Shown: positions 1 to 64,000 of the stretch, in pieces
How positions within the stretch are numbered: the stretch's first letter is position 1
Layout of the letters: every line of letters begins with the position of its first letter
Assembly: GCF_008629685.1 (NCBI RefSeq)
Contig: NZ_VWSF01000014.1
Coordinates: 62,001 to 126,000, forward strand
DNA length: 64,000 nucleotides
Direction: 5' to 3'
Origin: Adhaeribacter rhizoryzae
Lineage (GTDB): Bacteria; Bacteroidota; Bacteroidia; Cytophagales; Hymenobacteraceae
The notes under the pieces: model-generated
The model's input: the letters and a program-made list of their open reading frames with translations, nothing else
Told to the model about the DNA's origin: nothing
Databases searched by the model: none
Program-made: the position numbers and the translations under genes

Positions 1-1978
1 AAACTACGCCGGTTTTAATATCAGTGGTTAATACCGCATTTACACACACCTTGCCGCGGGCACTGCAAATTTCCACCGTATCGCCGTCGTTAATGCCGCG
101 CAAGGCCGCATCAATGGGGTTTATTTGAATGAAAGGTTTGCTCAGGTGCTGGTTCAGTTTGTTAACCTTGCCGGTTTTGGTCATGGTGTGCCACTGGTCG
201 CGGATACGACCGGTGGTGAGCACCAATGGGAACTCGCCGGTTAACGGTTCCGACTGGTTAACCACGCTGGCCGGCGTATGAATTTGAGCCCGCTGGTTAG
301 GCGTATAAAACTTTTTATCCTGGAACAACCGAGGCGTACCGGCATTGCCGCTTACCGGTACCGGCCACTGAATGGTCTGTTTTTCTATTAAATCAGCATA
401 GTTTAAGCCGCTAACATCAATATTAGTACCTTTGGTTAAGCCGGCGTGCTCTTCGTAAATTTCGCTTACTCTTTCGTAATCAAAGCCTGTGAACTGCATT
501 TTTTGGGCGAAGCGGCATAATATTTCCACATCCGGCAAAGCTTCGCCGGGTGGCGGCAATACGGCATTCAGGTAGCTGATGCGACGCTCCGAATTAGTCA
601 TAGTGCCTTCTTTTTCGAGCCAGCCAGCCGCTGGCAATACCAAATCAGCGTATTGCAGGGTATCGGAGCGGCCCGAAATATCCTGCACCACCACAAACCG
701 GGCTTTCTTTAGGGCTGCTTCTACCATCGCGGCATCCGGCAAACTCACCAACGGGTTGGTACAAATAATCCAAACGGCTTTTACTTTGTCATCGCGCAGG
801 CCTTCGAATAGCTGGGTAGCCGTCAGGCCGGGTTGCGCCGGTACGCTCGGTACGCCCCAGTAATCGGCTACTTCCTGCCGATGTACCGGATTGGCTAAAT
901 CGCGGTGGGCCGAAAGCAGGTTGGCCATGCCCCCTACTTCGCGTCCACCCATGGCGTTGGGCTGGCCAGTCAGGGAAAAAGGACCAGACCCTGGTTTGCC
1001 AATTTGCCCGGTAATAAGGGATAAATTTAATAATGCTAAATTTTTATCAACGCCAATTACACTCTGGTTCAGGCCCATGGCCCACATAGAAATAAAACCT
1101 TTGGCCTGGCCGATATAGGTAGCCGCCAACTTGATATCGGTTACGGAAACATCGCAGATAACCGCTGCTTCTTCCAGCGAAGTCTGCAGCACAAACTCTC
1201 TAAACTTTTCGAACCCATCAGTGTGCTGCGACAGGAAGGCTTCGTCAATTAAATTTTCTTCTATCAGGTGCCGGGCAATGGCATGGTACAACACAATATC
1301 GGTACCCGGATTAATTTGCAGGTGCAAATCGGCCAGGGCACAGGTTTGGGTCCGGCGGGGATCTACCACCACAATCTTCACATCCGGGTTTTCTTCTTTG
1401 TGCTTTTCGATGCGCCGGAATACGATGGGGTGGCACCAGGCCGGGTTAGCACCAGCAATTAAGAAGCAATCGGCTAGTTCAATATCGTCGTAGCAGGTAG
1501 GTACGGCATCTTCGCCGAGGGCCATTTTATAACCTACTACCGCCGAGCTCATGCACAGGCGTGAATTGGTATCAATATTATTTGTACCCAGAAAGCCTTT
1601 TACCAATTTATTCGCTACGTAATATTCTTCGGTTAAGCACTGGCCGGAAGCATAAAAACCCACGGAATCCGGACCGTACTTGGCAATAATAGATTTGAAA
1701 ACGGCAGCGGCCCGGTCTAAAGCGGTATCCCAACTTACCCGTTGCCGCGGCTGGTTTTTGGCCCAACGCATTTCTGGGTAAAGCAGGCGGTCGGAATAAT
1801 CGGAGGCTACATAATGCAAGTTTAAGCCTTTGGAGCAAAGCATGCCTTTGTTGGTGGGGTGCTCGGGGTCACCTTCTACCCGGATTTTACCTTTGGCATC
1901 CTGCTGCACGATGATGCCGCACCCTACTCCGCAGTAAGAACACGTGGTTTTAAAGCTTTTTTCTTTGCTCTTTTTCAT
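1..1978 (-). CDS. nasC: Assimilatory nitrate reductase, molybdopterin catalytic subunit (3' end outside window)
   Basis: This gene encodes the large subunit that reduces nitrate to nitrite in the cytoplasm using a bis-MGD molybdenum cofactor and a [4Fe-4S] cluster. The first 659 residues are visible; the family is usually somewhat over 700 residues, so the end lies beyond base 1. The N-terminus carries the cluster ligands CSYCGVGC at about residues 13-20, with the fourth Cys in GMLCSKG about 30 residues later. The molybdopterin-domain signatures NTDSRLC-like (NTNSRLCMSS), GANPAWCHP and MGLNQS follow. The start ATG at 1978 directly precedes a Lys-rich stretch. It is the last visible gene of the minus-strand nirB-nirD-narK-nas order, 410 bp after narK, a gap that contains a dispersed repeat. 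Lack of a Tat signal and the NirB partner argue for assimilation rather than periplasmic respiration. Reading through the visible part shows no frameshift. Confidence 0.93.
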   Translation of the reverse strand, partial: MKKSKEKSFKTTCSYCGVGCGIIVQQDAKGKIRVEGDPEHPTNKGMLCSKGLNLHYVASDYSDRLLYPEMRWAKNQPRQRVSWDTALDRAAAVFKSIIAKYGPDSVGFYASGQCLTEEYYVANKLVKGFLGTNNIDTNSRLCMSSAVVGYKMALGEDAVPTCYDDIELADCFLIAGANPAWCHPIVFRRIEKHKEENPDVKIVVVDPRRTQTCALADLHLQINPGTDIVLYHAIARHLIEENLIDEAFLSQHTDGFEKFREFVLQTSLEEAAVICDVSVTDIKLAATYIGQAKGFISMWAMGLNQSVIGVDKNLALLNLSLITGQIGKPGSGPFSLTGQPNAMGGREVGGMANLLSAHRDLANPVHRQEVADYWGVPSVPAQPGLTATQLFEGLRDDKVKAVWIICTNPLVSLPDAAMVEAALKKARFVVVQDISGRSDTLQYADLVLPAAGWLEKEGTMTNSERRISYLNAVLPPPGEALPDVEILCRFAQKMQFTGFDYERVSEIYEEHAGLTKGTNIDVSGLNYADLIEKQTIQWPVPVSGNAGTPRLFQDKKFYTPNQRAQIHTPASVVNQSEPLTGEFPLVLTTGRIRDQWHTMTKTGKVNKLNQHLSKPFIQINPIDAALRGINDGDTVEICSARGKVCVNAVLTTDIKTGVV

Positions 1979-2050
1979 TTTGGTCTTAAGCTTTTTTTAG
2001 CTGGTTAGGGCTAATATTTTATTCTTGCTGAGTATTGTTTTTGTAGCTGA

Positions 2051-2255
2051 TATCTTTTGAAAGATTGCATCTTTCAATGTAAATGTGCTAAAGGTTAGTT
2101 ACTGCCTAAGTTTGCTCCCGGCCGCGAGGCCCCGTTTGGTCATTCGGGCTGTTAAGCCTTCCTTTGCTCGTACCTCGCAATGCCTCCTCCGTCGGCACCG
2201 GAACTCTTAAAGGCCCTCATCGCCCAAACTGCTGAAGTATGCCAGTAGCAACCCT
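2051..2255 (+). repeat. Dispersed intergenic repeat family A, copy 1
   Basis: About 205 bp. It begins with TATCTTTTGAAAGAT and the short palindrome TTGAAAGATTGCATCTTTCAA-like end, then continues GC-rich (CGGCCGCGAGGCCCCGTTTGG) to CGCCCAAACTGCTG. The same order of blocks recurs at 16131-16336 on the plus strand and 61566-61770 on the minus strand. It fills most of the gap between narK and the nitrate reductase gene. No open frame is conserved across copies. Edges are approximate because I aligned by eye. Confidence 0.75.
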
Positions 2256-2388
2256 CTTAACAGGTCTTAATAAATATTCCTTAAAATATTGATAGCGTTT
2301 TATTTAAGTTTAGTAGCAACGTCTCGGTTAGGCGCAACTTCTTCCCTATTTTAGGGAAGGTGCCCGGAGGGCGGAAGGGTAAATTTTC

Positions 2389-3768
2389 TTACACCTCTGC
2401 TAAAACCGGTTTCAACTTACCTTCTGTTACCGGAATATCACCCAAAGAAGCATCCATTTCAGATTGTGCTTCAGCTTCGTGGGCTTTGGAAAATTTAACC
2501 AAAAACGATGTAAAAGAAACGGCTATTACTACACACCCAATAATAAATAAGGCATCGCTGTAGGTTAAGCTTTCGTCTTTTAACAGGAATCCGGCTAACA
2601 CCGCACCAACGTTACCGCCAGCGCCTACAATACCCGAAACTGTACCAATGGCTTTTTTATTGATAAAAGGAACCACGGAGTAAGTAGCGCCTTCCGACAT
2701 TTTCACGAACAAGCTAAAGAATAGCATGGTAGCTATGGCAATAGACAGCACGGTCATTTGGGAGAATAAAAGGAGCGCAATACCTTCCATAAACAACGCG
2801 AAGGCCAGGAACAACACCCGGCCTCTTAAGCCGTAGCGGATACCAAATTTATCGCCGAAATACCCCCCCAGGGTGCGAGCAAAAATATTCATCATCCCGA
2901 ACAAACCGGCAATTAATCCAGCCGTTTCCAGGCTCAGCTTAAACTTATCGAAGTAATAAATGGCGGCAATATTATCGATGGTAATTTCGATGCCAAAACA
3001 AGCACCATAGATTAAGAACAGCATCCACACCCGAATATCTTTGCAGGCCTTCCAGAAAGCGCCTTTGGCTTCGGCGGCTTTCATGCGGTATTCTGGATCT
3101 GATTTTTTCAGGTCGGCGACGTTGCCTTCGGGGGTATCCTGGGTAAACTTATAATAGGCAATACCCATCAAAAACAACATTACACCAGGCACCACCATGG
3201 CATAGCGCCAGGCGCTGGCTTCTACAAAACCCAAGCCTACAAAGCCGGCAAAAATAAGCGGCATAATAATTTGGGTAACGCCACCACCCATATTGCCCCA
3301 ACCGGCGGTTGTAGCGTTGGCGGTGCCCACCACATTAGGCCCGAACATCATGGAAGTATGAAACTGGGTAACCACGAAAGAGGCTCCAATAACACCAATG
3401 GCCAACCGGAATAATAAAAACGATTCGTAGCTGTTGCTCAGGCCGATAAACATTACCGGCAACGAGCCTAACAGTAATATATACGTGTAAGTAATACGAG
3501 GACCAAATTTATCGCAGAGCCAGCCAATTAACAGGCGGGCAAAAATGGTGATGGCGACCGACGAAATTACAATATTGCCAATCTGGGATTTGGTTAGCGC
3601 CAGTTCTTCCCGGATAATGGGCATGAGCGGGGCCACACCAAACCAGCCGAAAAAGCACAGAAAAAAGGCAAACCAGGTAACATGAAACGTGCGCATGTGC
3701 GGCGTTGCCAGACTGAAAAGGTTAATACGGGAGGCTTTGCCTACTTTAGGAGTGGAGACTGCTTTCAT
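2389..3768 (-). CDS. narK: Nitrate/nitrite transporter, NarK/NasA type (MFS, NNP family)
   Basis: A 459-residue major facilitator of the nitrate-nitrite porter family, predicted to import nitrate across the inner membrane for the reductase downstream. About twelve hydrophobic segments are visible. The family signature GWGNMGGGVTQ lies near residue 157, in the helix that carries the nitrate-binding Gly-rich motif, and the MFS loop GWLCDKFGPR is near residue 81. The N-terminal stretch KASRINLFSLATPHMRTFH is typical of Bacteroidota members. It lies 32 bp after nirD and before the nitrate reductase gene, on the same strand, so it belongs to the nirB operon. No fusion or truncation is seen. Transport direction (nitrate import or nitrite export) cannot be read from sequence. 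Confidence 0.93.
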   Translation of the reverse strand: MKAVSTPKVGKASRINLFSLATPHMRTFHVTWFAFFLCFFGWFGVAPLMPIIREELALTKSQIGNIVISSVAITIFARLLIGWLCDKFGPRITYTYILLLGSLPVMFIGLSNSYESFLLFRLAIGVIGASFVVTQFHTSMMFGPNVVGTANATTAGWGNMGGGVTQIIMPLIFAGFVGLGFVEASAWRYAMVVPGVMLFLMGIAYYKFTQDTPEGNVADLKKSDPEYRMKAAEAKGAFWKACKDIRVWMLFLIYGACFGIEITIDNIAAIYYFDKFKLSLETAGLIAGLFGMMNIFARTLGGYFGDKFGIRYGLRGRVLFLAFALFMEGIALLLFSQMTVLSIAIATMLFFSLFVKMSEGATYSVVPFINKKAIGTVSGIVGAGGNVGAVLAGFLLKDESLTYSDALFIIGCVVIAVSFTSFLVKFSKAHEAEAQSEMDASLGDIPVTEGKLKPVLAEV

Positions 3769-3800
3769 GGAATATTTAATCTCGATGGTTTGGGTTTATA

Positions 3801-4172
3801 TTATTCTGATATCCCGATGTACACAAAGCCATCTTCTACTTTCACGGGGTACGTCTGTATCTCGTAGCATTCGCCGTTCAAGTTTTCGCCGGTAATAAGC
3901 GAGAAGGTTTTTTTGTGGAAAGGGCAGGCTACTTTGGGCTCGCCGCACTGGTCGCCTACGAGGCCGCGGGCCAGAATCATTTGCTGCTTGTGGGGGCACA
4001 TATTCTGGCAGGCGTACCATTCGTTGCGGCGGGTAAAGTTAAAAACCGCAATCTGCTGGTCCTGGTATTTAACACAAGCGCCGCCGTCTTCGGGGAAAGC
4101 ACTTACTTCGGCCGCTTTAAACCAATAGGTAACTTCTGAGGAGCGGGTATCGGGGTTTTGTGTGCTTAACAT
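3801..4172 (-). CDS. nirD: Nitrite reductase small subunit, Rieske [2Fe-2S] protein NirD
   Basis: A 123-residue Rieske protein that partners NirB in NAD(P)H-dependent reduction of nitrite to ammonium in the cytoplasm. The two cluster motifs are present with both Cys-His pairs: NMCPHKQQ near residue 59 and ACPFHKKTF near residue 83. There is no signal peptide or membrane anchor, unlike respiratory Rieske proteins. It lies about 100 bp downstream of nirB and 32 bp upstream of narK, in operon order. Many enterobacterial NirD proteins have lost the ligands; this one keeps all four, so it should bind a cluster. Confidence 0.92.
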   Translation of the reverse strand: MLSTQNPDTRSSEVTYWFKAAEVSAFPEDGGACVKYQDQQIAVFNFTRRNEWYACQNMCPHKQQMILARGLVGDQCGEPKVACPFHKKTFSLITGENLNGECYEIQTYPVKVEDGFVYIGISE

Positions 4173-4272
4173 AGCTGTAATTGAATATTTAATAATTGAT
4201 TATTTAGGAAAAAGCCTTCCAAGGGTAGCCTTTCTGGCCACCTATTTTGGGCTTTAATAAATTTTATTCTGT

Positions 4273-6783
4273 TTAGATGACAGGCACTTTTTGTCCGCGC
4301 TCGGGCCGGAAATTAATGGATGGGTCTGGTTCGGGGGTATTGACAAAGTGCTGGAAACGCTTGCGTAACTCGGGGTTATTTACCACCTCTTTCCACTCGC
4401 AGGCGTAAGTATCCACCATAAATTCCATTTCGCGTTCCAGGTCGGCACAAATACCCAATGAGTCTTCGATGATTACCTGCCGCAAATAGTCGATGCCACC
4501 TTCCATTTTATTCAGCCAGGTAGCGGTGCGGTTTAATGGTTCGGCCGTTTTTATGTAGAACATCAGGAACCGGTCTAAGTAACGGAGGCAGGTTTCGGTG
4601 TCGAGGTCGGTGGCGAAAAGTTGCGCGTGCTGGGGTTTGGCGCCGCCGTTGCCGCAGATGTACAGGTTCCAGCCTTTTTCGGTGGCAATAATACCAAAGT
4701 CTTTTGATTGCGCTTCGGCACATTCCCGTACGCAACCCGATACCCCGCCTTTTAATTTATGCGGCGACCGCAGACCCCGGTAACGCTCTTCTATCTGGAT
4801 GGCAAAGCCTACCGAATCGTGCAGACCGTAACGGCACCAGGTAGAACCTACGCAGCTTTTCACCGTGCGCAGGCTTTTGCCGTAGGCGTGGCCGCTCTCG
4901 AAACCGGCGTTTACCAGTTCTTCCCAGATATCAGGCAACTGGTCTACCCGGGCACCAAACATATCGATGCGCTGGCCACCGGTTATTTTGGTATACAGGC
5001 CGTATTTAGCCGCTACTTGTCCGATTACAATCAGTTTTTCAGGAGTTATTTCGCCGCCGGCAATCCGGGGAACGACTGAGTAGGTTCCGCCTTTCTGGAT
5101 ATTGGCTAAGTAACGGTCGTTGGTGTCCTGGATGGTGGCTTGTTTTAAGATGAGTTCGTTCCAGGTGCTGGCCAAAATGGAAGCTACGGCTGGTTTACAA
5201 ACTTCGCAGCCATCGCCTTTGCCGTGGTGGCTAATTAGCTCGTCGAAGGTGCGGATATTGTTTACTTTTACAATATCCAGGATTTCGTGGCGGGAATACT
5301 GGAAGTGCTCGCACAAAACTTGTTTTACTTCCTGACCCATTTCTTTCAGGGTGGCATTGAGTAAATCGCCGAGCATGGGTACACAGCCGCCGCAACTGGT
5401 GCCGGCCTTGGTACATTTTTTAATTGAGGCTACATCGCACAGTTTTTCATCTTTAATAGAATTGCAGATAGTGCCCTTGCTTACGCCTTCGCAGGAGCAA
5501 ATAGTAGCTTCTTCGGGTAAACTCAATACCCCGGCTCCGGCAGATTCTGAGCTACCACCCCGGCTACCCAGGATTAAATCTTCGGCATCTGGTGGCACGA
5601 TTATCCGGTTTTGCACCGTTTGCAGCAGCATGTTGTAGTTAGCCGCTTCGCCTACTAAAATACCACCCAGTAAATATTTTCCGTCTTCCGAAATATTAAC
5701 GCGCTTATAAATACCTTTAATCCGGTCTTCGAATACAATGGTGCGGGCATTAGGCTCCGAGATAAACGGATCGCCGAAGCTGGCAACGTCTACGCCTATT
5801 AATTTCAGCTTGGTAGACATATCAAAACCTTTGAAGGTTTTTTCGCCGCCTACCAGGTTGGTTACAACTGTTTCGGCCATATCGTAGCCGGGTGCTACCA
5901 AGCCGTAAATCATGCCGCCGTGCAAAGCGCTTTCGCCAATAGCAAATATATCGGGGTCGGAAGTTTGTAAAGCATCGTTTACCAGGATACCACCCCGCGG
6001 CCCCACCGATAAACCGGCTTTTACGGCTAACTCATCGCGCGGCTTAATACCCGCCGAAACAATCAGCATATCAACATTGAGTTCGCTGCCGTCCGCAAAA
6101 GTCATTTTACGTACGCCGGGGTCACCCAGAATAGCAGTAGTACTTTTGTTTAAATGAATGCTGATGCCCAGGCTCTCCAGTTTTTTCTTCAGCGTTTCGG
6201 AACCCGCTTCATCTAACTGCCGCGGCATTAACCGGGAAGCAAATTCAATGACGTGGGTAGTCAGTCCCATATCCATAGCCGCCTTAGCCGCTTCCAGGCC
6301 CAGTAAACCGCCGCCAATTACCGCCGCTGTTCTGGCCTTAGGCGCATAGGCGAGCATGGCATCCAGGTCTTCGATGGTGCGGTATACAAATACACCTTCT
6401 TTTTCTACCCCATTTATCGGCGGTACAAAAGCGCTGGAACCAGTAGCCAGAATTAATTTATCGTAGCTAACTTCTAATCCTTTATGCGTTGTGATTATTT
6501 TGCTGGCAGCATTAATGCCGGTAACCAGCTCGCCTAAATGCAGATTAATATTGTGCTCTTCGTACCACGAAACGGGAGCCATGGTTAATTCTTCGGCGGT
6601 GGTACCGGAAAAATAAGCACTCAGGTGTACCCGGTCGTAAGCTGGCCGAGGCTCTTCTCCGAAAACAGTTATCTGATAGGCGCCGGGCTGGGCTTTTGCT
6701 ACTAGCTTTTCGCAAAACTTATAGCCGACCATGCCATTGCCTATTACTACTATACGCTGCGGATGTGCTGGAGAACTGCTCAT
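4273..6783 (-). CDS. nirB: Assimilatory nitrite reductase [NAD(P)H], large subunit NirB
   Basis: An 836-residue siroheme nitrite reductase of normal family length, reducing nitrite to ammonium. Domains in order: an FAD/NAD(P)H reductase module with VVIGNGMVG near residue 12 and the second dinucleotide fold AVIGGGLLGLEAA near 150; a BFD-like [2Fe-2S] domain with ICSCEGVSKGTIC near 428 and TSCGGC near 463; then the sulfite/nitrite reductase half. The siroheme/[4Fe-4S] cysteines are SCVGSTWC near 643 and GCVREC near 683. It is the first gene of the operon that continues with nirD, narK and the nitrate reductase. Its 5' leader contains the conserved hairpin at 6811-6861 and its upstream region contains the operator block at 6992-7073, both shared with the porin/NrtA operon. 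The start at 6783 gives a short polar N-terminus before the FAD motif. Confidence 0.95.
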   Translation of the reverse strand: MSSSPAHPQRIVVIGNGMVGYKFCEKLVAKAQPGAYQITVFGEEPRPAYDRVHLSAYFSGTTAEELTMAPVSWYEEHNINLHLGELVTGINAASKIITTHKGLEVSYDKLILATGSSAFVPPINGVEKEGVFVYRTIEDLDAMLAYAPKARTAAVIGGGLLGLEAAKAAMDMGLTTHVIEFASRLMPRQLDEAGSETLKKKLESLGISIHLNKSTTAILGDPGVRKMTFADGSELNVDMLIVSAGIKPRDELAVKAGLSVGPRGGILVNDALQTSDPDIFAIGESALHGGMIYGLVAPGYDMAETVVTNLVGGEKTFKGFDMSTKLKLIGVDVASFGDPFISEPNARTIVFEDRIKGIYKRVNISEDGKYLLGGILVGEAANYNMLLQTVQNRIIVPPDAEDLILGSRGGSSESAGAGVLSLPEEATICSCEGVSKGTICNSIKDEKLCDVASIKKCTKAGTSCGGCVPMLGDLLNATLKEMGQEVKQVLCEHFQYSRHEILDIVKVNNIRTFDELISHHGKGDGCEVCKPAVASILASTWNELILKQATIQDTNDRYLANIQKGGTYSVVPRIAGGEITPEKLIVIGQVAAKYGLYTKITGGQRIDMFGARVDQLPDIWEELVNAGFESGHAYGKSLRTVKSCVGSTWCRYGLHDSVGFAIQIEERYRGLRSPHKLKGGVSGCVRECAEAQSKDFGIIATEKGWNLYICGNGGAKPQHAQLFATDLDTETCLRYLDRFLMFYIKTAEPLNRTATWLNKMEGGIDYLRQVIIEDSLGICADLEREMEFMVDTYACEWKEVVNNPELRKRFQHFVNTPEPDPSINFRPERGQKVPVI

Positions 6784-6810
6784 AGGTTTTAAGTCTTAAA
6801 AAATAATTAT

Positions 6811-6861
6811 AAAATGAACCTTTAATTATTGCCTTAACAGGAGTTGCCGCTCCTGCTAAGG
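6811..6861 (-). promoter_or_regulatory. Structured leader element, copy 1 (upstream of nirB)
   Basis: On the plus strand a 23-base conserved block (core AACCTTTAATTATTGCC, 6811-6833) is followed by an inverted repeat CCTTAACAGGAG / CTCCTGCTAAGG (6832-6861) enclosing the hexaloop TTGCCG; one A-C mismatch interrupts the stem. Read in the nirB direction the loop is CGGCAA and the hairpin precedes the block, ending 27 bases before the nirB start. The second copy (13356-13404) has the same loop and the same flanking block but a different paired stem, so pairing rather than stem sequence is conserved. I infer a leader RNA element; a DNA-level protein site is the alternative. Confidence 0.7.
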
Positions 6862-6991
6862 ATGTATCTTATAAATTCAGGCTTTACTTTTCATTTTAGT
6901 AGAGTTTTCAGCCAAACAGGTTTACTTTTGAACCTCTTTTATTTAAAAACCTACTCTTTTATTGACAAGTGCCTTTATTTTTAACCTTTTG

Positions 6992-7073
6992 TTGAGTAAA
7001 AATACTCAAATCATCTATACATGGTTATTTTTATAACTACTTTTTTATAAAATTTATGTTTTTCTATAAAACC
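6992..7073. promoter_or_regulatory. Shared operator block, copy 1 (nirB operon)
   Basis: Two inverted repeats with fixed spacing. TTGAGTA-AAAA-TACTCAA (6992-7009) is a perfect 7-4-7 palindrome. TGTTTT-TCTAT-AAAACC (7057-7073) is a near-perfect 6-5-6 inverted repeat. The whole 82-bp block aligns without gaps to 13535-13616 upstream of the porin operon, including ATTTATGTTTT and TTTTAACC just outside. The likely ligand of the first palindrome is the NarL-like regulator encoded at 15279-15929, by location and site symmetry only. Confidence 0.65.
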
Positions 7074-7406
7074 ACCTTCAAAAACAGACTATTATTTTAA
7101 ATATTTCAGATTTTGAGCAAGATTATTAGAAACCTGGTATTACAATTCTTCCTAATTTCCCGACAAAAGTCCTTTAATGCTGCTAACCTAACCTCAGTAG
7201 GGCCTAATTTTTATACCTTTTGTATTAAATCAGGTGCAAAAAGAACAGCATAACCTGTATTTGTCCATTGTAATTAATCTGGGGGGCGTATTTTTTTAAG
7301 CTTGGTGGAACAATATTATCCCGAACAAGCTATTTTAAGATTAGAATTATATCCAGAACTAATCAACAGTTCGGGAATATTTAGACTGCATTACTTATAA
7401 AAAACT
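7074..7406. other. AT-rich intergenic stretch, nothing recognised
   Basis: This part of the 750-bp gap between nirB and the PfkB kinase contains no open frame of note, no RNA gene and no repeat found elsewhere in the window. It may be the distal part of the nirB control region. Confidence 0.5.
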
Positions 7407-7424
7407 ATGAGTAGAAATACTCAA
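7407..7424. promoter_or_regulatory. Additional TGAGTA-N4-TACTCA palindrome
   Basis: ATGAGTA-GAAA-TACTCAA, the same 7-4-7 site as at 6992-7009, about 400 bp further upstream of nirB. It lacks the second inverted repeat at 47 bp. It could be an auxiliary site for the same regulator. Confidence 0.5.
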
Positions 7425-7476
7425 GTTTTACAAAGCATAATATTCAGGGTTTATCCTATAGAAAAAGCATTACCAA

Positions 7477-7509
7477 CAAAAAAGCCTGCCGATTACTAAT
7501 CAGCAGGCT
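7477..7509 (-). terminator. Rho-independent terminator of the PfkB kinase gene
   Basis: Stem AGCCTGC / GCAGGCT extended by CGATTA / TAATCA with one mismatch. On the minus strand it is followed by a run of six T, 24 bases after the kinase stop codon. Confidence 0.8.
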
Positions 7510-7533
7510 TTCGCTTTTTACTTAAATTATTTT

Positions 7534-8442
7534 TTAGAAACGCACTAAATCGGCGAATAGCTGTACCCGGGCGTCTATCTCTTCTTGACTTAAATTAACC
7601 AATCGCTCGGTACCGAATTTTTCTACGCAGAAAGAAGCCATAGCCGAACCATGTATAACGGCGCTCTTCATGTTGTTAAAGCTTACATCGCCCGCCTTGG
7701 CTAAATAACCAATGAAACCACCGGCAAATGTATCGCCAGCTCCGGTTGGGTCAAACACATCTTCCAACGGCAATGCTGGGGCATAAAATATTTCGTTCTG
7801 GCCGAAAAGTAAAGCACCGTGCTCCCCTTTCTTAATAATTAAATATTTAGGTCCCATGGCCATAATCTTCCGAGCGGCTTTCACCAACGAATATTCTCCG
7901 GATAACTGCCGGGCTTCTTCATCGTTAATAGAAAGCACATCTACCAGCGCTATGGTTTTGATTAACTCATCGTAAGCAATATCCATCCAGAAATTCATGG
8001 TATCCATCACAATCAGTTTCGGACGGTTTTGCAGTCGCTCGATTACCGTGCGCTGCACCTGGGGCGCCAGGTTACCCAGCATCAGGTACTCGCAGTTCTG
8101 ATAAGCCTCCGGAATAATTGGGTCGAAATCGCCTAACACGTTCAGCTCGGTTACCAGCGTTTCGCGGCTGTTCATGTCGTTGAAGTACCGACCGGACCAG
8201 AAAAAGGACTTTTCGTTTTCTTTAATCTGTAAACCGGCAGTATCTACCCCGTGCTCCTGAAATAATTCGATATCGGACTTTAGAAAATCGCCGCCCACCA
8301 CGGCCACCAGGTTTACCGGTTTTACAAAGTACGACGACGACAAAGAAATATAGGAAGCCGCGCCGCCTACAATTTTATCGGTTTTGCCAAAAGGCGTTTC
8401 CAGGGCATCGAAAGCTACCGACCCAATTACTAATAAGCTCAT
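7534..8442 (-). CDS. PfkB-family sugar/nucleoside kinase
   Basis: A 302-residue ribokinase-fold kinase expected to phosphorylate a sugar or nucleoside with ATP. The N-terminal GGAASYISLSSSYF segment corresponds to the family substrate-binding signature near residue 26. The C-terminal DPTGAGDTFAGGFIGYLA (near residue 230) carries the anion hole and catalytic Asp. The substrate cannot be assigned from sequence; adenosine kinase-like and fructokinase-like members look similar. It sits between the two nitrate operons on the same strand but has its own TATTTTTG promoter-like site and its own terminator, so a role in nitrogen metabolism is not implied. Confidence 0.88.
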   Translation of the reverse strand: MSLLVIGSVAFDALETPFGKTDKIVGGAASYISLSSSYFVKPVNLVAVVGGDFLKSDIELFQEHGVDTAGLQIKENEKSFFWSGRYFNDMNSRETLVTELNVLGDFDPIIPEAYQNCEYLMLGNLAPQVQRTVIERLQNRPKLIVMDTMNFWMDIAYDELIKTIALVDVLSINDEEARQLSGEYSLVKAARKIMAMGPKYLIIKKGEHGALLFGQNEIFYAPALPLEDVFDPTGAGDTFAGGFIGYLAKAGDVSFNNMKSAVIHGSAMASFCVEKFGTERLVNLSQEEIDARVQLFADLVRF

Positions 8443-8484
8443 TTTATAGATTTAAGAATTTTATTTCGGATTTAGAACAAGCGG

Positions 8485-8492
8485 CAAAAATA
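8485..8492 (-). promoter_or_regulatory. Promoter -7 element (TATTTTTG) of the PfkB kinase gene
   Basis: A match on the minus strand to the Bacteroidota -7 consensus TAnnTTTG, 42 bases upstream of the start codon. No clear -33 TTG was assigned. Confidence 0.4.
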
Positions 8493-8631
8493 AGATATTA
8501 ATTTAAACTTATGCCTACGCCTGGTTCTGAGCCTGATAAAATTCTTAAGAGGGTGTTAGGATTTTGGATTGAGCCAAATACTAATTAGGTTTACCCCGAA
8601 ATAAAATGACGAAATTTGTCGATAACTGCAC

Positions 8632-9453
8632 TTATCCTACCTCCACTTCTGCAGCTTGGTAAAAGTCGGCCTGGTCAATTTCTACCTTATCCATCAGCAG
8701 GCTTAATAATCGTTCGCGGATAATTTTGTATTCCGGCATGCTTACAATCTCTTTTTTATTGCGGGGGCGGGGCAGGTGCAATTCTTCAATTTCCCGGATG
8801 GTGGCAGCCGGACCATCGGTCATTACCACAATACGATCCGATAAAAATATTGCCTCTTCAATGTCGTGGGTAACCATAATAATGGTTTTGCTCCGGTTTT
8901 CCAGGTTCCAGAGTTTTAACAATTCAATGTGCATATCGCCTTTAGTGAGGGCATCGAGGGCACCAAAAGGCTCGTCGAGCAAAAGCATATCGGGGTTAAT
9001 GGCAAAAGCCCGGGCAATGGCTACCCGCTGTTTCATACCTCCCGACATCTGTTTCGGCAGCTTTTCGCGGTGCGACGATAAGCCTACCATCTTAATATAT
9101 TTTTCCGTTATCTCTTTCTTCTCGTCCCGGGTTTTATTCTTTACCGCGGCATCTACGGCCTGAAAAATATTCTCGTACACGGTAAGCCAGGGCAGCAAAG
9201 AGTAATTCTGAAATACAATTCCCCGGTCGGGACCAGGACCTTTTACCGGTTGGCCGTTTATAGTAACCGTACCTTTGGTAGGCGTTAACATGCCACCAAC
9301 GGCATTCATGATGGTAGATTTACCACAGCCCGAATGACCGATAATCGATACAATCTCCCCTTTTTTAATCTCCAAATCAATATTCCGAACGGCAGTATAT
9401 TTGCCTTTAGGCGTGGGAAAAGATATTTCTAAGTTTTTTATTTCGAGGTACAT
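8632..9453 (-). CDS. nrtD: Nitrate ABC transporter, ATP-binding protein (NrtD/SsuB/TauB family)
   Basis: A 273-residue ATPase that should power uptake of an anion, here most likely nitrate, at the inner face of the membrane. Visible motifs are Walker A GHSGCGKST near residue 41, Q-loop FQNYSLLPW near 82, ABC signature MSGGMKQR near 137, Walker B MLLLDEPFGALD near 157 and switch His in VTHDIEEA near 195. It lacks the C-terminal NrtA-like domain found in cyanobacterial NrtC. It is the last gene of the porin-nrtA-nrtB-nrtD operon, 178 bp after the permease, with a perfect palindromic repeat (family B) in that gap. Confidence 0.9.
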   Translation of the reverse strand: MYLEIKNLEISFPTPKGKYTAVRNIDLEIKKGEIVSIIGHSGCGKSTIMNAVGGMLTPTKGTVTINGQPVKGPGPDRGIVFQNYSLLPWLTVYENIFQAVDAAVKNKTRDEKKEITEKYIKMVGLSSHREKLPKQMSGGMKQRVAIARAFAINPDMLLLDEPFGALDALTKGDMHIELLKLWNLENRSKTIIMVTHDIEEAIFLSDRIVVMTDGPAATIREIEELHLPRPRNKKEIVSMPEYKIIRERLLSLLMDKVEIDQADFYQAAEVEVG

Positions 9454-9496
9454 AATATTCTGTTTTGAAATTTTGAATAAGGAAAAGAACTCACTC

Positions 9497-9555
9497 CTGT
9501 CATTCAGGAGGAAACTATTTGGCCACCTGCAACATAGTTTCCTCCTGAATGACAG
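9497..9555. repeat. Palindromic repeat family B, copy 1
   Basis: Perfect 22-bp inverted repeat starting CTGTCATTCAGGAGGAAAC, with a 15-base loop. The same arms occur at 17918-18059 and 51109-51165. It sits between the nrtB and nrtD genes and would form a strong hairpin in their transcript. Confidence 0.85.
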
Positions 9556-9631
9556 ACTGGAATAGCTGAGAGATGTAAACAGCTAGTTCCTAATTACTAA
9601 TCGCTGACAACTGACAACTAAAAACTAACAC

Positions 9632-10495
9632 CTAATTACTGTAAGAGAATCTTTTCTCCAGCAGGGTGAATATTTTGTCCAGGAGCAGACCAACCAGGCC
9701 AATAATTAAGATGCCGCAGATTACCTTTTCCAGGCTCAGAGCATTCCAGCTATCCCACACAAAAAAGCCAATACCCATACCGCCCGAAAGCATTTCGCCG
9801 GCTACAATTACGAGCCAGGCTACACTTATACTAAGACGCAAGCCCGTGATAATATGCGGCAAGCTGTAAGGAATCAGAATTTTGGTAATGTAGCGCCAGG
9901 TAGAAAAACCAAAGGCTTTGGCAACGTTTTTATGGTCGGCAGGGATGGTACTTACCCCGAAGGCCGTATTGATTAAAGTAGACCAAAGCGAAGTAATAAA
10001 AATAATAAAGATGGTAGCAGAACCTGCCGATTGAAAAACGGCCAAACCGATGGGAAACCAGGCCAGCGGCGAAACCGGTTTTAATATTTGCACAATGGGA
10101 TACAATAGTTTCCGGCAAAAGGAATTTGCGCCCATCAGAATACCAAAGGGAATAGCTACCAGCGAACCCAGGCTAAAACCCAGAAACACTTTACCCAAAG
10201 AGCTAATCAGTTGCAGGGCAATACCTTTGTCGTTGGGACCATAATCGTAGAATGGGTCTTTTATTAATTCCCAGAAAACAGCTAGCGTAGCAAAAGGCCC
10301 GGGCAAAGCATCGGCCGTAACCTTACTAATCAGGTACCAACCTAATAACAGAATCCCGAATCCACCCAGCGTATAAGCGGCAGATTCCAAAGAGGGTTTC
10401 AGTTTTTGAAATATAGGTTTAACCGAAATACGGCTGGCCAAAGAAGTTGAAGACTGTAATTCTATGGCGGGGGTGCTGGTTTGAGCGTTCATCAT
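9632..10495 (-). CDS. nrtB: Nitrate ABC transporter, permease (NrtB/SsuC/TauC family)
   Basis: A 287-residue inner-membrane permease with about six hydrophobic segments and the binding-protein-dependent transport signature near residue 200 (KILIPYSLPHIITGLR), where the ATPase coupling helix docks. The segment AWLVIVAGEMLSGG follows, as in NrtB, SsuC and TauC. It lies 99 bp downstream of the NrtA-like lipoprotein gene and upstream of the ATPase, which supports nitrate rather than sulfonate as substrate. Two Met codons are adjacent at the start (10495 and 10492). Confidence 0.9.
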   Translation of the reverse strand: MMNAQTSTPAIELQSSTSLASRISVKPIFQKLKPSLESAAYTLGGFGILLLGWYLISKVTADALPGPFATLAVFWELIKDPFYDYGPNDKGIALQLISSLGKVFLGFSLGSLVAIPFGILMGANSFCRKLLYPIVQILKPVSPLAWFPIGLAVFQSAGSATIFIIFITSLWSTLINTAFGVSTIPADHKNVAKAFGFSTWRYITKILIPYSLPHIITGLRLSISVAWLVIVAGEMLSGGMGIGFFVWDSWNALSLEKVICGILIIGLVGLLLDKIFTLLEKRFSYSN

Positions 10496-10594
10496 GGTAA
10501 ATATTTGATATTTTAAATGATTTTGTTTAACTCCTGACGCCAGGTAGGAAAACTGGCACCAGGAGCTTTAACTTATTATTATAAGTAAACAGAC

Positions 10595-11860
10595 TTATTT
10601 TTGTGCCACTGGACCGCTGGGATTGTTCGGGTCGAAAGTAACTTTGTCCAGGTTTATGGTGAACGGTTTCATGTCGTCGTCCGGGATGGCAACACCCATT
10701 TCTTTGGCCACTTCGGTATATAAATCCTGCATAATCAGCTTGTCGGCAACGGCTTTGTAATCGGGCGTTTCTTTCAGGTAACCAAAGCGAACATATTGGT
10801 TCAGGTACCAGATGCCGTGGGCTTTGCGCGGATAGTTTACCTGGCCTTTATTGTGGTAAAGCATGTAATCGTCCTGGTAAGTGTGCTTGCCGTAATCGCA
10901 GCCTAAATCGTAGTTACCTAGCAGGCGGGCTTCAATTTCTTTGGCCGGGGCATTTACGTACGACTGACGACCAATTATTTCGGCGGCCTCTTTTCGGTTT
11001 TTCATATCATCCAGCCACATAGAAGCTTCCATAACGGCTTTCATTACTTTTTTCAGGTCGTCGCGGCGGCTTTCGCTAAACTGCTTGTTTACCACCAAAG
11101 CTTTTTCGGGATGGTTTTTCCATAAATCCTGGGTAGAAATATGCGTAAAGCCAATGCCTTGTTTCACGGCTACCTGGTTCCAGGGCTCGCCCACGCAGAA
11201 GCCATCCATATTGCCTACCTTCATGTTAGCTACCATTTGCGGCGGCGGAATGGTAATAATTTTTACCTTATTCTGGTCAACTTTAGCGGCGGCCAGCCAG
11301 TAACGCAACCAGATATCGTGCGTACCACCGGGGTAAGTCATGGCAAAGGTGAGTTCTTTCTGAGCCTGCATTTGGGTTACGGCGGCGGCTACGCCATCAA
11401 TATTCCGGAAACCTACTTTGCCGCAGAAATCTTTCGAGAGCGTAATAGCCTGCCCGTTGTTATTCAGCAGCATGGCAATTTTCATTTCGGAACCGGCTTT
11501 ACCGCTTACCCCGGTGTATACCGAGAAAGGCATCCCGAATAAACAATGCGCGCCGTCCAGTTCGCCGGTTAAAAGCTTGTCGCGCACATTGGCCCAGGAA
11601 GCTTCCTTGGATATCTGTACATCCAAACCGTATTTTTTAAACAAACCTTTTTCGTAAGCCACCACCAACGGCGCACAATCGGTAAGCGGAATAATACCCA
11701 AGGTTATTTTTTTACCTGTAGCAACCGTTTCTGAAGTCGTAGCAGATTCTGATTCGGCCGCTGATTTTCCGCCCGAACTACACGACGAGAATAAAGCCGA
11801 GGCAGCTAGTGCCAATAGCAGCGTAAAAAGGGCGGGGAAACTAAATTTTAATTTTTTCAT
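10595..11860 (-). CDS. nrtA: Nitrate ABC transporter, substrate-binding lipoprotein (NrtA/CmpA family)
   Basis: A 421-residue periplasmic binding protein anchored to a membrane by a lipidated Cys. The N-terminus is a signal peptide ending in ALFSSCSSGG (Cys near residue 27). The mature part contains TLGIIPLTDCAPLVVAYEKG near residue 52, HCLFGMPFS near 105, TYPGGTHDIWLRYWLAA near 176 and GNMDGFCVGEPWNQVA near 215; the last two are typical of nitrate and bicarbonate binding NrtA/CmpA proteins. It follows the porin gene by 98 bp and precedes the permease. Together with the nearby NarK carrier the cell would have two inner-membrane nitrate uptake routes. Confidence 0.9.
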   Translation of the reverse strand: MKKLKFSFPALFTLLLALAASALFSSCSSGGKSAAESESATTSETVATGKKITLGIIPLTDCAPLVVAYEKGLFKKYGLDVQISKEASWANVRDKLLTGELDGAHCLFGMPFSVYTGVSGKAGSEMKIAMLLNNNGQAITLSKDFCGKVGFRNIDGVAAAVTQMQAQKELTFAMTYPGGTHDIWLRYWLAAAKVDQNKVKIITIPPPQMVANMKVGNMDGFCVGEPWNQVAVKQGIGFTHISTQDLWKNHPEKALVVNKQFSESRRDDLKKVMKAVMEASMWLDDMKNRKEAAEIIGRQSYVNAPAKEIEARLLGNYDLGCDYGKHTYQDDYMLYHNKGQVNYPRKAHGIWYLNQYVRFGYLKETPDYKAVADKLIMQDLYTEVAKEMGVAIPDDDMKPFTINLDKVTFDPNNPSGPVAQK

Positions 11861-11958
11861 TTCTATTTTATTTGAGTCCTAAAGAATATTATAAAAAGCG
11901 GTAGCCCTGCAGTGCCGTAAAACTGCCTGCTTGAAGCAAGAAAGATGTTCCGGAAAAC

Positions 11959-13323
11959 TTATTTAGAAAGGAAAGTTGGCTTGATGTTAATCATCAGGTA
12001 AGCCCAATCGGCCTGCAAATCTGGATTAGAAACGTTCTTTACCGCCGAAGATGCCAGCGTAGAAGTAGCAAAGAAGTGAGAATAGCCGGCTTCCAGATTT
12101 ATCATTTTGGTTAAGCCGTAGTTTACCACCAAATCGAGTTCGGTACCAAAGTTACGATCCAGGCTTACGCGGTCGTTGTTTACAACGTTATTAGAAGCCA
12201 CAAACTGGTGCGCATCCAGGTTCATAACCAAGTTATCTTTTAGTTTATAGCGCGATTTGAGGTAATAATTAATTAAGCCGTTTTTGCCAAAGCCATCGGC
12301 TACGTAAAAGTAATCCATGTTACCCCAGAACTTATGCGGCGTACCATAAAGCGGATCGAACTGCCGGTTGGTAGCATTAGGCGTAACGCGGTTATTGCCG
12401 GAAGTATAATCAATACCGGGCCCAACGCTCAGTTGCGGCGAAACTGCATACATGGCCGCCGCTGACACCAGGTGCGAACGCAGTTTGCCGCCATTTTTAT
12501 CTTTGCCGCCTTGCAGGTAAGCGCTGCCGGTAAAGCTAATTTTGGGCGAAAGGTTGGTGGCCACATAAAAACCGGAAGTTACCCGACTCCAGGTGCCTTT
12601 ATCCAGCACCCGCACGGTGCTATCCATATGGTATTTATTAAAGTCATCTTTCAGAATCAGAAAAGAGGCATTGCCTTTACCAAATTTACGACCCAGGTAC
12701 AGAAACTGCAATGATTTATACAAAGTACCTATGCCATTGGTGCCGGCGGTGTAGCCGGTCGGGATACCATTATAGATAGTACTGGCCTTCCGTTCCTGGT
12801 TTTGATTATAAGCTACACCCAAATGCCCCATCCAACCCTTGTGTTCCAGTTTTAGCAAAGCCAAATCGTGGCGCCGACCTTGCTGCAGCCAGTCCAGGTT
12901 ACCCAACAGGCGGGAGTCATCGTAAACCAGTTCCTGCCGACCTATTTTTAGAGAGAGATTTTCAATGGCGGCGGTAGTATCCAATAGCATAATTTCGCCC
13001 CAGGCTTCGTGCACGAGTAAACCATCATTAGCATCAGGGGTAATGCGGTTAATGGTAGAGGCATCTTGTCCCCAAATCCGTACATCCTGAATAGCGGTAA
13101 AAAGTTTAAAGCGGTAACCGGTGTAACCTACATTTAAGCGGGTGCGCTGGGAGGTAAAAAAAGCGGGTGCCGCCTCTTTGGTGGTTAGGGTACCCTGCCC
13201 GTTGCGCAGCTCTGAGCGGGTGCGTACCTGCCCCGAAACGGTAAACTGCGCCAAGGCAAAATTACTACTCAACAGCCCCAGCAATAGCGCGCCGAAAAGT
13301 TGATTCCGTAACTTTTTTTTCAT
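11959..13323 (-). CDS. Outer-membrane porin of the alginate_exp-like family, first gene of the nitrate ABC operon
   Basis: A 454-residue beta-barrel with a clear signal peptide (cleavage after NFALA near residue 25) and a terminal aromatic beta-strand. Features such as VRTRSELRNGQG and KIGRQELVYDDSRLLGNLDW resemble alginate-export family barrels, which serve as general or specific porins. It heads the operon porin-nrtA-nrtB-nrtD, so I infer a channel for nitrate passage through the outer membrane. Its leader contains the structured element at 13356-13404, and the operator block at 13535-13616 lies between it and the divergent sensor kinase gene. Substrate specificity is inference from context. 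Confidence 0.82.
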   Translation of the reverse strand: MKKKLRNQLFGALLLGLLSSNFALAQFTVSGQVRTRSELRNGQGTLTTKEAAPAFFTSQRTRLNVGYTGYRFKLFTAIQDVRIWGQDASTINRITPDANDGLLVHEAWGEIMLLDTTAAIENLSLKIGRQELVYDDSRLLGNLDWLQQGRRHDLALLKLEHKGWMGHLGVAYNQNQERKASTIYNGIPTGYTAGTNGIGTLYKSLQFLYLGRKFGKGNASFLILKDDFNKYHMDSTVRVLDKGTWSRVTSGFYVATNLSPKISFTGSAYLQGGKDKNGGKLRSHLVSAAAMYAVSPQLSVGPGIDYTSGNNRVTPNATNRQFDPLYGTPHKFWGNMDYFYVADGFGKNGLINYYLKSRYKLKDNLVMNLDAHQFVASNNVVNNDRVSLDRNFGTELDLVVNYGLTKMINLEAGYSHFFATSTLASSAVKNVSNPDLQADWAYLMINIKPTFLSK

Positions 13324-13355
13324 AAGTTTGAATAGTTTTAAGTTAGAAATAATTT

Positions 13356-13404
13356 AAAATGAACCTTTAATTATTGCCCTGGAAGAGTTGCCGCTCTTCC
13401 AGGG
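13356..13404 (-). promoter_or_regulatory. Structured leader element, copy 2 (upstream of porin operon)
   Basis: The plus strand holds the same 23-base block (core AACCTTTAATTATTGCC, 13356-13378), then a perfect 11-bp stem CCCTGGAAGAG / CTCTTCCAGGG (13377-13404) with hexaloop TTGCCG. In the porin direction the loop is CGGCAA and the element ends 32 bases before the start codon. Compared with copy 1 the stem sequence is mostly different but still pairs. A T6 run on the plus-strand side could also make it a terminator for leftward-antisense transcription; copy 1 lacks that run. Confidence 0.7.
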
Positions 13405-13534
13405 TTTTTTATTGCTGTTTTTTAAGCTTCTGAAAAATTTTACTTATTCCTCACTTACCTATCTCTTTATTAAGCCACTCTCTTTATTAATATTTTATTA
13501 ACTCAGGTATTTACTTAATATTTTAACCGTAATT

Positions 13535-13616
13535 TTGAGTAATTATACTTAATACATCAATATACACCTAAATATTTAACCATTATTTTATAATATTTAT
13601 GTTTTCTTGTAAAACA
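13535..13616. promoter_or_regulatory. Shared operator block, copy 2 (porin operon / narX divergent region)
   Basis: TTGAGTA-ATTA-TACTTAA (13535-13552) and TGTTTT-CTTGT-AAAACA (13600-13616, perfect 6-5-6 inverted repeat) lie with exactly the spacing seen at 6992-7073. The block lies between the divergent porin and histidine-kinase genes and may serve both. A weaker TACTTAA half-site is at 13512-13518. Confidence 0.65.
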
Positions 13617-13632
13617 TACCTCATTTGAACAG

Positions 13633-13640
13633 TATATTTG
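13633..13640 (+). promoter_or_regulatory. Candidate -7 element (TATATTTG) of the sensor kinase gene
   Basis: Matches TAnnTTTG on the plus strand, immediately downstream of the operator block and about 168 bases upstream of the kinase start. The preceding TTG has a longer than usual spacer (about 23), so the assignment is tentative. Confidence 0.35.
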
Positions 13641-13807
13641 TAAAATAATCAACTTTATAGTATTTTTATTAAATACTTAAAAAGTAACAATTCTCTAAAC
13701 TTATTATAGTTACTTAGTTAAGATTACGCTGCTCAATAACACCATAGCTTTAACCTAAACCAAAAACCAATTACCACTACCAAACCGCAGCATCTAATCG
13801 CCTTATT

Positions 13808-15286
13808 ATGAATTTGTCCGCTGACCCACAGATTGCCCGTAAAATTACCCGCCTGTATTTGCTGGCTCTCACGGCAGTGGCATTACTATCTATAGGTGGG
13901 CAATATTTGGTGCAGCGTTCGCTGGAAAGTCAATCCAATGACTCGCGGGTGGTAAATATTGCGGGCCGGCAGCGCATGCTCAGCCAGAAAATAACCAAAA
14001 CGGTTTTGTTGCTGCAGGAGCAACCCGATAGCTTGCTACTAGCTACTTACCTGGCTGATTTGGATGAAGCGCTGGATTTGTGGCAGAAAAGCCATAAAGG
14101 ATTGCAAAGCGGTTACCTGGCTTATATTCAAACGCCGGTAAACAACAGCGATTCTACCCGGGCTATGTTTGCGGCCATTAATCCGCTTTTTGGAGCTATC
14201 TATAATAATGCAAAGTTTGTAAGTAAATATTTTCATCAGCACGCAACCAATATTCCAGTTCCGGCGGACATCCGAAATAACATCCGGATAATTCTTGCCA
14301 ACGAGCGGGCTTACCTTGGGGGCATGAACCAGATTGTTTTTCAGTACGATGCCGAAGCCAAACGGCGGGTAAACGCTTCGCAGCAAATTGAGCTTATACT
14401 ATTATTATGTACGCTGATTATTCTGGCCCTGGAAGGTTTGTTTATTTTCCGGCCGGCCGTGCGGCAAATTCAACGTACCATTGGGTTGCTCATCGATTCG
14501 GAACAACGCACCCACCGGGTAAACGAAGAATTGGTAGCGGTAAATAAATCGCTGGAAGAAACCCGCGAAGCCTTACTGCGAGCCACCGACGAAAAATACC
14601 GGCAGCAAATAAACGAGCAGAAAATGCGGTCGGCGTACTTAATAGAAGGCCAGGAAGAAGAGCGCAAACGGGTAGCCTTAGAAATTCACGACGGGCTGGG
14701 CCAGATGCTAACGGCCCTGAAATTTGGCATTGAGAAAATTGGCGATTCGGTAAACACTACCGAAACCGCCCAACAAAACCTGGATGAACTCCGCAGCCTC
14801 GTGAGCCAAACTATTACAGAAGCCCGCACCATTTCGTTTAATTTAATGCCGGCTGTACTAAACGATTTTGGTATTTCTTCGGCTTTAAAATTACTAACTA
14901 CGCAGGTGGCCTCCAACGCTGCGGTTAACGTAACTTTTAATACCAACTGGAACGGCAAAAGGCTGGCCCGCAACCTCGAAATCGGCTTGTACCGGGTAAG
15001 TCAGGAAGCCCTCAACAACGCCGTAAAATACGCTGAAGCTACTGATATTACCGTCGAGCTCTGGCACAAAAAGAAATATATTCACCTGACCATCCTGGAT
15101 AATGGGCGCGGCTTTAGTCCGCAGAAATTATCTACCCGATCCCGTAAATCCGGTCCCTCGCACGGCATCAGCAACATGAAAGAGCGCGTTTACATTATAA
15201 ACGGCGACATTAACATAAATTCCAAGCCCGGACAGGGCACCCAGATACACGTAAAAGTACCTTTACTCCTAACCGACCATGCATAA
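13808..15286 (+). CDS. narX: NarX-like sensor histidine kinase with PilJ-type nitrate-sensing domain
   Basis: A 492-residue membrane kinase likely sensing nitrate or nitrite outside the cytoplasm. The N-terminal helix (about residues 15-33) is followed by NIAGRQRMLSQKITK near residue 50, the P-box-like signature of PilJ/NarX sensor domains, then a long helical periplasmic region and a second membrane helix near 197-216. After a coiled linker come the HisKA_3 phosphoacceptor helix LEIHDGLGQMLTALKFG (His near 294) and a HATPase domain with NNAVKYAEA near 401, DNGRGF near 435 and HGISNMKERV near 455. The gene overlaps the response regulator by 8 bases. Position next to the nitrate operons and the sensor type support nitrate as signal; the ligand is inference. 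Confidence 0.9.
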   Translation: MNLSADPQIARKITRLYLLALTAVALLSIGGQYLVQRSLESQSNDSRVVNIAGRQRMLSQKITKTVLLLQEQPDSLLLATYLADLDEALDLWQKSHKGLQSGYLAYIQTPVNNSDSTRAMFAAINPLFGAIYNNAKFVSKYFHQHATNIPVPADIRNNIRIILANERAYLGGMNQIVFQYDAEAKRRVNASQQIELILLLCTLIILALEGLFIFRPAVRQIQRTIGLLIDSEQRTHRVNEELVAVNKSLEETREALLRATDEKYRQQINEQKMRSAYLIEGQEEERKRVALEIHDGLGQMLTALKFGIEKIGDSVNTTETAQQNLDELRSLVSQTITEARTISFNLMPAVLNDFGISSALKLLTTQVASNAAVNVTFNTNWNGKRLARNLEIGLYRVSQEALNNAVKYAEATDITVELWHKKKYIHLTILDNGRGFSPQKLSTRSRKSGPSHGISNMKERVYIINGDININSKPGQGTQIHVKVPLLLTDHA

Positions 15287-15929
15287 AATAAAAGTAATAT
15301 TAGCCGACGACCACACCATAGTGCGCAACGGCATTCGGTCTTTACTCGAAGGCCTTACGGATATAGAAATTGTAGGCGAAGCCCAAAACGGTGCCGAAGC
15401 CCTCACCAAAGTAAAAGAATTAACGCCCGATGTACTGATGATAGACATTGCCATGCCGGTTATGAATGGTCTGGAAGCCACCGCCCAGCTCAGCAAACTG
15501 CATAAAAGCACCAAATGCCTGATGCTCTCGATGCACAACAACGAAGATTATATTCTGAAATCGGTAGAGGCCGGGGCTTACGGCTATTTATTAAAAGATA
15601 CGACCCGCGACGAAATGCTGCGCGCCATCCGGACCGTGGCCAGCGGCGAGAAATATTACAGCCCGTCGGTATCTAATATTATTATCTCTTCTTACCTGCA
15701 AAAAGTAAAATCACCCGAAACAGCGCTGCCGCCTAAAAAGAAGCTGAGTAAACAGGAAAAAGCTATTCTGAAATTTATTGTAGAAGGCTCGAACAGCCGC
15801 GAAATTGCCGAAAAACTAAATCTCAGCGTCCGCACCATCGATAACCACCGGGCCAGTATGATGAAACGCCTGGGTGTAAAAAATGCTGTAGAGTTAGTGC
15901 GGAAGGCTTTAGAAGAAAAATTAGTTTAG
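15279..15929 (+). CDS. narL: NarL-like response regulator, LuxR-type DNA-binding
   Basis: A 216-residue regulator. The receiver domain has the acidic pair ADDH near residue 9, phosphoacceptor Asp in VLMIDIAMP near residue 55, Ser in LMLSMH near 83 and Lys in LLKDTTRDE near 106. A LuxR/FixJ helix-turn-helix occupies about residues 148-212 (SKQEKAILKFIVEG, then SREIAEKLNLSVRTIDNHR). The ATG lies inside the end of the kinase gene, which indicates translational coupling and a cognate pair. It is the obvious candidate to bind the TGAGTA-N4-TACTCA palindromes upstream of both nitrate operons. Confidence 0.92.
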   Translation: MHKIKVILADDHTIVRNGIRSLLEGLTDIEIVGEAQNGAEALTKVKELTPDVLMIDIAMPVMNGLEATAQLSKLHKSTKCLMLSMHNNEDYILKSVEAGAYGYLLKDTTRDEMLRAIRTVASGEKYYSPSVSNIIISSYLQKVKSPETALPPKKKLSKQEKAILKFIVEGSNSREIAEKLNLSVRTIDNHRASMMKRLGVKNAVELVRKALEEKLV

Positions 15930-16130
15930 GCTCGCTGTTTACAGACCACTGCTTTTTTGAAGTATATTTTTGCTTATTTATATTATTTGGTGATGTATGT
16001 TATTAAAATATATTTCAAAGCGTATCCATCTTTAAACCAATTTCTTCGACTTAAGATATTAAACAACATAAATCTGTTATTCTAAGCTGATTATATAGGA
16101 TAAGTATTATTACATCAGGAAAGTATAGTG
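15930..16130. other. AT-rich intergenic stretch after narL
   Basis: No gene, hairpin terminator or repeat was recognised here. The rest of the 780-bp gap holds repeat family A copy 2, a C/G-rich short palindrome and the promoter of the GH43 gene. Confidence 0.4.
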
Positions 16131-16336
16131 GTTATCTTTTGAAAGATTTCATCTTTCAATACATAGGTGCTAACAGTTAGCTATTGTTTAAGTTTGCTCA
16201 TGGCCGCAAGGCCCCGTTTGGGCACTCAGACTGTAACGTCTTCCTTTGCTCGTACCTCGCAATGCTGCGCACCGGAATCCTTTAAGGTCTTCGCTGCCCA
16301 AACTGCTGTAGTCTGCTTCGGAGCTGCTGCCTTTCC
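16131..16336 (+). repeat. Dispersed intergenic repeat family A, copy 2
   Basis: Starts GTTATCTTTTGAAAGAT with palindromic GAAAGATTTCATCTTTC, continues through GGCCGCAAGGCCCCGTTTGG and CTTTGCTCGTACCTCGCAA to CGCTGCCCAAACTGCTG. Same orientation and block order as 2051-2255, with point differences and small indels. Confidence 0.75.
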
Positions 16337-16411
16337 CGACCTAACTAAAATAAGTGTTAACTAATAACACCTACTTGGGCAAACAAAATATTAAACAAGA
16401 ACCACGAACAG

Positions 16412-16438
16412 TCCCCCTTTGGAGGGGGTAGGGGGAGG
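16412..16438. repeat. Short C/G-rich palindrome of the CCCCTCC...GGAGGGG type
   Basis: TCCCCCTTTGGAGGGGG followed by TAGGGGGAGG. Related C-rich/G-rich inverted pieces lie at 21622-21666 and 61455-61484; all are intergenic. Such short palindromes are common between Bacteroidota genes. Confidence 0.5.
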
Positions 16439-16600
16439 ATTAACAGCAGCTAACCCAAAATCATAAAACCGAGGATTAGCCTACCCTCTACCAAACGTAA
16501 GTAGCATCAATATAAGCCAACTTCAGGCCTTAATATATTTCACAAATATTAAACTCTTTAAAAAGTTTTCTCTTCCAATGCCTCTACCTTAAACTTTCAC

Positions 16601-16631
16601 TTGCGCGCTATTTTCAATTATTGTATTTTTG
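16601..16631 (+). promoter_or_regulatory. Promoter of the GH43 gene (TTG-N20-TATTTTTG)
   Basis: TTG at 16601-16603, a 20-base spacer and TATTTTTG at 16624-16631, a good match to the Bacteroidota -33/-7 promoter. Transcription would start near 16637, so an upstream ATG at 16629 cannot be the translation start and the lipoprotein start at 16710 is preferred. Confidence 0.6.
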
Positions 16632-16709
16632 ACAATAAGTATAAGCAAGACTTACTTTTTTAGCTTTCGTACATCAGTAATTAATAATAAACCATCCACA
16701 CAAATAAAA

Positions 16710-17840
16710 ATGTATAAATCTATCTCTCTTAAAAAAGCTTTGCTGGCTATAACGCTGCCGGCTGCTTTATTAACCGGTTGCGAGCAAAAAAGACCCGCCG
16801 CCGAAACAGAAACATCAACGAATCAGCCGGCAGATACAACCGCTCAAACTGCGGATTCTACCGGCCGAAAATTCATGAACAAACCGTTGATTTCCGAAAT
16901 TTACACCGCCGACCCTTCGGCGCACGTATTTAACGGCCGCATTTACATTTATCCTTCGCACGACATAGAAGCGGGCATTCCGCAGAACGACAACGGCGAC
17001 CACTTTGCCATGCGCGATTACCATATTTTATCAATGGACAGCATCAACGGCAAAGTTACCGACCACGGCGTAGCCTTGGATGTTAAAGATATTCCGTGGG
17101 CCGGCCGCCAGTTGTGGGCACCCGATGCCGCCTTTAAAAATGGCACTTATTATCTGTATTTTCCAGTGAAAGACAAGCAGGATATTTTCCGGATTGGGGT
17201 AGCTACGAGCAAATCGCCGACTGGTCCGTTTAAAGCCCAGCCGCAGCCAATCGCAAATAGCTACAGCATGGACCCAGCCGTATTTACCGATACCGATGGC
17301 ACTTCTTATATGTATTTCGGTGGTATTTGGGGTGGACAATTACAACGCTGGAGCAGCGGCAAATATAACCCCAAAGACGAATACCCCGCCGACGACCAGC
17401 CAGCTTTAACGCCAAAAGTAGCAAAACTCAGCCAGAACATGCTGGAGTTTGCCGAACCGGTTAAGAACGTACAAATATTAGGCAAAGACGGAAAGCCTTT
17501 GTTAGCGAAAGAAAACGATAAACGCTTTTTTGAAGCCGCCTGGCTGCATAAATATAATGGCAAATATTACTTCTCCTACTCTACCGGCGACACCCATAAT
17601 ATTGCCTACGCCATTGGCGACAGCCCTTACGGCCCCTTCACGTACCAGGGCATAATCCTGAACCCGGTGCTGGGCTGGACCAACCACCACTCCATCGTAC
17701 AGGTTAAAGATAAGTGGTACTTGTTCTACCACGATACCGAACTTTCAAAAGGCCAGACACACCTGCGCAACGTAAAAGTTACCGAGCTTACCCACCGTCC
17801 GGATGGTACCATCGAAACCATTACAGCTTACCAGGAATAA
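16710..17840 (+). CDS. Glycoside hydrolase family 43 lipoprotein
   Basis: A 376-residue secreted lipoprotein of the five-bladed GH43 fold, expected to act on arabinan, xylan or a related plant or algal glycan. The chosen ATG at 16710 gives a lipoprotein signal peptide ending LPAALLTGCEQK (Cys near residue 24). An open frame extends further upstream to 16629 but overlaps the promoter. Candidate catalytic residues are Asp in YTADPSAHVFNG (near residue 67), Asp in SMDPAVFTD (near 186) and Glu in FFEAAWLHKYNGKYYF (near 274), the usual base, pKa modulator and acid. A hairpin terminator follows. The nearest gene, a GH5 enzyme, is convergent, so the two are not one operon though both are secreted carbohydrate-active enzymes. 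Confidence 0.88.
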   Translation: MYKSISLKKALLAITLPAALLTGCEQKRPAAETETSTNQPADTTAQTADSTGRKFMNKPLISEIYTADPSAHVFNGRIYIYPSHDIEAGIPQNDNGDHFAMRDYHILSMDSINGKVTDHGVALDVKDIPWAGRQLWAPDAAFKNGTYYLYFPVKDKQDIFRIGVATSKSPTGPFKAQPQPIANSYSMDPAVFTDTDGTSYMYFGGIWGGQLQRWSSGKYNPKDEYPADDQPALTPKVAKLSQNMLEFAEPVKNVQILGKDGKPLLAKENDKRFFEAAWLHKYNGKYYFSYSTGDTHNIAYAIGDSPYGPFTYQGIILNPVLGWTNHHSIVQVKDKWYLFYHDTELSKGQTHLRNVKVTELTHRPDGTIETITAYQE

Positions 17841-17859
17841 TAACAATTAAAATAAATAC

Positions 17860-17899
17860 AAAAAGCCAGCTTCTGCCTAAAAACAGAGCTGGCTTTTTT
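17860..17899 (+). terminator. Rho-independent terminator of the GH43 gene
   Basis: Stem AAAAAGCCAGCT / AGCTGGCTTTTT with a 15-base loop, 20 bases after the stop codon. Confidence 0.8.
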
Positions 17900-17917
17900 A
17901 TGAATTCAACCCACGCG

Positions 17918-18059
17918 TGTCATTCAGGAGGAACCTATGTAGCTGATTCAAGGACCGTTGCTATGATCAAATTAAATTGAATATTAAATAAATCTAATCT
18001 CAATTTTGCCAATAGCTACCGCTTCTGAATCTTCTAAAAAGTTTCCTCCTGAATGACAG
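17918..18059. repeat. Palindromic repeat family B, copy 2 (with long internal segment)
   Basis: Left arm TGTCATTCAGGAGGAACC and right arm GTTTCCTCCTGAATGACA are the arms of family B, separated here by about 100 bp instead of 11-15. The centre is not related to the loops of the other copies. Confidence 0.75.
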
Positions 18060-18108
18060 ATTTGAATTAAGGATAAGGAATTATTTAAACTGCTGAATAA
18101 TTACTGGC

Positions 18109-19143
18109 TTACTTTTTACTTTGAGCGCCGGGCTGTTTCTGGCTGTATTTCTGCAGTGCGCCTTTAAAATATCGGCCTTGCCGAGTAGGTGTAAACTGCC
18201 AGTCGCTGATGAGCATAGGCGACCATTGCGGGTCGAAAACCCAAACAGTATAGGAAATACCATTTTCATCGGCGTATTTGGTAATAGCGTCGCCGTAAGA
18301 TTCGTCGCTGATAACTGGTACGTGGGCACCTTTGTCGTCGGGGCCGCAGAAGCCAATTTCGGTTAAGATTACCGGGTATTTCTTAGCGACAAAGCCCCAG
18401 TCGGCGGTCCATTTTGGTTCCCAGGGTTTTTCGCGTTTCTGCGGATACGGGTGGCTAACATAGGCAATTCCTTCGGCTTTAATGGGGTCCTGGGCCACCG
18501 GGGTAAGGTCGTAAGCCCAGTTAAAACCAGCTACCAACGGCACCGCTTTAGAACCGTTTGCCCGGATAATTACAATCATTTCTTCTACTATTTCTTTCCA
18601 CTGCGCCCAGGTGCAGGTACCGGCTGCCCCGCCCATTACAGTGGGTTCGTTAAACAACTCGAACATAGCAACCGTGGTATTGCCTTTATAATGCTGGGCC
18701 ATGGTGCGCCAGAACTCAAAAGTTTCCTTTTTGGTTGTCTCGTAATTGCCGCGCTGGTAAAGTTCCGAGCGCAGGTTGCCAATGCTGTGCCAATCAATAA
18801 TTACGTACATGCCCAGTTCGGTGGCCCATTGCACGCCCTGATCCAGCAGTTTCAGGTAGTTTTCCTGGCCTTGCTTGCGCCAGGCATTCGGGTGTACCGG
18901 AAACCGTACCACATTGGCGCCCCAGCTTTTCATAGCCTGAAAATATTCTTTGTTCCAGTGCTTATCTCTTTCGAGTTTATCCGGGTCGCTGGTATCCAAG
19001 CCGCGGAATACAATGGTTTTGCCATCGCTGGTAACGAATTTATTGCCTTGCACGCTTATTTGGGGTAAGGTGGTGTTTTGAGCAAAGCAAGGGTTACAAG
19101 CAAGCAGAAGGAGGGAAATTAAAATTACAGGTAGTGTTTTCAT
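18109..19143 (-). CDS. Glycoside hydrolase family 5 (cellulase/mannanase-like)
   Basis: A 344-residue secreted retaining glycosidase with a (beta/alpha)8 barrel. The signal peptide ends near ACNPCFAQ (residue 22); a Cys in it could also allow lipidation. GKTIVFRGLDTSDPD near residue 42 and WGANVVRFPVHPNAW near 74 are typical of family 5. The acid/base Glu is in FELFNEPTV near residue 164 and the nucleophile Glu is in VILTEIGFCGPD near 261. It is convergent with the GH43 gene, with family B repeat copy 2 between them. Specific substrate is not determinable here. Confidence 0.9.
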   Translation of the reverse strand: MKTLPVILISLLLLACNPCFAQNTTLPQISVQGNKFVTSDGKTIVFRGLDTSDPDKLERDKHWNKEYFQAMKSWGANVVRFPVHPNAWRKQGQENYLKLLDQGVQWATELGMYVIIDWHSIGNLRSELYQRGNYETTKKETFEFWRTMAQHYKGNTTVAMFELFNEPTVMGGAAGTCTWAQWKEIVEEMIVIIRANGSKAVPLVAGFNWAYDLTPVAQDPIKAEGIAYVSHPYPQKREKPWEPKWTADWGFVAKKYPVILTEIGFCGPDDKGAHVPVISDESYGDAITKYADENGISYTVWVFDPQWSPMLISDWQFTPTRQGRYFKGALQKYSQKQPGAQSKK

Positions 19144-19217
19144 TAAGGCTTTATCCTACTTAATATTTCGGCAAGAAAGATAAAAAATTAAGTAAACTTA
19201 AACGCTGCTTTAAACCC

Positions 19218-19604
19218 TTACCCCCACTTTATTTTAACTCGATATTTATAAAAGTTTTCATCCTTTGTCAGGATTAATAAATTTTCGGTAGCTCCTTGGG
19301 CTAAAATTATTATATCGAACGGATCGCAATGGTGATATTCCAGTTGTAAAAGTACCTGAATATGTGGATAGATAATAGGTAGAATTTCGATGTCGTTATC
19401 GGCCAGCAAGTCTGCTATTTTATTAAAACCTGATTGGAGCCGGAGTTTATCAAGGCTTAGCTTTATAGCAATTTCCCAAATACTGGCAATACTAATAAAG
19501 CATTTATTATTGATATTCTTTATGTCCCTTCGAACTTGCTCCGGTAAAGATTCATCACCATTAATAAACCAAATGAACGTATGCTTATTCAGGAATAAGT
19601 CTAT
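19218..19604 (-). pseudogene. PIN-domain toxin (VapC-like), start codon lost and first catalytic Asp replaced
   Basis: The reading frame encodes a PIN ribonuclease: HTFIWFINGDESLPEQ, ASIWEIAIKLSLDKL, LEYHHCDPFDIIILAQ and LTKDENFYKY, with the later acidic residues Glu and Asp intact. No ATG, GTG or TTG precedes the domain in frame; the frame is closed by TAA at 19619. Where the family usually begins with Met and LLLDTHT, this sequence has ATA-GAC-TTA-TTC-CTG-AAT-AAG-CAT-ACG, that is I-D-L-F-L-N-K-H-T, so the start seems to be ATG to ATA and the first metal-binding Asp is Asn. It follows the DUF2281 antitoxin gene, with a 13-bp tandem duplication at the junction. I judge it a decayed toxin; rare ATA initiation is an alternative. 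Confidence 0.65.
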
Positions 19605-19622
19605 TACATATATTCTTTAAAA

Positions 19623-19820
19623 TTATTCTTTAAAATCTTCTAATGGTTCATCAAAGTCGGGTGCCATCTCAAAAAAGCCCTTGGCATACCCGAATTGGCG
19701 TTCTTTTATTTCTTTTTTTGATTTCTCTTTCTGCTTAAGAAATTCCACAAAGTCTGAAACTTCCTTCTTGAGATCAGGTGGCAAAGACGATATCTGGGAG
19801 AATAATTGAATATCTGTCAT
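19623..19820 (-). CDS. DUF2281 antitoxin (VapB-like), C-terminus altered
   Basis: A 65-residue protein with the helical segment ISSLPPDLKKEVSDFVEFLK near residues 8-27 and the C-terminal DFDEPLEDFKE typical of DUF2281 antitoxins paired with PIN toxins. I chose the ATG at 19820; the frame is open further upstream only because it reads through tRNA-His. Family members usually end in FKEYM; here a tandem copy of TATTCTTTAAAAT (19611-19623 and 19624-19636, plus strand) brings in a stop after FKE. Deleting one copy restores the usual ending. The neighbouring toxin is probably inactive. Confidence 0.8.
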   Translation of the reverse strand: MTDIQLFSQISSLPPDLKKEVSDFVEFLKQKEKSKKEIKERQFGYAKGFFEMAPDFDEPLEDFKE

Positions 19821-19922
19821 AAGGCTTTTCTGTTTAATACAAAATCTCCGGAATAAAATGTTGTCTTTGATAATTAGAAGATAATGAATCTTATCAAGAA
19901 AACCAGGATATGTTATAAAACA

Positions 19923-19952
19923 AAGAAGCCTCTGCTTTCGCAGAGGCTTCTT
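19923..19952 (-). terminator. Terminator after tRNA-His
   Basis: Perfect 13-bp stem AAGAAGCCTCTGC / GCAGAGGCTTCTT with a four-base loop and T-rich sequence on the minus strand, touching the CCA end of the tRNA. Confidence 0.85.
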
Positions 19953-20029
19953 GGGGTGGGAGACGGGGCTCGAACCCGCGACCCCCAGAATCACAATCTG
20001 GTGCTCTAACCAACTGAGCTACAACCACC
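19952..20029 (-). tRNA. tRNA-His (anticodon GTG), CCA encoded
   Basis: The minus strand reads GGTGGTTG-TA-GCTC...GAGC-A-CCAGA-TTGTGAT-TCTGG-GGGTC-GCGGG-TTCGAGC-CCCGT-CTCCCAC-C-CCA. The anticodon GTG is at 19992-19994. The extra 5' G (position -1) opposite C73 is the tRNA-His identity element. D, anticodon and T arms pair well. In the acceptor stem, positions 5:68 (T-C) and 6:67 (T-T) do not pair while the other five do. A TTG-N20-TACCTTTG promoter lies upstream and a terminator follows directly. Confidence 0.9.
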
Positions 20030-20045
20030 GTATTATTTAGTGATG

Positions 20046-20076
20046 CAAAGGTAACATACTATCTTTAGTTTTTCAA
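20046..20076 (-). promoter_or_regulatory. Promoter of tRNA-His (TTG-N20-TACCTTTG)
   Basis: Minus-strand TTG at 20076-20074, a 20-base spacer and TACCTTTG at 20053-20046, about 17 bases upstream of the tRNA 5' end. An excellent match to the Bacteroidota consensus. Confidence 0.7.
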
Positions 20077-20101
20077 TAGCAAAGTTAAATTTTTTAATTT
20101 T

Positions 20102-21436
20102 TTATCGGGTAAATAATAAACGTTCGCCCATTTTACCTTCGTCGAAGCGGCCTTCGGCATACGCCAGGTGCCCCGATACAAAGGTATGCGTAATTACACC
20201 CGTAAAGGTTTTGCCTTCGAGCGGCGACCAGCCACATTTATATAAAATATTTTCTTTGGCTACGGTTTGCTCCTGGTTTAAATCTACCAGCACCAAATCG
20301 GCCCAGTAACCTTCCCGGATATAGCCGCGCTCGGCTACATCAAAACAAATAGCCGGGGCGTGGCTCATTTTTTCCACTATTTTCTCCAACGAAATTTCGC
20401 CACGGTTATAAAAATCGAGCATCAGGGCCAGCGAGTGCTGCACCAGGGGCAAACCCGAAGGCGCCTTTTTATACAGGTTCTGTTTTTCTTCCCAGGTATG
20501 CGGCGCGTGGTCGGTGGCAATTATATCCAGTTTATCGTTTAGCAGTGCCGGCAGCAAAGCAGCTTTGTGGCTTTTTTCTTTTATGGCGGGGTTGCATTTT
20601 ATGCCAGAGCCCAGCGTTTCGTAATCATCCTTATCGAAATACAAGTGGTGCACGCACACCTCGGCGGTAATTCTTTTTTCGGCTAGCGGTATATTGTTCC
20701 GGAATAATTCCAGTTCGTCGGCGGTAGAAATATGTAGAATGTGCAGGCGGGTATTATGCTTTTGCGCCAGTTCCACCGCCATCGACGATGATTTATAACA
20801 AGCTTCGGCACTTCTAATTTCGGGGTGGCAGCGCATCGGAATATTTTCGCCGTATTGTTCGTCGTATTTTTGCTGATTGGCCCGGATGGTGGCTTCGTCT
20901 TCGCAGTGCACCGCTACCAGCATGGGCGCTTCTTTAAATATTTTCTCCAGTACGGCCTGGTTATCTACCAGCATGTTGCCCGTAGACGAGCCCATGAATA
21001 TTTTAATGCCGCACACATTCTGCGGATCTGTTTTTAGTACCTCCTCCAGGTTGTCGTTAGTGGCGCCCATAAAAAAAGAATAATTCGCCAGCGAGGTATT
21101 GGCACCAATCTCGTATTTCTGAGCGAGTAATTCCTGCGTAATGGTGTTGGGTACCGTATTGGGCATTTCCATAAACGACGTAACGCCACCCGCTACCGCT
21201 GCTCTGGATTCCGTGAAAATATCGCCTTTGTGGGTTAAGCCCGGCTCCCGGAAATGCACCTGATCATCAATTACGCCTGGCAATAAATATTTACCGCTGG
21301 CATCAATGGTTTCATCGGCTGTTAAAGTAATATTTTCCGCCACCTGACTTATCCGGCCATCTTGCACATACACATCGCTCCGGAATATTCGGCCTTCATT
21401 AACCAGTTGGGCATTTTTAATGAGATAGGTTTTCAT
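20102..21436 (-). CDS. pyrC: Dihydroorotase
   Basis: A 444-residue zinc amidohydrolase that cyclises carbamoyl-aspartate to dihydroorotate in pyrimidine synthesis. Metal ligands: HFREPGLTHKGD near residue 62, the metal-bridging Lys position in the NVCGIKIFMGSSTG segment near 142-155, VAVHCEDE near 175, LHILHISTADE near 230 and the Asp of IATDHAPH near 305. Length and motifs fit the class of dihydroorotases found in Bacteroidota (PyrC of amidohydrolase type IIa). It ends 72 bp from tRNA-His, on the same strand, with separate promoter for the tRNA in between. Upstream lies a short tandem repeat tract. Confidence 0.93.
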   Translation of the reverse strand: MKTYLIKNAQLVNEGRIFRSDVYVQDGRISQVAENITLTADETIDASGKYLLPGVIDDQVHFREPGLTHKGDIFTESRAAVAGGVTSFMEMPNTVPNTITQELLAQKYEIGANTSLANYSFFMGATNDNLEEVLKTDPQNVCGIKIFMGSSTGNMLVDNQAVLEKIFKEAPMLVAVHCEDEATIRANQQKYDEQYGENIPMRCHPEIRSAEACYKSSSMAVELAQKHNTRLHILHISTADELELFRNNIPLAEKRITAEVCVHHLYFDKDDYETLGSGIKCNPAIKEKSHKAALLPALLNDKLDIIATDHAPHTWEEKQNLYKKAPSGLPLVQHSLALMLDFYNRGEISLEKIVEKMSHAPAICFDVAERGYIREGYWADLVLVDLNQEQTVAKENILYKCGWSPLEGKTFTGVITHTFVSGHLAYAEGRFDEGKMGERLLFTR

Positions 21437-21440
21437 GTTG

Positions 21441-21492
21441 CAGATACTAGATATTAGATGCTAGATACTAGATATTAGATACTAGATAATGG
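21441..21492. repeat. Tandem repeats of a CTAGATAT-like unit
   Basis: Four imperfect copies of a unit near TAGATACTAGATAT fill about 50 bp directly upstream of pyrC. No spacers, so not a CRISPR. Confidence 0.7.
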
Positions 21493-21621
21493 ATTCGCTA
21501 TGTTAATACTTGGTAAAGATTTTGGAACCCAGTAACAAAGCAAGCAAAGAAGTACTTACAAAACAAACCAATATTAAAGAACTAACCCTGTTATAAGCTT
21601 TAAACTTAAGACAGAATACCA

Positions 21622-21780
21622 CCCTACCCCTCCTGGAAAGCAAGCTTTCTGGAAAAAGGCGGGGAGCTAAGCCGTTGCGTACTCGCCTGCTTTCGCCAGA
21701 AATAAATCCAATTCAGAACCAACAACTAACAACCAATTACCAACAACTAATCCCTAACAACTAAAAACAAATCGCTAACC
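21622..21780. repeat. C-rich palindrome and AACTAACA-type low-complexity tract
   Basis: A short inverted pair (ACCCCTCCTGG ... AGGCGGGGAG, 21627-21666) is followed at 21715-21775 by low-complexity sequence made of AACAACTAA-like units. A similar tract lies at 9590-9640. No coding potential is evident. Confidence 0.5.
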
Positions 21781-21792
21781 GCTTATTTACCG

Positions 21793-21800
21793 TACCTTTG
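21793..21800 (+). promoter_or_regulatory. Promoter -7 element (TACCTTTG) of the DEAD-box helicase gene
   Basis: Exact TAnnTTTG match 17 bases upstream of the helicase ATG. No convincing -33 TTG at the usual spacing. Confidence 0.55.
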
Positions 21801-21816
21801 TGTAAATACTATTGCT

Positions 21817-23154
21817 ATGGCCACTACTTTCGAAGATTTTAAATTAAATAAACAATTGCTAATGGCGGTTGCCGAAGCCGGTTATACTGCCCCAACGCCG
21901 GTGCAGGAAAAAACCATTCCGCTGATTACGGCCGGCCACGATGTAATGGGTATTGCCCAAACCGGTACCGGCAAAACCGCCGCTTTTGTGTTGCCTTTGC
22001 TCATGAAGGTAAAATTTGCGCAGGGCACCCACCCGCGGGCCTTAATTGTGGCACCCACCCGCGAACTGGCCATGCAGATTGAAGACCATATAAAATTATT
22101 GGGTAAATATACCGATATCCGCTACCTGGCTATTTACGGTGGCGTTGGCCCCAAAACCCAGATTGAAAAAATTAAAGCCGGATTAGATATTTTAATTGCT
22201 ACGCCGGGGCGCCTGATGGAAGTTTACCTGAAAGGCGATTTAGTACTAAAAGAACTGAAAACCCTGGTGCTGGATGAAGCCGATAAAATGATGGATATGG
22301 GCTTTATGCCGCAAATCCGGCGGCTGCTGGAGGTAATTCCGCGTAAGCGCCAGAACTTGCTTTTCTCGGCTACCATGCACGAACGCGTCGAAAAATTATC
22401 GGAAGAGTTTTTGGAGTTCCCGATGAAGGTAGAAGTAACGCCATCGGCCACGCCCGTAGAAACGGTATCGCAGGTGCTGTACCAAATCCCCAATTTGCCT
22501 ACTAAAATAAATATGCTCGAATATTTATTCCAGAATACCGAAGAATTTAACCGGGTCATGATTTTTACCCGAAGCAAGAAAAACGCCGAAAACGTTTCGA
22601 AATTCCTGGACCGGAAAGTAGCCGGTGTAACCCGGGTTATTCACGGCAACAAAGGGCAGAACACCCGCATCAACGCCATGGAAGCCTTCCGGAGCGGCGA
22701 AGTACGGTTTTTAGTAGCTACCGATGTGGCTTCGCGGGGCATTGATATTAGCGATGTGAGCCACGTAATTAATTTTGATGTGCCCGTTATTTACGAAGAT
22801 TACGTGCACCGCATTGGCCGCACCGGCCGGGCGATGCAAACCGGCAGTTCTATTACGTTTGCCAATGAGGCCGAAATGCACCACATCCACGAAATAGAAA
22901 AGCTGATTAAAATGCAGATTCCGGAAGCAACTTTACCGCCCGAAGTAATTGTAACGGATACCGGATTTGAGGAAAAGCAAGAAATTGCCCGCGACCTGGA
23001 CAAACAAAAGCGTAAATCTGACCCCAACTTTAAAGGCGCTTTCCACGAGAAAAAAGAACAACTCCACGAAGGCGTAATAGATAAGCGCACCGGCCGGCCT
23101 TTCCAGGAGAAAAAACCAACCAAAATCAGGGGCTTCCGCCGGAATAAATCTTAG
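21817..23154 (+). CDS. rhlE: DEAD-box RNA helicase, RhlE-like
   Basis: A 445-residue ATP-dependent RNA helicase, probably acting in ribosome assembly or RNA turnover. Motifs in order: Q motif with GYTAPTPVQEKTIP near residue 18, motif I AQTGTGKT near 46, Ia PTRELA near 81, DEAD as VLDEADKMMDMGF near 150, SAT near 184, motif V TDVASRGIDI near 304 and motif VI HRIGRTGRA near 330. The C-terminal tail of about 70 residues is basic (KKEQLHEGVIDKR, IRGFRRNK), likely for RNA binding. It is a monocistronic gene with its own promoter. Confidence 0.93.
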   Translation: MATTFEDFKLNKQLLMAVAEAGYTAPTPVQEKTIPLITAGHDVMGIAQTGTGKTAAFVLPLLMKVKFAQGTHPRALIVAPTRELAMQIEDHIKLLGKYTDIRYLAIYGGVGPKTQIEKIKAGLDILIATPGRLMEVYLKGDLVLKELKTLVLDEADKMMDMGFMPQIRRLLEVIPRKRQNLLFSATMHERVEKLSEEFLEFPMKVEVTPSATPVETVSQVLYQIPNLPTKINMLEYLFQNTEEFNRVMIFTRSKKNAENVSKFLDRKVAGVTRVIHGNKGQNTRINAMEAFRSGEVRFLVATDVASRGIDISDVSHVINFDVPVIYEDYVHRIGRTGRAMQTGSSITFANEAEMHHIHEIEKLIKMQIPEATLPPEVIVTDTGFEEKQEIARDLDKQKRKSDPNFKGAFHEKKEQLHEGVIDKRTGRPFQEKKPTKIRGFRRNKS

Positions 23155-23156
23155 TT

Positions 23157-23360
23157 TCGTTATTCGTTATTCGTTGGTCGTTATTCGTTGTTCGATTTTT
23201 TACTGACGTAATTTTTATGCTCACCAAAAAGAGGCTGTTTTTTTTCGATAGCAGCTATCGCGAGCGTCCTCGCTCGTGAGGTTTTCTTCCGGCCTCTGGC
23301 CGCTGTAATTAATTATTAAAAGAATAGTTAGTTGAAGTGGCCAGAAGCCTGATAAAAACA
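23157..23360. repeat. TTATTCG-type simple repeat and short palindromes
   Basis: After the helicase stop, TTATTCGT-like units repeat (23157-23195). Then come GCGAGCGTCCTCGCTCGTGAGG (an inverted repeat of GAGCG/CGCTC) and a GGCCTCTGGCC / GGCCAGAAGCC pair. No gene is present. This looks like accumulated small repeats. Confidence 0.45.
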
Positions 23361-23442
23361 GACACAGGTGAGACGCCAACGCCACAAGCACTCAACAACC
23401 AACAATCAATATTTACTGAATACTGTTAACTGACCATTGTAA

Positions 23443-23904
23443 TTAACGGTGCAGGAAAGGTAAATTGAGAGTGCTAACCTGCGAAACCAGGAAAGTAAGG
23501 GTTACGCCCCAAAACACGGCGCTCCAAAGCATGTGCACCAGAATATGACGTTGCGAAGCGCCTAATACTGTAGCCACTACGGTACCAATTATCGGGGTTA
23601 AAAGAATAGGCGTTAAGAAAGCAATACCTACCATCCCGAAACGCTGCCAAACCCTTACAATCCGGCGGTTCTTTTTGGTAAATATTGGTTTTTGTTTTTG
23701 GCGTTGCTGCTCGGCGTACCACTTCGAAAAAAGGGTGCCAATACCCGAGAAAATAAAAACGCTCGTCATCATGCCGGCAACGGTCAGGGCCATGGTAGCC
23801 CCCAACGACAAACCCAACGACACACCCGCTAAGGGTCCGCCAAAGAACTTGACCATGCTCAGCAAAAAAACAGATATATATTTAAAAATCTCGGCAGCCA
23901 CCAC
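23443..23904 (-). CDS. Small multi-span membrane protein, function unknown
   Basis: A 153-residue protein with hydrophobic segments near residues 7-25, 32-57, 91-115 and 122-143, separated by a strongly basic cytoplasmic loop (RQKQKPIFTKKNRR near 70-85). The Gly/Pro-rich pair GMVGIAFLTPILLTPIIGT near 91 resembles the re-entrant type hydrophobic segments of small DedA/SNARE-like or putative small multidrug export proteins. I cannot assign a function. It is followed at some distance by upp on the same strand but a 137-bp gap separates them. Confidence 0.75.
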   Translation of the reverse strand: MVAAEIFKYISVFLLSMVKFFGGPLAGVSLGLSLGATMALTVAGMMTSVFIFSGIGTLFSKWYAEQQRQKQKPIFTKKNRRIVRVWQRFGMVGIAFLTPILLTPIIGTVVATVLGASQRHILVHMLWSAVFWGVTLTFLVSQVSTLNLPFLHR

Positions 23905-24041
23905 CTTTAGTAATCTAATTTGTATGTATACTAATCGCTAAACATACGACAATTATTATACACATGGCTAACATTTTTTATCCGAAACCAAAAGTTCTTG
24001 AAAAGAAAACAACAGATAAAGAAATGGTAATATTTCCGGAT

Positions 24042-24683
24042 TTACAACTTGTTTCCAAATGCCAGATCGCCGGCATCGCCTAAACCCGGTACAATGTAAG
24101 CATGCTCATTTAGCTTCTCATCCATGGCTCCCAGCCACAAATTAACATCTGGCAACTCATTTTGTACGTGCTCTACCCCCTCGGGGCTGGCAATAACCGA
24201 GGCAATATGCACCTGGCGGGGCTTACCAAAGCGCAGCATGGCCTTATACGTTAAAACCAACGACTTTCCGGTTGCCAGCATCGGGTCTACCAGAATTAGT
24301 ACTTTTCCGGCGAGCGAGGGTGCCACCAGGTAATCTACATTCACGCTTATTTCGGTAGTTGCTTCTAAGCGGTAAGCGGCCACAAAAGCACTGCCGGCCT
24401 GATCGAAATAATTCAGGAAACCCTGGTGAAAAGGCAAACCCGCCCGCAAAACTGTAGCCAGCACCGGAAAATCCGTTAAGGTTTGTTCTTCGGTTAAAGC
24501 CAGCAAAGTCCGGATTTGCCTGGGTGCGTAAGTGAGTTGGGTTGATATTTTGTAGGCCAGAATCTCGCCAATCCGCTCCATATTGCGCCGGAAACGCAGG
24601 CTGTCTTTCTGAATATTAATATCGCGTAACTCGGCTATAAAATGATTGGCTACGGAAGGTTCCTGGTTAAGAATATAGATCAT
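24042..24683 (-). CDS. upp: Uracil phosphoribosyltransferase
   Basis: A 213-residue salvage enzyme converting uracil and PRPP to UMP. The PRPP-binding loop LILVDPMLATGKSLVL lies near residue 128-143 and the uracil-binding C-terminus YIVPGLGDAGDLAFG near 195-209. Length is normal for the family. Start ATG at 24683 gives the typical N-terminus with Ile-Leu-Asn before the first helix. No operon partner is obvious; pyrC is nearby but separated by two unrelated genes. Confidence 0.93.
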   Translation of the reverse strand: MIYILNQEPSVANHFIAELRDINIQKDSLRFRRNMERIGEILAYKISTQLTYAPRQIRTLLALTEEQTLTDFPVLATVLRAGLPFHQGFLNYFDQAGSAFVAAYRLEATTEISVNVDYLVAPSLAGKVLILVDPMLATGKSLVLTYKAMLRFGKPRQVHIASVIASPEGVEHVQNELPDVNLWLGAMDEKLNEHAYIVPGLGDAGDLAFGNKL

Positions 24684-24982
24684 GGGCTGGCTTTAAAATT
24701 CCGGTTAAGCAGTTGGTGGACTAAAGATACATAACCCCCGGACTTTGTTCTTACCTTAACTTAAAATTTTATAGCTTCTAAAAACCTAATAAAGGCAAAT
24801 GTTTAGAACAAGAACCGGCAGCTTGTAATTTAGCTATGCCTGCTACCCGCTATTATAGCCTAAAATTAAGGTAATTAGCGCGCAAAAAATTCTACCTAAA
24901 CTAATTTTGCCCATTCGAGTACAAATTGTGATTTAGAAATATATCTCGTTACTTTAACCGATTTTTCGGACTGCTACCGCCT
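24684..24982. other. Divergent intergenic region between upp and the Wzi-like gene
   Basis: About 300 bp, AT-rich. TATCTTTA at about 24723-24730 on the minus strand is a near match to the -7 element for upp, and TTACTTTA near 24950 on the plus strand is a near match for the Wzi-like gene. Nothing else was recognised. Confidence 0.4.
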
Positions 24983-26662
24983 ATGAACCTGCGCAAAAAT
25001 TACTTCCTTTATTTTCTGTTGTTGTCACCTTTTTGCACCCTGGCCCAGGGCACCTTTGTTCCCCTCGACCGCGAAATCTACCATATTGTTGATCGGTTTC
25101 AGGTAAAATACGGGAGTAAAGCACCAGATTTACATACCGGCATCCGACCCTACCGGCGCCTGGACGTAGCCAAACTAGCCGAAGAAGCCCACTGGGACCA
25201 GCAAAATTTATCGGAAGCCGATAAGTTTAACAAAGAATATTTACTCAACGATAACTGGGATTATACCACCCGCGAAACCCGCCACACCGGCAAACCTTTT
25301 CTGAAATATTTTTTCCGCAATAAACCCGATTTGTTTCACGTAGACGACCAGGATTATAGCATTCGGGTAAACCCGGTGTTGCAGTTTCAGGTGGGCAAAG
25401 ATTCCGACACCGAAGGTTCCCGGTATATTAACACGCGGGGGGTGCAGGTAGAAGGCAATATTAACAACCGCTTAGGCTTTTACACTTTTCTGGCCGATAA
25501 CCAGGCCCGTTTTCCGGGTTACGTAGAAGAGCGCATAGACCGCGACAATATTGTGCCGAACGAAGGTTATTACAAGCCATTTAAAGCCACCGGCTACGAT
25601 TTTATTACCGCCCGCGGCTATATTAATTACGGCCTGAGCAAAGATATTAACGTGCAGTTTGGTCACGATAAAAACTTTATTGGCAATGGCTACCGCTCAT
25701 TGGTGTTATCGGATTATACCGCGCCTTACTTTTTCCTGAAGCTGAACACCAAAATCTGGCGGCTGCACTACATGAATTTATTTGCCGAAATGAATTCGGA
25801 TTTTGAATTCCGCGATCAGTTGCTGCCCAAGAAATATTTTGCTTACCACCATCTGAGCCTGAATATTACCCCGGCCATAAATGTGGGATTGTTTGAATCA
25901 GTAATATTTTCGCGGGGCAAAGGACGCTTTGAGTTGCAATACCTCAACCCCATTATTTTTTACCGCTCCGTAGAACAACAATTAGGCTCCAACGATAATG
26001 CCTTGCTGGGCTTCGATTTTAAAGCCAATATTTTGCGCACCGCGCAAGTTTACGGGCAATTTATGCTGGATGAGTTTTTACTGAGTGAAGTACGGGCGGG
26101 CAATGGCTGGTGGGCCAATAAGCAGTCTTTTCAGTTGGGCGCTAAATATTTTGATGTGGCCGGCATCCGGAACTTAGATGCGCAGGGCGAGTTTAATTTT
26201 ATACGGCCCTACACTTACCAGCACGAAGATCAGTTTACGAATTACCAGCACTACCGGCAGCCGCTGGCGCACCCCATGGGGGCTAACCTGTACGAGTTTA
26301 TTGGTATTTTGCGTTACCAGCCCACCGGCCGCCTTTTCCTGACGGGCAAAGCTTTGTATACCAAACAAGGCGTAGATGCCGACAGCGCCAATTGGGGTTC
26401 TAACGTTTTAAAATCGTATAACCAGCGCCCCTACCCAGCGCCCAATCAGCAGGAATACGGGCACAAAGTAGCCGGACAAAACGCTACCAACCTGTTACAC
26501 CTGGATTTAACAGCTTCCTGGCAGCTCCGGCACAACATGTTTATCGATGTAAAACAAATATTGCGGCGGCGCACAAGCGAGTTAGACCTGATGAACAACA
26601 ATGCTTCGTTTACCTCGGTATCATTCCGCTGGAATATTCCGCAACGGCTACAGGAGTTTTAA
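24983..26662 (+). CDS. Capsule assembly Wzi-family outer-membrane protein
   Basis: A 559-residue beta-barrel with a signal peptide ending at CTLAQ (about residue 22). The N-terminal FVPLDREIYHIVDRF segment and internal GYINYGLSKDINVQFGHDKNFIGNGYRSL near 210-238 are characteristic of Wzi-like (Cap_assemb_wzi) proteins, which in enterics bind capsule polysaccharide at the cell surface. In Bacteroidota, members are widespread and a role in surface polysaccharide attachment is only inferred. The last strand ends in Phe (LQEF), as expected for an outer-membrane barrel. It is convergent with and almost abuts the DoxX gene. Confidence 0.85.
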   Translation: MNLRKNYFLYFLLLSPFCTLAQGTFVPLDREIYHIVDRFQVKYGSKAPDLHTGIRPYRRLDVAKLAEEAHWDQQNLSEADKFNKEYLLNDNWDYTTRETRHTGKPFLKYFFRNKPDLFHVDDQDYSIRVNPVLQFQVGKDSDTEGSRYINTRGVQVEGNINNRLGFYTFLADNQARFPGYVEERIDRDNIVPNEGYYKPFKATGYDFITARGYINYGLSKDINVQFGHDKNFIGNGYRSLVLSDYTAPYFFLKLNTKIWRLHYMNLFAEMNSDFEFRDQLLPKKYFAYHHLSLNITPAINVGLFESVIFSRGKGRFELQYLNPIIFYRSVEQQLGSNDNALLGFDFKANILRTAQVYGQFMLDEFLLSEVRAGNGWWANKQSFQLGAKYFDVAGIRNLDAQGEFNFIRPYTYQHEDQFTNYQHYRQPLAHPMGANLYEFIGILRYQPTGRLFLTGKALYTKQGVDADSANWGSNVLKSYNQRPYPAPNQQEYGHKVAGQNATNLLHLDLTASWQLRHNMFIDVKQILRRRTSELDLMNNNASFTSVSFRWNIPQRLQEF

Positions 26663-26667
26663 TATTT

Positions 26668-27093
26668 TTAATCCCAGCGGTTGCGGGTTGAAGCCGCATA
26701 ACGTCCGCCGCCCAGGAAAAATAAGGCTAAAGCACCCAGTAAAAATAAAGCCGGTAGTTCTATGGCCCAACCGCCGCTTTTACCTAACTGCCCTATTTCC
26801 TGCATATGCGATAAAATAATGGCCGTTAGCATATTACCAACCACCAGCAAAGCTGCAATGCGCGTCCGGAAACCTAACAAGAGCAGGATGGGCGCAATTA
26901 CTTCGCCTATGTAAACACCGTATGCGAAGAAGCCGGGCAGGCCTTTGCCTTCCAGCATACCTACCAGCCAACCAATGCCGTTTATGAGTTTACTAATGCC
27001 ATGCAACAATAAAAGGCCACCAACCGCTAATCGCAATATTAACCTTCCGGTATCACCAGATCCGGCAGTTGTTGTGTCATAATATCTTTCCAT
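26668..27093 (-). CDS. DoxX-family membrane protein
   Basis: A 141-residue four-helix inner-membrane protein. The DoxX signature LRLAVGGLLLLHGISKLING lies near residues 20-40 and is followed by GKGLPGFFAYGVYIGEVIAPILLLLGFRTR near 50-78. Family members have been linked to quinol oxidase and redox homeostasis, but the biochemical role is uncertain. It is convergent with the Wzi-like gene with a 5-bp gap, so no terminator separates them. Upstream is a family C repeat. Confidence 0.88.
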   Translation of the reverse strand: MERYYDTTTAGSGDTGRLILRLAVGGLLLLHGISKLINGIGWLVGMLEGKGLPGFFAYGVYIGEVIAPILLLLGFRTRIAALLVVGNMLTAIILSHMQEIGQLGKSGGWAIELPALFLLGALALFFLGGGRYAASTRNRWD

Positions 27094-27158
27094 GTATAAT
27101 AATACCTCAAAACCTGCTTAAATGTTATAAATCAAGTGTTTTGAGGCTCGGCAACAGA

Positions 27159-27359
27159 TATAATACCCAATAATATAAGCTATCTTCCATAGATACGCTC
27201 TCTGTCATTTTGAAAAAATCTATTGTTTAGACGTTCTTACAGGCAACTAGCGTTAAAAGGTATATTGCCTACTTGATTTTCTAACCAAAAGGTCCTTCCA
27301 GGATGACAAAAATAAAGGTGCGTTTTATGGAAGGTAAAATTTACTATTTGGTATAATTA
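27159..27359. repeat. Dispersed repeat family C, copy 1 (MITE-like)
   Basis: About 200 bp with degenerate terminal inverted repeats (left TAATACCCAATAATATAAGC, right TTTACTATTTGGTATAATTA). Internal blocks GTCATTTTGAAAA, TTCTTACAGGCAACT, ATTGCCTAC and CTTCCAGGATGACA recur in the same order at 36184-36389. No coding potential. It looks like a non-autonomous mobile element. Confidence 0.65.
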
Positions 27360-27368
27360 AGTTAAAAT

Positions 27369-27402
27369 AAAAACGGCCGGTAATAATTATCGGCCGTTTT
27401 TA
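27369..27402 (-). terminator. Terminator of the GT2 gene
   Basis: Stem AAAAACGGCCG / CGGCCGTTTTT with an 11-base AT loop, 25 bases after the GT2 stop codon. T-runs on both sides make it potentially bidirectional. Confidence 0.8.
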
Positions 27403-27426
27403 TTTTGATTAACATTTAAATATTAT

Positions 27427-28248
27427 TTAAATCGCAACGTAATCTTTCAGGTAAAGTGCCCTTTCTTCCGGGGTCCATTTTTGTTCTATTTTAATAATAT
27501 TACCGGCATCGGCAAATTTTACGGGTTTGGATTTAACAGTAAGGCGGATGAAATGATGGTTAAAAACCCCCAAAGCAATATGCATGGGTTTAACATCGCC
27601 TTGCTCCAAATGCCGTTTTTTGCTGCGCATATACAAATCAAAATCAGCGCCCTGAATGCGCTCGTCCCAGAGCCCCACTTTTTCCAGGCCGCGCCGCGTC
27701 ATAATTACAGAATTGCCTACAAAGCCTTCCTGCACCTGGTTACCAAAACGCGCGTAACGTTTGGCGCAGAATTTTTCCCAGTCGCCGTACATCAGTTTGG
27801 CCATGAGTCTGAAAGTAAAGCCGTTGCGGGCAATATTGCTGATAATATTCTTGATTAATTTCCAGCGCCGGCCCAAAGCCAAAGTTGCCGGCACACTTTC
27901 TACCCGCTCAATGCCGCAACTGGTAATAATATCGAGTTGGTTGGCCTGCATAGCTTCCAGAATATGTTGGTCCCAGTGCGGGGCCACAATAATATCGTTG
28001 TTTAAAAAAGCCAGCACCCCGTATTTTGCTACCCGAATGCCCTGGTTCTGGCAGTACGGATAAGAATAATTCTGCTGGTTTTGAATAACGGTGGCGCCTA
28101 CGCTTTGGAAGAATTCGCGGCTGCCATCCGTAGAGTTGTTATCAATTATGATTAACTCAAACGGGTTATGGGTATATTTTACCAGCTTTTCGTAAAACAG
28201 CTTGTTCATTGCCAATTGGTTATGCACCGCTGTAATAATACTGACCAT
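27427..28248 (-). CDS. Glycosyltransferase family 2
   Basis: A 273-residue GT-A fold enzyme that transfers a nucleotide-activated sugar, probably in surface glycan synthesis. The N-terminus VSIITAVHNQ starts the nucleotide-binding fold, IIIDNNSTDGS lies near residue 34 and the metal-binding FLNNDI near 81. A later acidic motif is WDERIQGADFDLYMR near 190. It has no membrane anchor. It is divergent from the MsbA-like exporter and close to gmhA, which suggests LPS or surface polysaccharide synthesis. Acceptor and donor are unknown. Confidence 0.87.
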   Translation of the reverse strand: MVSIITAVHNQLAMNKLFYEKLVKYTHNPFELIIIDNNSTDGSREFFQSVGATVIQNQQNYSYPYCQNQGIRVAKYGVLAFLNNDIIVAPHWDQHILEAMQANQLDIITSCGIERVESVPATLALGRRWKLIKNIISNIARNGFTFRLMAKLMYGDWEKFCAKRYARFGNQVQEGFVGNSVIMTRRGLEKVGLWDERIQGADFDLYMRSKKRHLEQGDVKPMHIALGVFNHHFIRLTVKSKPVKFADAGNIIKIEQKWTPEERALYLKDYVAI

Positions 28249-28276
28249 GTTGTGTTTTTAAGTAATTAGCAGGCTG

Positions 28277-28284
28277 CAAAGGTA
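28277..28284 (-). promoter_or_regulatory. Promoter -7 element (TACCTTTG) of the GT2 gene
   Basis: Exact TAnnTTTG match on the minus strand, 29 bases upstream of the GT2 start. No TTG at the usual -33 spacing was found. Confidence 0.5.
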
Positions 28285-28374
28285 CCAAAATAACCTAAAC
28301 CCGCCACCATTCCTGTTCCGTTGCAGATTAATGCGTAACTTGCAGCGTTTTTCTGTTACCCATTTATTCTCCGG

Positions 28375-30207
28375 ATGAAAACCTATTTCCGTTTACTGGC
28401 CTTTGCCAAACCTTATAGCCGGTTTGTACCGTCCTATGCTATTTTGGCAATATTGGCCGTTTTATTCGGGTTGGTAAACTTTTCGCTGCTAATTCCTTTA
28501 CTCAACGTTTTATTTAATACCACGCCCGAAGTAGCGGCTCCTGCCAAACCCACTTTTGCCTTAAATATTGAATATTTTAAAGACCTGTTTAACTACACAT
28601 TTTATAATATCCGGGCCGAGAAAGGACCAATGGGCGCACTGCAATATGTTTGCATCATTATTTTAGTCTCGGTCTTTTTATCGAACCTGTTCAAATATTT
28701 GTCGCAGCGCGTTATGACTTCCATGCGGACGTACGTGGTGCGAAACCTGCGGCGGGCTTTGTTCGAGAAAATATCGAACCTGCACGTGGGATATTTTCAC
28801 CACCAGCGCAAAGGCGATTTACTTTCGAGCGTTTCGAACGATGTAAGCGAAATTGAAAACTCCGTGGTTAGTTCGGTGCAAGTAGTTTTCCGGGAACCGC
28901 TCATGATTATCGGGTACTTTATTTTCCTGTTCATGATCTCGGCCCAGCTTACCCTTTTTACTTTGCTTGTTTTACCAATTTCGGGCGGCATTATTGCTTT
29001 TATTGGGCGCAAATTACGCCGCGATGCCAAACGAGGCCAGGACTTATTGGGTAATTTGCTGAGCGTAATGGAAGAAACCATTTCGGGTAACCGCATAATA
29101 AAAGCCTTTAATGCCCAAACTTACGTGCAGGATAAATTTGACGTAGAAAATAACCGCTACAAAGATGTATTAAGCTCAGTCTGGAACAAGCGCGAACTGG
29201 CCTCGCCGGTTTCGGAATTTTTGGGTATTACGATAGTAGTAGGCGTTCTGCTGTACGGCGGCCATTTAATTATTAACCAGCAATCAGATTTAAGCGCCAG
29301 CGAATTTATTACCTTTATTGCGCTCTACTCCCAAATATTAATCCCGGCCAAGAATATTTCTACCGCCATGACCAATATTCAGCGGGGTATTGCTTCCGGC
29401 GACCGCATCCTCAAAATTATTGATTACCCCGAACAAGTTACCGAAAAACCCAATTCTTTGCCGCTAACCGAATTTAAATCCGGCATTGAGTACCGTCACG
29501 TCGATTTCCAATACGAGAAAGAAAAAGTATTAAATAATATTTCGCTCTCGGTGCCGAAAGGTAAAATGGTTGCGCTTATCGGGCAATCCGGCTCCGGTAA
29601 ATCTACCCTCGCCGATTTGCTGCCCCGCTTTTACGATGTAACCGGTGGCCAATTATTAATTGACGGCGTAGACGTTCGGGATTTAAAAATAGCCGATTTG
29701 CGGGAGCAAATGGGCATTGTAACGCAAGAAGCCATTTTATTTAATGATACCATTTTCAACAATATTGCCTTTAACAAAACTAACGCTACCGAAGCCGAAG
29801 TTATAAATGCGGCTAAAATTGCCAACGCCCACGAGTTTATTATGCAAACCCCGAACGGTTACAATACACTTATTGGCGACCGCGGTGGCAAATTATCGGG
29901 CGGGCAGAAACAGCGCATCAGCATTGCCCGGGCCATTCTCAAAAATCCGCCTATTTTAATTTTAGATGAAGCTACCTCGGCCCTGGATACCGAATCGGAG
30001 AAACTGGTGCAGGAAGCCCTGACTAACTTAATGAAAAACCGCACTTCGATTGTAATTGCGCACCGCCTGAGTACCGTGCAGCACGCCGACGAAATTGTAG
30101 TAATGCAGAAAGGCCAAATAATGGAACGCGGTACCCACGAGCAATTGCTGGCCCTGAATGGACTTTATACCCGGTTAAACCAAATGCAGGTGGTAGCCCT
30201 GAGCTAA
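28375..30207 (+). CDS. msbA: MsbA-like ABC exporter (fused permease and ATPase)
   Basis: A 610-residue half transporter likely to flip lipid A-core or another lipid across the inner membrane. The membrane domain covers about residues 1-330 with six helices and the conserved region RKGDLLSSVSNDVSEIENSV near 143. The nucleotide-binding domain has Walker A IGQSGSGKST near 402, Q-loop VTQEAILFND near 444, signature LSGGQKQR near 507, Walker B ILILDEATSALD near 526 and switch His in IAHRLSTV near 560. It precedes a small membrane protein gene and gmhA on the same strand, consistent with lipopolysaccharide biogenesis. Confidence 0.88.
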   Translation: MKTYFRLLAFAKPYSRFVPSYAILAILAVLFGLVNFSLLIPLLNVLFNTTPEVAAPAKPTFALNIEYFKDLFNYTFYNIRAEKGPMGALQYVCIIILVSVFLSNLFKYLSQRVMTSMRTYVVRNLRRALFEKISNLHVGYFHHQRKGDLLSSVSNDVSEIENSVVSSVQVVFREPLMIIGYFIFLFMISAQLTLFTLLVLPISGGIIAFIGRKLRRDAKRGQDLLGNLLSVMEETISGNRIIKAFNAQTYVQDKFDVENNRYKDVLSSVWNKRELASPVSEFLGITIVVGVLLYGGHLIINQQSDLSASEFITFIALYSQILIPAKNISTAMTNIQRGIASGDRILKIIDYPEQVTEKPNSLPLTEFKSGIEYRHVDFQYEKEKVLNNISLSVPKGKMVALIGQSGSGKSTLADLLPRFYDVTGGQLLIDGVDVRDLKIADLREQMGIVTQEAILFNDTIFNNIAFNKTNATEAEVINAAKIANAHEFIMQTPNGYNTLIGDRGGKLSGGQKQRISIARAILKNPPILILDEATSALDTESEKLVQEALTNLMKNRTSIVIAHRLSTVQHADEIVVMQKGQIMERGTHEQLLALNGLYTRLNQMQVVALS

Positions 30208-30338
30208 ATATTTGGTAGCTGGTTTACACTTTAAGCTACGTTGGTAAGTTAATATGCTATGCGGCCGTTGGCTTACTTGTAAGATTAAGCTTGCGTAAAA
30301 GAAAATATATTCTTTTATTACTATAAACTAAAAAAACT

Positions 30339-30833
30339 ATGGAAACAGTAAAGAAAACCGTCAATATTCTGTTAATGATTTACCTGGTGTTGGCTCTGCT
30401 TATTTATTTAGATATTTTAAATATTGGGCAAAACACTAATCCGGGTTTTTACGCTAACTTTTTCCTGGCGGGCGGCTTACTGATGCTGCTGGAACTAGTA
30501 ACCGAGAATATTTACATCCTGTTCTTAAAACGGAGCCATGTAAAACAATACCAGAACAAAATTAACGAGCTTAAAGCCAGCCTGTATGACCAGAAACAAG
30601 AAACGCAGGAATTAATAAAAAAGCACAACGAAGAACTGGCTATTGCCCGGGCTAACCAAAATGCGGCACCGCCTTTGGTGCAACATCCGCAGCCAACTTC
30701 GCGGCCCGTGCTCACGCCCATTAACCCGGATGTTGATATTACCCCGGCTCCTTTACCGCCCAGACCGGTAAACCCAACCAATTACCCAACCCGAAATACT
30801 GATTCTGATACTTACCGTGAACCAAACCGCTAA
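30339..30833 (+). CDS. Two-helix membrane protein with coiled coil and Pro-rich tail
   Basis: A 164-residue protein of unknown function. Two hydrophobic segments occupy about residues 9-27 and 37-64. A Gln/Lys-rich helical stretch follows ([18 protein letters not shown] near 72-89), likely a coiled coil, and then a low-complexity Pro/Asn-rich tail from about residue 110. Its stop codon lies 17 bases inside the next gene, gmhA, so the two are translationally linked. I do not recognise a family. Confidence 0.75.
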
Positions 30834-31407
30834 TATTATCCTGGCCGAACTAAACGAGGCGCAACAGGTTTTAACCAACTTTTTAAACAATCCCGAAAAT
30901 ATTAACCGCATTCAGGCGGCTGCCGAATTAATGGCTGCCGCCGTGCAAAACGGCCACAAAATATTATCGTGCGGCAACGGCGGCTCTATGTGCGATGCCA
31001 TGCACTTTGCCGAAGAACTAACCGGCCGCTACCGCGATGACCGCCCGGCCATTCCGGCTATTGCTATCTCCGATGCCAGCCACATGAGTTGCGTATCTAA
31101 CGATTACGGCTACGATTCTGTGTTTTCGCGGTACGTAGAGGCTTTGGGCCAGCCCGGCGATGTAATACTTTGCATTAGTACCAGCGGTAATTCAAGCAAT
31201 ATTTTGAAAGTTGCCGAAACTGCCCGGCGCAAAGGCATGCAAGTAATTAGCCTCACCGGCAAAGACGGCGGTAAACTAGCTCCTTTAACCGACTTAGAAA
31301 TACGCGTGCCGCACTTCCGCTACGCCGACCGCATCCAGGAAATTCATATAAAAGTTATTCATATTTTAATTTTATTAATCGAGAAAAGCCTGGCCGAGCG
31401 GGTTTAA
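30817..31407 (+). CDS. gmhA: Phosphoheptose isomerase (D-sedoheptulose 7-phosphate isomerase), GTG start
   Basis: A 196-residue SIS-domain isomerase producing the heptose precursor of LPS core. Key motifs are [20 protein letters not shown] near residue 51, with the phosphate-binding Ser and catalytic Glu, [10 protein letters not shown] near 118 and the catalytic His in [11 protein letters not shown] near 177-185. Translation begins at GTG (30817) inside the preceding gene, a 17-base overlap; no ATG in the right place exists. Context with an MsbA-like exporter and a glycosyltransferase supports a role in lipopolysaccharide synthesis. Confidence 0.92.
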
Positions 31408-31498
31408 ATTTTTGAAAATTCCGGTGGAATTTATCTGCCGGCGGCCGTGTTGGTAATCCAATTATTCTAAAAACTTTAAGCAAGAATATTTCTTTTTT

Positions 31499-33037
31499 AT
31501 GCTCATCAGGACTTTTGGCAGCGCGGTACACGGGGTAAATGCCTACACCATTACCATTGAAGTAAACGTAACGCCCGGCACCCGCTATTACCTCGTAGGT
31601 TTACCCGATAACGCCATTAAAGAAAGTGAGCAACGCATCGAGTCGGCGCTGAAACAGCACGGCTACCGCATGCCCCGGCAGAAAGTGCTGGTAAATATGG
31701 CCCCCGCCGATATCCGCAAAGAAGGCTCCGCTTACGATTTACCCATTGCCTTGGGCATTTTAGCCGCTTCCGACCAAATGCTGGGTGATAAGCTGAAGGA
31801 TTACCTGATTATGGGTGAACTCTCGTTGGATGGCACGTTGCGCCCCATTAAAGGTGTACTGCCCATTGCTATTCAGGCCCGGAAAGAAGGTTTTAAAGGC
31901 TTTATTTTACCTGCCGAAAACGCCAAAGAAGCCGCCATTGTAAATAAACTCGATGTTTTGGGTGTAGAAAATATCCGGCAAGCCATTGATTTTTTTGATA
32001 ACAAAATTGATATACCGCCGCTGAAAATAGATACCCGCGAAGTATTCCAAAACACGGTAAACCAGTACCAGGCCGATTTTGCCGACGTACAAGGCCAGGA
32101 AAATATTAAACGCGCCCTCGAAATTGCCGCCGCCGGTGGCCACAACGTCATCATGATTGGTCCGCCGGGTGCCGGTAAAACCATGCTGGCCAAACGGCTG
32201 CCATCTATTTTGCCGCCCCTTACCATGCAAGAGGCGCTGGAAACAACTAAAATTCATTCGGTAGCGGGCAAACTAGGTGTAGCCGCTTCGCTCCTTTCTA
32301 CCCGGCCTTACCGCTCGCCGCACCACACCATTTCGGATGTGGCGCTCGTGGGTGGCGGCGGCATTCCGCAACCCGGCGAAATATCCTTGGCCCACAACGG
32401 CGTTTTATTTATGGATGAATTACCGGAGTTTAAGCGCACCGTGCTGGAAGTTATGCGGCAGCCTTTAGAAGAACGCCGGGTAACCATTTCGCGGGCTAAA
32501 CTCACCATCGATTTTCCGTCTAACTTCATGCTCATTGCCAGCATGAATCCGTGCCCATGTGGATTTTACAACCATCCAGACAAGGACTGTGTGTGCGGCC
32601 CCGGCATGGTGCAGCGCTATTTAAACAAAGTAAGTGGCCCCCTCCTCGACCGCATCGACCTGCACGTAGAAGTAACCCCGGTAACTTTTGACCAAATGAC
32701 GGAAACCCGCCGCTCGGAGAGCAGCGCCGAAATACGGGAACGGGTAGTAAATGCGCGCCAGATACAGGAAGAACGGTTTAAAGATTTTCCCGAAATTCAT
32801 TCCAACGCCATGATGCCGTCGCAAATGGTAAAGGATATTTGCCAGATAAACGCTGCCGGTAAAGCTTTGTTAAAAACTGCCATGGAGCGCTTAGGCCTTT
32901 CGGCGCGCGCCTACGACCGCATCTTAAAAGTAAGCCGCACCATTGCCGACCTCGCCAATAGCCCCGAAATCAGAATAGAGCACTTGGCCGAAGCCATCCA
33001 GTACCGCAGCCTCGACCGCGAAGGCTGGGCGGGGTAG
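31499..33037 (+). CDS. comM: YifB/ComM-family Mg-chelatase-like AAA ATPase
   Basis: A 512-residue hexameric helicase. In naturally competent bacteria the family member ComM promotes branch migration during transformation; in others the role is open. The N-terminal ribosomal S5/Lon-protease-like domain holds YYLVGLPDNAIKESEQRI near residue 32. The AAA core has Walker A IGPPGAGKTMLAKRLP near 220, Walker B LFMDELPEF near 302, and sensor motif MIASMNPCPCGFYNHPD near 342 with a Cys cluster continuing in CVCGPG. Length is normal. The downstream neighbour is an AT-rich insert of different character. Confidence 0.92.
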   Translation: MLIRTFGSAVHGVNAYTITIEVNVTPGTRYYLVGLPDNAIKESEQRIESALKQHGYRMPRQKVLVNMAPADIRKEGSAYDLPIALGILAASDQMLGDKLKDYLIMGELSLDGTLRPIKGVLPIAIQARKEGFKGFILPAENAKEAAIVNKLDVLGVENIRQAIDFFDNKIDIPPLKIDTREVFQNTVNQYQADFADVQGQENIKRALEIAAAGGHNVIMIGPPGAGKTMLAKRLPSILPPLTMQEALETTKIHSVAGKLGVAASLLSTRPYRSPHHTISDVALVGGGGIPQPGEISLAHNGVLFMDELPEFKRTVLEVMRQPLEERRVTISRAKLTIDFPSNFMLIASMNPCPCGFYNHPDKDCVCGPGMVQRYLNKVSGPLLDRIDLHVEVTPVTFDQMTETRRSESSAEIRERVVNARQIQEERFKDFPEIHSNAMMPSQMVKDICQINAAGKALLKTAMERLGLSARAYDRILKVSRTIADLANSPEIRIEHLAEAIQYRSLDREGWAG

Positions 33038-33103
33038 GTTTACTCTTCTTTTTGCTTAAAAAATAGATATTTAGATTATCATATACTTATTTGTTAAATA
33101 AGA

Positions 33104-33111
33104 TAAGTTTG
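33104..33111 (+). promoter_or_regulatory. Candidate -7 element (TAAGTTTG) of the proteasome-like gene
   Basis: A TAnnTTTG match 36 bases upstream of the start codon. No TTG at the standard spacing; AT-rich surroundings reduce the weight of this match. Confidence 0.4.
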
Positions 33112-33146
33112 ATTATAATGCGAAATAATGTACTTTTAATAATATT

Positions 33147-34121
33147 ATGACGTTTATCGCTAGCGTAGTAGCTAAAAAAGGTGTGGCAATTATAGCCGAT
33201 TCACTTGTAACATCATCTAGGCAAGTTATTGAACTAGAAGATTTTGCCAAATATATAGAACAAAAAGAGGAACAATCACAAGGTGGTAATCAGATAGCAC
33301 TAGATGCCCAAGAAATAGCAAACCTATTTAAGTTAAAACCCTCTTTTACAAAGGACTATGAGGAAAAGCTGTTCGAATATGACAATTTTACAGCTATTAC
33401 TACTGCAGGTGCTGCAGTTCTAAACGGGAAAAGAATTGAGGCGGTAATATCAGAAATAAAGGCCGTTAACGAGGTAGATGTGGCTTATATTGATTTACCC
33501 ATTGAAGAAAAAGTTGAAAATTTCGTATCCCTTATTGATGCTAGAGTAAAACAACATCTTGTTACCTTTAAATCAATAGGCTCACTTGTATTTATTATTA
33601 CTCATTATATAGTTTCTTCCAACGAAACTGTTATATTTAGAGTAGAAGTCCCTGGGCTTACCGAAAATGATATAAGGGGAGCGGAAATCCTTGTAAACTT
33701 TAGTAAGTATGCAAGTTTTTATAAGGTTGTCTGTGAAGGACAGAATAGAACTACTGATAAAGTTCTGTTTGGCGATTTATTAACAGCTTACTATCTTGTC
33801 CCTGCAATCGCAAAAAAAATTCTTAAAGACTTCAATATAGAGGATAAAGATATGCCAGAAGGATATATTGACTCCTTGCTTCAGGATGGTTCAATAATTA
33901 CAGAAGCTATGCAAGAAGAAATGAAGCTTGCTAAGCTTAACGAATTAAGCTTGCAACAGGCTGTAGAATTGGCTGCATTATTGATGCATATTGAAATGGA
34001 CCTTCAGAAATATACTGAGAAAATTCCTTCAGTAGGAGGGGTTATAAAGCTGGCGGTAATTGACAGAAAAGGCTTTAGATTTGTAAGTGGTGATGAAATA
34101 ACAAAACCAAACAATCTATAA
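33147..34121 (+). CDS. Proteasome-like Ntn-hydrolase domain protein, function unknown
   Basis: A 324-residue protein. The N-terminus MTFIASVVAKKGVAIIADS matches the start of proteasome beta/HslV-type subunits: Thr2 would be the exposed N-terminal nucleophile after Met removal, and Asp18 takes the place of catalytic Asp17. After an extra segment of about 40 residues, EEKLFEYDNFTAITTAGA (Lys74) matches the KLF...TTAG strand that carries catalytic Lys33. A C-terminal strand GGVIKLAVIDRKGFRFV near 300 resembles the closing beta-hairpin. The gene is distinctly AT-rich compared with its neighbours and pairs with a 57-residue downstream gene before a terminator, which suggests acquisition by transfer. 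Family assignment is by motif reading only; target and partner are unknown. Confidence 0.72.
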   Translation: MTFIASVVAKKGVAIIADSLVTSSRQVIELEDFAKYIEQKEEQSQGGNQIALDAQEIANLFKLKPSFTKDYEEKLFEYDNFTAITTAGAAVLNGKRIEAVISEIKAVNEVDVAYIDLPIEEKVENFVSLIDARVKQHLVTFKSIGSLVFIITHYIVSSNETVIFRVEVPGLTENDIRGAEILVNFSKYASFYKVVCEGQNRTTDKVLFGDLLTAYYLVPAIAKKILKDFNIEDKDMPEGYIDSLLQDGSIITEAMQEEMKLAKLNELSLQQAVELAALLMHIEMDLQKYTEKIPSVGGVIKLAVIDRKGFRFVSGDEITKPNNL

Positions 34122-34161
34122 AATTGTTCGTAAACCAAAAATCATTATTATTGCACAAATT

Positions 34162-34335
34162 ATGATGGCAACAATTAAAAAAGATGTGAAGGACAAGGGA
34201 TTGTACGAGAACATCATTTCCGATTTCATCTCAGCCCAGAGAATGAAAGATAAAAAGGACAAAGAGGTTGTTAATGAGAAACTTAAAGCTCTCACGAAAG
34301 GAAAAACCCTTGTCTTATCTAACCTGAGTAAATAA
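34162..34335 (+). CDS. Small charged protein, partner of the proteasome-like gene
   Basis: A 57-residue open frame starting with two Met codons (34162, 34165) and ending before a terminator. It is rich in Lys, Asp and Glu and mostly helical in appearance (AQRMKDKKDKEVVNEKLKAL). It begins 40 bases after the proteasome-like gene on the same strand and shares its AT-rich composition. No family recognised. Coding is supported by the clean frame, the ATG placement and the terminator, not by homology. Confidence 0.6.
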   Translation: MMATIKKDVKDKGLYENIISDFISAQRMKDKKDKEVVNEKLKALTKGKTLVLSNLSK

Positions 34336-34356
34336 ACTTTCAAATTAGATAATTTT

Positions 34357-34382
34357 AAAAGAGGACACTAGTCCTCTTTTTT
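34357..34382 (+). terminator. Terminator of the proteasome-like gene pair
   Basis: Perfect 10-bp stem AAAAGAGGAC / GTCCTCTTTT, loop ACTA, then T-run, 22 bases after the small gene. Confidence 0.85.
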
Positions 34383-34434
34383 ATTGCCCTTTGGTGCAAA
34401 TTTGTATATCATTGCCTTAATATTTTAGTATAAT

Positions 34435-34462
34435 AAAAAAGAGGCCGAAAGGCCTCTTTTTT
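34435..34462 (-). terminator. Terminator of the polysaccharide lyase gene
   Basis: Perfect 12-bp stem AAAAAAGAGGCC / GGCCTCTTTTTT with GAAA loop, 31 bases after the lyase stop codon. Symmetric T-runs allow function in both directions. Confidence 0.85.
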
Positions 34463-34492
34463 ATTTATGCGGTTTTCAAACTTTGCTGTGGT

Positions 34493-35914
34493 TTAATTAG
34501 CGAATCTTTCCCGAACAGCGTTGTAAGTAGCGCCGCGGCTCCAGTTATCCTGGTATAAAGTATTGGTATTTTGGCCGGTCCCGGTGCTGGCATCGCCGTT
34601 GCCGCGGTACAAACCGTGCTGAATATAGCAACCGGTGGTAAAGCCGTTTACACCATCTTTCACAAACGGCACATCGTAACCGGCTTCAATCTGGTTAATA
34701 TTGGGCGTCCACTGCAAGGTTGGAATATTTAGAAGCGATAGCACTTTGGTAAACTCGGCCTGACCTTCTAAGCGGTGCCACACTTCGAAAATACCGGTAG
34801 CATCGGGCCGGAATTTAACCCGCACAATAAAGTCGTGCCATTTGCCTTTGCTTAAGTCGTTTAAGATGGTAAAGCTTTCGCCGTACTCCGCAGGCCACCA
34901 CTTTTCAATATTGCCGGAATTAAAATCTACCTGTACTTGGTTGGCGCGGGCATTAAAAGCAATGGGCGGCGAAATAGTGGTGTGGGCGTGCCACTGCATA
35001 AATATTCCCCAACGGTAAGGTTCGGTCCAGTCTTCCGGAAATAAAGTAGACCAGCCGTAATAATATTCATCGTTCAGGGCTTCGCGCTTATAATTCCACA
35101 ACGATACTTCGGTGCGTTCGCCGCTGGTGCAGCCGCCCGCTGGCTTACAATACTGGTCGCCGGGCCGTACCACAAACTTAGCCGCGTATTTGCCCTGGCG
35201 CACCGGCGAAGTTACCACCGAAAACTGAGCTGCCCGATCTTTCGCAATCAGGCCCCCATCCCACTGGCTCCAATCACCGGTTTCCCAATCGGCTACCAGG
35301 TTAGCAGTGCCATCGTCGGGTGTTGTAGTGTCGGGTAATTTGTGTTTGTCCCAGCCCCAAACTTCTACTTCGGTATAACTGTTCCACTGGCTCTGGCTGT
35401 TTCCGTGGCCAATAATGCGCACAAAACGGCCTTTTAAATCGTCGAAATCAAACGTTTGGAGGTGCACGTTATTAGGAGCACTATTCTGGTTGGCCAGCAC
35501 AATTTCCCACTTCTTTTCTTTGGTTGTATCCGAAGAAACGGCAATATCGAAATTAGAGGTGCGGGTAGCGCTGCCGCTCGTATGGAAGGCAATATTTACA
35601 TGGGCAATGGTGTAGCGTTTACCCAGGTCGAGGGTAATATACTGCGGGTTGCCCAAACCCGACCAGCGTGTAGATAAACTGCCATCTACGATTTTTTCTT
35701 TGGTATTTACGCCATCAATAGCCGCCGGAGTAGTAACCATTTCGCCGGGCACTACTATTTTAAAAGGCGGAAATTTAAAGGCATTCTCGGTTACTGACTG
35801 CCCCGAAACATCCTTCGCAATAACTAAATCTTCTTTTTCTTTACAAAATGTGGTTAAGACCATTATCCAAACCAGCAGAAACGAAGTAATTCTGAAACGT
35901 TGTAAATTTTTCAT
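34493..35914 (-). CDS. Secreted polysaccharide lyase with F5/8-type carbohydrate-binding domain
   Basis: A 473-residue exported protein. The signal region ends near TTFCKEKED, where Cys23 could be lipidated. Residues about 55-190 form a discoidin (F5/8 type C) domain (DGSLSTRWSG, GNPQYITLDLGKRYTI, GRFVRIIGHGNSQSQW). Residues about 205-470 resemble the heparin-lyase-I-like polysaccharide lyase fold: NLVADWETGDWSQWDG, GERTEVSLWN with the usual basic/acidic active-site pair, FMQWHAHT with candidate catalytic His, and YIQHGLYRGN near the end. Substrate is unknown. Two direct repeats of a TGTGCTCGNACA-type site lie about 105-150 bp upstream and may be an operator. Confidence 0.82.
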   Translation of the reverse strand: MKNLQRFRITSFLLVWIMVLTTFCKEKEDLVIAKDVSGQSVTENAFKFPPFKIVVPGEMVTTPAAIDGVNTKEKIVDGSLSTRWSGLGNPQYITLDLGKRYTIAHVNIAFHTSGSATRTSNFDIAVSSDTTKEKKWEIVLANQNSAPNNVHLQTFDFDDLKGRFVRIIGHGNSQSQWNSYTEVEVWGWDKHKLPDTTTPDDGTANLVADWETGDWSQWDGGLIAKDRAAQFSVVTSPVRQGKYAAKFVVRPGDQYCKPAGGCTSGERTEVSLWNYKREALNDEYYYGWSTLFPEDWTEPYRWGIFMQWHAHTTISPPIAFNARANQVQVDFNSGNIEKWWPAEYGESFTILNDLSKGKWHDFIVRVKFRPDATGIFEVWHRLEGQAEFTKVLSLLNIPTLQWTPNINQIEAGYDVPFVKDGVNGFTTGCYIQHGLYRGNGDASTGTGQNTNTLYQDNWSRGATYNAVRERFAN

Positions 35915-36019
35915 ACGCCATTAATAAATTAGTTTAGTTGTTAAAAAATATTACTTTTTGTACTTACCAGCCTTAACTTATTAATTACATTTTACAATAA
36001 CAACAAAAATCAAATAAAA

Positions 36020-36065
36020 TGTGCTCGTACACACATGATTGATATATAAATGTGCTCGAACAACA
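36020..36065. promoter_or_regulatory. Direct repeats TGTGCTCGTACACA / TGTGCTCGAACAACA, candidate operator
   Basis: Two copies of an AAATGTGCTCG-containing site start 31 bp apart, about three helical turns, upstream of the lyase gene. The first copy is partly palindromic (TGTG ... CACA). This layout suits binding of a LacI- or GntR-type regulator, none of which is encoded in the window. The rest of the 35915-36183 gap is AT-rich with nothing else recognised. Confidence 0.45.
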
Positions 36066-36183
36066 TGAAAATAAAGATTAGCATTACCCAGAACTAGCTT
36101 GATTAAATTTATTTGTATTTATTAGATATTGCTTTCAAATCGGGTAGTTAAAACAAACCACCAGAATGGCTTTGCCGCGTGGC

Positions 36184-36389
36184 TTATACCAAATAGCATT
36201 TACTATCTGACATAGTACTTCTTTCTATTTGTCATCTTGAAAAGAACTATTGCTCAAAAGTTCTTACAGGTAACTCTAGTAGAGCGGGAATTACCTCCTT
36301 TACTTTCCAGATAATAGATGCTTTCAGCATGACAAGCAAGCTATTTTTATATTCTGATTCTGGAAGGTGATAATTACTATTTGGTATTA
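36184..36389. repeat. Dispersed repeat family C, copy 2 (MITE-like)
   Basis: About 206 bp bounded by inverted ends TTATACCAAATAG and CTATTTGGTATTA. Internal blocks TTGTCATCTTGAAAA, GTTCTTACAGGTAACT, AATTACCTCC and CAGCATGACA match the order in copy 1 at 27159-27359. Confidence 0.7.
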
Positions 36390-36497
36390 GCAGGCAGACA
36401 AAAAAGATTAAGTGCTTTTCGAAGGGGAAGCAAAATCAAAAGCAGCTAACCAGCAATTACTTTTAACAGATTATCAACGGGAGCAAGCGAAAGCGCC

Positions 36498-37607
36498 TTA
36501 AATTCTTACGCCTAACCGGTACTCAAAAATATCGGCTTTAATAAGATCGTGCAGTTTTAAACCGCCGGCCAAATACAGGTTTTTATGGAATTGCCATTTA
36601 ATTTCCAGGCGCTGGAAAGTACCGGCATCGGCTTTGTAAGGCCGGTAAATATACCAACCCACATGCGTACCCAAGGCCAAGTTGCCAAAATTTAGTTCGT
36701 GGCCGCCGGTTAAGGAAGCGCGCCGGATATCGGGTTTGGTACCAGCCGGTACGCGTGGGTCCCAGCCCCGGCGCGGAAATAAAGACGGATCGTAAAAACC
36801 TTCCAGGGCCAAAGCCAACGTACTTTTTTGGTTCAGGCGGCGCAGCGTACCCACGGCAATACTGTTTACAATATATTTATTTAAATCATTTTCGGCGCGC
36901 TGCTTTACCCCGACGCTGGTATTAATAAAAACAAAATTCTTTTGTGTTAGGGGCGGCTTGGGCTGGGTTTTAAATTGCAGTGCGGGTTGGTGGTAATAAT
37001 TGAGGCCCACGGTAGCTGTGGCAATATTTAAGCCCAGGTTAGGTTTAGTGTCGCCGCCATTAGAATAATGGTTTAAACCCACGGCGGTTAGTAACCCCAG
37101 GTGCGCACTTATTTTCCGGGTATATTCCAGGCGGGTTTGAATAACGGCATTAATATTATTGCTGATTACATTATTGGTGGGGTTTTGTTCAAAATTGTAC
37201 CGGTTACTTAAATAAGCCAGGCCCGTACCAAACCGGAAATAAACCGCGCTGTTATTTTTTTGCAGCACCGGCAAACTTAAATAAGGACTGAAAGCCCACG
37301 ATTGCCCCAGCACCGGGTTTTGGTATTGGAAGTAAGTAAGCGAAAGGCCGAAACGCGGATAGCGGTAAAGCTGTTGCCAATATTGGGTACCGGTGGTTTG
37401 TTTTTGTAAGTTTAACTCAAAGCCAATTGGGTGGGTGCCGGCAAAATGTTCTATTTTGGGCGTATGTACAATAACAGAACCTTGCTGCAGGGCGCCTCCC
37501 AAGATAAAAGGTTCCTGGTTTTGCGCTATACCTTTAAACCCTACCAACAGTAATAAAATTACTCCTAAGCCAAAACGGAAAAAACCTGAAAGCAAAGCCC
37601 GCATCAT
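36498..37607 (-). CDS. PagL-like lipid A deacylase / acyloxyacyl hydrolase family outer-membrane protein
   Basis: About 369 residues, outer-membrane beta-barrel. The motif GLNHYSNGGDTKPNLGLN near residue 178 corresponds to the catalytic His-Ser region of PagL-type lipid A 3-O-deacylases. The C-terminal strand ends in YRLGVRI. I chose ATG 37607 (MMRALLSG, signal peptide follows) over an in-frame ATG at 37646, because a TACCTTTG promoter element lies at 37622-37629, between the two. The size is larger than enterobacterial PagL and typical of Bacteroidota members. Activity on lipid A is inferred from family. Confidence 0.78.
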   Translation of the reverse strand: MMRALLSGFFRFGLGVILLLLVGFKGIAQNQEPFILGGALQQGSVIVHTPKIEHFAGTHPIGFELNLQKQTTGTQYWQQLYRYPRFGLSLTYFQYQNPVLGQSWAFSPYLSLPVLQKNNSAVYFRFGTGLAYLSNRYNFEQNPTNNVISNNINAVIQTRLEYTRKISAHLGLLTAVGLNHYSNGGDTKPNLGLNIATATVGLNYYHQPALQFKTQPKPPLTQKNFVFINTSVGVKQRAENDLNKYIVNSIAVGTLRRLNQKSTLALALEGFYDPSLFPRRGWDPRVPAGTKPDIRRASLTGGHELNFGNLALGTHVGWYIYRPYKADAGTFQRLEIKWQFHKNLYLAGGLKLHDLIKADIFEYRLGVRI

Positions 37608-37621
37608 TTTTAAATAATACC

Positions 37622-37629
37622 CAAAGGTA
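37622..37629 (-). promoter_or_regulatory. Promoter -7 element (TACCTTTG) of the PagL-like gene
   Basis: Exact TAnnTTTG match on the minus strand, 15-18 bases before the MMRALL start codons. It excludes the upstream ATG at 37646 as the start. Confidence 0.5.
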
Positions 37630-37912
37630 TTAAACAATTGGGGCACTTAAGTGTTATTACCAGTCAGGCTAAGCAACCCAAACCACTACAAAATTATTTT
37701 TGTACAAAAAAATAAATATTTTATAAACACCATACATCATCAATAAAATACTGGCATTAAGTAATATAATCGCTTAAACAAAATAAAATAAGCAATTAAA
37801 CGAAACAAAATTTATAAAATACGTATAGTATGCCGAATTACATTATGTTATTATAATACAAATTTTAAATTTATTACGCTTAACCAATATCTATTAATTT
37901 AAATTATTAACT

Positions 37913-38572
37913 ATGAAAAAGATTGTATTACTGCTAGTGGCACTGTTTAGTTTTTCGATTGCCCAGGCCCAGGTTAAACTAGGCATTAAAGGTGGTATAA
38001 ATTACTCTAATGTTGCCGGCAACCTCCAAGATGAAATTAACTACGACAACAAAGTTGGTTTTTTAGGGGGTGTAACTGCCAATATTCCGTTGGTGGGAGA
38101 TGGCTTCTTATCGCTTCAGCCCGAATTACTGTATTCTCAGAAAGGCTATCAATACCTGGATCAGGAAGTAACTATTAACAACGCAAAATACTCGTTAAAA
38201 GGAAAAAGAAACTTTAACTACCTGGATTTACCGGTACTGCTGCGGGTTAATGCCGCCGGTTTAATTTTTGAAGCCGGTCCGCAGGCATCTTATTTGCTGG
38301 CTATCCGGGATAAAACCGAAATGGAGAACGAAGGCACCGGCAACGACGACAAAACCCGGATGAAAATAGAAAAAGACAACCTGGCCGAACTGGAAATTGG
38401 TTATGTAGCCGGCGTAGGTTACCAAACACCAATGGGTGTAGGTATTGGTTTGCGTTACAACGGCAGCATTAACCATTTAGCCAAATCAGACCCCAATAAC
38501 GACGAATTGGTAAATGCCCGTCATTCGGCTTTTCAGTTGCAATTGAGTTATGTACTCGGTGGCAGTCGTTAA
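37913..38572 (+). CDS. PorT-like outer-membrane beta-barrel protein, paralogue 1
   Basis: A 219-residue barrel with a signal peptide ending SIAQAQ (about residue 20). Strands alternate in the usual pattern: VKLGIKGGINYSNVAG, GFLSLQPELLYSQKGYQY, YLDLPVLLRVNAAGLIFEAGPQASYLL and GVGIGLRYNGSINHLA. This is the outer-membrane beta-barrel type often annotated as porin family or PorT. Function unknown. It is about 60 percent similar by eye to the next gene and clearly a tandem duplicate. Upstream is very AT-rich, including the palindrome TTTTTGTACAAAAA at 37697-37710. Confidence 0.85.
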   Translation: MKKIVLLLVALFSFSIAQAQVKLGIKGGINYSNVAGNLQDEINYDNKVGFLGGVTANIPLVGDGFLSLQPELLYSQKGYQYLDQEVTINNAKYSLKGKRNFNYLDLPVLLRVNAAGLIFEAGPQASYLLAIRDKTEMENEGTGNDDKTRMKIEKDNLAELEIGYVAGVGYQTPMGVGIGLRYNGSINHLAKSDPNNDELVNARHSAFQLQLSYVLGGSR

Positions 38573-38620
38573 TTTAAATAAAAATACGGCCGGGATATAT
38601 TAAATATCCATCCAGAATAA

Positions 38621-38682
38621 ACCCGGCTGGCTCTAATTAAGTATCAGATAATAAACAGGATACATAAATGAGCCGGCCGGGT
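38621..38682 (+). terminator. Possible terminator with long loop after PorT-like paralogue 1
   Basis: Stem ACCCGGCTGGCTC / GAGCCGGCCGGGT, one G-T pair, separated by a 36-base AT-rich loop and followed by TTTTCTGTTTATT. The long loop makes it unusual; it may have been enlarged by an insertion. Confidence 0.5.
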
Positions 38683-38804
38683 TTTCTGTTTATTAACATA
38701 ATAGTAATAAATATTCTGAACCCTAACAGCCCTGTTTTACGATATAAGGCAGGATTTTTGTAATTCCTGTATTTAGAATTACAAACCATTAACAAATTAA
38801 AACT

Positions 38805-39449
38805 ATGAAAAAATTATTAATTCTCACTATTGCGCTTTTTAGCTTTTCGTTTGCTCAAGCCCAAAAAATTGGGATAAAAGCAGGTATTAATTATTCTAAT
38901 ATTGCCGGCGATTTAACCGACGAAGCCAACAACGAAGGTAAAGTTGGTTTTGTAGGTGGTATTGCCACCAGCATTCCGTTAGTAGGCGATGGCTTCTTGT
39001 CGTTGGCGCCGGAGCTTTTGTATTCGCAGAAAGGTTACCAGTACCGCGACGAAACGTTTAAAATTGGCAACAATACCATTAAACGCGAAGGCAGCCGCGG
39101 CTTTAATTACCTGGATTTGCCTGTGTTGTTAAAAGTTAATGCGGGCGGCTTATTCTTCGAAGGCGGACCGATAGCTTCTTATTTATTAAACATTAATGAC
39201 AAAACAAAAGAAAGCATTAATGACATTGAAAATAACAGCTACACCGAATTAAACAAAGATGGCTTAACCAAGTTTGAAGTTGGCTACGCCGCTGGTTTGG
39301 GTTTTATGGCCCAAAATGGCCTGAGCCTGGGCATTCGGTACAACGGCAGCTTTAACAAACTGGCCAACGATTACAATGGCAACGACCTGATGAATGCCCG
39401 TCATTCGTTATTCCAGGCTACTATTGGCTTTATGGTTGGCGGCAATTAA
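38805..39449 (+). CDS. PorT-like outer-membrane beta-barrel protein, paralogue 2
   Basis: A 214-residue barrel, signal peptide ending SFAQAQ (about residue 20). It keeps the same strand pattern as paralogue 1: IGIKAGINYSNIAGDL, GFLSLAPELLYSQKGYQYRD, FNYLDLPVLLKVNAGGLFFEGGPIASYLL and LSLGIRYNGSFNKLA. The differences are concentrated in the segment near residues 130-155, which is probably an extracellular loop. It is a tandem duplicate with its own intergenic region and terminator. Confidence 0.85.
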   Translation: MKKLLILTIALFSFSFAQAQKIGIKAGINYSNIAGDLTDEANNEGKVGFVGGIATSIPLVGDGFLSLAPELLYSQKGYQYRDETFKIGNNTIKREGSRGFNYLDLPVLLKVNAGGLFFEGGPIASYLLNINDKTKESINDIENNSYTELNKDGLTKFEVGYAAGLGFMAQNGLSLGIRYNGSFNKLANDYNGNDLMNARHSLFQATIGFMVGGN

Positions 39450-39466
39450 TTAGGCCTTTACTTAAT

Positions 39467-39504
39467 AAAAAAGCCGGCTGGTACTTTACCAGCCGGCTTT
39501 TTTA
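39467..39504 (+). terminator. Terminator of PorT-like paralogue 2
   Basis: Stem AAAAAAGCCGGCTGGTA / TACCAGCCGGCTTTTTT, 18 bases after the stop codon. Nearly identical in sequence to the terminator at 39675-39714, see findings. Confidence 0.85.
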
Positions 39505-39557
39505 TTGACTTTATTTTATACCACTATCAAATAGAAAATGGGCTTACATTATTGTTG

Positions 39558-39630
39558 TCATCCTGAGCTTGCCGAAGGATCTATAACAGCATTATAAAGT
39601 AGATTTAGATGTTTCGACAAGCTCAATATT
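39558..39630. repeat. GTCATCCTGAGC-type intergenic repeat fragment
   Basis: GTCATCCTGAGCTTGCCGAAGG and, 60 bases on, TTTCGACAAGCTCAATA form a degenerate inverted pair. This short palindrome type is common in Bacteroidota intergenic DNA. It lies between two near-identical terminators. Confidence 0.55.
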
Positions 39631-39674
39631 TTAAGTACATTAATTAGTATTAGCTTAAGTAGCACTGTACTAAA

Positions 39675-39714
39675 ATAAAAAAGCTGGCTGGTAAAGTACC
39701 AGCCAGCTTTTTTA
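39675..39714 (-). terminator. Terminator of the dipeptidase gene
   Basis: Stem AAAAAAGCTGGCTGGTA / TACCAGCCAGCTTTTTT, 15 bases after the dipeptidase stop codon (minus strand). Bidirectional in form. Confidence 0.85.
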
Positions 39715-39728
39715 TTGCCTTCTTTATT

Positions 39729-41090
39729 TTATTTGCTCATTTCGGCTAAATATTTAAAAAAGTACGGAATGGTTTCAATGCCTTTCAGGAAGTTGAAAAC
39801 ACCGTAATGTTCGTTAGGTGAATGGATAGCATCCGAATCCAGGCCAAAGCCCATTAGTACCGAATCTATGCCCAGTTCGGCTTTAAACATGGCTACAATG
39901 GGAATACTGCCGCCGCTGCGTACCGGAATAGGTTTCTTGCCAAAAGTTTGTTCAAAAGCCCGACTAGCCGCCTGGTAAGCAACCGAATTAGTAGGGGTAA
40001 CCACTGGTTCGCCGCCGTGGTGCGGCCTTACCTCCACTTTTACGCTGGGCGGTGCCAAACTTTCGAAATGCCGGGTAAATTTTTCGGTAATTTCTTCGGA
40101 AGTCTGGTTAGGCACCAACCGCATCGATATTTTAGCAAAAGCTTTAGAAGCAATTACGGTTTTAGCGCCTTCGCCAATATAGCCGCCCCAAATGCCGTTT
40201 ACATCCAGCGTTGGCCTAATAGAATTCCGCTCGTTGGTAGTATAACCCGCTTCGCCGTGTACATCGCCTAAATCCAAGGCCTTTTTATATTCCTCCAGGC
40301 TAAAAGGAGCTTTGGCCATTTCGGCCCGCTCTTCTGAAGATAATTCTTCTACGTTGTCGTAAAAACCCGGAATGGTAATGTGGTTGTTTTCGTCGTGCAA
40401 CGCAGCAATCATCTGGCACAAAATATTAATGGGGTTGGCCACCGCCCCACCGTATAAGCCTGAATGCAAATCGCGGCTCGGTCCGGTTACTTCTACTTCT
40501 ACGTAGCTCATACCGCGCAACCCGGTGGTAATAGAAGGAATATCGTTGGCAATAATGCCGGTATCCGAAATAACAATCACATCGGCCTGCAGCTTTTCTT
40601 TGTTCTGGTTTACGAAAATACCCAGGTTATTCGAGCCAATTTCTTCCTCGCCTTCAATCATGAACTTCACGTTACAAGCCAGTTCGTTTTGCCGCATCAT
40701 CATCTCGAAGGCTTTTATGTGCATATACACTTGCCCTTTGTCGTCGCAGGCACCGCGCGCGTATATTTTTTCGTCTTTAATAACCGGTTCAAAAGGCGGC
40801 GAGTGCCACAATTCATAAGGGTCGGCGGGTTGCACATCGTAATGGCCGTAAGCCAACACCGTAGGCAGCGCTGGGTCAATAATTTTTTCACCGTACACAA
40901 TCGGGTTGCCGGCGGTCTCGCAAAGTTCTACTTTATCGGCACCAGCCTCGCGCAGTTTCTCGGCAATAAATTCGGCGGCTTGCCGCACATCGCCTTTAAA
41001 CTTGGGGTCGGCACTTACCGACGGGATGCGCAGTAACTGCAATAATTCGTCTATAAATCGGTCTTTGTTTTCCTGGATGTAGTTGTTCAT
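39729..41090 (-). CDS. M20-family dipeptidase
   Basis: A 453-residue metallopeptidase, cytosolic, cleaving dipeptides or acylated amino acids. Metal-binding sites: VLAYGHYDVQPADP near residue 80, ARGACDDKGQVYMHIKAFE near 112 with the bridging Asp, IEGEEEIGSNNL near 147 with catalytic Glu, and VISDTGI near 175; the last His ligand is in DAIHSPNEHYG near 428. Length and spacing fit M20 dipeptidases of the CNDP type. No operon partner; the YfbM-like gene upstream has its own gap. Confidence 0.92.
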   Translation of the reverse strand: MNNYIQENKDRFIDELLQLLRIPSVSADPKFKGDVRQAAEFIAEKLREAGADKVELCETAGNPIVYGEKIIDPALPTVLAYGHYDVQPADPYELWHSPPFEPVIKDEKIYARGACDDKGQVYMHIKAFEMMMRQNELACNVKFMIEGEEEIGSNNLGIFVNQNKEKLQADVIVISDTGIIANDIPSITTGLRGMSYVEVEVTGPSRDLHSGLYGGAVANPINILCQMIAALHDENNHITIPGFYDNVEELSSEERAEMAKAPFSLEEYKKALDLGDVHGEAGYTTNERNSIRPTLDVNGIWGGYIGEGAKTVIASKAFAKISMRLVPNQTSEEITEKFTRHFESLAPPSVKVEVRPHHGGEPVVTPTNSVAYQAASRAFEQTFGKKPIPVRSGGSIPIVAMFKAELGIDSVLMGFGLDSDAIHSPNEHYGVFNFLKGIETIPYFFKYLAEMSK

Positions 41091-41164
41091 TTTATTTATC
41101 TATGTCCTATAATTAAGGTAAAGACTAAAATATTAAGTAATTATTGTGAGTAGCCTTAATATTT

Positions 41165-41656
41165 TTAATTAAGGAAGGTAATTACAGCTTCATTTCTTCC
41201 TGCTGCTTCTGAATAAACTTCTTGAACAGTTTTGAAGTAATCTGTTAAATATTCCAGATTATCTTCTTCATCCCAGATATTAGGATAAATTTCCAGTTCA
41301 CTCATTCTATTTGGATTGTAGTTTTTGCTTAATTCAGAGATGGTAATTTTTGATATTTCAGCATTTACTTCTTTTACTTGTTCTGGGGTTAAATATTGAG
41401 CTGGGCCATAGCCTAAGTCTTGGTCCTCATCTATAAATTGTCCACTAAATAAAACCTTAGCTAATGGATGACTAGAATTTTCTAAATTTTGTCCCGTTAA
41501 CAAAAAAAGGATACCTTCCCATGATTTATCTATGTCCACTAGATTAGGATCTTCGGCTTCGTCGTCATAGACTCTGTTTTCTAATAGTGAACTGTCTTGT
41601 AAATATTCTTCAAGTTCAGAACTAGTCACCCGAAGTAAGTTTCCTATCATACTCAT
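41165..41656 (-). CDS. DUF1877 (YfbM-like) protein
   Basis: A 163-residue cytoplasmic protein of unknown function. The N-terminus MSMIGNLLRVTSSELEEYL and KSWEGILFLLTGQ near residue 44 are characteristic of the YfbM/DUF1877 family. Its composition is acidic and more AT-rich than the flanking genes. It lies between the dipeptidase and plsY on the same strand with gaps of 74 and 77 bp. The initiator could also be Met3; the family pattern M-x-M-I-G is ambiguous. Confidence 0.85.
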   Translation of the reverse strand: MSMIGNLLRVTSSELEEYLQDSSLLENRVYDDEAEDPNLVDIDKSWEGILFLLTGQNLENSSHPLAKVLFSGQFIDEDQDLGYGPAQYLTPEQVKEVNAEISKITISELSKNYNPNRMSELEIYPNIWDEEDNLEYLTDYFKTVQEVYSEAAGRNEAVITFLN

Positions 41657-41733
41657 AATGCAACAATATTTATTTTTTAATATTTTAATTAACTGGTTCT
41701 TTATTAAGGTTAACTAAACATAACTGCTAGTAA

Positions 41734-42378
41734 TTACTTCCTCCCAAGAAAAGGAAGATTAGCCTTGCTTTCCTGACCTTGCATCAAACGATTAATATTT
41801 TTCTTGTGAGTAAACACTACCATAATAGAGAGAAGCACGCCAAAAACCAGTAAGAGCGGCTCATCGGGGTGGAAAGCGGGTAATAAAAGCAACAACGGGA
41901 AAGCAATGGCGGCAATCATGGAGCCCAGCGACACGTATTTGGAGATAAGTAAAACCACAATAAAAATACCCAGACAAATTAATGCAGCCGGCAGATGTAC
42001 GGCCAGCACCATACCCATGAGCGTAGCTACACCTTTACCACCTTTAAAGCCCACGTACACCGGAAAAATATGACCTAAAACGGCTAAGGCACCCATTATT
42101 AATTTAAACAATACCAGCTTATCATCCGGAATTAATTCCTGCATAACTAATATATTGGCGAGCGAAGTTGCGGCCCAGCCTTTAAAAATATCGAAAAGCA
42201 TCACAAAAGTACCCGGCTTTTTACCCAGTACCCGGAACGTATTGGTAGCGCCGGCGTTACCGCTGCCGTGTTGGCGCACATCAATCCCGTAAAACTTTTT
42301 GCCTACCCAAACGGCCGTGGGGATAGCACCAATTAAATAAGCAGCAATTAAGAAAAAGGCAATAATTAAAATATCCAT
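41734..42378 (-). CDS. plsY: Glycerol-3-phosphate acyltransferase PlsY
   Basis: A 214-residue inner-membrane enzyme that transfers an acyl group from acyl-phosphate to glycerol 3-phosphate, the first step of phospholipid synthesis. It has about five membrane helices. The conserved motifs are GSGNAGATNTFRVLGKKPG near residue 38, the phosphate-binding FKGGKGVATLMG near 109, and FTHKKNINRLMQGQE near 187. Length is normal. It is apparently monocistronic. Confidence 0.93.
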   Translation of the reverse strand: MDILIIAFFLIAAYLIGAIPTAVWVGKKFYGIDVRQHGSGNAGATNTFRVLGKKPGTFVMLFDIFKGWAATSLANILVMQELIPDDKLVLFKLIMGALAVLGHIFPVYVGFKGGKGVATLMGMVLAVHLPAALICLGIFIVVLLISKYVSLGSMIAAIAFPLLLLLPAFHPDEPLLLVFGVLLSIMVVFTHKKNINRLMQGQESKANLPFLGRK

Positions 42379-42588
42379 AAATATTATCTGAAAGGACTTA
42401 TACCTAATAAACGCAAATAAACCGGACTAGTAAATATTATGCGGGAAAGTTTAGCCCAAATATAGTAAAATACCAAACCCGAACCGGGCTGCAAATTATA
42501 ATTCCGTTCTAGGGTTCTTCGCAGCAACGCTCATTTTTCACCGCATTAACCAAAAGCTTTTGGCGCATATAAGCCTAGCGTCGGGCAC

Positions 42589-42616
42589 AAAAAAGCCGCT
42601 CTTACGGAGCGGCTTT
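42589..42616 (-). terminator. Terminator after the 1753-residue protein gene
   Basis: Stem AAAGCCGCTC / GAGCGGCTTT, five-base loop, followed by A/T-rich sequence; 22 bases after the stop codon of the large gene. Confidence 0.75.
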
Positions 42617-42637
42617 CTGTTTTGCAGAAGATAAATA

Positions 42638-45600
42638 TTAGTTCATGTCGGGCAGCAGACCTTCATCTTCTTTGCCTTTTTTACCTTTCTTTTTCTTTTT
42701 AGGCTCTTCGGTCATACCGGGTAAGGCAATGTTATCGGTTTGTTTTTCGGGTTTAGCTGGCTGGGCTGCGGGCATATCCGTCATATCCGAATCATCAGAC
42801 TTAGCAGCTTTATCTTTTTTCTTTTTCTTGCCGCCGCTTTCTTCCATAAAATCGAAATTACCGGTTTTTACCGGAGCTGCCTTACTGCCGGCAACGCCTT
42901 TAAGCGGATCGTGGGCGCTGTTTTGCAGGTAAGCTTTCTGGTAATCGGTTACAAACTGATTTTTCTCTATTTCTTCGGCGGTAAGCAAGCTGCTGTTGCG
43001 TTTAGAAGTTACCAGGCGGTTAAACTCTTCGTCGGTAGAAGCCACCATCATGACATTATTGTTATACGTGAAATAATACCACAAACCCGGGTTAGGCTGC
43101 AAATACATCGTAACAATATCTGATTCCGGGCCGCGCTTGATTTCTATATAGCCGGGCACCTGCGCATTAATATCTTTTTTGAGCATGTTAGATAAGCTCA
43201 GCATATTTTTGCTGTACCAGGCTTTGGTAGAATCGGACCACCGTAACTCTACGTTGCTGAACACGAAACTCTTCTGAAACTTAGAAGAAAATACCGGCAA
43301 CGGGGTATATTTAGACTGATCAGCAAAGGCCTGGGCATCTTTAGCGGGCACAAACTGCGCCAATTTATTCAGCATCAAACTATTATCGGTAATGGCTTCG
43401 GGGGCATTGCCGGCATTGTTGGCCAAAGCGGTGGCCATGGCATTCAGGGCTTGTTCCGGCATATTTAAATCAAAGGCCAGTAACGCATTCAGCACGTATA
43501 AATTAACTTTAGGCTTAGCGGTTGCGGCGCCGGCGGCTTCTAACTTAAGCGTTTTGCTTGCCTGAATCAGGTTAAACTTACCTTCGTAGTTGGCTATACC
43601 GGTAGAGTCGTTAAAGGTCATGAGGTTACCGGAATATTCCTGGCCGGCAATACGGGCCTCTTTGCCCAGTTTAAATTCTTTCCGATCTTTGTTGTACGCC
43701 AATTGCCCTTCCACCTCAAATATATCCAGATCGGTTTCGTCTTTCTTCTGCGAAACAAACGTGTTGTATATTTTATTAGAGGCTACGCTTACGTGTAAAC
43801 CGGTTTTAAGCGGTGTACCATCGGCTGTTTTGGGCGCTTCAATATTAATTTTTACCTCGGCGGGGTTTACGGTTGCTTTGTACGGAAACCAGTCCGAAGC
43901 ACCGGCTTCGCCGCTCACCGCCACTTTTACATAGCCATCGAAATTCCAGAACTGCTGGTTCGAAGACATGGTAATATTACCTTTGTACCCCACTCCCGGC
44001 GCAATCAAAAATTTATCTTTTTCGGTTACGGTAGCTAAGGCTTCGGTATGCGGCATGGTTTCGTCCTGGGCATCAGACTTCCGTAAAAAGCGCAGCCTTT
44101 CTTTTTTGGCCGGCTCATCGGTGTTCATGGCTAACAACGTAGAATCGGGCCGCATCTCCGCGTTAACTTTTGGAGCGTTCTTTTTCTTTTTGCGGGTAGC
44201 TACCACCGGTTCCATTGCTAAATCAGATTCCGGGGTTACAGGCATTTCGCCGGCTGGTGCATCTTCAGTAGCGGCTTTGCCTTTTTTCTTACTGGTTACC
44301 AAACTTGCTTTCCGAAACAGGCCACCTTTTTTTACGGGCGCTACTACTGCGGCAGTGGTATCATCGGGCATTATTTCGGTACTAATCAAACCTACTTTAT
44401 CGCGGTTGCTCCATTCATTTAAATCGCTTTCGGTTACCACTGGTTTTACCTTGTCCATGTTTTTCATGGCAAACTTGTCGAACTTGATGGCAAACGTATC
44501 GGCGGCGGCGTTTACGTAATTGGCCCTGCCATTACCCTGGTAGTTTAGCCGCGATAGAATATTTACTTCGCCCTGGTATAGCTGGTGGTATTTATTTAAA
44601 GTATCGCTGATAACAACAGCTTTTTGCAATGACTTCAGATTAGCGCTTTCAATAAATACCCGGCCACTATCGGGTACTACATGCGCATCGGCTACGGCAA
44701 TATAAGGCACCCCACCAATATTTAAGGTATTTTTGCTGATGTCGTAGCTGGCCGATTTAGCTTTAAATTTAAGTCCTTCGTGGGCCGGCCTACCCGAAAC
44801 AAAGTAAGCCTGGCTGCCATTACTGCCCTCGGACTGGCGCATGGTTACCACTTTTTTGTTTACATCCCACATACCGCCGCTGAGCGAAGTCCGGAACTGA
44901 GAAATCGGGAAGTCGGTGTTGGCTACCCCGGTACGTTCCGGCGAGAAGGTGGCCTGGCCCTTGGTTACGTTAAAATCCAGCAATACATCAGAAGCCCGCA
45001 AAGCTGGTTTGCCCGGCGTGCTGGATTTAATTTCGAGGGTGGCATTTTGGGCTTTAAAGTGGTCTTTGGCAAAAGCCAGGTTCGGCGATTTAATTAAACC
45101 GTCGGTGCCTTCTACAACCCCATCGCCAAAAAATCCTTCGGGCGTTAAAATAGCAATACCCTGGTACGTATATTTGCCGGCATACAGCTTAAAGGGCTCA
45201 CTTACGGTACTAATATTCATAGTATCTTTTTTGGGCAACCACTCCATTACATATTTATGGAAGGTACCGCCCATGTAATACGCTTTACCCACGGTAGCCT
45301 CCCGGATAGTAGCCTCCGTACCCAATGTCTGTACTTTATCGAGGTAAAAAGTAAAGGCATTAGACTTTAGTTTGGTGGTTAGGTAATCTACTTCGCCGAT
45401 GCCCTGCAAACCTTTGTTGGTCATGGTAAGTTTGTTGTAAAACTTACCTTTGCCACCATAAGCCGGCAAACCGTTTTTGGGGGCGGTATACTCAAAACCC
45501 AGCGATTGGTCGGGCATTACGGCTAACTGGGTTTCGATAGGCGGAAAAATACCCCCGGAATAGAACTTACCCTGAAAACCAACGGCGCCCGGCATACTGG

Positions 45601-47899
45601 TACCCAGGCTATCTATTTTAAAGCGCGGAATGGCAAAATATACGGTGGTATCGTAAGCGCCGCCCAATATTTCGGGTTTATTAAAAAATACGTAAGCGCC
45701 GCCAATAGCATCAAACATCGGGAAATTGGCGTATTTTTTCCGGCCCGATTTATTATCGGCTTTGTTTAAATAAAGAATACCCGATGATTTGGTAAGGCTG
45801 TTGCTGCTGAATTGTTCATTACCGGTACTTTTTTCTTTGGCGTTTTTCTTCTTTTTAGGAGCGGCAATGGCAATGGTATCAATTTTAGCCATTTCGATCA
45901 GAAACTCGTTGTACTTAAACGTAAATTTAGAACCCCGGAACCGCAAATCAGAAGCTACTACCGCCCCGTTAAATTTAATATCGCGGTTTTTTAAAATGCG
46001 CACCTGATTACTGTCGGGTTTGGCATAAACCGCTGCCGAATCGCCGGTAAAGTAAAATTTATTTACCCCCCGCACCAGCATCTCGTCTTTATTCAGGTCG
46101 AGGGTAATATTTTTACCCGATGGCATTAAAGATTTAAGGGTAATAAAATCGAAATCTTTTTTGCCCCGCGCCGCTTTCATGTAATGCACGGCTTTAGGCT
46201 TTACCGATATTTGGCCAGTAACGGTATTAAAATCCAGAAAATTCTGTTTTGCCAGCATCGAAGCCGCCAGGCGCAGTTCGTCTTCTTTTATTTTAGTACT
46301 TTGGGCCAGTTCGGCCAGGTAAAACGTATTGGTGCGGCGCTTATCGGCAAAATTCGCAATCACGATAAGCGGATGAAAATCGGCGGTTCCTTTTAAGTGT
46401 TCGTAGCGTTCTTCAGTAAAATATTCTTTAGAAGCCAGGCGCGCCGGCACTTCGTTTTTAGCTGTTAAAATAGAGAAATTAATGGTAGGCTCCGGCAAAA
46501 CCCAGGTCAGCATTTCGGCACTAATTTCCATTTGGTGGTGCGAGCTGTAAAACGGGCTCGCCATGGTTTGGTCGCTGCGGGTTAGCAATAATTTTTGGTT
46601 AGGCTTGCTGTATTTTAACCTTAAACCAGGGTGCGCAATGGTATCGGCTTTGTTAAAAATTAAGATGGCCGCATTTTCCGAAGAAATAACGCTATCCTGG
46701 AGCATAAAATTAGCAGCAGTGGCTTTAAACTTGGGGCTTCCCTCGCGACTAACGGTAATTTCGGAACCGCTACCGTCTAAAGCCCCGGCACTTATTTTAT
46801 TACCGGCCAGCGTAATACCACCGGTATATTTAATATTTTCACCGATGCTTTTGAGGCGGGCATTATTGGTATAGGAAATAAATTTAGGATATCCGGTATC
46901 GGCACCAGGGGTTTTGCGGCGCACATTCCGGAATTCAAAAACACCATCTACCGGGGCTTCCAGCACCGCCGGATAAGTTAATGTTACATCTTTGGCTTTA
47001 AACGCCGTTTTGCTAATATCGAAGCTAAACTTTTTAAGCGTAGCAGTGGCTTCGCCGTCGGGCTGTGCCCAGGTAAATACGCCTTTATTGCCCACAAATA
47101 CGTTACGGGCCAGCATTAAAGCGCCTTCCGTTTGTTTTAACAGCAACGAATCGGGACCCGAAACAAAAAATAAATCAATATTATTCAGCTGAAGTACCGG
47201 ACCTATTATTACCGGAATAGCCCCGTTGGTGGGTATTGTTCCTTTATCTTCACTCGCGGCGGTTGCTGGTGGCGTATCTTTAAAATCATCGTTCCAGACT
47301 ATTTCGCCTTCTTTGGGGGCTGGTTTTGCTGCTTTTTTCGGTGTTTCTTTAATTGGTTCGGGCTTTACCGGGGCAGGTTCTTCCTGGGGTTCGGTGCCAT
47401 CGCGGTAAGCAAACGAAAAATTGCCGCCCAATACCCGCAAGGTATTTACCGAAGATTTGTAAACAACTTTGGTGTTTAGGAAAGCATAAGAAGTTTGCAG
47501 AAATTTTTCGAACTGGGGTATTTTTTCATTGGCGAGGGCTTTTTCCGTAACAACTAAAAACTGGTCTAAAGCAGCATTATTTAATTTATGAATATTTACG
47601 GCACTTACCAGCGCGCCGTATAAATTTTCGAGATGCGGCCGGGCTTTTAATTTTTTAACCAGCATATTCTGGGAAAGTGCTATTACTTTGGCCTGCTGAC
47701 TACTGGTTAAAGTGTTGGTGCCCCAAATTTCTTCGAGGCGGGAAGCTACTTTTATGGCGTTTTCGTTTTTGGTGCCGGCCATCATGGTTTTTACGTCCAG
47801 CATAAACTGGGCCGGTTCCTTCGAGAGTTTTGGGGTTTGTGCCTGCGCCATGCCCAACACCCCCAGTAAAAAAAATAAACTAAAGTAAAATTGTTTCAT
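42638..47899 (-). CDS. Very large secreted protein of unknown function (1753 residues)
   Basis: A 1753-residue protein with a signal peptide (MKQFYFSLFFLLGVLGMAQAQ). An N-terminal helical region (about residues 25-175) precedes a Pro/Lys/Glu-rich linker near 180-215. The middle consists of beta-rich stretches with repeated ideas such as KFTFKYNEFLIEMAKID, AKVYAKPDS-like and GGTFHKYVMEWLPKKD, reminiscent of large scaffold or translocation proteins. Several Lys-rich low-complexity segments interrupt it (APKKKKNAKEKS near 680, TRKKKKNAPK near 1230). The C-terminus from about 1680 is a Lys/Asp-rich tail with GGKKKKKDKAAKSDD and EPKKKKKGKKGKEDEG. I do not recognise a family. The stop codon is separated from prmA upstream by 17 bp, so prmA and this gene are probably co-transcribed. 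Confidence 0.85.
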   Translation of the reverse strand: MKQFYFSLFFLLGVLGMAQAQTPKLSKEPAQFMLDVKTMMAGTKNENAIKVASRLEEIWGTNTLTSSQQAKVIALSQNMLVKKLKARPHLENLYGALVSAVNIHKLNNAALDQFLVVTEKALANEKIPQFEKFLQTSYAFLNTKVVYKSSVNTLRVLGGNFSFAYRDGTEPQEEPAPVKPEPIKETPKKAAKPAPKEGEIVWNDDFKDTPPATAASEDKGTIPTNGAIPVIIGPVLQLNNIDLFFVSGPDSLLLKQTEGALMLARNVFVGNKGVFTWAQPDGEATATLKKFSFDISKTAFKAKDVTLTYPAVLEAPVDGVFEFRNVRRKTPGADTGYPKFISYTNNARLKSIGENIKYTGGITLAGNKISAGALDGSGSEITVSREGSPKFKATAANFMLQDSVISSENAAILIFNKADTIAHPGLRLKYSKPNQKLLLTRSDQTMASPFYSSHHQMEISAEMLTWVLPEPTINFSILTAKNEVPARLASKEYFTEERYEHLKGTADFHPLIVIANFADKRRTNTFYLAELAQSTKIKEDELRLAASMLAKQNFLDFNTVTGQISVKPKAVHYMKAARGKKDFDFITLKSLMPSGKNITLDLNKDEMLVRGVNKFYFTGDSAAVYAKPDSNQVRILKNRDIKFNGAVVASDLRFRGSKFTFKYNEFLIEMAKIDTIAIAAPKKKKNAKEKSTGNEQFSSNSLTKSSGILYLNKADNKSGRKKYANFPMFDAIGGAYVFFNKPEILGGAYDTTVYFAIPRFKIDSLGTSMPGAVGFQGKFYSGGIFPPIETQLAVMPDQSLGFEYTAPKNGLPAYGGKGKFYNKLTMTNKGLQGIGEVDYLTTKLKSNAFTFYLDKVQTLGTEATIREATVGKAYYMGGTFHKYVMEWLPKKDTMNISTVSEPFKLYAGKYTYQGIAILTPEGFFGDGVVEGTDGLIKSPNLAFAKDHFKAQNATLEIKSSTPGKPALRASDVLLDFNVTKGQATFSPERTGVANTDFPISQFRTSLSGGMWDVNKKVVTMRQSEGSNGSQAYFVSGRPAHEGLKFKAKSASYDISKNTLNIGGVPYIAVADAHVVPDSGRVFIESANLKSLQKAVVISDTLNKYHQLYQGEVNILSRLNYQGNGRANYVNAAADTFAIKFDKFAMKNMDKVKPVVTESDLNEWSNRDKVGLISTEIMPDDTTAAVVAPVKKGGLFRKASLVTSKKKGKAATEDAPAGEMPVTPESDLAMEPVVATRKKKKNAPKVNAEMRPDSTLLAMNTDEPAKKERLRFLRKSDAQDETMPHTEALATVTEKDKFLIAPGVGYKGNITMSSNQQFWNFDGYVKVAVSGEAGASDWFPYKATVNPAEVKINIEAPKTADGTPLKTGLHVSVASNKIYNTFVSQKKDETDLDIFEVEGQLAYNKDRKEFKLGKEARIAGQEYSGNLMTFNDSTGIANYEGKFNLIQASKTLKLEAAGAATAKPKVNLYVLNALLAFDLNMPEQALNAMATALANNAGNAPEAITDNSLMLNKLAQFVPAKDAQAFADQSKYTPLPVFSSKFQKSFVFSNVELRWSDSTKAWYSKNMLSLSNMLKKDINAQVPGYIEIKRGPESDIVTMYLQPNPGLWYYFTYNNNVMMVASTDEEFNRLVTSKRNSSLLTAEEIEKNQFVTDYQKAYLQNSAHDPLKGVAGSKAAPVKTGNFDFMEESGGKKKKKDKAAKSDDSDMTDMPAAQPAKPEKQTDNIALPGMTEEPKKKKKGKKGKEDEGLLPDMN

Positions 47900-47916
47900 A
47901 TAATAAACCCACTAAA

Positions 47917-48750
47917 CTACTCCTTTTCAAAAACCACTGATACCCAGTTATTTTTTATACGATTACTCGTAAAATTCAACCCAACCGAAGCGGCTTTCTC
48001 TTTAATCTGGTCTAAATCTTCGGTATAAAACCCGCTCATTATTAACGTACCACCAGCTGCTAATATTCTGTTATAAACCGGCAAATCGACCAGCAATACG
48101 TTGCGGTTAATATTAGCCAGAATAATATTAAATGGTTGTTCCTGCTCTATTACCGCCGCATCGCCTAAACGCACTTCAATAGCTGCACAATCGTTAAAGT
48201 CGGCGTTTTCACGAGCGTTTTCTACGGTCCAGTCTTCAATGTCAACGGCCAATATTTCGGTGCCACCTAGTTTACAGGCCAGAATAGCCAGAATACCCGT
48301 GCCGCAACCCATATCCAGCACACGTTTGCCCGCATGGTCTACGGTTAGCTGGTTCTCTATCATGAGGGTAGTGGTTTCGTGGTGGCCGGTGCCAAAAGAC
48401 ATTTTCGGGTTGATAACAATGTCGTAAGCCACACCCTCGGGTTTTGGGTGAAAAGAAGCGCGCACCGAACAAATATCCGCAATCAGCAAGGGCTCAAAAT
48501 TCTTTTCCCACTCTTCGTTCCAGTTTTTCTTCTCGATTTTCTCGATGGTATATTTTATTTCGCCGGCAGCTTCGCGGTATTTATTTAAGACTTCCTGCAG
48601 GTCGGTTTCCGAGAATATATCTTCGGTAATGTAGGCGCACAAACCTTCGTCGGTTTCCATGAAAGTATCGTAACCGTACTGGCTCAGCTCGGCAGTTAAA
48701 ATGTCGTTAAACGCAGTGGGGGCAAAAATTGTAATTTGGATAAAATCCAT
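47917..48750 (-). CDS. prmA: Ribosomal protein L11 methyltransferase
   Basis: A 277-residue SAM-dependent methyltransferase that trimethylates ribosomal protein L11. The N-terminal substrate domain covers about residues 1-90. The SAM-binding fold has SFGTGHHETT near 128, VLDMGCGTGILAI near 145 and DIEDWTVENARENA near 168. The catalytic motif IILANINRNVLL is near 210. The ATG at 48750 lies 8 bp after the DUF6150-like gene, and the next gene follows with 17 bp, so a three-gene transcript with tpiA further upstream is plausible. Confidence 0.93.
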   Translation of the reverse strand: MDFIQITIFAPTAFNDILTAELSQYGYDTFMETDEGLCAYITEDIFSETDLQEVLNKYREAAGEIKYTIEKIEKKNWNEEWEKNFEPLLIADICSVRASFHPKPEGVAYDIVINPKMSFGTGHHETTTLMIENQLTVDHAGKRVLDMGCGTGILAILACKLGGTEILAVDIEDWTVENARENADFNDCAAIEVRLGDAAVIEQEQPFNIILANINRNVLLVDLPVYNRILAAGGTLIMSGFYTEDLDQIKEKAASVGLNFTSNRIKNNWVSVVFEKE

Positions 48751-48757
48751 ATAGAGG

Positions 48758-49165
48758 TTATTTTCTACAACCGGCTAATGTTCGCGCTTTGGTGTAATAA
48801 ATGGTAAAATCGGCGAAAGCCCGGTTGGTGGTTATAAATAAAACGTGATCGGCAAAATTGCGGCTCGTGGTAATGTGCCAAATGCCGGGAGCATCGGCAA
48901 AAAGCTTGTTGGTTTCTTTAAAAACAGATAAATCGGCGTAAGTATCTTCGGTATCGATGTATACGGTAAAGCGCGCGTAGTTTTTTTGTTTGGGATCGGC
49001 GGTAAGGTATACAGAGCCGAACATGCGGCAGATTTCGGGTTCGCGGGGAGCTACAATCGATATTGTTTCGGGCTTGGCAACAGCCGAACCCGCCGGGCTG
49101 CCAAGGCCCAGTAACAAGTAAAATAAAGGCAGAAAATAAAGCATTCCGGAAAAACTAAACTGCAA
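48758..49165 (-). CDS. Exported DUF6150-like repeat protein
   Basis: A 135-residue protein with an N-terminal signal-like hydrophobic segment and two to three internal repeats of an FADxxxY type unit: YADLSVFKETNKLFADAPG, NFADHVLFITTNRAFADFT. Such repeats are typical of small Bacteroidota proteins annotated DUF6150, function unknown. An alternative start is the Met at residue 8, directly before the hydrophobic segment. It lies 98 bp after tpiA and 8 bp before prmA. Confidence 0.72.
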   Translation of the reverse strand: MQFSFSGMLYFLPLFYLLLGLGSPAGSAVAKPETISIVAPREPEICRMFGSVYLTADPKQKNYARFTVYIDTEDTYADLSVFKETNKLFADAPGIWHITTSRNFADHVLFITTNRAFADFTIYYTKARTLAGCRK

Positions 49166-49263
49166 CTATACCCGAGCGGATGCAAGTGAATTAGAATAAT
49201 CCCAATTACATCCGCTCTAAGGTACAAATTAACTATTTCCGGAACAAAAAATTCTTATTTTTA

Positions 49264-50025
49264 TCAGAATGATTTTATAATATCGGTGAAATCGCGCGAT
49301 TTAAGCGAAGCACCGCCAATCAGGCCACCGTCAATATCGGGTTGCGAGAATAATTCGCGGGCATTACCCGGGTTAGCGCTGCCACCGTACAGAATAGTTG
49401 TGTTCGCAGCAGCTTCGGCATCGTAGTGGCGGGCAATCTGCTCGCGTATGAAAGCGTGCACTTCCTGGGCTTGCTGGCTCGTAGCGGTTTTGCCGGTGCC
49501 AATGGCCCAAATAGGTTCGTAGGCAATTACCACGCGCGCAAACTCTTCGTTCGTAACATGGAAAAGTCCTTCTTTTAGCTGGGTTTCAATAACGTCGAAC
49601 GTTAAATCCTGCTCGCGCTGCTCCAGCGATTCGCCGATACAGAAAATTGGAATTAATCCAGCTTGCAAAGCGGCTTTCACCTTTGTTTCTAATAACTGGT
49701 TGTCTTCGTTAAAATATTGCCGGCGTTCGCTGTGGCCCAGAATTACGTACTCCACTCCCACCGATTTCAACATGGCGGCCGACACTTCGCCGGTGTATGC
49801 GCCACTTTCTTTCTGGTGGCAATTTTGGGCACCTAAATGAATATTGCTGTTTCCGCCCAGAGCCTTGCTTACGCTGCTCAGAAAAGGGAATGGCGGGCAC
49901 AATACTACTTCGGCCTGGTTGTTTACTTCGTCCTGCACCATATTTACTACTTCCGATACCAGCGCCTGCGCCTCCTCAAAAGTTTTATTCATTTTCCAGT
50001 TGCCGGCAACAATTTTCTTTCTCAT
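49264..50025 (-). CDS. tpiA: Triosephosphate isomerase
   Basis: A 253-residue glycolytic TIM barrel interconverting dihydroxyacetone phosphate and glyceraldehyde 3-phosphate. Active-site residues: Asn/Lys in AGNWKMNK near residue 9-14, His in VILGHSERRQYF near 95-100, and catalytic Glu in VIAYEPIWAIGTGK near 169. The phosphate loop is YGGSANPGN near 213 and GGLIGGASL near 235. Length is normal. First gene of the probable tpiA-DUF6150-prmA order. Confidence 0.95.
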   Translation of the reverse strand: MRKKIVAGNWKMNKTFEEAQALVSEVVNMVQDEVNNQAEVVLCPPFPFLSSVSKALGGNSNIHLGAQNCHQKESGAYTGEVSAAMLKSVGVEYVILGHSERRQYFNEDNQLLETKVKAALQAGLIPIFCIGESLEQREQDLTFDVIETQLKEGLFHVTNEEFARVVIAYEPIWAIGTGKTATSQQAQEVHAFIREQIARHYDAEAAANTTILYGGSANPGNARELFSQPDIDGGLIGGASLKSRDFTDIIKSF

Positions 50026-50161
50026 ATTATACTATTTGGTTTTGGGTTGTGTATCTAAAATTGCGTTATACGGCGTAAGATTAATAATTTTGCCGGGGAA
50101 TGCCTAAAAGTTAAAGCAGGATTTAAATTTACAGCTACTAATGCCTTATTTCGGGCGTGAA

Positions 50162-50857
50162 TTATTTTATTATTACAAAGCCGAGCTTAACGTTAAAACC
50201 CAGATGCAGGCGCCTGAATTTGCCTTCTTGCCGGTCAACGGGTTCAAAATAAAAATCTGCTGGTTCTTTGTAATCACCGGGCTGCTCGCCGAAGGTCTGG
50301 TGGTCTACTTTTATCCAGCGTAAACCCGGCCCCACAAAAGCATCCAGCAAAAACCGCTGCCCCAAATAATATTCCAGCCCAACTTTTATACAACTGCCCC
50401 ACATTCGGCGGGTCACATCCGAGTATTCATAATAATAATCACCATCGTCTTTTATTAACCAATTATTAAGTTTGCGGTATTCTTCGGGGCTAAAAAATAC
50501 TTCGGCACCCACATAAGGCTTCACATTTGCTTCGGCCTGCACCCAGGTTGGAGGAAAAAAATATTTGATTTCGCCGCGCAGTTTAAAATATCCGTGATTT
50601 CGGTATTGGTACTCTTCATTCTTCACAAACTGCTTCGATAACCCTTTGTAAGGTAAACCATAGTCAACCGAAAAGCCCACGCGGTTATTTATAGTAGTCT
50701 GCACGCCAAATTGCAATGTTGCCGCCCGCACGTGGAGTAAGTTTAAAGGTGATACCCGGAATTGCAGGCTTAGCTTGTTTTGCCCGTGGACTTTAGCCAG
50801 ATTAAAAAGCAGCGCCAAAATCAGGAAAATATTTCTCCTGAATATTATTTTTTTCAT
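50162..50857 (-). CDS. Outer-membrane beta-barrel-like protein, function unknown
   Basis: A 231-residue exported protein: signal peptide through KVHGQ (about residue 26), then alternating beta-strand pattern (LSLQFRVSPLNLLHVRA, RVGFSVDYGLPYKG, FKLRGEIKYFF, VKPYVGAEVFFS) and an aromatic-rich C-terminus (LHLGFNVKLGFVIIK). It resembles DUF3575-type barrels of Bacteroidota. Composition is normal for the region. It is separated from tpiA by 136 bp. Confidence 0.75.
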   Translation of the reverse strand: MKKIIFRRNIFLILALLFNLAKVHGQNKLSLQFRVSPLNLLHVRAATLQFGVQTTINNRVGFSVDYGLPYKGLSKQFVKNEEYQYRNHGYFKLRGEIKYFFPPTWVQAEANVKPYVGAEVFFSPEEYRKLNNWLIKDDGDYYYEYSDVTRRMWGSCIKVGLEYYLGQRFLLDAFVGPGLRWIKVDHQTFGEQPGDYKEPADFYFEPVDRQEGKFRRLHLGFNVKLGFVIIK

Positions 50858-51108
50858 AGGCAGGAAACAACAAAATAAAACCTTGATGCTTAATTGCTTA
50901 TAGCCGCAATATTTTCTTAAGCCAATATAGTATTGGGCATAAGGCTATAGGAACCTCTTAGAAATAAATATTTCGTTCTATTAAGGTGAGTTCATAAAAA
51001 AGTCTTGCTTTCTGATTTTAAAGACCAAAATAACAAGACGCTTAATTACTAACTGTTGATGCGCACAATTTGCCTGTATATTGTTTGTAAGGCTATGGTG
51101 TCCACAGG

Positions 51109-51165
51109 TGTCATTCAGGAGGAAACTATTTGGCTGCCTGCTAAATAGTTTCCTCCTGAATGACA
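51109..51165. repeat. Palindromic repeat family B, copy 3
   Basis: Perfect 23-bp inverted repeat (TGTCATTCAGGAGGAAACTA... and its complement) with an 11-base loop TGGCTGCCTGC-like. Arms are identical to those of copy 1 at 9497-9555. Confidence 0.85.
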
Positions 51166-51302
51166 GTGATGGATTGCTTAGACCTCCTCTTTTAGAATTT
51201 ACAAAGCAGCTGTTCCTAACTCTTAAAAGAATATTTCGCCTTACCGAAATAGATAAATATTGAATATCTATTCGGGCTTGAACGATTATCTGGCCGTAGT
51301 GA

Positions 51303-52097
51303 TTATCTGGCAGTAGTATTTTTTTGTAAATTTTGCATGGCTTGGGCATATCTTTTGCCTAGTTCCCGGGCCGAAGCAGCGTCAAAATGGGTAGCATCAC
51401 CTTTATCAACTAATCCATCGGCACGTATAACTGCTGTAAACGGGACCTCCGCCGGTAATTGCATTAAAACCTGGTTCATGCTTTTATAAGCATCTTTAAA
51501 ATAACCCAGTTCACCGGCTACAAAAGGCACATTGGGCGCACCCAGTTCTGTCCGGAAACGGTTAATCAAATCTTTTAACCTGTTAAGATGCAAGGCTCTC
51601 GCCTCCGGGTTACTATCGGATTCGCCCTGGTGCCAGATAATGCCTTTTAAAACACCGGCTTGCATGGCTGCTTTGGCCCGATCAATGGCTTCGTCGTAAG
51701 GATAACCTTTGGTTTGGTCGTGGTAGCCACCTTTTACCCAGGCTGTGATAGAAGAGCCACCGTGCGCCGCCGGAATTAGCCCAATGCGGATTTTATTGCC
51801 GGCGTTATTCAGCATTTCGCGGCCAAAAGAAAATCCCGGACCAGTACCGGCAGCGGGCTTATCCCAATGCAAAGGTTCTTTGGCCGGCTGCCAGGTTTTA
51901 TCTTTAGCGAAAACCAACAAACCCGGCACCGCAGTAGTATCTATTGTTTCCGGAGCGCCCCGACCCGCCATATTTGATTGCCCCACAAGTAAATATAAAT
52001 GAAAGTTGGGATCTGCTTGCTGGTTAGCTGATTTATGCGGCACCTGACAACCCAGTAAAAGCAGAAACACAATTAAGCAGCTATAATAATATTTCAT
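51303..52097 (-). CDS. Sialate O-acetylesterase / carbohydrate esterase (SGNH, SASA domain) lipoprotein
   Basis: A 264-residue lipoprotein (lipobox LLLLGCQVPHK, Cys near residue 17) of the SASA/CE6 type, expected to remove acetyl groups from a polysaccharide. The SGNH block I LVGQSNMAGRG lies near residue 37 with nucleophile Ser. Block III-like IIWHQGESDSN is near 153 and the catalytic Asp/His pair is DATHFDAAS near 234. It is adjacent to uvrA (66 bp downstream on the same strand) without functional link. Substrate not known. Confidence 0.87.
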   Translation of the reverse strand: MKYYYSCLIVFLLLLGCQVPHKSANQQADPNFHLYLLVGQSNMAGRGAPETIDTTAVPGLLVFAKDKTWQPAKEPLHWDKPAAGTGPGFSFGREMLNNAGNKIRIGLIPAAHGGSSITAWVKGGYHDQTKGYPYDEAIDRAKAAMQAGVLKGIIWHQGESDSNPEARALHLNRLKDLINRFRTELGAPNVPFVAGELGYFKDAYKSMNQVLMQLPAEVPFTAVIRADGLVDKGDATHFDAASARELGKRYAQAMQNLQKNTTAR

Positions 52098-52162
52098 GCT
52101 TTTACAGAGCTTTCGGTATAAAGTGAATGTAGTAACTAAAATATTAAACTCGTGGAGTAAGC

Positions 52163-54994
52163 TTATAATTTTTCCTTCAAAAACCTAGCAGTCTGGTTAT
52201 CTTTTAGTTTCACCATTTCTTCCGGGGTGCCTTCGAATAATAAATGCCCGCCGTTTAAGCCGCCTTCAGGGCCCATGTCAATAATCCAGTCGGCGCACTT
52301 AATAATATCCATGTTGTGCTCAATTATTAGTACCGAGTTGCCTTTATCAATCAGGGCGTTAATGGCAGTAAGCAGTTTGCTGATATCGTGGAAGTGCAGA
52401 CCGGTAGAAGGCTCGTCGAAGATAAAAAGAATATTCTCGGAATGTGCGGTAGCGCCTTTGGTTAAGAACGAAGCTAATTTTACCCGCTGCGCTTCGCCGC
52501 CACTGAGCGTGTTCGACGATTGCCCTAACCGGATGTAACCTAAACCTACATCATCGAGCGGTCTTAGTTTTTCGGCTACTTTGGGTTGGTCTTTAAAGAA
52601 ACCAATGCTATCGGCAATGGTCATGTCCAGCACTTCGGCAATATTTTTATCCTGGTATTTTACGTCCAGAATATCCTGCTTAAACTTTTGGCCATTGCAG
52701 CTTTCGCACTTGAGGTAAATATCGGCCATAAATTGCATTTCTATTTTTACCTGACCTTCGCCCTGACACACTTCGCAGCGGCCGCCTTCAATATTAAACG
52801 AAAAATGCGACGGCTTAAAACCGCGAGCTTTGGCTAAAGGCTGGTCGGCAAAAAGAGTGCGGATGCTGTCGTAGGCTTTGACGTAAGTAACCGGGTTCGA
52901 CCGCGACGACTTGCCAATTGGGTTCTGATCCACAAATTCTATGTGCGCCACTTTGGAATAATCGCCTTGTATTTTATCGAACTTGCCAGTAGCATCGGAG
53001 TGGCCGCCCAATATTTTGGTTAGCGCCGGGTGCAATATTTTTTTTACCAGCGTCGATTTACCGGAGCCGCTCACACCGGTTATTACCGTCATGACATCGA
53101 GCGGAAACTTAACGCTCACGTTTTTGAGGTTGTTTTCGCGGGCACCTAATATTTCTACGGCGTTGCGCCATTTGCGGCGTTGGGCCGGCACTGGTACTTC
53201 TAACTTGCCGCTTAAATATTTGCCCGTGTAGGTCTGCGCTGTTTTTACAATATCGTCGTAAGTTCCCTGGAACATGAGGTTACCGCCCCCTGTACCCGCT
53301 TCCGGCCCGATGTCAATAATCTGGTCGGCGATTTCCATCATTTTTTCTTCGTGCTCCACCACAATTACGGTGTTACCCATTTGCTGCAAAGAGCGCAGTA
53401 CACCAATCAGTTGCTCGGCATCACGCGGGTGCAAACCAATGCTGGGTTCATCCAGAATATACATAGAACCCACCAACGCACTCCCCAACGAAGTAGCCAA
53501 ATTTATCCGCTGCGACTCTCCGCCCGACAAGGTAGAAGAAAGCCGGTTTAGCGTTAAATAACCTAAGCCAACGCGCACTAGGTAACTCAGGCGGTTGGTA
53601 ATTTCAATAGCTAAGCGGTCGGCTACCGCCGTTTCGTGGGCATCCAGTTCTATATGCTGAAAAAATTCGAGTACGCCGGTTACAGGTTTCAGCAATAAAT
53701 CGGTAATACTCTGGCCGTTTATTTTTACGTAAGAGGCATCTTTGCGCAAGCGGGTTCCCCGGCAGTCGGGGCAAGTAGTGCGGCCGCGGTAGCGGCTCAG
53801 CATTACGCGGTATTGTATTTTGTGCGTTTGGGTTTGTATGTGGTCGAAGAAGGCGTTCAGGCCATCAAAATATTCATTGCCGGTCCAGAGGAGTTGCTGT
53901 TGTTCTTCGGTAAGTTCATTAAAAGGCCGGTGAATCGGGAAATCGAACAGAATACCATTTTTGATGAGCGGCTTTTGCCATTCGCTTTGCTTTTCGGTCC
54001 GCCACGGTGCAATAGCCCCTTCGTACACCGACAAACTTTTATCCGGAATAACTAAATCGTCGTCGATGCCCAGCACGGTACCAAAACCTTCGCAGCGCTG
54101 GCAAGCCCCGTAAGGGTTGTTAAAGCTGAAAAAATTTACGTTGGGCTCTTCAAACACCATTCCGTCGAGCTCAAACCGGTCGGAGAATACGCGGGTTTCT
54201 TCGCCAAAAATCACGTGGCACTCGCCGTGGCCTTCGAAGAATGCGGTTTGCACCGAATCGGAAATCCGAAACTGCAAATCTTCGTCGTCCGGGCGTATTA
54301 CGGCCCGATCTATTAAAATAAATACCTGACCGGTAATATTAACGGCCCCACCGGCTAGTAAATCTTCGATAAACAATACCTGGCCATTGGCAAATATTCT
54401 GGAATAACCTTTTTGCAGGAGTAAATCTAATTCTTTGGCTAGGTCGCGGCCATCCAGCACTTGCAGCGGCGCCAGAATCATCACCCGCGCGCCATCTTCG
54501 AGGCTAAAAATAAAATCGACCACATCGCTCACCGAATTTTTCCTGACCTGCTGCCCCGAAACTGGCGAAATGGTGCGGCCAATACGCGCGTACAATAATT
54601 TCAGGTAATCGTAAATTTCGGTGCTGGTGCCTACGGTAGAGCGGTTATTTTTAATACTCACCTTTTGCTCAATGGCAATGGCCGGACTAATGCCCCGAAT
54701 ATAATCGACATCGGGTTTATCCATGCGGCCCAAAAACTGGCGGGCGTAAGAGCTTAAACTTTCTACGTACATGCGCTGGCCTTCGGCGTAAAGCGTATCA
54801 AAAGCCAGCGACGATTTGCCGGAACCCGAGAGGCCGGTAACCACAATAAATTTATTGCGCGGCAAGGCCACGCTCAGGTTCTTTAAATTATGTACCCGCG
54901 CGTTTTTTATTAGAATAAATTGCTTCGGGTCTAGGGAATCTATAATATTATTATCGGTATGTGAGGTCATGCTATTAGGTTGGTCCAAAACCAT
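52163..54994 (-). CDS. uvrA: Excinuclease ABC subunit A
   Basis: A 943-residue nucleotide excision repair ATPase recognising bulky DNA lesions together with UvrB. It holds two ABC modules: Walker [20 protein letters not shown] near residue 53 with signature [12 protein letters not shown] near 490, and Walker [20 protein letters not shown] near 642 with signature [15 protein letters not shown] near 832. Zinc-finger cysteines are visible in [17 protein letters not shown] near 406 and in [12 protein letters not shown] / [10 protein letters not shown] near 745-770. An alternative start is Met9. A TAAATTTG -7-like site lies at 55039-55046. Confidence 0.95.
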
Positions 54995-55038
54995 TCTATC
55001 CGTAACAAAAATTACGGCGAAAAGATTGATTTCGGGCG

Positions 55039-55046
55039 CAAATTTA
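55039..55046 (-). promoter_or_regulatory. Promoter -7 element (TAAATTTG) of uvrA
   Basis: TAnnTTTG match on the minus strand, 45 bases upstream of the uvrA start codon. Confidence 0.4.
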
Positions 55047-55212
55047 CGAAGACATTACCGGAATAAGAAGCATTGCTCTTTGCTGTTAGGTTTACCTTCC
55101 TGAAAAACAACTAAATACCTTAAACTTCTGCGGCATTGGCTAGCATTTGTAACGCAGTTTTTTTTAATTCGTAAGCAGTAAGTCATTCACTATTTAAACC
55201 AACATAAAAACT

Positions 55213-55356
55213 ATGGGTAAAGGAGATAAAAAATCCAGAAAAGGTAAATTAGTCAAAGGTTCATTTGGCAATAGCCGTCCGCATAAAACAGTTAAAAAAG
55301 CCAGCGAAAAACCTGCAACCACCAAACCTACTGCCGCTACTGCTGCTGCCAAGTAG
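55213..55356 (+). CDS. Small ribosomal subunit protein bTHX
   Basis: A 47-residue, strongly basic open frame beginning MGKGDKKSRKGKLVKGSFGN and ending in an Ala/Thr/Lys-rich tail. The start matches the bTHX (30S protein THX) family, which in Thermus inserts in the 30S head. It has an A-rich upstream region and is followed by a terminator at 55381-55418. It is divergent from uvrA. Being shorter than 60 residues it is easy to overlook. Confidence 0.85.
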   Translation: MGKGDKKSRKGKLVKGSFGNSRPHKTVKKASEKPATTKPTAATAAAK

Positions 55357-55380
55357 CCACTATTTTCTTTTGATAAATTC

Positions 55381-55418
55381 AAAACCCTCCTTGTTTACCG
55401 GGAGGGTTTCTTTTTTTT
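55381..55418 (+). terminator. Terminator of the bTHX gene
   Basis: Stem AAACCCTCC / GGAGGGTTT with a 10-base loop and a run of eight T, 25 bases after the stop codon. Confidence 0.85.
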
Positions 55419-55559
55419 AGCTGTTATGCAAGTATACTCTTGGGTCGGCAGAATTTCCATATCAATATTTTTTCAGAGACTTTCTTTTCTTTATACTTAT
55501 TTTCTATATATTATAGTCGTTATTCCGGTTCCGGTTATTTGTTGATTTTGGCTGGATAA

Positions 55560-55609
55560 ACGGAATAAACTCTGTTTACCCAGTTGTTGGGCGTAAACAA
55601 AATGTTAAA
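55560..55609. other. Structured spacer ending in GTTGGGC before the cassette-like array
   Basis: GTTTACCCA ... TTGGGCGTAAAC forms a hairpin, and GTTGGGC fits the integron core pattern GTTRRRY. It lies directly upstream of the first AT-rich gene. The counterpart GCCCAAT lies at the end of that gene (about 56068-56074). Possible recombination site; not proven. Confidence 0.35.
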
Positions 55610-56077
55610 ATGAAGCACCAGAAAATAATAGAAACTATTGGAGCAACAACCTCATTATCTATAGGGCTGCCAATGGGAATTGCTGCAATGGTTTTATTTG
55701 CACTTTATTCTGTTATGATAACAGGAGAAAGTATGTTCCTATTTGGCTGGTTCTTTAGCAACACCTATTCAACTTTAGCATTACTGATGGCTTTCATCAT
55801 AATTCTCTACTTCGCTGGTAAGATGCTTGCAAGAGACATTTATGCGAAAAAAGATAGAATAAGGGTAACATTTAAATACTCAATTCTTGTAAATTCTATT
55901 ATTTGGCCAGCTTTTTTTGTTGTACATTTAATTACAAAAAAAGTATTTGACCTAGGTTTTGGAGTAATTACACCTTTAACTTTAGCCGTGATTTCAATCT
56001 TGTTTACTCCTTTTACTGTGGGGTTATTAATTCATAAAGCTGTAGCAAAAAAAATAAAAAATATCCTCGCCCAATAA
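55610..56077 (+). CDS. Four-helix membrane protein, function unknown
   Basis: A 155-residue protein with hydrophobic segments near 15-40, 55-70, 88-108 and 118-142 and a basic C-terminus (HKAVAKKIKNILAQ). Codon use is AT-rich and unlike the flanking core genes. It is the first gene of the small-gene array. No family recognised. Confidence 0.7.
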   Translation: MKHQKIIETIGATTSLSIGLPMGIAAMVLFALYSVMITGESMFLFGWFFSNTYSTLALLMAFIIILYFAGKMLARDIYAKKDRIRVTFKYSILVNSIIWPAFFVVHLITKKVFDLGFGVITPLTLAVISILFTPFTVGLLIHKAVAKKIKNILAQ

Positions 56078-56146
56078 GGCGCATAAGCCAAATCACAGCC
56101 GACGACCTTGCAAGCTGTTTACACGAGACCGTTAGCTTCAATAAAA
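56078..56146. other. Structured spacer between array genes 1 and 2
   Basis: About 70 bp, more GC-rich than its neighbours, containing CAGC/GCTG pairing and ending in ACCGTTAGC just before the next start codon. Spacers of this kind occur between small orphan genes in Bacteroidota and look like attC-type sites, but the fold is weak here. Confidence 0.35.
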
Positions 56147-56533
56147 ATGATAACAGAAATAATATTAACAATTCTAGGAGTTTGTTTTATAATCGGAGGA
56201 TTGATAAAAATCCGAGATAATAATTATTTAAAAAGCAGTGGAATAAAAGTGAAGGGTATAGTTTATTCATTAGAGCAAAGGAAAAACCTTTATTATCCAA
56301 TAGTAAGATTTCGGACAAAAGAAGATATTTGGATAACCAAAGAGTTAGGTATTGGGTCTAACCCATCACATTACCCTGAGGGTACACAGGTAGATTTGAT
56401 TTATAATCCCGAAAATCCAGAAATCGTAGATTTGGATTCTTACACAAGTTTGATACTAGCGCCAAGATTGTTTGTTATAATCGGCACAGGTTTGATAGCT
56501 TATATTTTCCTATCCTTGTTTGACATGATTTAA
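56147..56533 (+). CDS. DUF3592-like membrane protein
   Basis: A 128-residue protein with a membrane helix near residues 3-18, an extracytoplasmic beta domain and a second helix near 106-124. The VKGIVYSLEQRKNLYYPIVRF and GTQVDLIYNPENPEIVDLD segments are typical of DUF3592. I chose ATG 56147 rather than an earlier in-frame ATG at 56108, because that one lies in the structured spacer. Function unknown. Confidence 0.78.
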   Translation: MITEIILTILGVCFIIGGLIKIRDNNYLKSSGIKVKGIVYSLEQRKNLYYPIVRFRTKEDIWITKELGIGSNPSHYPEGTQVDLIYNPENPEIVDLDSYTSLILAPRLFVIIGTGLIAYIFLSLFDMI

Positions 56534-56614
56534 AAAATTTATTTAAGCCAGCAATATTACGGAACCCTTGTCCCACTACTGGCTTTGCAAATACTAACCG
56601 TTTGCAGTAAACAA
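56534..56614. other. Structured spacer between array genes 2 and 3
   Basis: Contains inverted repeats AAGCCAG ... CTGGCTT and TGCAAATACTAACCGTTTGCA. It ends just before the ATG of the next gene. Confidence 0.4.
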
Positions 56615-57342
56615 ATGAAAACAAGACTAATTTATCTTATACTGGCTTATTTGTCTATTATTCCTTCATTTGGACAGGAAGCACAGAAGTATTTTGAACA
56701 AATTAATAAATTAGTTGGCAAAGAAATCGTTTCAAGCAACTTGTATAACAAACTAGATAGCCTGCAAGCAAAAAAATACCTTCAAGAAGCGGTATTTTGA
56801 AATATTTAGATAGAGATATAGATTTTGGATATAAGCACCAACGAATTAACATTCAAATCAATTTTGAAGATTTTCGTGTGGATTTATTAACAAGCAATGA
56901 CTCTGTTCTTCTTTCTGTAATATCACACAATGATCACAAAAAGCTTCAATCAACTTATTACACAGAAGCTGCAGTCTTAAAATATTTAGGTTTAAGGAAT
57001 GATTTTTATGGTTCAAATAAAAAAATAAAAGACTTGGAAGAAGAAATTTCATCCAATATTACCTATGCCTTTTATTGTGGTGATGGCTTACCAAAGACTA
57101 ATGAAGGGAAGCACATTGAAAGATTGGTTAATACTAAAAGCATTAATAAGCTGAATGAAATGCTAAATAGTATAAATATTGAAACTCAAACATATGGGGT
57201 TGCTGGGTTTGAAATGCTTTCTAAAAAGTTTGTCAAAATATCGAAAGAACAAAAAGAAATTATCAAATACATTAAAAGACGGAATTCAGAGGTAGTTACT
57301 TGCAGCGGGTGTTTGACTGGATTAGTAGTAAAGATTTATTAA
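56615..57342 (+). pseudogene. Exported protein of unknown function interrupted by a frameshift
   Basis: The first frame (56615-56800) encodes a signal peptide (MKTRLIYLILAYLSIIPSFG) and 40 further residues and then stops. The second frame, open from 56797 to 57342, continues for about 180 residues without a proper start or signal. They meet at a run of four T; a -1 shift (for example restoring one T) gives ...LQEAVFLKYLDRD... and one protein of about 240 residues. The body contains LTSNDSVLLSVISHNDHKKL and a Cys pair CSGCLTG near the end. I therefore read it as one gene with a single-base deletion. Two overlapping genes are the alternative. Confidence 0.65.
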
Positions 57343-57407
57343 GACGTCGACTGTTAACAATAGCTAAACAACAATAAACCGCTAATAAAAAACCATAAAT
57401 ATTAATT

Positions 57408-57965
57408 ATGAACAGGATTGAAGTTCCCCTAAGCAAGAAAAAGATCTTGCTGTTAGTGCTTGGCTCAATTGCCTTTGTAATCTTTGGAATACTTTTTATA
57501 CTAAATCCTGAAACTTTTGTGTCTCCTATTTTCCGAAACCCTCAGATATTAAGAATTATAGGAATAGCAGCCGTTATATTTTTTAGCGCAACAGGTATCT
57601 ACGGATTTAGAAAGCTGTTTGACCAAAAAATTGGGCTTATCGTTGATGAGCATGGCATAACGGATTATACAAATGCATCGAGCGTTGGACTAATTGATTG
57701 GGCAGACATTACCGGTATAGAAACCGAAGAAGTAATGTCAACAAAATTCTTGCTCATTTTCACTATAAATCCGGATAAATATTTAGAAAGAGTAAAAGGA
57801 TTTAAGCGAAAGCTTATGCAGGGGAATATGAAAATGTATGGAACGCCGTTGGCGATAACTTCTACTACTTTAAATTATAATTTTAATGACTTAGAAAAGC
57901 TTCTCAAAAACAGGCTACTTGAACAAAAGGGGACGAGCCTTAAGAATCGCAATAATCTGTGTTAG
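57408..57965 (+). CDS. STM3941-family (PH-like) membrane protein
   Basis: A 185-residue protein with two membrane helices near residues 13-32 and 45-66 followed by a domain typical of STM3941-family proteins (IGLIVDEHGITDYTNASSVG, WADITGIETE, KFLLIFTINPDKYLERVKG, GTPLAITSTTLNYNFNDLEKLL). The last 10-15 residues, after LLEQKG, overlap the next gene and look unconserved. Function unknown. Confidence 0.8.
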   Translation: MNRIEVPLSKKKILLLVLGSIAFVIFGILFILNPETFVSPIFRNPQILRIIGIAAVIFFSATGIYGFRKLFDQKIGLIVDEHGITDYTNASSVGLIDWADITGIETEEVMSTKFLLIFTINPDKYLERVKGFKRKLMQGNMKMYGTPLAITSTTLNYNFNDLEKLLKNRLLEQKGTSLKNRNNLC

Positions 57966-58194
57966 CTTTGCGATTTTAACCGTTTGTTCGGTTTATCCAG
58001 CTGACCTTTTTTACAGAGACTTGTCTTTATTAGGACTTATAATTACATTCCCGGTTTCAATAATAAGTTTTGGCTATAGATATGCCGATTCAGAATCTCT
58101 GTAGCTTGTATTTATTATTCAATTTGTAATGTTCATTTTAACTTTTTGGGTGCTAAGCAAATTTATAAAGGACAAAAAAGTTGAAAGCGAATAA
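57919..58194 (+). pseudogene. Small membrane protein interrupted by an in-frame amber codon
   Basis: From a TTG start (57919) the frame encodes a three-helix membrane protein, IAIICVSFAILTVCSVYPAD then LLGLIITFPVSIISFGYRYADSESL, with a TAG at 58102-58104. The same frame continues immediately for 29 codons, LVFIIQFVMFILTFWVLSK, a further membrane helix, and closes KDKKVESE at 58194. The natural reading is a single gene of about 90 residues with a premature stop. The overlap of 47 bases with the preceding gene is unusual. A stop readthrough is possible but less likely. Confidence 0.55.
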
Positions 58195-58402
58195 ATTTAA
58201 TTCTCTTAACAACGGCTTCAAGCATTTGCGGGAAAGATGGTAATGGAAAGCTTAGTGCTTTTTATTTATTTTAGTTCCGGCTGAAAGAATATTGCAAGTT
58301 AACTGCAACTGCTTAAATCCATGAACCATTGGCAGTAATTTTGAGTAGAAATATTGAATTGACTACAATATTCGTTATAAAACTATAAAGCGTAGAAATA
58401 TT
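58195..58402. other. Structured spacer before the toxin-antitoxin pair
   Basis: Starts with TTAACAACGGCTTCAAGCATT, a sequence type seen at ends of orphan small genes in Bacteroidota. It has partial inverted complement downstream (GCAACTGCTTAAATCC). Otherwise AT-rich, containing TTGAGTAGAAATATT near 58340. No gene. Confidence 0.35.
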
Positions 58403-58630
58403 ATGACCAGACAAGTTTTGATACAACAGACCATTGATCATCTATCTAAGCTTCCTGACCAAAAAATAAAAGAAGTATCCGACTTTGCGGAGTTCTTGTT
58501 AAGTAAGTTAGAAGAAGGACTCTTAACAGAAGGAATCAAGAAGCTGACAACGGATTCAAAATCATTCCAGTTTCTGGAAGATGAAGAAGATTTATACACG
58601 GAAGCTGATTTAAAAGAAAAGTATAAGTGA
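58403..58630 (+). CDS. DUF2281-like antitoxin of a PemK/MazF system
   Basis: A 75-residue protein. Residues 6-32 (LIQQTIDHLSKLPDQKIKEV, SDFAEFLLSK) match the helical module seen in the DUF2281 antitoxin at 19623-19820, whereas the C-terminal half is different and acidic. It overlaps the toxin start by 4 bases (GTGA), a classic antitoxin-toxin junction. It should neutralise the downstream PemK-like toxin and autoregulate the operon. Confidence 0.82.
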   Translation: MTRQVLIQQTIDHLSKLPDQKIKEVSDFAEFLLSKLEEGLLTEGIKKLTTDSKSFQFLEDEEDLYTEADLKEKYK

Positions 58631-58950
58631 GAAAAGGCGATATTTTACTTATACCGTTTCCTTTTACAGATTTAACGGGGCAGAAAAACAGACCTGCCCT
58701 GGTTTTAGTTACGACAGATACAGACATTACAGTAGCTTTTATCACTTCTCAGATAAAGTGGCAGGAAGAGCACGATTTAAAACTTGAGCCATCTGCCAAA
58801 AATGGCCTCAAAAAGACTTCTCTGGTAAGGCTTAGCAAATTAGCTACCATTAACAACGAGTTGCTGATTGGGAAATTAGGTAATCTGATTGAAGCAGATA
58901 TTCAGCAGTTGAATAAAAACTTAATTAAGCTATTTCAACTAGAGAAGTAA
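58627..58950 (+). CDS. PemK/MazF-family endoribonuclease toxin
   Basis: A 107-residue ribonuclease toxin with a GTG start (58627) overlapping the antitoxin stop codon. The family pattern is visible: RKGDILLIPFPFTDLTGQKN near residue 2, RPALVLV near 22, AFITSQI near 37 and KTSLVRLSKLATI near 63 with the conserved basic Arg. Length is normal and the frame intact, so, unlike the PIN toxin elsewhere in this window, it is likely functional. It is the last member of the AT-rich small-gene array. Confidence 0.88.
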   Translation: MRKGDILLIPFPFTDLTGQKNRPALVLVTTDTDITVAFITSQIKWQEEHDLKLEPSAKNGLKKTSLVRLSKLATINNELLIGKLGNLIEADIQQLNKNLIKLFQLEK

Positions 58951-59058
58951 AAAAACTCCTGCCAATGCTATGGCAACACCTACTTCGAACAATGGCCTTC
59001 GCTGCCGCTGACATGAGCCCATTATGTGTAATTAACCTGAACAAAAACTAACAAAAAG

Positions 59059-59628
59059 ATGGCAAACGATTACTTAGAAAGTGTGCGGAAACAATTTGAG
59101 TATTACAAAATGCTCGGCGACAAAACCTTTTCGCAATTGCCGGACGATAAATTATTCTGGCAATATAACAACGAGAGTAACAGCATAGGTACCATCGTGA
59201 AACACCTCTGGGGAAATATGCTTTCGCGCTGGACAGACTTTTTAACCGCTGACGGTGAAAAAGATTGGCGCAACCGGGATGCAGAATTCGAAAATGATAT
59301 TAATAGCCGGGAAGAACTTTTAGCAAAATGGAATGAAGGTTGGTCTTGCCTGTTTAACGCCATAAATTCTTTAACTGCCGACGACCTTGACAAAATTATT
59401 TACATCAGGAATCAAGGACATACCGTAACCGAAGCCATAAACCGGCAACTGGCACATTATCCGTATCATGTTGGGCAAATAGTTTTTTTAGGAAAAATGC
59501 TGGCAGAGAGCTGGGCTTCTTTGTCTATACCCAAAGGAAACTCCCAAACTTATAACGCAGAGAAATTTTCGAAGCCCAAACAAAAAGAACACTTTACCGA
59601 CGAATTTTTCGGAGACAAAAAAGAATAA
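59059..59628 (+). CDS. DinB-like protein (DUF1572)
   Basis: A 189-residue helical bundle protein. DUF1572 features are SIGTIVKHLWGNMLSRWTDFL near residue 42 (His ligand), FLTADGEKDWRNRDAEFE near 60, and LAHYPYHVGQIVFLGKM near 133 with two His residues. Family members are related to DinB/YfiT metal-binding or thiol-dependent enzymes; the reaction is not known. Monocistronic with GC content closer to the core genes. Confidence 0.85.
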   Translation: MANDYLESVRKQFEYYKMLGDKTFSQLPDDKLFWQYNNESNSIGTIVKHLWGNMLSRWTDFLTADGEKDWRNRDAEFENDINSREELLAKWNEGWSCLFNAINSLTADDLDKIIYIRNQGHTVTEAINRQLAHYPYHVGQIVFLGKMLAESWASLSIPKGNSQTYNAEKFSKPKQKEHFTDEFFGDKKE

Positions 59629-59781
59629 TTACCACATACCTAACCTCAGTGCCATTCTGCTATTTTTAACACATACCTACACAATTTATTACTGGTAGTT
59701 TAGGCTATTCCACTATATTAGCGCGCCTGTTGGTTAATATTTAAGAACACCAACAGTAAAACCAAAGCGCTTAATTTTTAT

Positions 59782-60495
59782 ATGGTAATACACCTGATTT
59801 CGGGGCCTCGCAATATTTCTACGGCCTTGATGTATGCTTTTGCCCAGCGGCCCGACACCCGCGTGCTGGACGAGCCTTTTTACGGCTTTTACCTGCAACA
59901 CACCGGACTGCACCACCCCGGCCGCGACGAAGTACTTAATACCCTGGAACCCGACCCAGCCAAAGTGTTTGCGTTAATTGCGCAAGCCGGTCAGAAAAAA
60001 GAGCATGTATTTGTAAAAAATATGGGGCACCACCTGCAAGGGTTTAATTTTGACCAGATAAAAAATTACCGCAATGTGTTTTTAATTCGGGAGCCGGGCC
60101 AGATGCTGGTATCTTATGCCAAAGTGCGCGAATCGCCTACCTTGGATGATATTGGCCTGAAACACCAACAGGAAATATTCTCCTGGCTGGAGGCCGAAGG
60201 CTGCCAACCGCTGGTGGTTGATGGCGATGCTATCCGGCAAAACCCAGCCGGCGTTTTAGCGCGTTTGTGCCAATCCCTGAATATTCCGTTTACTGAGGCC
60301 ATGTTATCCTGGTCGGCCGGTGCCCGTCCCGAAGATGGTATCTGGGCTAAATATTGGTACAGCAATGTGCACCAATCAACCGGGTTTGTACCGCCCACCG
60401 AAAATAATGCAGCAGTTCCGGCTCAATTACAGGACGTGTACGCCAGCGCCCTGCCCTATTACAATCTTTTAAAACAAAAAGCAATTACCGACTAG
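59782..60495 (+). CDS. Sulfotransferase-like P-loop protein
   Basis: A 237-residue protein. The N-terminal ISGPRNISTALMYAFAQRPD near residue 6 is the PAPS-binding 5'-phosphosulfate loop of sulfotransferase-like proteins. HVFVKNMGHHL near 75 and NVFLIREPGQMLVSYAK near 95 carry the 3'-phosphate region. The stop codon is 2 bp before the next gene, a class IV aminotransferase, which suggests a shared job. Its acceptor is unknown; a small amine or amino acid derivative is a reasonable guess from the partner. Confidence 0.8.
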   Translation: MVIHLISGPRNISTALMYAFAQRPDTRVLDEPFYGFYLQHTGLHHPGRDEVLNTLEPDPAKVFALIAQAGQKKEHVFVKNMGHHLQGFNFDQIKNYRNVFLIREPGQMLVSYAKVRESPTLDDIGLKHQQEIFSWLEAEGCQPLVVDGDAIRQNPAGVLARLCQSLNIPFTEAMLSWSAGARPEDGIWAKYWYSNVHQSTGFVPPTENNAAVPAQLQDVYASALPYYNLLKQKAITD

Positions 60496-60497
60496 TT

Positions 60498-61400
60498 ATG
60501 CAGCAAAAATATAACCCGCAGAATGCAGATATTAAAGTTTGGGTAAATGGTTTATGTGCCCGCCAAGAAGCCAAAGTTTCGGTTTTTGATAGTGCAGTGC
60601 AGGGCGGCGATGCGGTTTGGGAAGGCATCCGGATTTACAACGGTTACGCGTTTATGCTGGAGCAGCACATCGACCGCATGCATTATTCGGCGCACGCACT
60701 GGCCTTTGCCAATATTCCTAGCCGCGAAGAAATTAAGCAGGCGGTTTTTGCCACCTTAGAAGCCAACGGCATGCGCGATAATGCCCATATCCGGCTTACG
60801 CTTACCCGCGGCGAAAAAATTACTTCGGGCATGGACCCACGCCTAAACCAGGCCGGTTGCACCTTAATTGTTCTGGCCGAACACAAACCGCCAGTTTACG
60901 ACAATACCCAGGGCATTCGACTGATAACCAGTGCCATTCGCCGCAACAACCCGCAGTTTTTAGATTCCAAAATTCACCACAATAATCTATTAAATAATAT
61001 TTTGGCTAAGATAGAAGCCAACGTAGCCGGTGCCGACGATGCTGTAATGCTGGACATACTAGGTTTTGTAGCCGAAACCAATGCCACCAATTTATTTATG
61101 ATTAAAAACGGCCATTTGTTTACGCCCCACGGCGATGCCTGTTTGCCCGGTATAACGCGTAAATTGGTGTTAGAAATAGCTACCGAGCTAGGAATTCCGG
61201 CCACCGAAAAGAATTTATCGCTAACCGAATTTTACAATGCCGACGAAGTTTTTACCACTGGCACCATGGGCGAACTTACACCCGTTCACGAAATAGACGG
61301 CCGCCAAATATTAAACCGCGCCAACGCTAATATTTTAAGCCGCTTACAGCAACACTTTACTACTAAAATACCGGTGTATGGTATAAAGCTGCCGTTTTAA
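60498..61400 (+). CDS. Class IV aminotransferase (branched-chain / D-amino acid type)
   Basis: A 300-residue PLP enzyme. Motifs: the N-terminal VFDSAVQGGDAVWEGIRIYNG near residue 28, PLP-binding Lys in LDSKIHHNNLLNNI near 157, and the family signature ETNATNLFMIKNGHLFTPH near 191, followed by GITRKLVLEIA and TGTMGELTPV, the cofactor phosphate region. It could act as branched-chain aminotransferase, D-amino acid transaminase or aminodeoxychorismate lyase. Tight coupling with the sulfotransferase-like gene (2 bp apart) hints at a dedicated pathway rather than general amino acid metabolism. Confidence 0.87.
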   Translation: MQQKYNPQNADIKVWVNGLCARQEAKVSVFDSAVQGGDAVWEGIRIYNGYAFMLEQHIDRMHYSAHALAFANIPSREEIKQAVFATLEANGMRDNAHIRLTLTRGEKITSGMDPRLNQAGCTLIVLAEHKPPVYDNTQGIRLITSAIRRNNPQFLDSKIHHNNLLNNILAKIEANVAGADDAVMLDILGFVAETNATNLFMIKNGHLFTPHGDACLPGITRKLVLEIATELGIPATEKNLSLTEFYNADEVFTTGTMGELTPVHEIDGRQILNRANANILSRLQQHFTTKIPVYGIKLPF

Positions 61401-61454
61401 GTTTAAGTTGATTCAGCGGCAAAAATAACTAACTCGAATATTTAAAAGACAACC

Positions 61455-61484
61455 ACCCCCACCCCTCCTAAACTTAGGCGGGGA
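61455..61484. repeat. Short C/G-rich palindrome
   Basis: CCACCCCTCCTAAACTTAGGCGGGGAG: the arms CCCCTCCT / AGGCGGGG flank TAAACTTA. Same kind as at 16412 and 21622. Confidence 0.5.
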
Positions 61485-61565
61485 GCCGGGCTAAAGGTTA
61501 AGTAAAGTCTGAAGATTATATAATAGGCTGTTTTAAATATTTATTGTGCTATAGTTTAATAGAGA

Positions 61566-61770
61566 ATGGCAGCTGCTACAGGGAGACTACAGCAGTTTGG
61601 GCGATGAGGGCCTTTCAGGTTTCCGGTGCGCAGCATCCCGACGCAGGAGGGAAGGAAAGATGAGCAGCCCGAATGACCAAACGGGGCCCGCCGGCCGGGA
61701 GGCAACTTAGGCTTAGAATATTAGTTAGCACCTTAGCATTGAAAGATGGAATCTTTCAAAAGATAACCGT
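61566..61770 (-). repeat. Dispersed intergenic repeat family A, copy 3 (inverted)
   Basis: Reverse complement of the block order at 2051 and 16131: CAGCAGTTTGGGCGATGAGG, CGCAGCATCCCGACGCAGGAGG, CCAAACGGGGCCCGCCGGCC and the terminal ATTGAAAGATGGAATCTTTCAAAAGATAAC. It occupies the gap downstream of both the aminotransferase and the MFS gene. Confidence 0.75.
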
Positions 61771-61813
61771 GAAATAAATTAATAACCTTTCGATAAGTAA
61801 AGCTGCTTTCCTT

Positions 61814-63067
61814 TTACAGATGCAACCTCCTCAACTTATCAGCTTTCCAGGAAGTAACCCCAACTACCAGCAAGGTCATGCAGCCGCCAAAAATTACGGC
61901 GGGTATTACGCCCAATAACCGGGCGGCAAACCCCGATTCGAAAGCCCCGATTTCGTTAGAAGAGCCCACAAAAATATTGTTTACCGACGAAACCCGCCCT
62001 TTCATATGCTCGGGCGTAAGGGTTTGCATTAACGTAGACCGAATGATAACACTAATGCTGTCGAAGGCGCCACTCAAGCCTAATAACACCAGCGAAAACC
62101 AGAAATTAGTAGACAAGCCAAACAAGATAATACACAAACCAAACCCCGCTACGCACAACAGCATGCGCTTGCCGGCATTAATTTTTACCGGACGATGGGT
62201 TAGAAAAACCGCCATTAAAATAGAGCCAATAGCTGGAGCTGCCCGCAAAAAACCCAACCCCTGCGGACCGGTATGTAAAATATCGGAAGCAAAAACCGGC
62301 AGCAAGGCCACCGCACCGCCAAACAGCACGGCAAATAAATCCAGCGACATGGCGCTTAAAATTATTTGGTTGTTAAACACAAAACGCAGGCCCGACAACA
62401 AACTTTCTTTTATGGGTAAGCGCCCTTGGGAAGGTGGCAACGGTTTAGCCGAAATTAGTAAGAAGAACAGCGTAGCCAGAAATAATAAAACTACCACTAC
62501 TGTATACGAAGCCGTAACGCCCCAGAACCCGTAAATTAAACCCCCAATAGCCGGTCCGGCCATAGAAGCACCCTGCGAGGTAGTAGTAGACCAGGTAACG
62601 GCATTGCCATATAATTGCTTATTATTTACAATTTGCGGCATAAACGAGAAAACCGCCGGGTTATTAAAGCCGCGGGCAATGCCCGTAAAAAAGATAACCA
62701 GGTAAATAGGCCACACCCCAAATTGCTGCAACACGCCCCGGCTTACCGGCAAGGTATACACCAGCAACGCCACCGAACAAGCCAGCAATACCAGCACACA
62801 GGTAAGAATAATAATTTTCCGGTTGTTATTATCGGCTACATGACCCGCGTACAAAGCTACTATAATGGCCGGAATGGCTTCGGCCAAACCAATCAGGCCT
62901 AGCGATAGCGGGTCTTTGGTAAGGCTGTAAATTTGCCAGCCAACCACCACGGCCTGCATCTGCAAAGCCAGCGATAAACACAACCGGGCCAATACAAATA
63001 ATCTGAATTCCGGAATTTTGAGCGCTGCATAAGGATCGTGCGGCGCGGCGGCTGGTACGGGTATCAT
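61814..63067 (-). CDS. MFS exporter (EntS-like)
   Basis: A 417-residue twelve-helix major facilitator, probably a drug or metabolite exporter. The helix 2-3 loop is AGHVADNNNRK near residue 75; NNPAVFSFMPQIVN near 135 and TTTSQGASMAGPAIGGLIYG near 160 correspond to the MFS_3 / enterobactin exporter S-like group. Its C-terminal half includes LRSTLMQTLTPEHMKGRVSS-like (IIRSTLMQTLTPEHMKGRVS), also typical. Substrate unknown. Monocistronic on the minus strand. Confidence 0.88.
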   Translation of the reverse strand: MIPVPAAAPHDPYAALKIPEFRLFVLARLCLSLALQMQAVVVGWQIYSLTKDPLSLGLIGLAEAIPAIIVALYAGHVADNNNRKIIILTCVLVLLACSVALLVYTLPVSRGVLQQFGVWPIYLVIFFTGIARGFNNPAVFSFMPQIVNNKQLYGNAVTWSTTTSQGASMAGPAIGGLIYGFWGVTASYTVVVVLLFLATLFFLLISAKPLPPSQGRLPIKESLLSGLRFVFNNQIILSAMSLDLFAVLFGGAVALLPVFASDILHTGPQGLGFLRAAPAIGSILMAVFLTHRPVKINAGKRMLLCVAGFGLCIILFGLSTNFWFSLVLLGLSGAFDSISVIIRSTLMQTLTPEHMKGRVSSVNNIFVGSSNEIGAFESGFAARLLGVIPAVIFGGCMTLLVVGVTSWKADKLRRLHL

Positions 63068-63272
63068 GTATAAATTAAACGCGAAAAAAGCTGAGATTTA
63101 GATAAAATACTTAGGTATAAATACCAGAACCGGAGTACAGCCATCTTAAATAAATTAAATATTTATACCTATTATTTGCTTGCAATGCTAATGTTATCCT
63201 TTTTATTTACTACCTTTAAAGAGGCAGAACTTGCTATTTCCGGCAACTGGTTGTGCCCCTGATCCAGCACCC

Positions 63273-63719
63273 ATGACACCTGAAAATTTTTCGGCTCAAT
63301 TGTTATATCAATCCGAATTAGCGGAGCTTTCTTTTTTACCCGAATCCGGAATATTATGGTTAAGCTGGAAAGCAAAAGCATCGTCGGTTATAATTCAGGA
63401 GGTATACGAGCAATTATTCCGGCAGATGCAAAGCCGCCAGGTAAAACACGTTTTGCTGGATGTAAGTCGGCGCGGACGTGCCACTGCCGCCGACGAAACC
63501 TGGATGATGCGCGAGTTTGTGCCACGGCTGCTGCAATTTTTTAAGGAAGGTATTTACCTGGCTTATTTGCTCGATGCCAGCCATTATCGGGCGTTAAAAG
63601 CAGAATCGCCGAATGGCAGTTTAGAAAGCCTAAGCCATTTGCTGAGCATGAATTATTTTAGAGAAGCGGGTAAAGCATTTACCTGGTTAACCACTAAAAA
63701 TTTACGAACAGCTATTTAA
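63273..63719 (+). CDS. STAS/SpoIIAA-like protein, function unknown
   Basis: A 148-residue cytoplasmic protein. The start at 63273 is preferred over an upstream in-frame ATG (63231) because the intervening residues are short and Pro/Cys-rich with no conserved look. The pattern ILWLSWKAKASSVIIQEVYEQ, VKHVLLDVSRRG, WMMREFVPRLLQF, IYLAYLLDASHYRALK resembles the alternating beta/alpha STAS-like fold found in many Bacteroidota proteins, without a clear phosphorylatable Ser. No operon partner. Confidence 0.7.
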   Translation: MTPENFSAQLLYQSELAELSFLPESGILWLSWKAKASSVIIQEVYEQLFRQMQSRQVKHVLLDVSRRGRATAADETWMMREFVPRLLQFFKEGIYLAYLLDASHYRALKAESPNGSLESLSHLLSMNYFREAGKAFTWLTTKNLRTAI

Positions 63720-63930
63720 TATAATTTTGTTTCACTCATTTTTTAAGCCTGCTTAACTTTTTACCAAACCAAACAGCATGGCATTTTTTTAACCAGGTAT
63801 CATAAATAATAGCAATTCTCTAGCCCATAAAGGCCTTTAGTTGTTGTACTACTGCCAGCTTACAGCCCATAATCAGCCTTAAGTTTTGGATCTATTTTTA
63901 TTCTTTTTAATATAATTTCTTTCTAATATT

Positions 63931-63938
63931 TACCTTTG
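63931..63938 (+). promoter_or_regulatory. Promoter -7 element (TACCTTTG) of the partial gene at the right edge
   Basis: Exact TAnnTTTG match, 15 bases before the ATG at 63953. Confidence 0.55.
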
Positions 63939-63952
63939 CAGAAAGTAAACAT

Positions 63953-64000
63953 ATGGTTGAGGCAAGCGACAATTTATCCCTTAATTTCAGGCCCGAACTG
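63953..64000 (+). CDS. Start of an unidentified gene (truncated by window end)
   Basis: ATG at 63953 opens a frame of 16 codons (MVEASDNLSLNFRPEL) running off the right edge. The well-placed TACCTTTG promoter element supports a real start. Too short to identify. Confidence 0.5.
   Translation, partial: MVEASDNLSLNFRPEL

Follow-up and report, generated by a model that had tools for sequence, protein, structure and literature searches.

The window analysed here is a stretch of 64,000 nt from Adhaeribacter rhizoryzae that carries two nitrate operons on its minus strand, each preceded by a hairpin. The first operon, nirB-nirD-narK, lies downstream of hairpin copy 1 and opens with the gene for the nitrite reductase large subunit (nirB, 4273–6783, minus strand), while the second, porin-nrtA-nrtB-nrtCD-pfkB, lies downstream of copy 2 and opens with an outer membrane porin gene (Alginate_exp, PF13372; 11959–13323, minus strand); both genes were assigned by domain match. 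Divergent to the porin operon is a kinase/regulator pair (13808–15929), comprising a NarX-like sensor kinase with a PilJ-type N-terminal domain and HisKA_3 (13808–15286, plus strand) and a NarL-type response regulator with Response_reg and GerE (15279–15929, plus strand), again by domain match. As for the surroundings, A. aerolatus (L015, 6809–9245) has no nrtABC between porin and pfkB, unlike the window; the nirD-porin gap of four other Adhaeribacter (L107–L110) holds an identical, repeat-like GC-rich hairpin, GGCGCGAGCGTCCACGCTCGTGTC; and a dispersed palindromic repeat, TGTCATTCAGGAGGAA...TTCCTCCTGAATGACA, occurs in the window at 9498–9554, 17918–18058 and 51109–51165, in loci L229 and L236 of the same genome, and in locus L217 of A. 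aerolatus.

Regarding transcriptional control, a palindrome lies upstream of both operons: TTGAGTA-N4-TACTTAA at 13535–13552 (one mismatch), 229 nt upstream of the porin, and TTGAGTA-N4-TACTCAA at 6992–7009 (no mismatches), 226 nt upstream of nirB. Among 21 relatives, the palindrome upstream of nirB has 0–2 mismatches in 10 (L010–L013, L015–L017, L019, L025 and L027) and 3–5 in the other 11. It is likely the site of the neighbouring NarL-type regulator and, judged from sequence, this common palindrome would be enough to control the operons jointly and would explain such joint control more simply than a leader RNA.

The preliminary description, which covered the mRNA strand alone, took the two hairpins for a leader RNA common to both operons. 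Both hairpins are present as it described them, copy 1 at 6832–6861 (12 bp, ahead of nirB) and copy 2 at 13377–13404 (11 bp, ahead of the porin), with the identical hexaloop TTGCCG on the plus strand, and the 23-base block GGCAATAATTAAAGGTTCATTTT is indeed the same in both (6811–6833 and 13356–13378). This block has just two sites in the whole 6.5-Mb genome with up to three mismatches allowed, which rules out a dispersed repeat; the doubled GGCAA is present in the window copies and is not kept as such in relatives. The folding z-score is −4.2 for the copy-2 leader and −2.8 for the copy-1 leader. As regards known RNA families, Rfam gives only a tRNA in the window at gathering score, and over 13200–13500 the best E-value belongs to NsiR1, whose 24.6 bits fall short of its gathering score of 39. 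On the plus strand, a T-run (13405–13410) directly follows the porin hairpin, and no such run directly follows the hairpin of the nirB copy; a generic terminator scan finds one of 13 pairs at 13376–13405 (plus strand) and none at the nirB copy, terminator-like sites across the region being no commoner than in shuffles (10 vs 10.3).

The porin copy forms part of a unit that looks like a small RNA gene when read on the plus strand, opposite the porin, and it is on this strand that a small RNA of ~76 nt, antisense to the porin 5′ leader, is predicted (13335–13410), from its promoter, stem-loops and U-run and from the conservation of the unit at the porins of relatives. The putative promoter reads TTG-N20-TAnnTTTG, with a G at the predicted +1: the −7 element TAAGTTTG (13323–13330) overlaps the porin start codon, and the −33 element TTG (13300–13302) stands 20 nt from it, within porin codons, a position that counts against the small RNA reading. 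A 5′ stem-loop, SL1 (13335–13360), begins at the predicted +1; it is followed by the linker GAACCTTTAATTATTG (13361–13376), open and complementary to the nirB leader according to folding and pairing predictions, by the terminator hairpin (13377–13404), which is identified by covariation, T-run and terminator scan, and by the U-run (13405–13410). The predicted length is 76 nt in the window and 63–78 nt in relatives, with 3′ ends cut by hand; the 58 nt obtained for L142 reflects a misplaced start, the same locus giving 65 nt as L191.

The −7 consensus of Bacteroidota is given as TAnnTTTG at −12 to −5 in the relevant part of PMC9723704, and appears also in PMC7366714, where, in the passage concerned, no −33 motif could be found for Flavobacterium johnsoniae. 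Of 60 porin leaders, 12 have an exact TAnnTTTG lying over the porin start codon, and each of these belongs to the 15 in which the hairpin was called by eye (12/15 vs 0/45); the hairpin calls are our own, and some leaders counted as lacking the hairpin hold other ones (e.g., L099, L127 and L170). The 60 leaders come from 50 of 54 porin places together with L098, L100, L101, L172–L175, L015, L016, L119 and L120; G290, G151, G013 and G340 are not among them, and G335 (L169) was dropped for want of an ATG. L015, L016, L119, L120 and the window were included for having the hairpin, and the p-values leave these five out: among the 55 protein-sampled leaders, the −7 box is found in 7/10 with a hairpin by eye vs 0/45 (p 6e-7) and, when hairpins are called automatically by a procedure that overlooks bulged stems, in 4/6 vs 3/49 (p 0.0014). 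The leaders are related to varying degrees, many rows being near relatives; L124 and L125 represent one genus, and L125 matches L017 from Rhodocytophaga.

In 10 of the 12 leaders with an exact −7 box, a −33 TTG stands at a spacing of 19–20 nt; L142 has it at spacings of 18 and 22, and L175 has none. Among 594 control ORF starts, 12 carry the −7 motif and four of these also the −33 element, all four being the porins under study; likewise, only three of 597 control starts combine the −7 motif with an antisense terminator, and all three are these porins. Five nucleotides past the exact −7 box there is a G in 17/19 leaders, several of them from near-identical species, and when folding starts at the predicted +1, base 1 is paired in 17 of 22 rows (repeats counted), an open linker and the terminator following further on. 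The first base is unpaired in L051, L142/L191, L158 and L192, and the exact −7 box is absent from L128, L149, L158 and L192.

As for distribution, 3 of 150 genomes of the family matched a sequence pattern of the element: the window genome and A. aerolatus (G019) with both copies, and G034 with the porin copy only. In five further Adhaeribacter genomes (L010–L013 and L016) and at the other Bacteroidota loci inspected, the nirB leader showed no such hairpin by eye, an inspection that excluded L008, L009 and L014; the widespread copy is that of the porin, which in A. aquaticus is preceded by a diverged hairpin with the loop CGGCCA. Absence of the element upstream of nitrate genes in related genomes, which the preliminary description regarded as evidence against itself, was thus found for nirB and not for the porin. 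Porin homologues were retrieved by protein search from 53/291 genomes of the order (E ≤ 1e-60) and from 5/395 of the phylum (E ≤ 1e-90); the hairpin is visible in 15/60 of the leaders, with changing stems, and the unit is absent from 45/60. Hairpin-bearing leaders come from six families of the order (f1, f4, f5, f11, f15 and f19) and from one outside it (f24, L175), and a further case, L051, surfaced in the promoter control.

A covariance model of the mRNA strand (R1) matched 6/150 genomes of the family and also the porin of Rhodocytophaga aerolata; it was superseded by an antisense model (R2), which matched 4/41 family, 12/291 order and 2/395 class genomes at E ≤ 0.001, the filters being strict enough to miss weak matches. 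Apart from the nirB copy, seen in the window genome and as a twin in A. aerolatus, every R2 match is antisense to one porin family (ORFs judged by eye; that of G034 is decayed). At E 0.05, L175, L128 and L051 were unmatched by R2, so their place in the family is read from anatomy alone. The leaders L128 and L051 hold a second version of the unit, at the same place and with the T-run kept. Its loop has 7 nt and its 5′ start, TTAGTGTNACAAC, differs; L051 has an exact −7 box. No viral contigs carrying the porin were found.

The claim that the hairpins covary had been based on two paralogous copies; covariation proper comes from more distant relatives only, since both stems of the A. aerolatus orthologues are the same as in the window. 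In alignment A9, a model-fitted set of 20 distinct rows that includes the nirB copy, L111, two mRNA-strand matches and near relatives, 96.8% of the terminator cells are paired, 10 of 11 pairs have changed on both sides, and none of 500 shuffles reaches any of five covariation measures. SL1 is 97.7% paired, but its covariation is weak, with one two-sided pair and 17/500 shuffles reaching the score. The preliminary proposal of a selected RNA structure tied to nitrate genes is supported. As for INDEPENDENCE from the porin, the porin gene that adjoins the unit in G034 is decayed; the window and G034 agree at 75/78 positions of the unit, compared with 162/306 in the upstream flank and 84/151 in the downstream one (53–56%), a contrast which suggests that selection acts on the unit itself. 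It counts against this that G034, an assembly that is 78% complete and in 680 contigs, has an altered −7 box beside the otherwise conserved body of the unit.

The porin hairpin is thus probably, in our judgment, the intrinsic terminator of a small RNA of ~76 nt that is antisense to the porin leader and restrains the porin. We infer that transcription proceeds from the strand opposite the porin, from a promoter that overlaps the first porin codons; the RNA would have its 5′ end 12 nt ahead of the porin start codon, comprise a 5′ hairpin, a short linker left open and the terminator, and stop at the U-run. Being fully complementary to the porin leader, it would most likely repress translation of the porin or destabilise its mRNA, an effect reported of DonS at a susC operon.

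The copy ahead of nirB (6810–6861, minus strand) consists, by homology and pairing, of the hairpin and of a block complementary to the small RNA linker, and is homologous to the whole unit of the porin locus. Its antisense −7 position reads TAGGTTTT, it has neither a −33 TTG nor a U-run (four T past the hairpin on the antisense strand and one on the mRNA strand), and its better fold is the one in the mRNA. The copy is known from two species only, that of the window and A. aerolatus; there the nirB leader is complementary to both the linker and the terminator loop, so the small RNA may act on it in trans. Among 60 ORF starts of the window, the predicted pairing of the small RNA with the nirB leader (−78 kcal/mol) comes second to that with the cis target (−128), and the next best is at −43; the linker alone gives −27.3 with nirB, the best 5% of shuffled linkers reaching −17.2. 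Because this pairing follows from homology, it fits a trans target and a decayed duplicate alike.

There is about an even chance that the nirB copy, taken by itself, is no target but a duplicate without function, derived from the unit at the porin locus and deprived of promoter and U-run. The homology across the whole unit agrees with this, as do the restriction of the copy to two species and the fact that the linker matches nirB in neither A. aquaticus nor Rhodocytophaga, whose clusters contain no trans targets beyond those of shuffled linkers; against it stand 12 uninterrupted mRNA-strand pairs and 23 identical bases that persist despite diverged stems. The two species give no proof of selection, since they are too close (NirB 98% identical). 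Tentatively, and with somewhat less confidence than an even chance would carry, the cis-antisense RNA of the nitrate porin may have recently gained nirB as a trans target in these two Adhaeribacter species, by kissing-loop and linker pairing, and would then tune uptake and nitrite reduction together. A trans regulon might also be reached through the conserved 5′ end of the small RNA, TAACTTAAAAC, which occurs 24 times in its own genome (G000) vs 6 for the reversed control; of 23 sites inspected (loci L223–L245), five lie 1–32 nt ahead of an open-frame ATG (L225, L226, L230, L239 and L240) and the other 18 do not.

The strand was also assessed from pairing. Regarding the terminator, the 8 nt past the hairpin hold 5–8 T on the antisense strand in 16/16 porin copies and 0–4 on the mRNA strand, the latter counted at a fixed offset that is approximate for longer stems. 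Its antisense form pairs better in 11 porin copies, equally in five and worse in two, L126 and L129 (sign test p 0.02). In eight distinct sequences of SL1, 86/88 pairs are standard on the antisense strand vs 66/88 on the porin mRNA strand. It is improbable, at odds we would put low, that the porin hairpin instead acts in cis on the mRNA strand, as a protein-binding or stabilising leader RNA common with nirB. The hairpin is stable in the mRNA too; the antisense form is the more stable in 12/16 porin copies, but the mRNA-strand fold is the better one in L126, L128, L129 and L130, as it is in the nirB copy, and the start of the hairpin at 65–83 nt ahead of the porin start in all 15 listed leaders would suit a leader as well. 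However, the mRNA strand has no U-run and shows non-standard pairs where the opposite strand has G·U, the opposite-strand promoter, +1 G and T-run would be left unexplained, and G034 retains the unit beside a decayed porin. A loop-specific protein site on the mRNA strand was set aside; the porin loop pattern YKGCVR cannot tell the strand, because it is close to its own reverse complement. The T-run, the promoter, the G and fold at +1 and the non-standard mRNA-strand pairs point to the strand opposite the porin, as far as sequence features can indicate it. A leader RNA common to both operons is not supported: at the porin, the features are those of a small RNA gene read from the other strand, and the copy ahead of nirB was found in two close species only. 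It is probable that an antisense small RNA takes the place of most of that reading. That the hairpin merely terminates antisense transcription at the porin 5′ end, with no regulatory small RNA, is very unlikely: the terminator features on the antisense strand agree with it, but a promoter just upstream on the same strand and a 5′ hairpin at +1 speak against it.

The antisense small RNA can be set beside several known systems. NalA, the nirBD leader of Pseudomonas, is a sense-strand antitermination leader; both it and the nirB copy are RNA elements upstream of nirB, NalA being sense-strand and from another phylum. The nasF leader recognised by the ANTAR protein NasR is likewise an RNA hairpin tied to nitrate assimilation and, according to PMC3369936, requires A1/G4 loops, an mRNA-strand terminator and an ANTAR protein, none of which was found here. 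The mRNA-strand loops (CGGCAA, CGGCCA, CTGCCA, TGGCAG and TGGCGG) have no A1/G4, and ANTAR proteins were matched neither in the window genome nor above cut-off in eight genomes of the genus (four of them sub-threshold), 0/14 control genomes being matched too, so that the search may be insensitive; an ANTAR/NasR leader is rejected on this protein search and the loop residues, in agreement with the preliminary description.

Closer likenesses come from Bacteroides. In B. thetaiotaomicron, according to the relevant text of PMC11697453, the FopS small RNAs act close to the start codon of a porin (susC) mRNA and block its translation, a likeness to the RNA predicted here, but they pair imperfectly with several targets, whereas the latter is antisense to its porin. 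DonS belongs to a family of cis-antisense RNAs of 78–128 nt divergent to susC homologues (PMC7366714), and 32 PUL-associated antisense RNAs are given for B. thetaiotaomicron, correlating with the porin operon negatively as well as positively (PMC10994844); because they correlate both ways, the sign of the effect on the nitrate porin could go either way. The DonS and PUL antisense RNAs are, in the parts of PMC7366714, PMC10994844 and PMC11697453 that bear on them, short RNAs encoded divergently and opposite the start of an outer membrane porin gene in Bacteroidota, and many have a sigma-ABfr promoter, as is predicted here. The predicted RNA lies opposite the porin 5′ region (13335–13410, plus strand, vs the porin start at 13323, minus strand), and its 76 nt, with relatives at 63–78 nt and 3′ ends cut by hand, stand next to the 78–128 nt of the DonS family. 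Unlike DonS, it faces an Alginate_exp porin in a nitrate cluster and not a SusC of a polysaccharide locus, and it has a complementary copy in a second operon in two species; the likeness is one of architecture and not of sequence comparison. Searches of open-licence PMC papers showed, by title or abstract, no report of an antisense RNA to a nitrate porin in Bacteroidota. Antisense RNAs at porin starts are known from the sugar-uptake loci of gut Bacteroides, and the predicted nitrate-porin RNA is a variant of the DonS-type architecture rather than a member, with another porin and another pathway. A like-built RNA at a nitrate porin, kept in several families, would extend this arrangement to inorganic nitrogen uptake; the unit provides a comparative anatomy of promoter, SL1, linker and terminator, and its nirB copy may be an example of a cis-antisense RNA in the course of acquiring another target.
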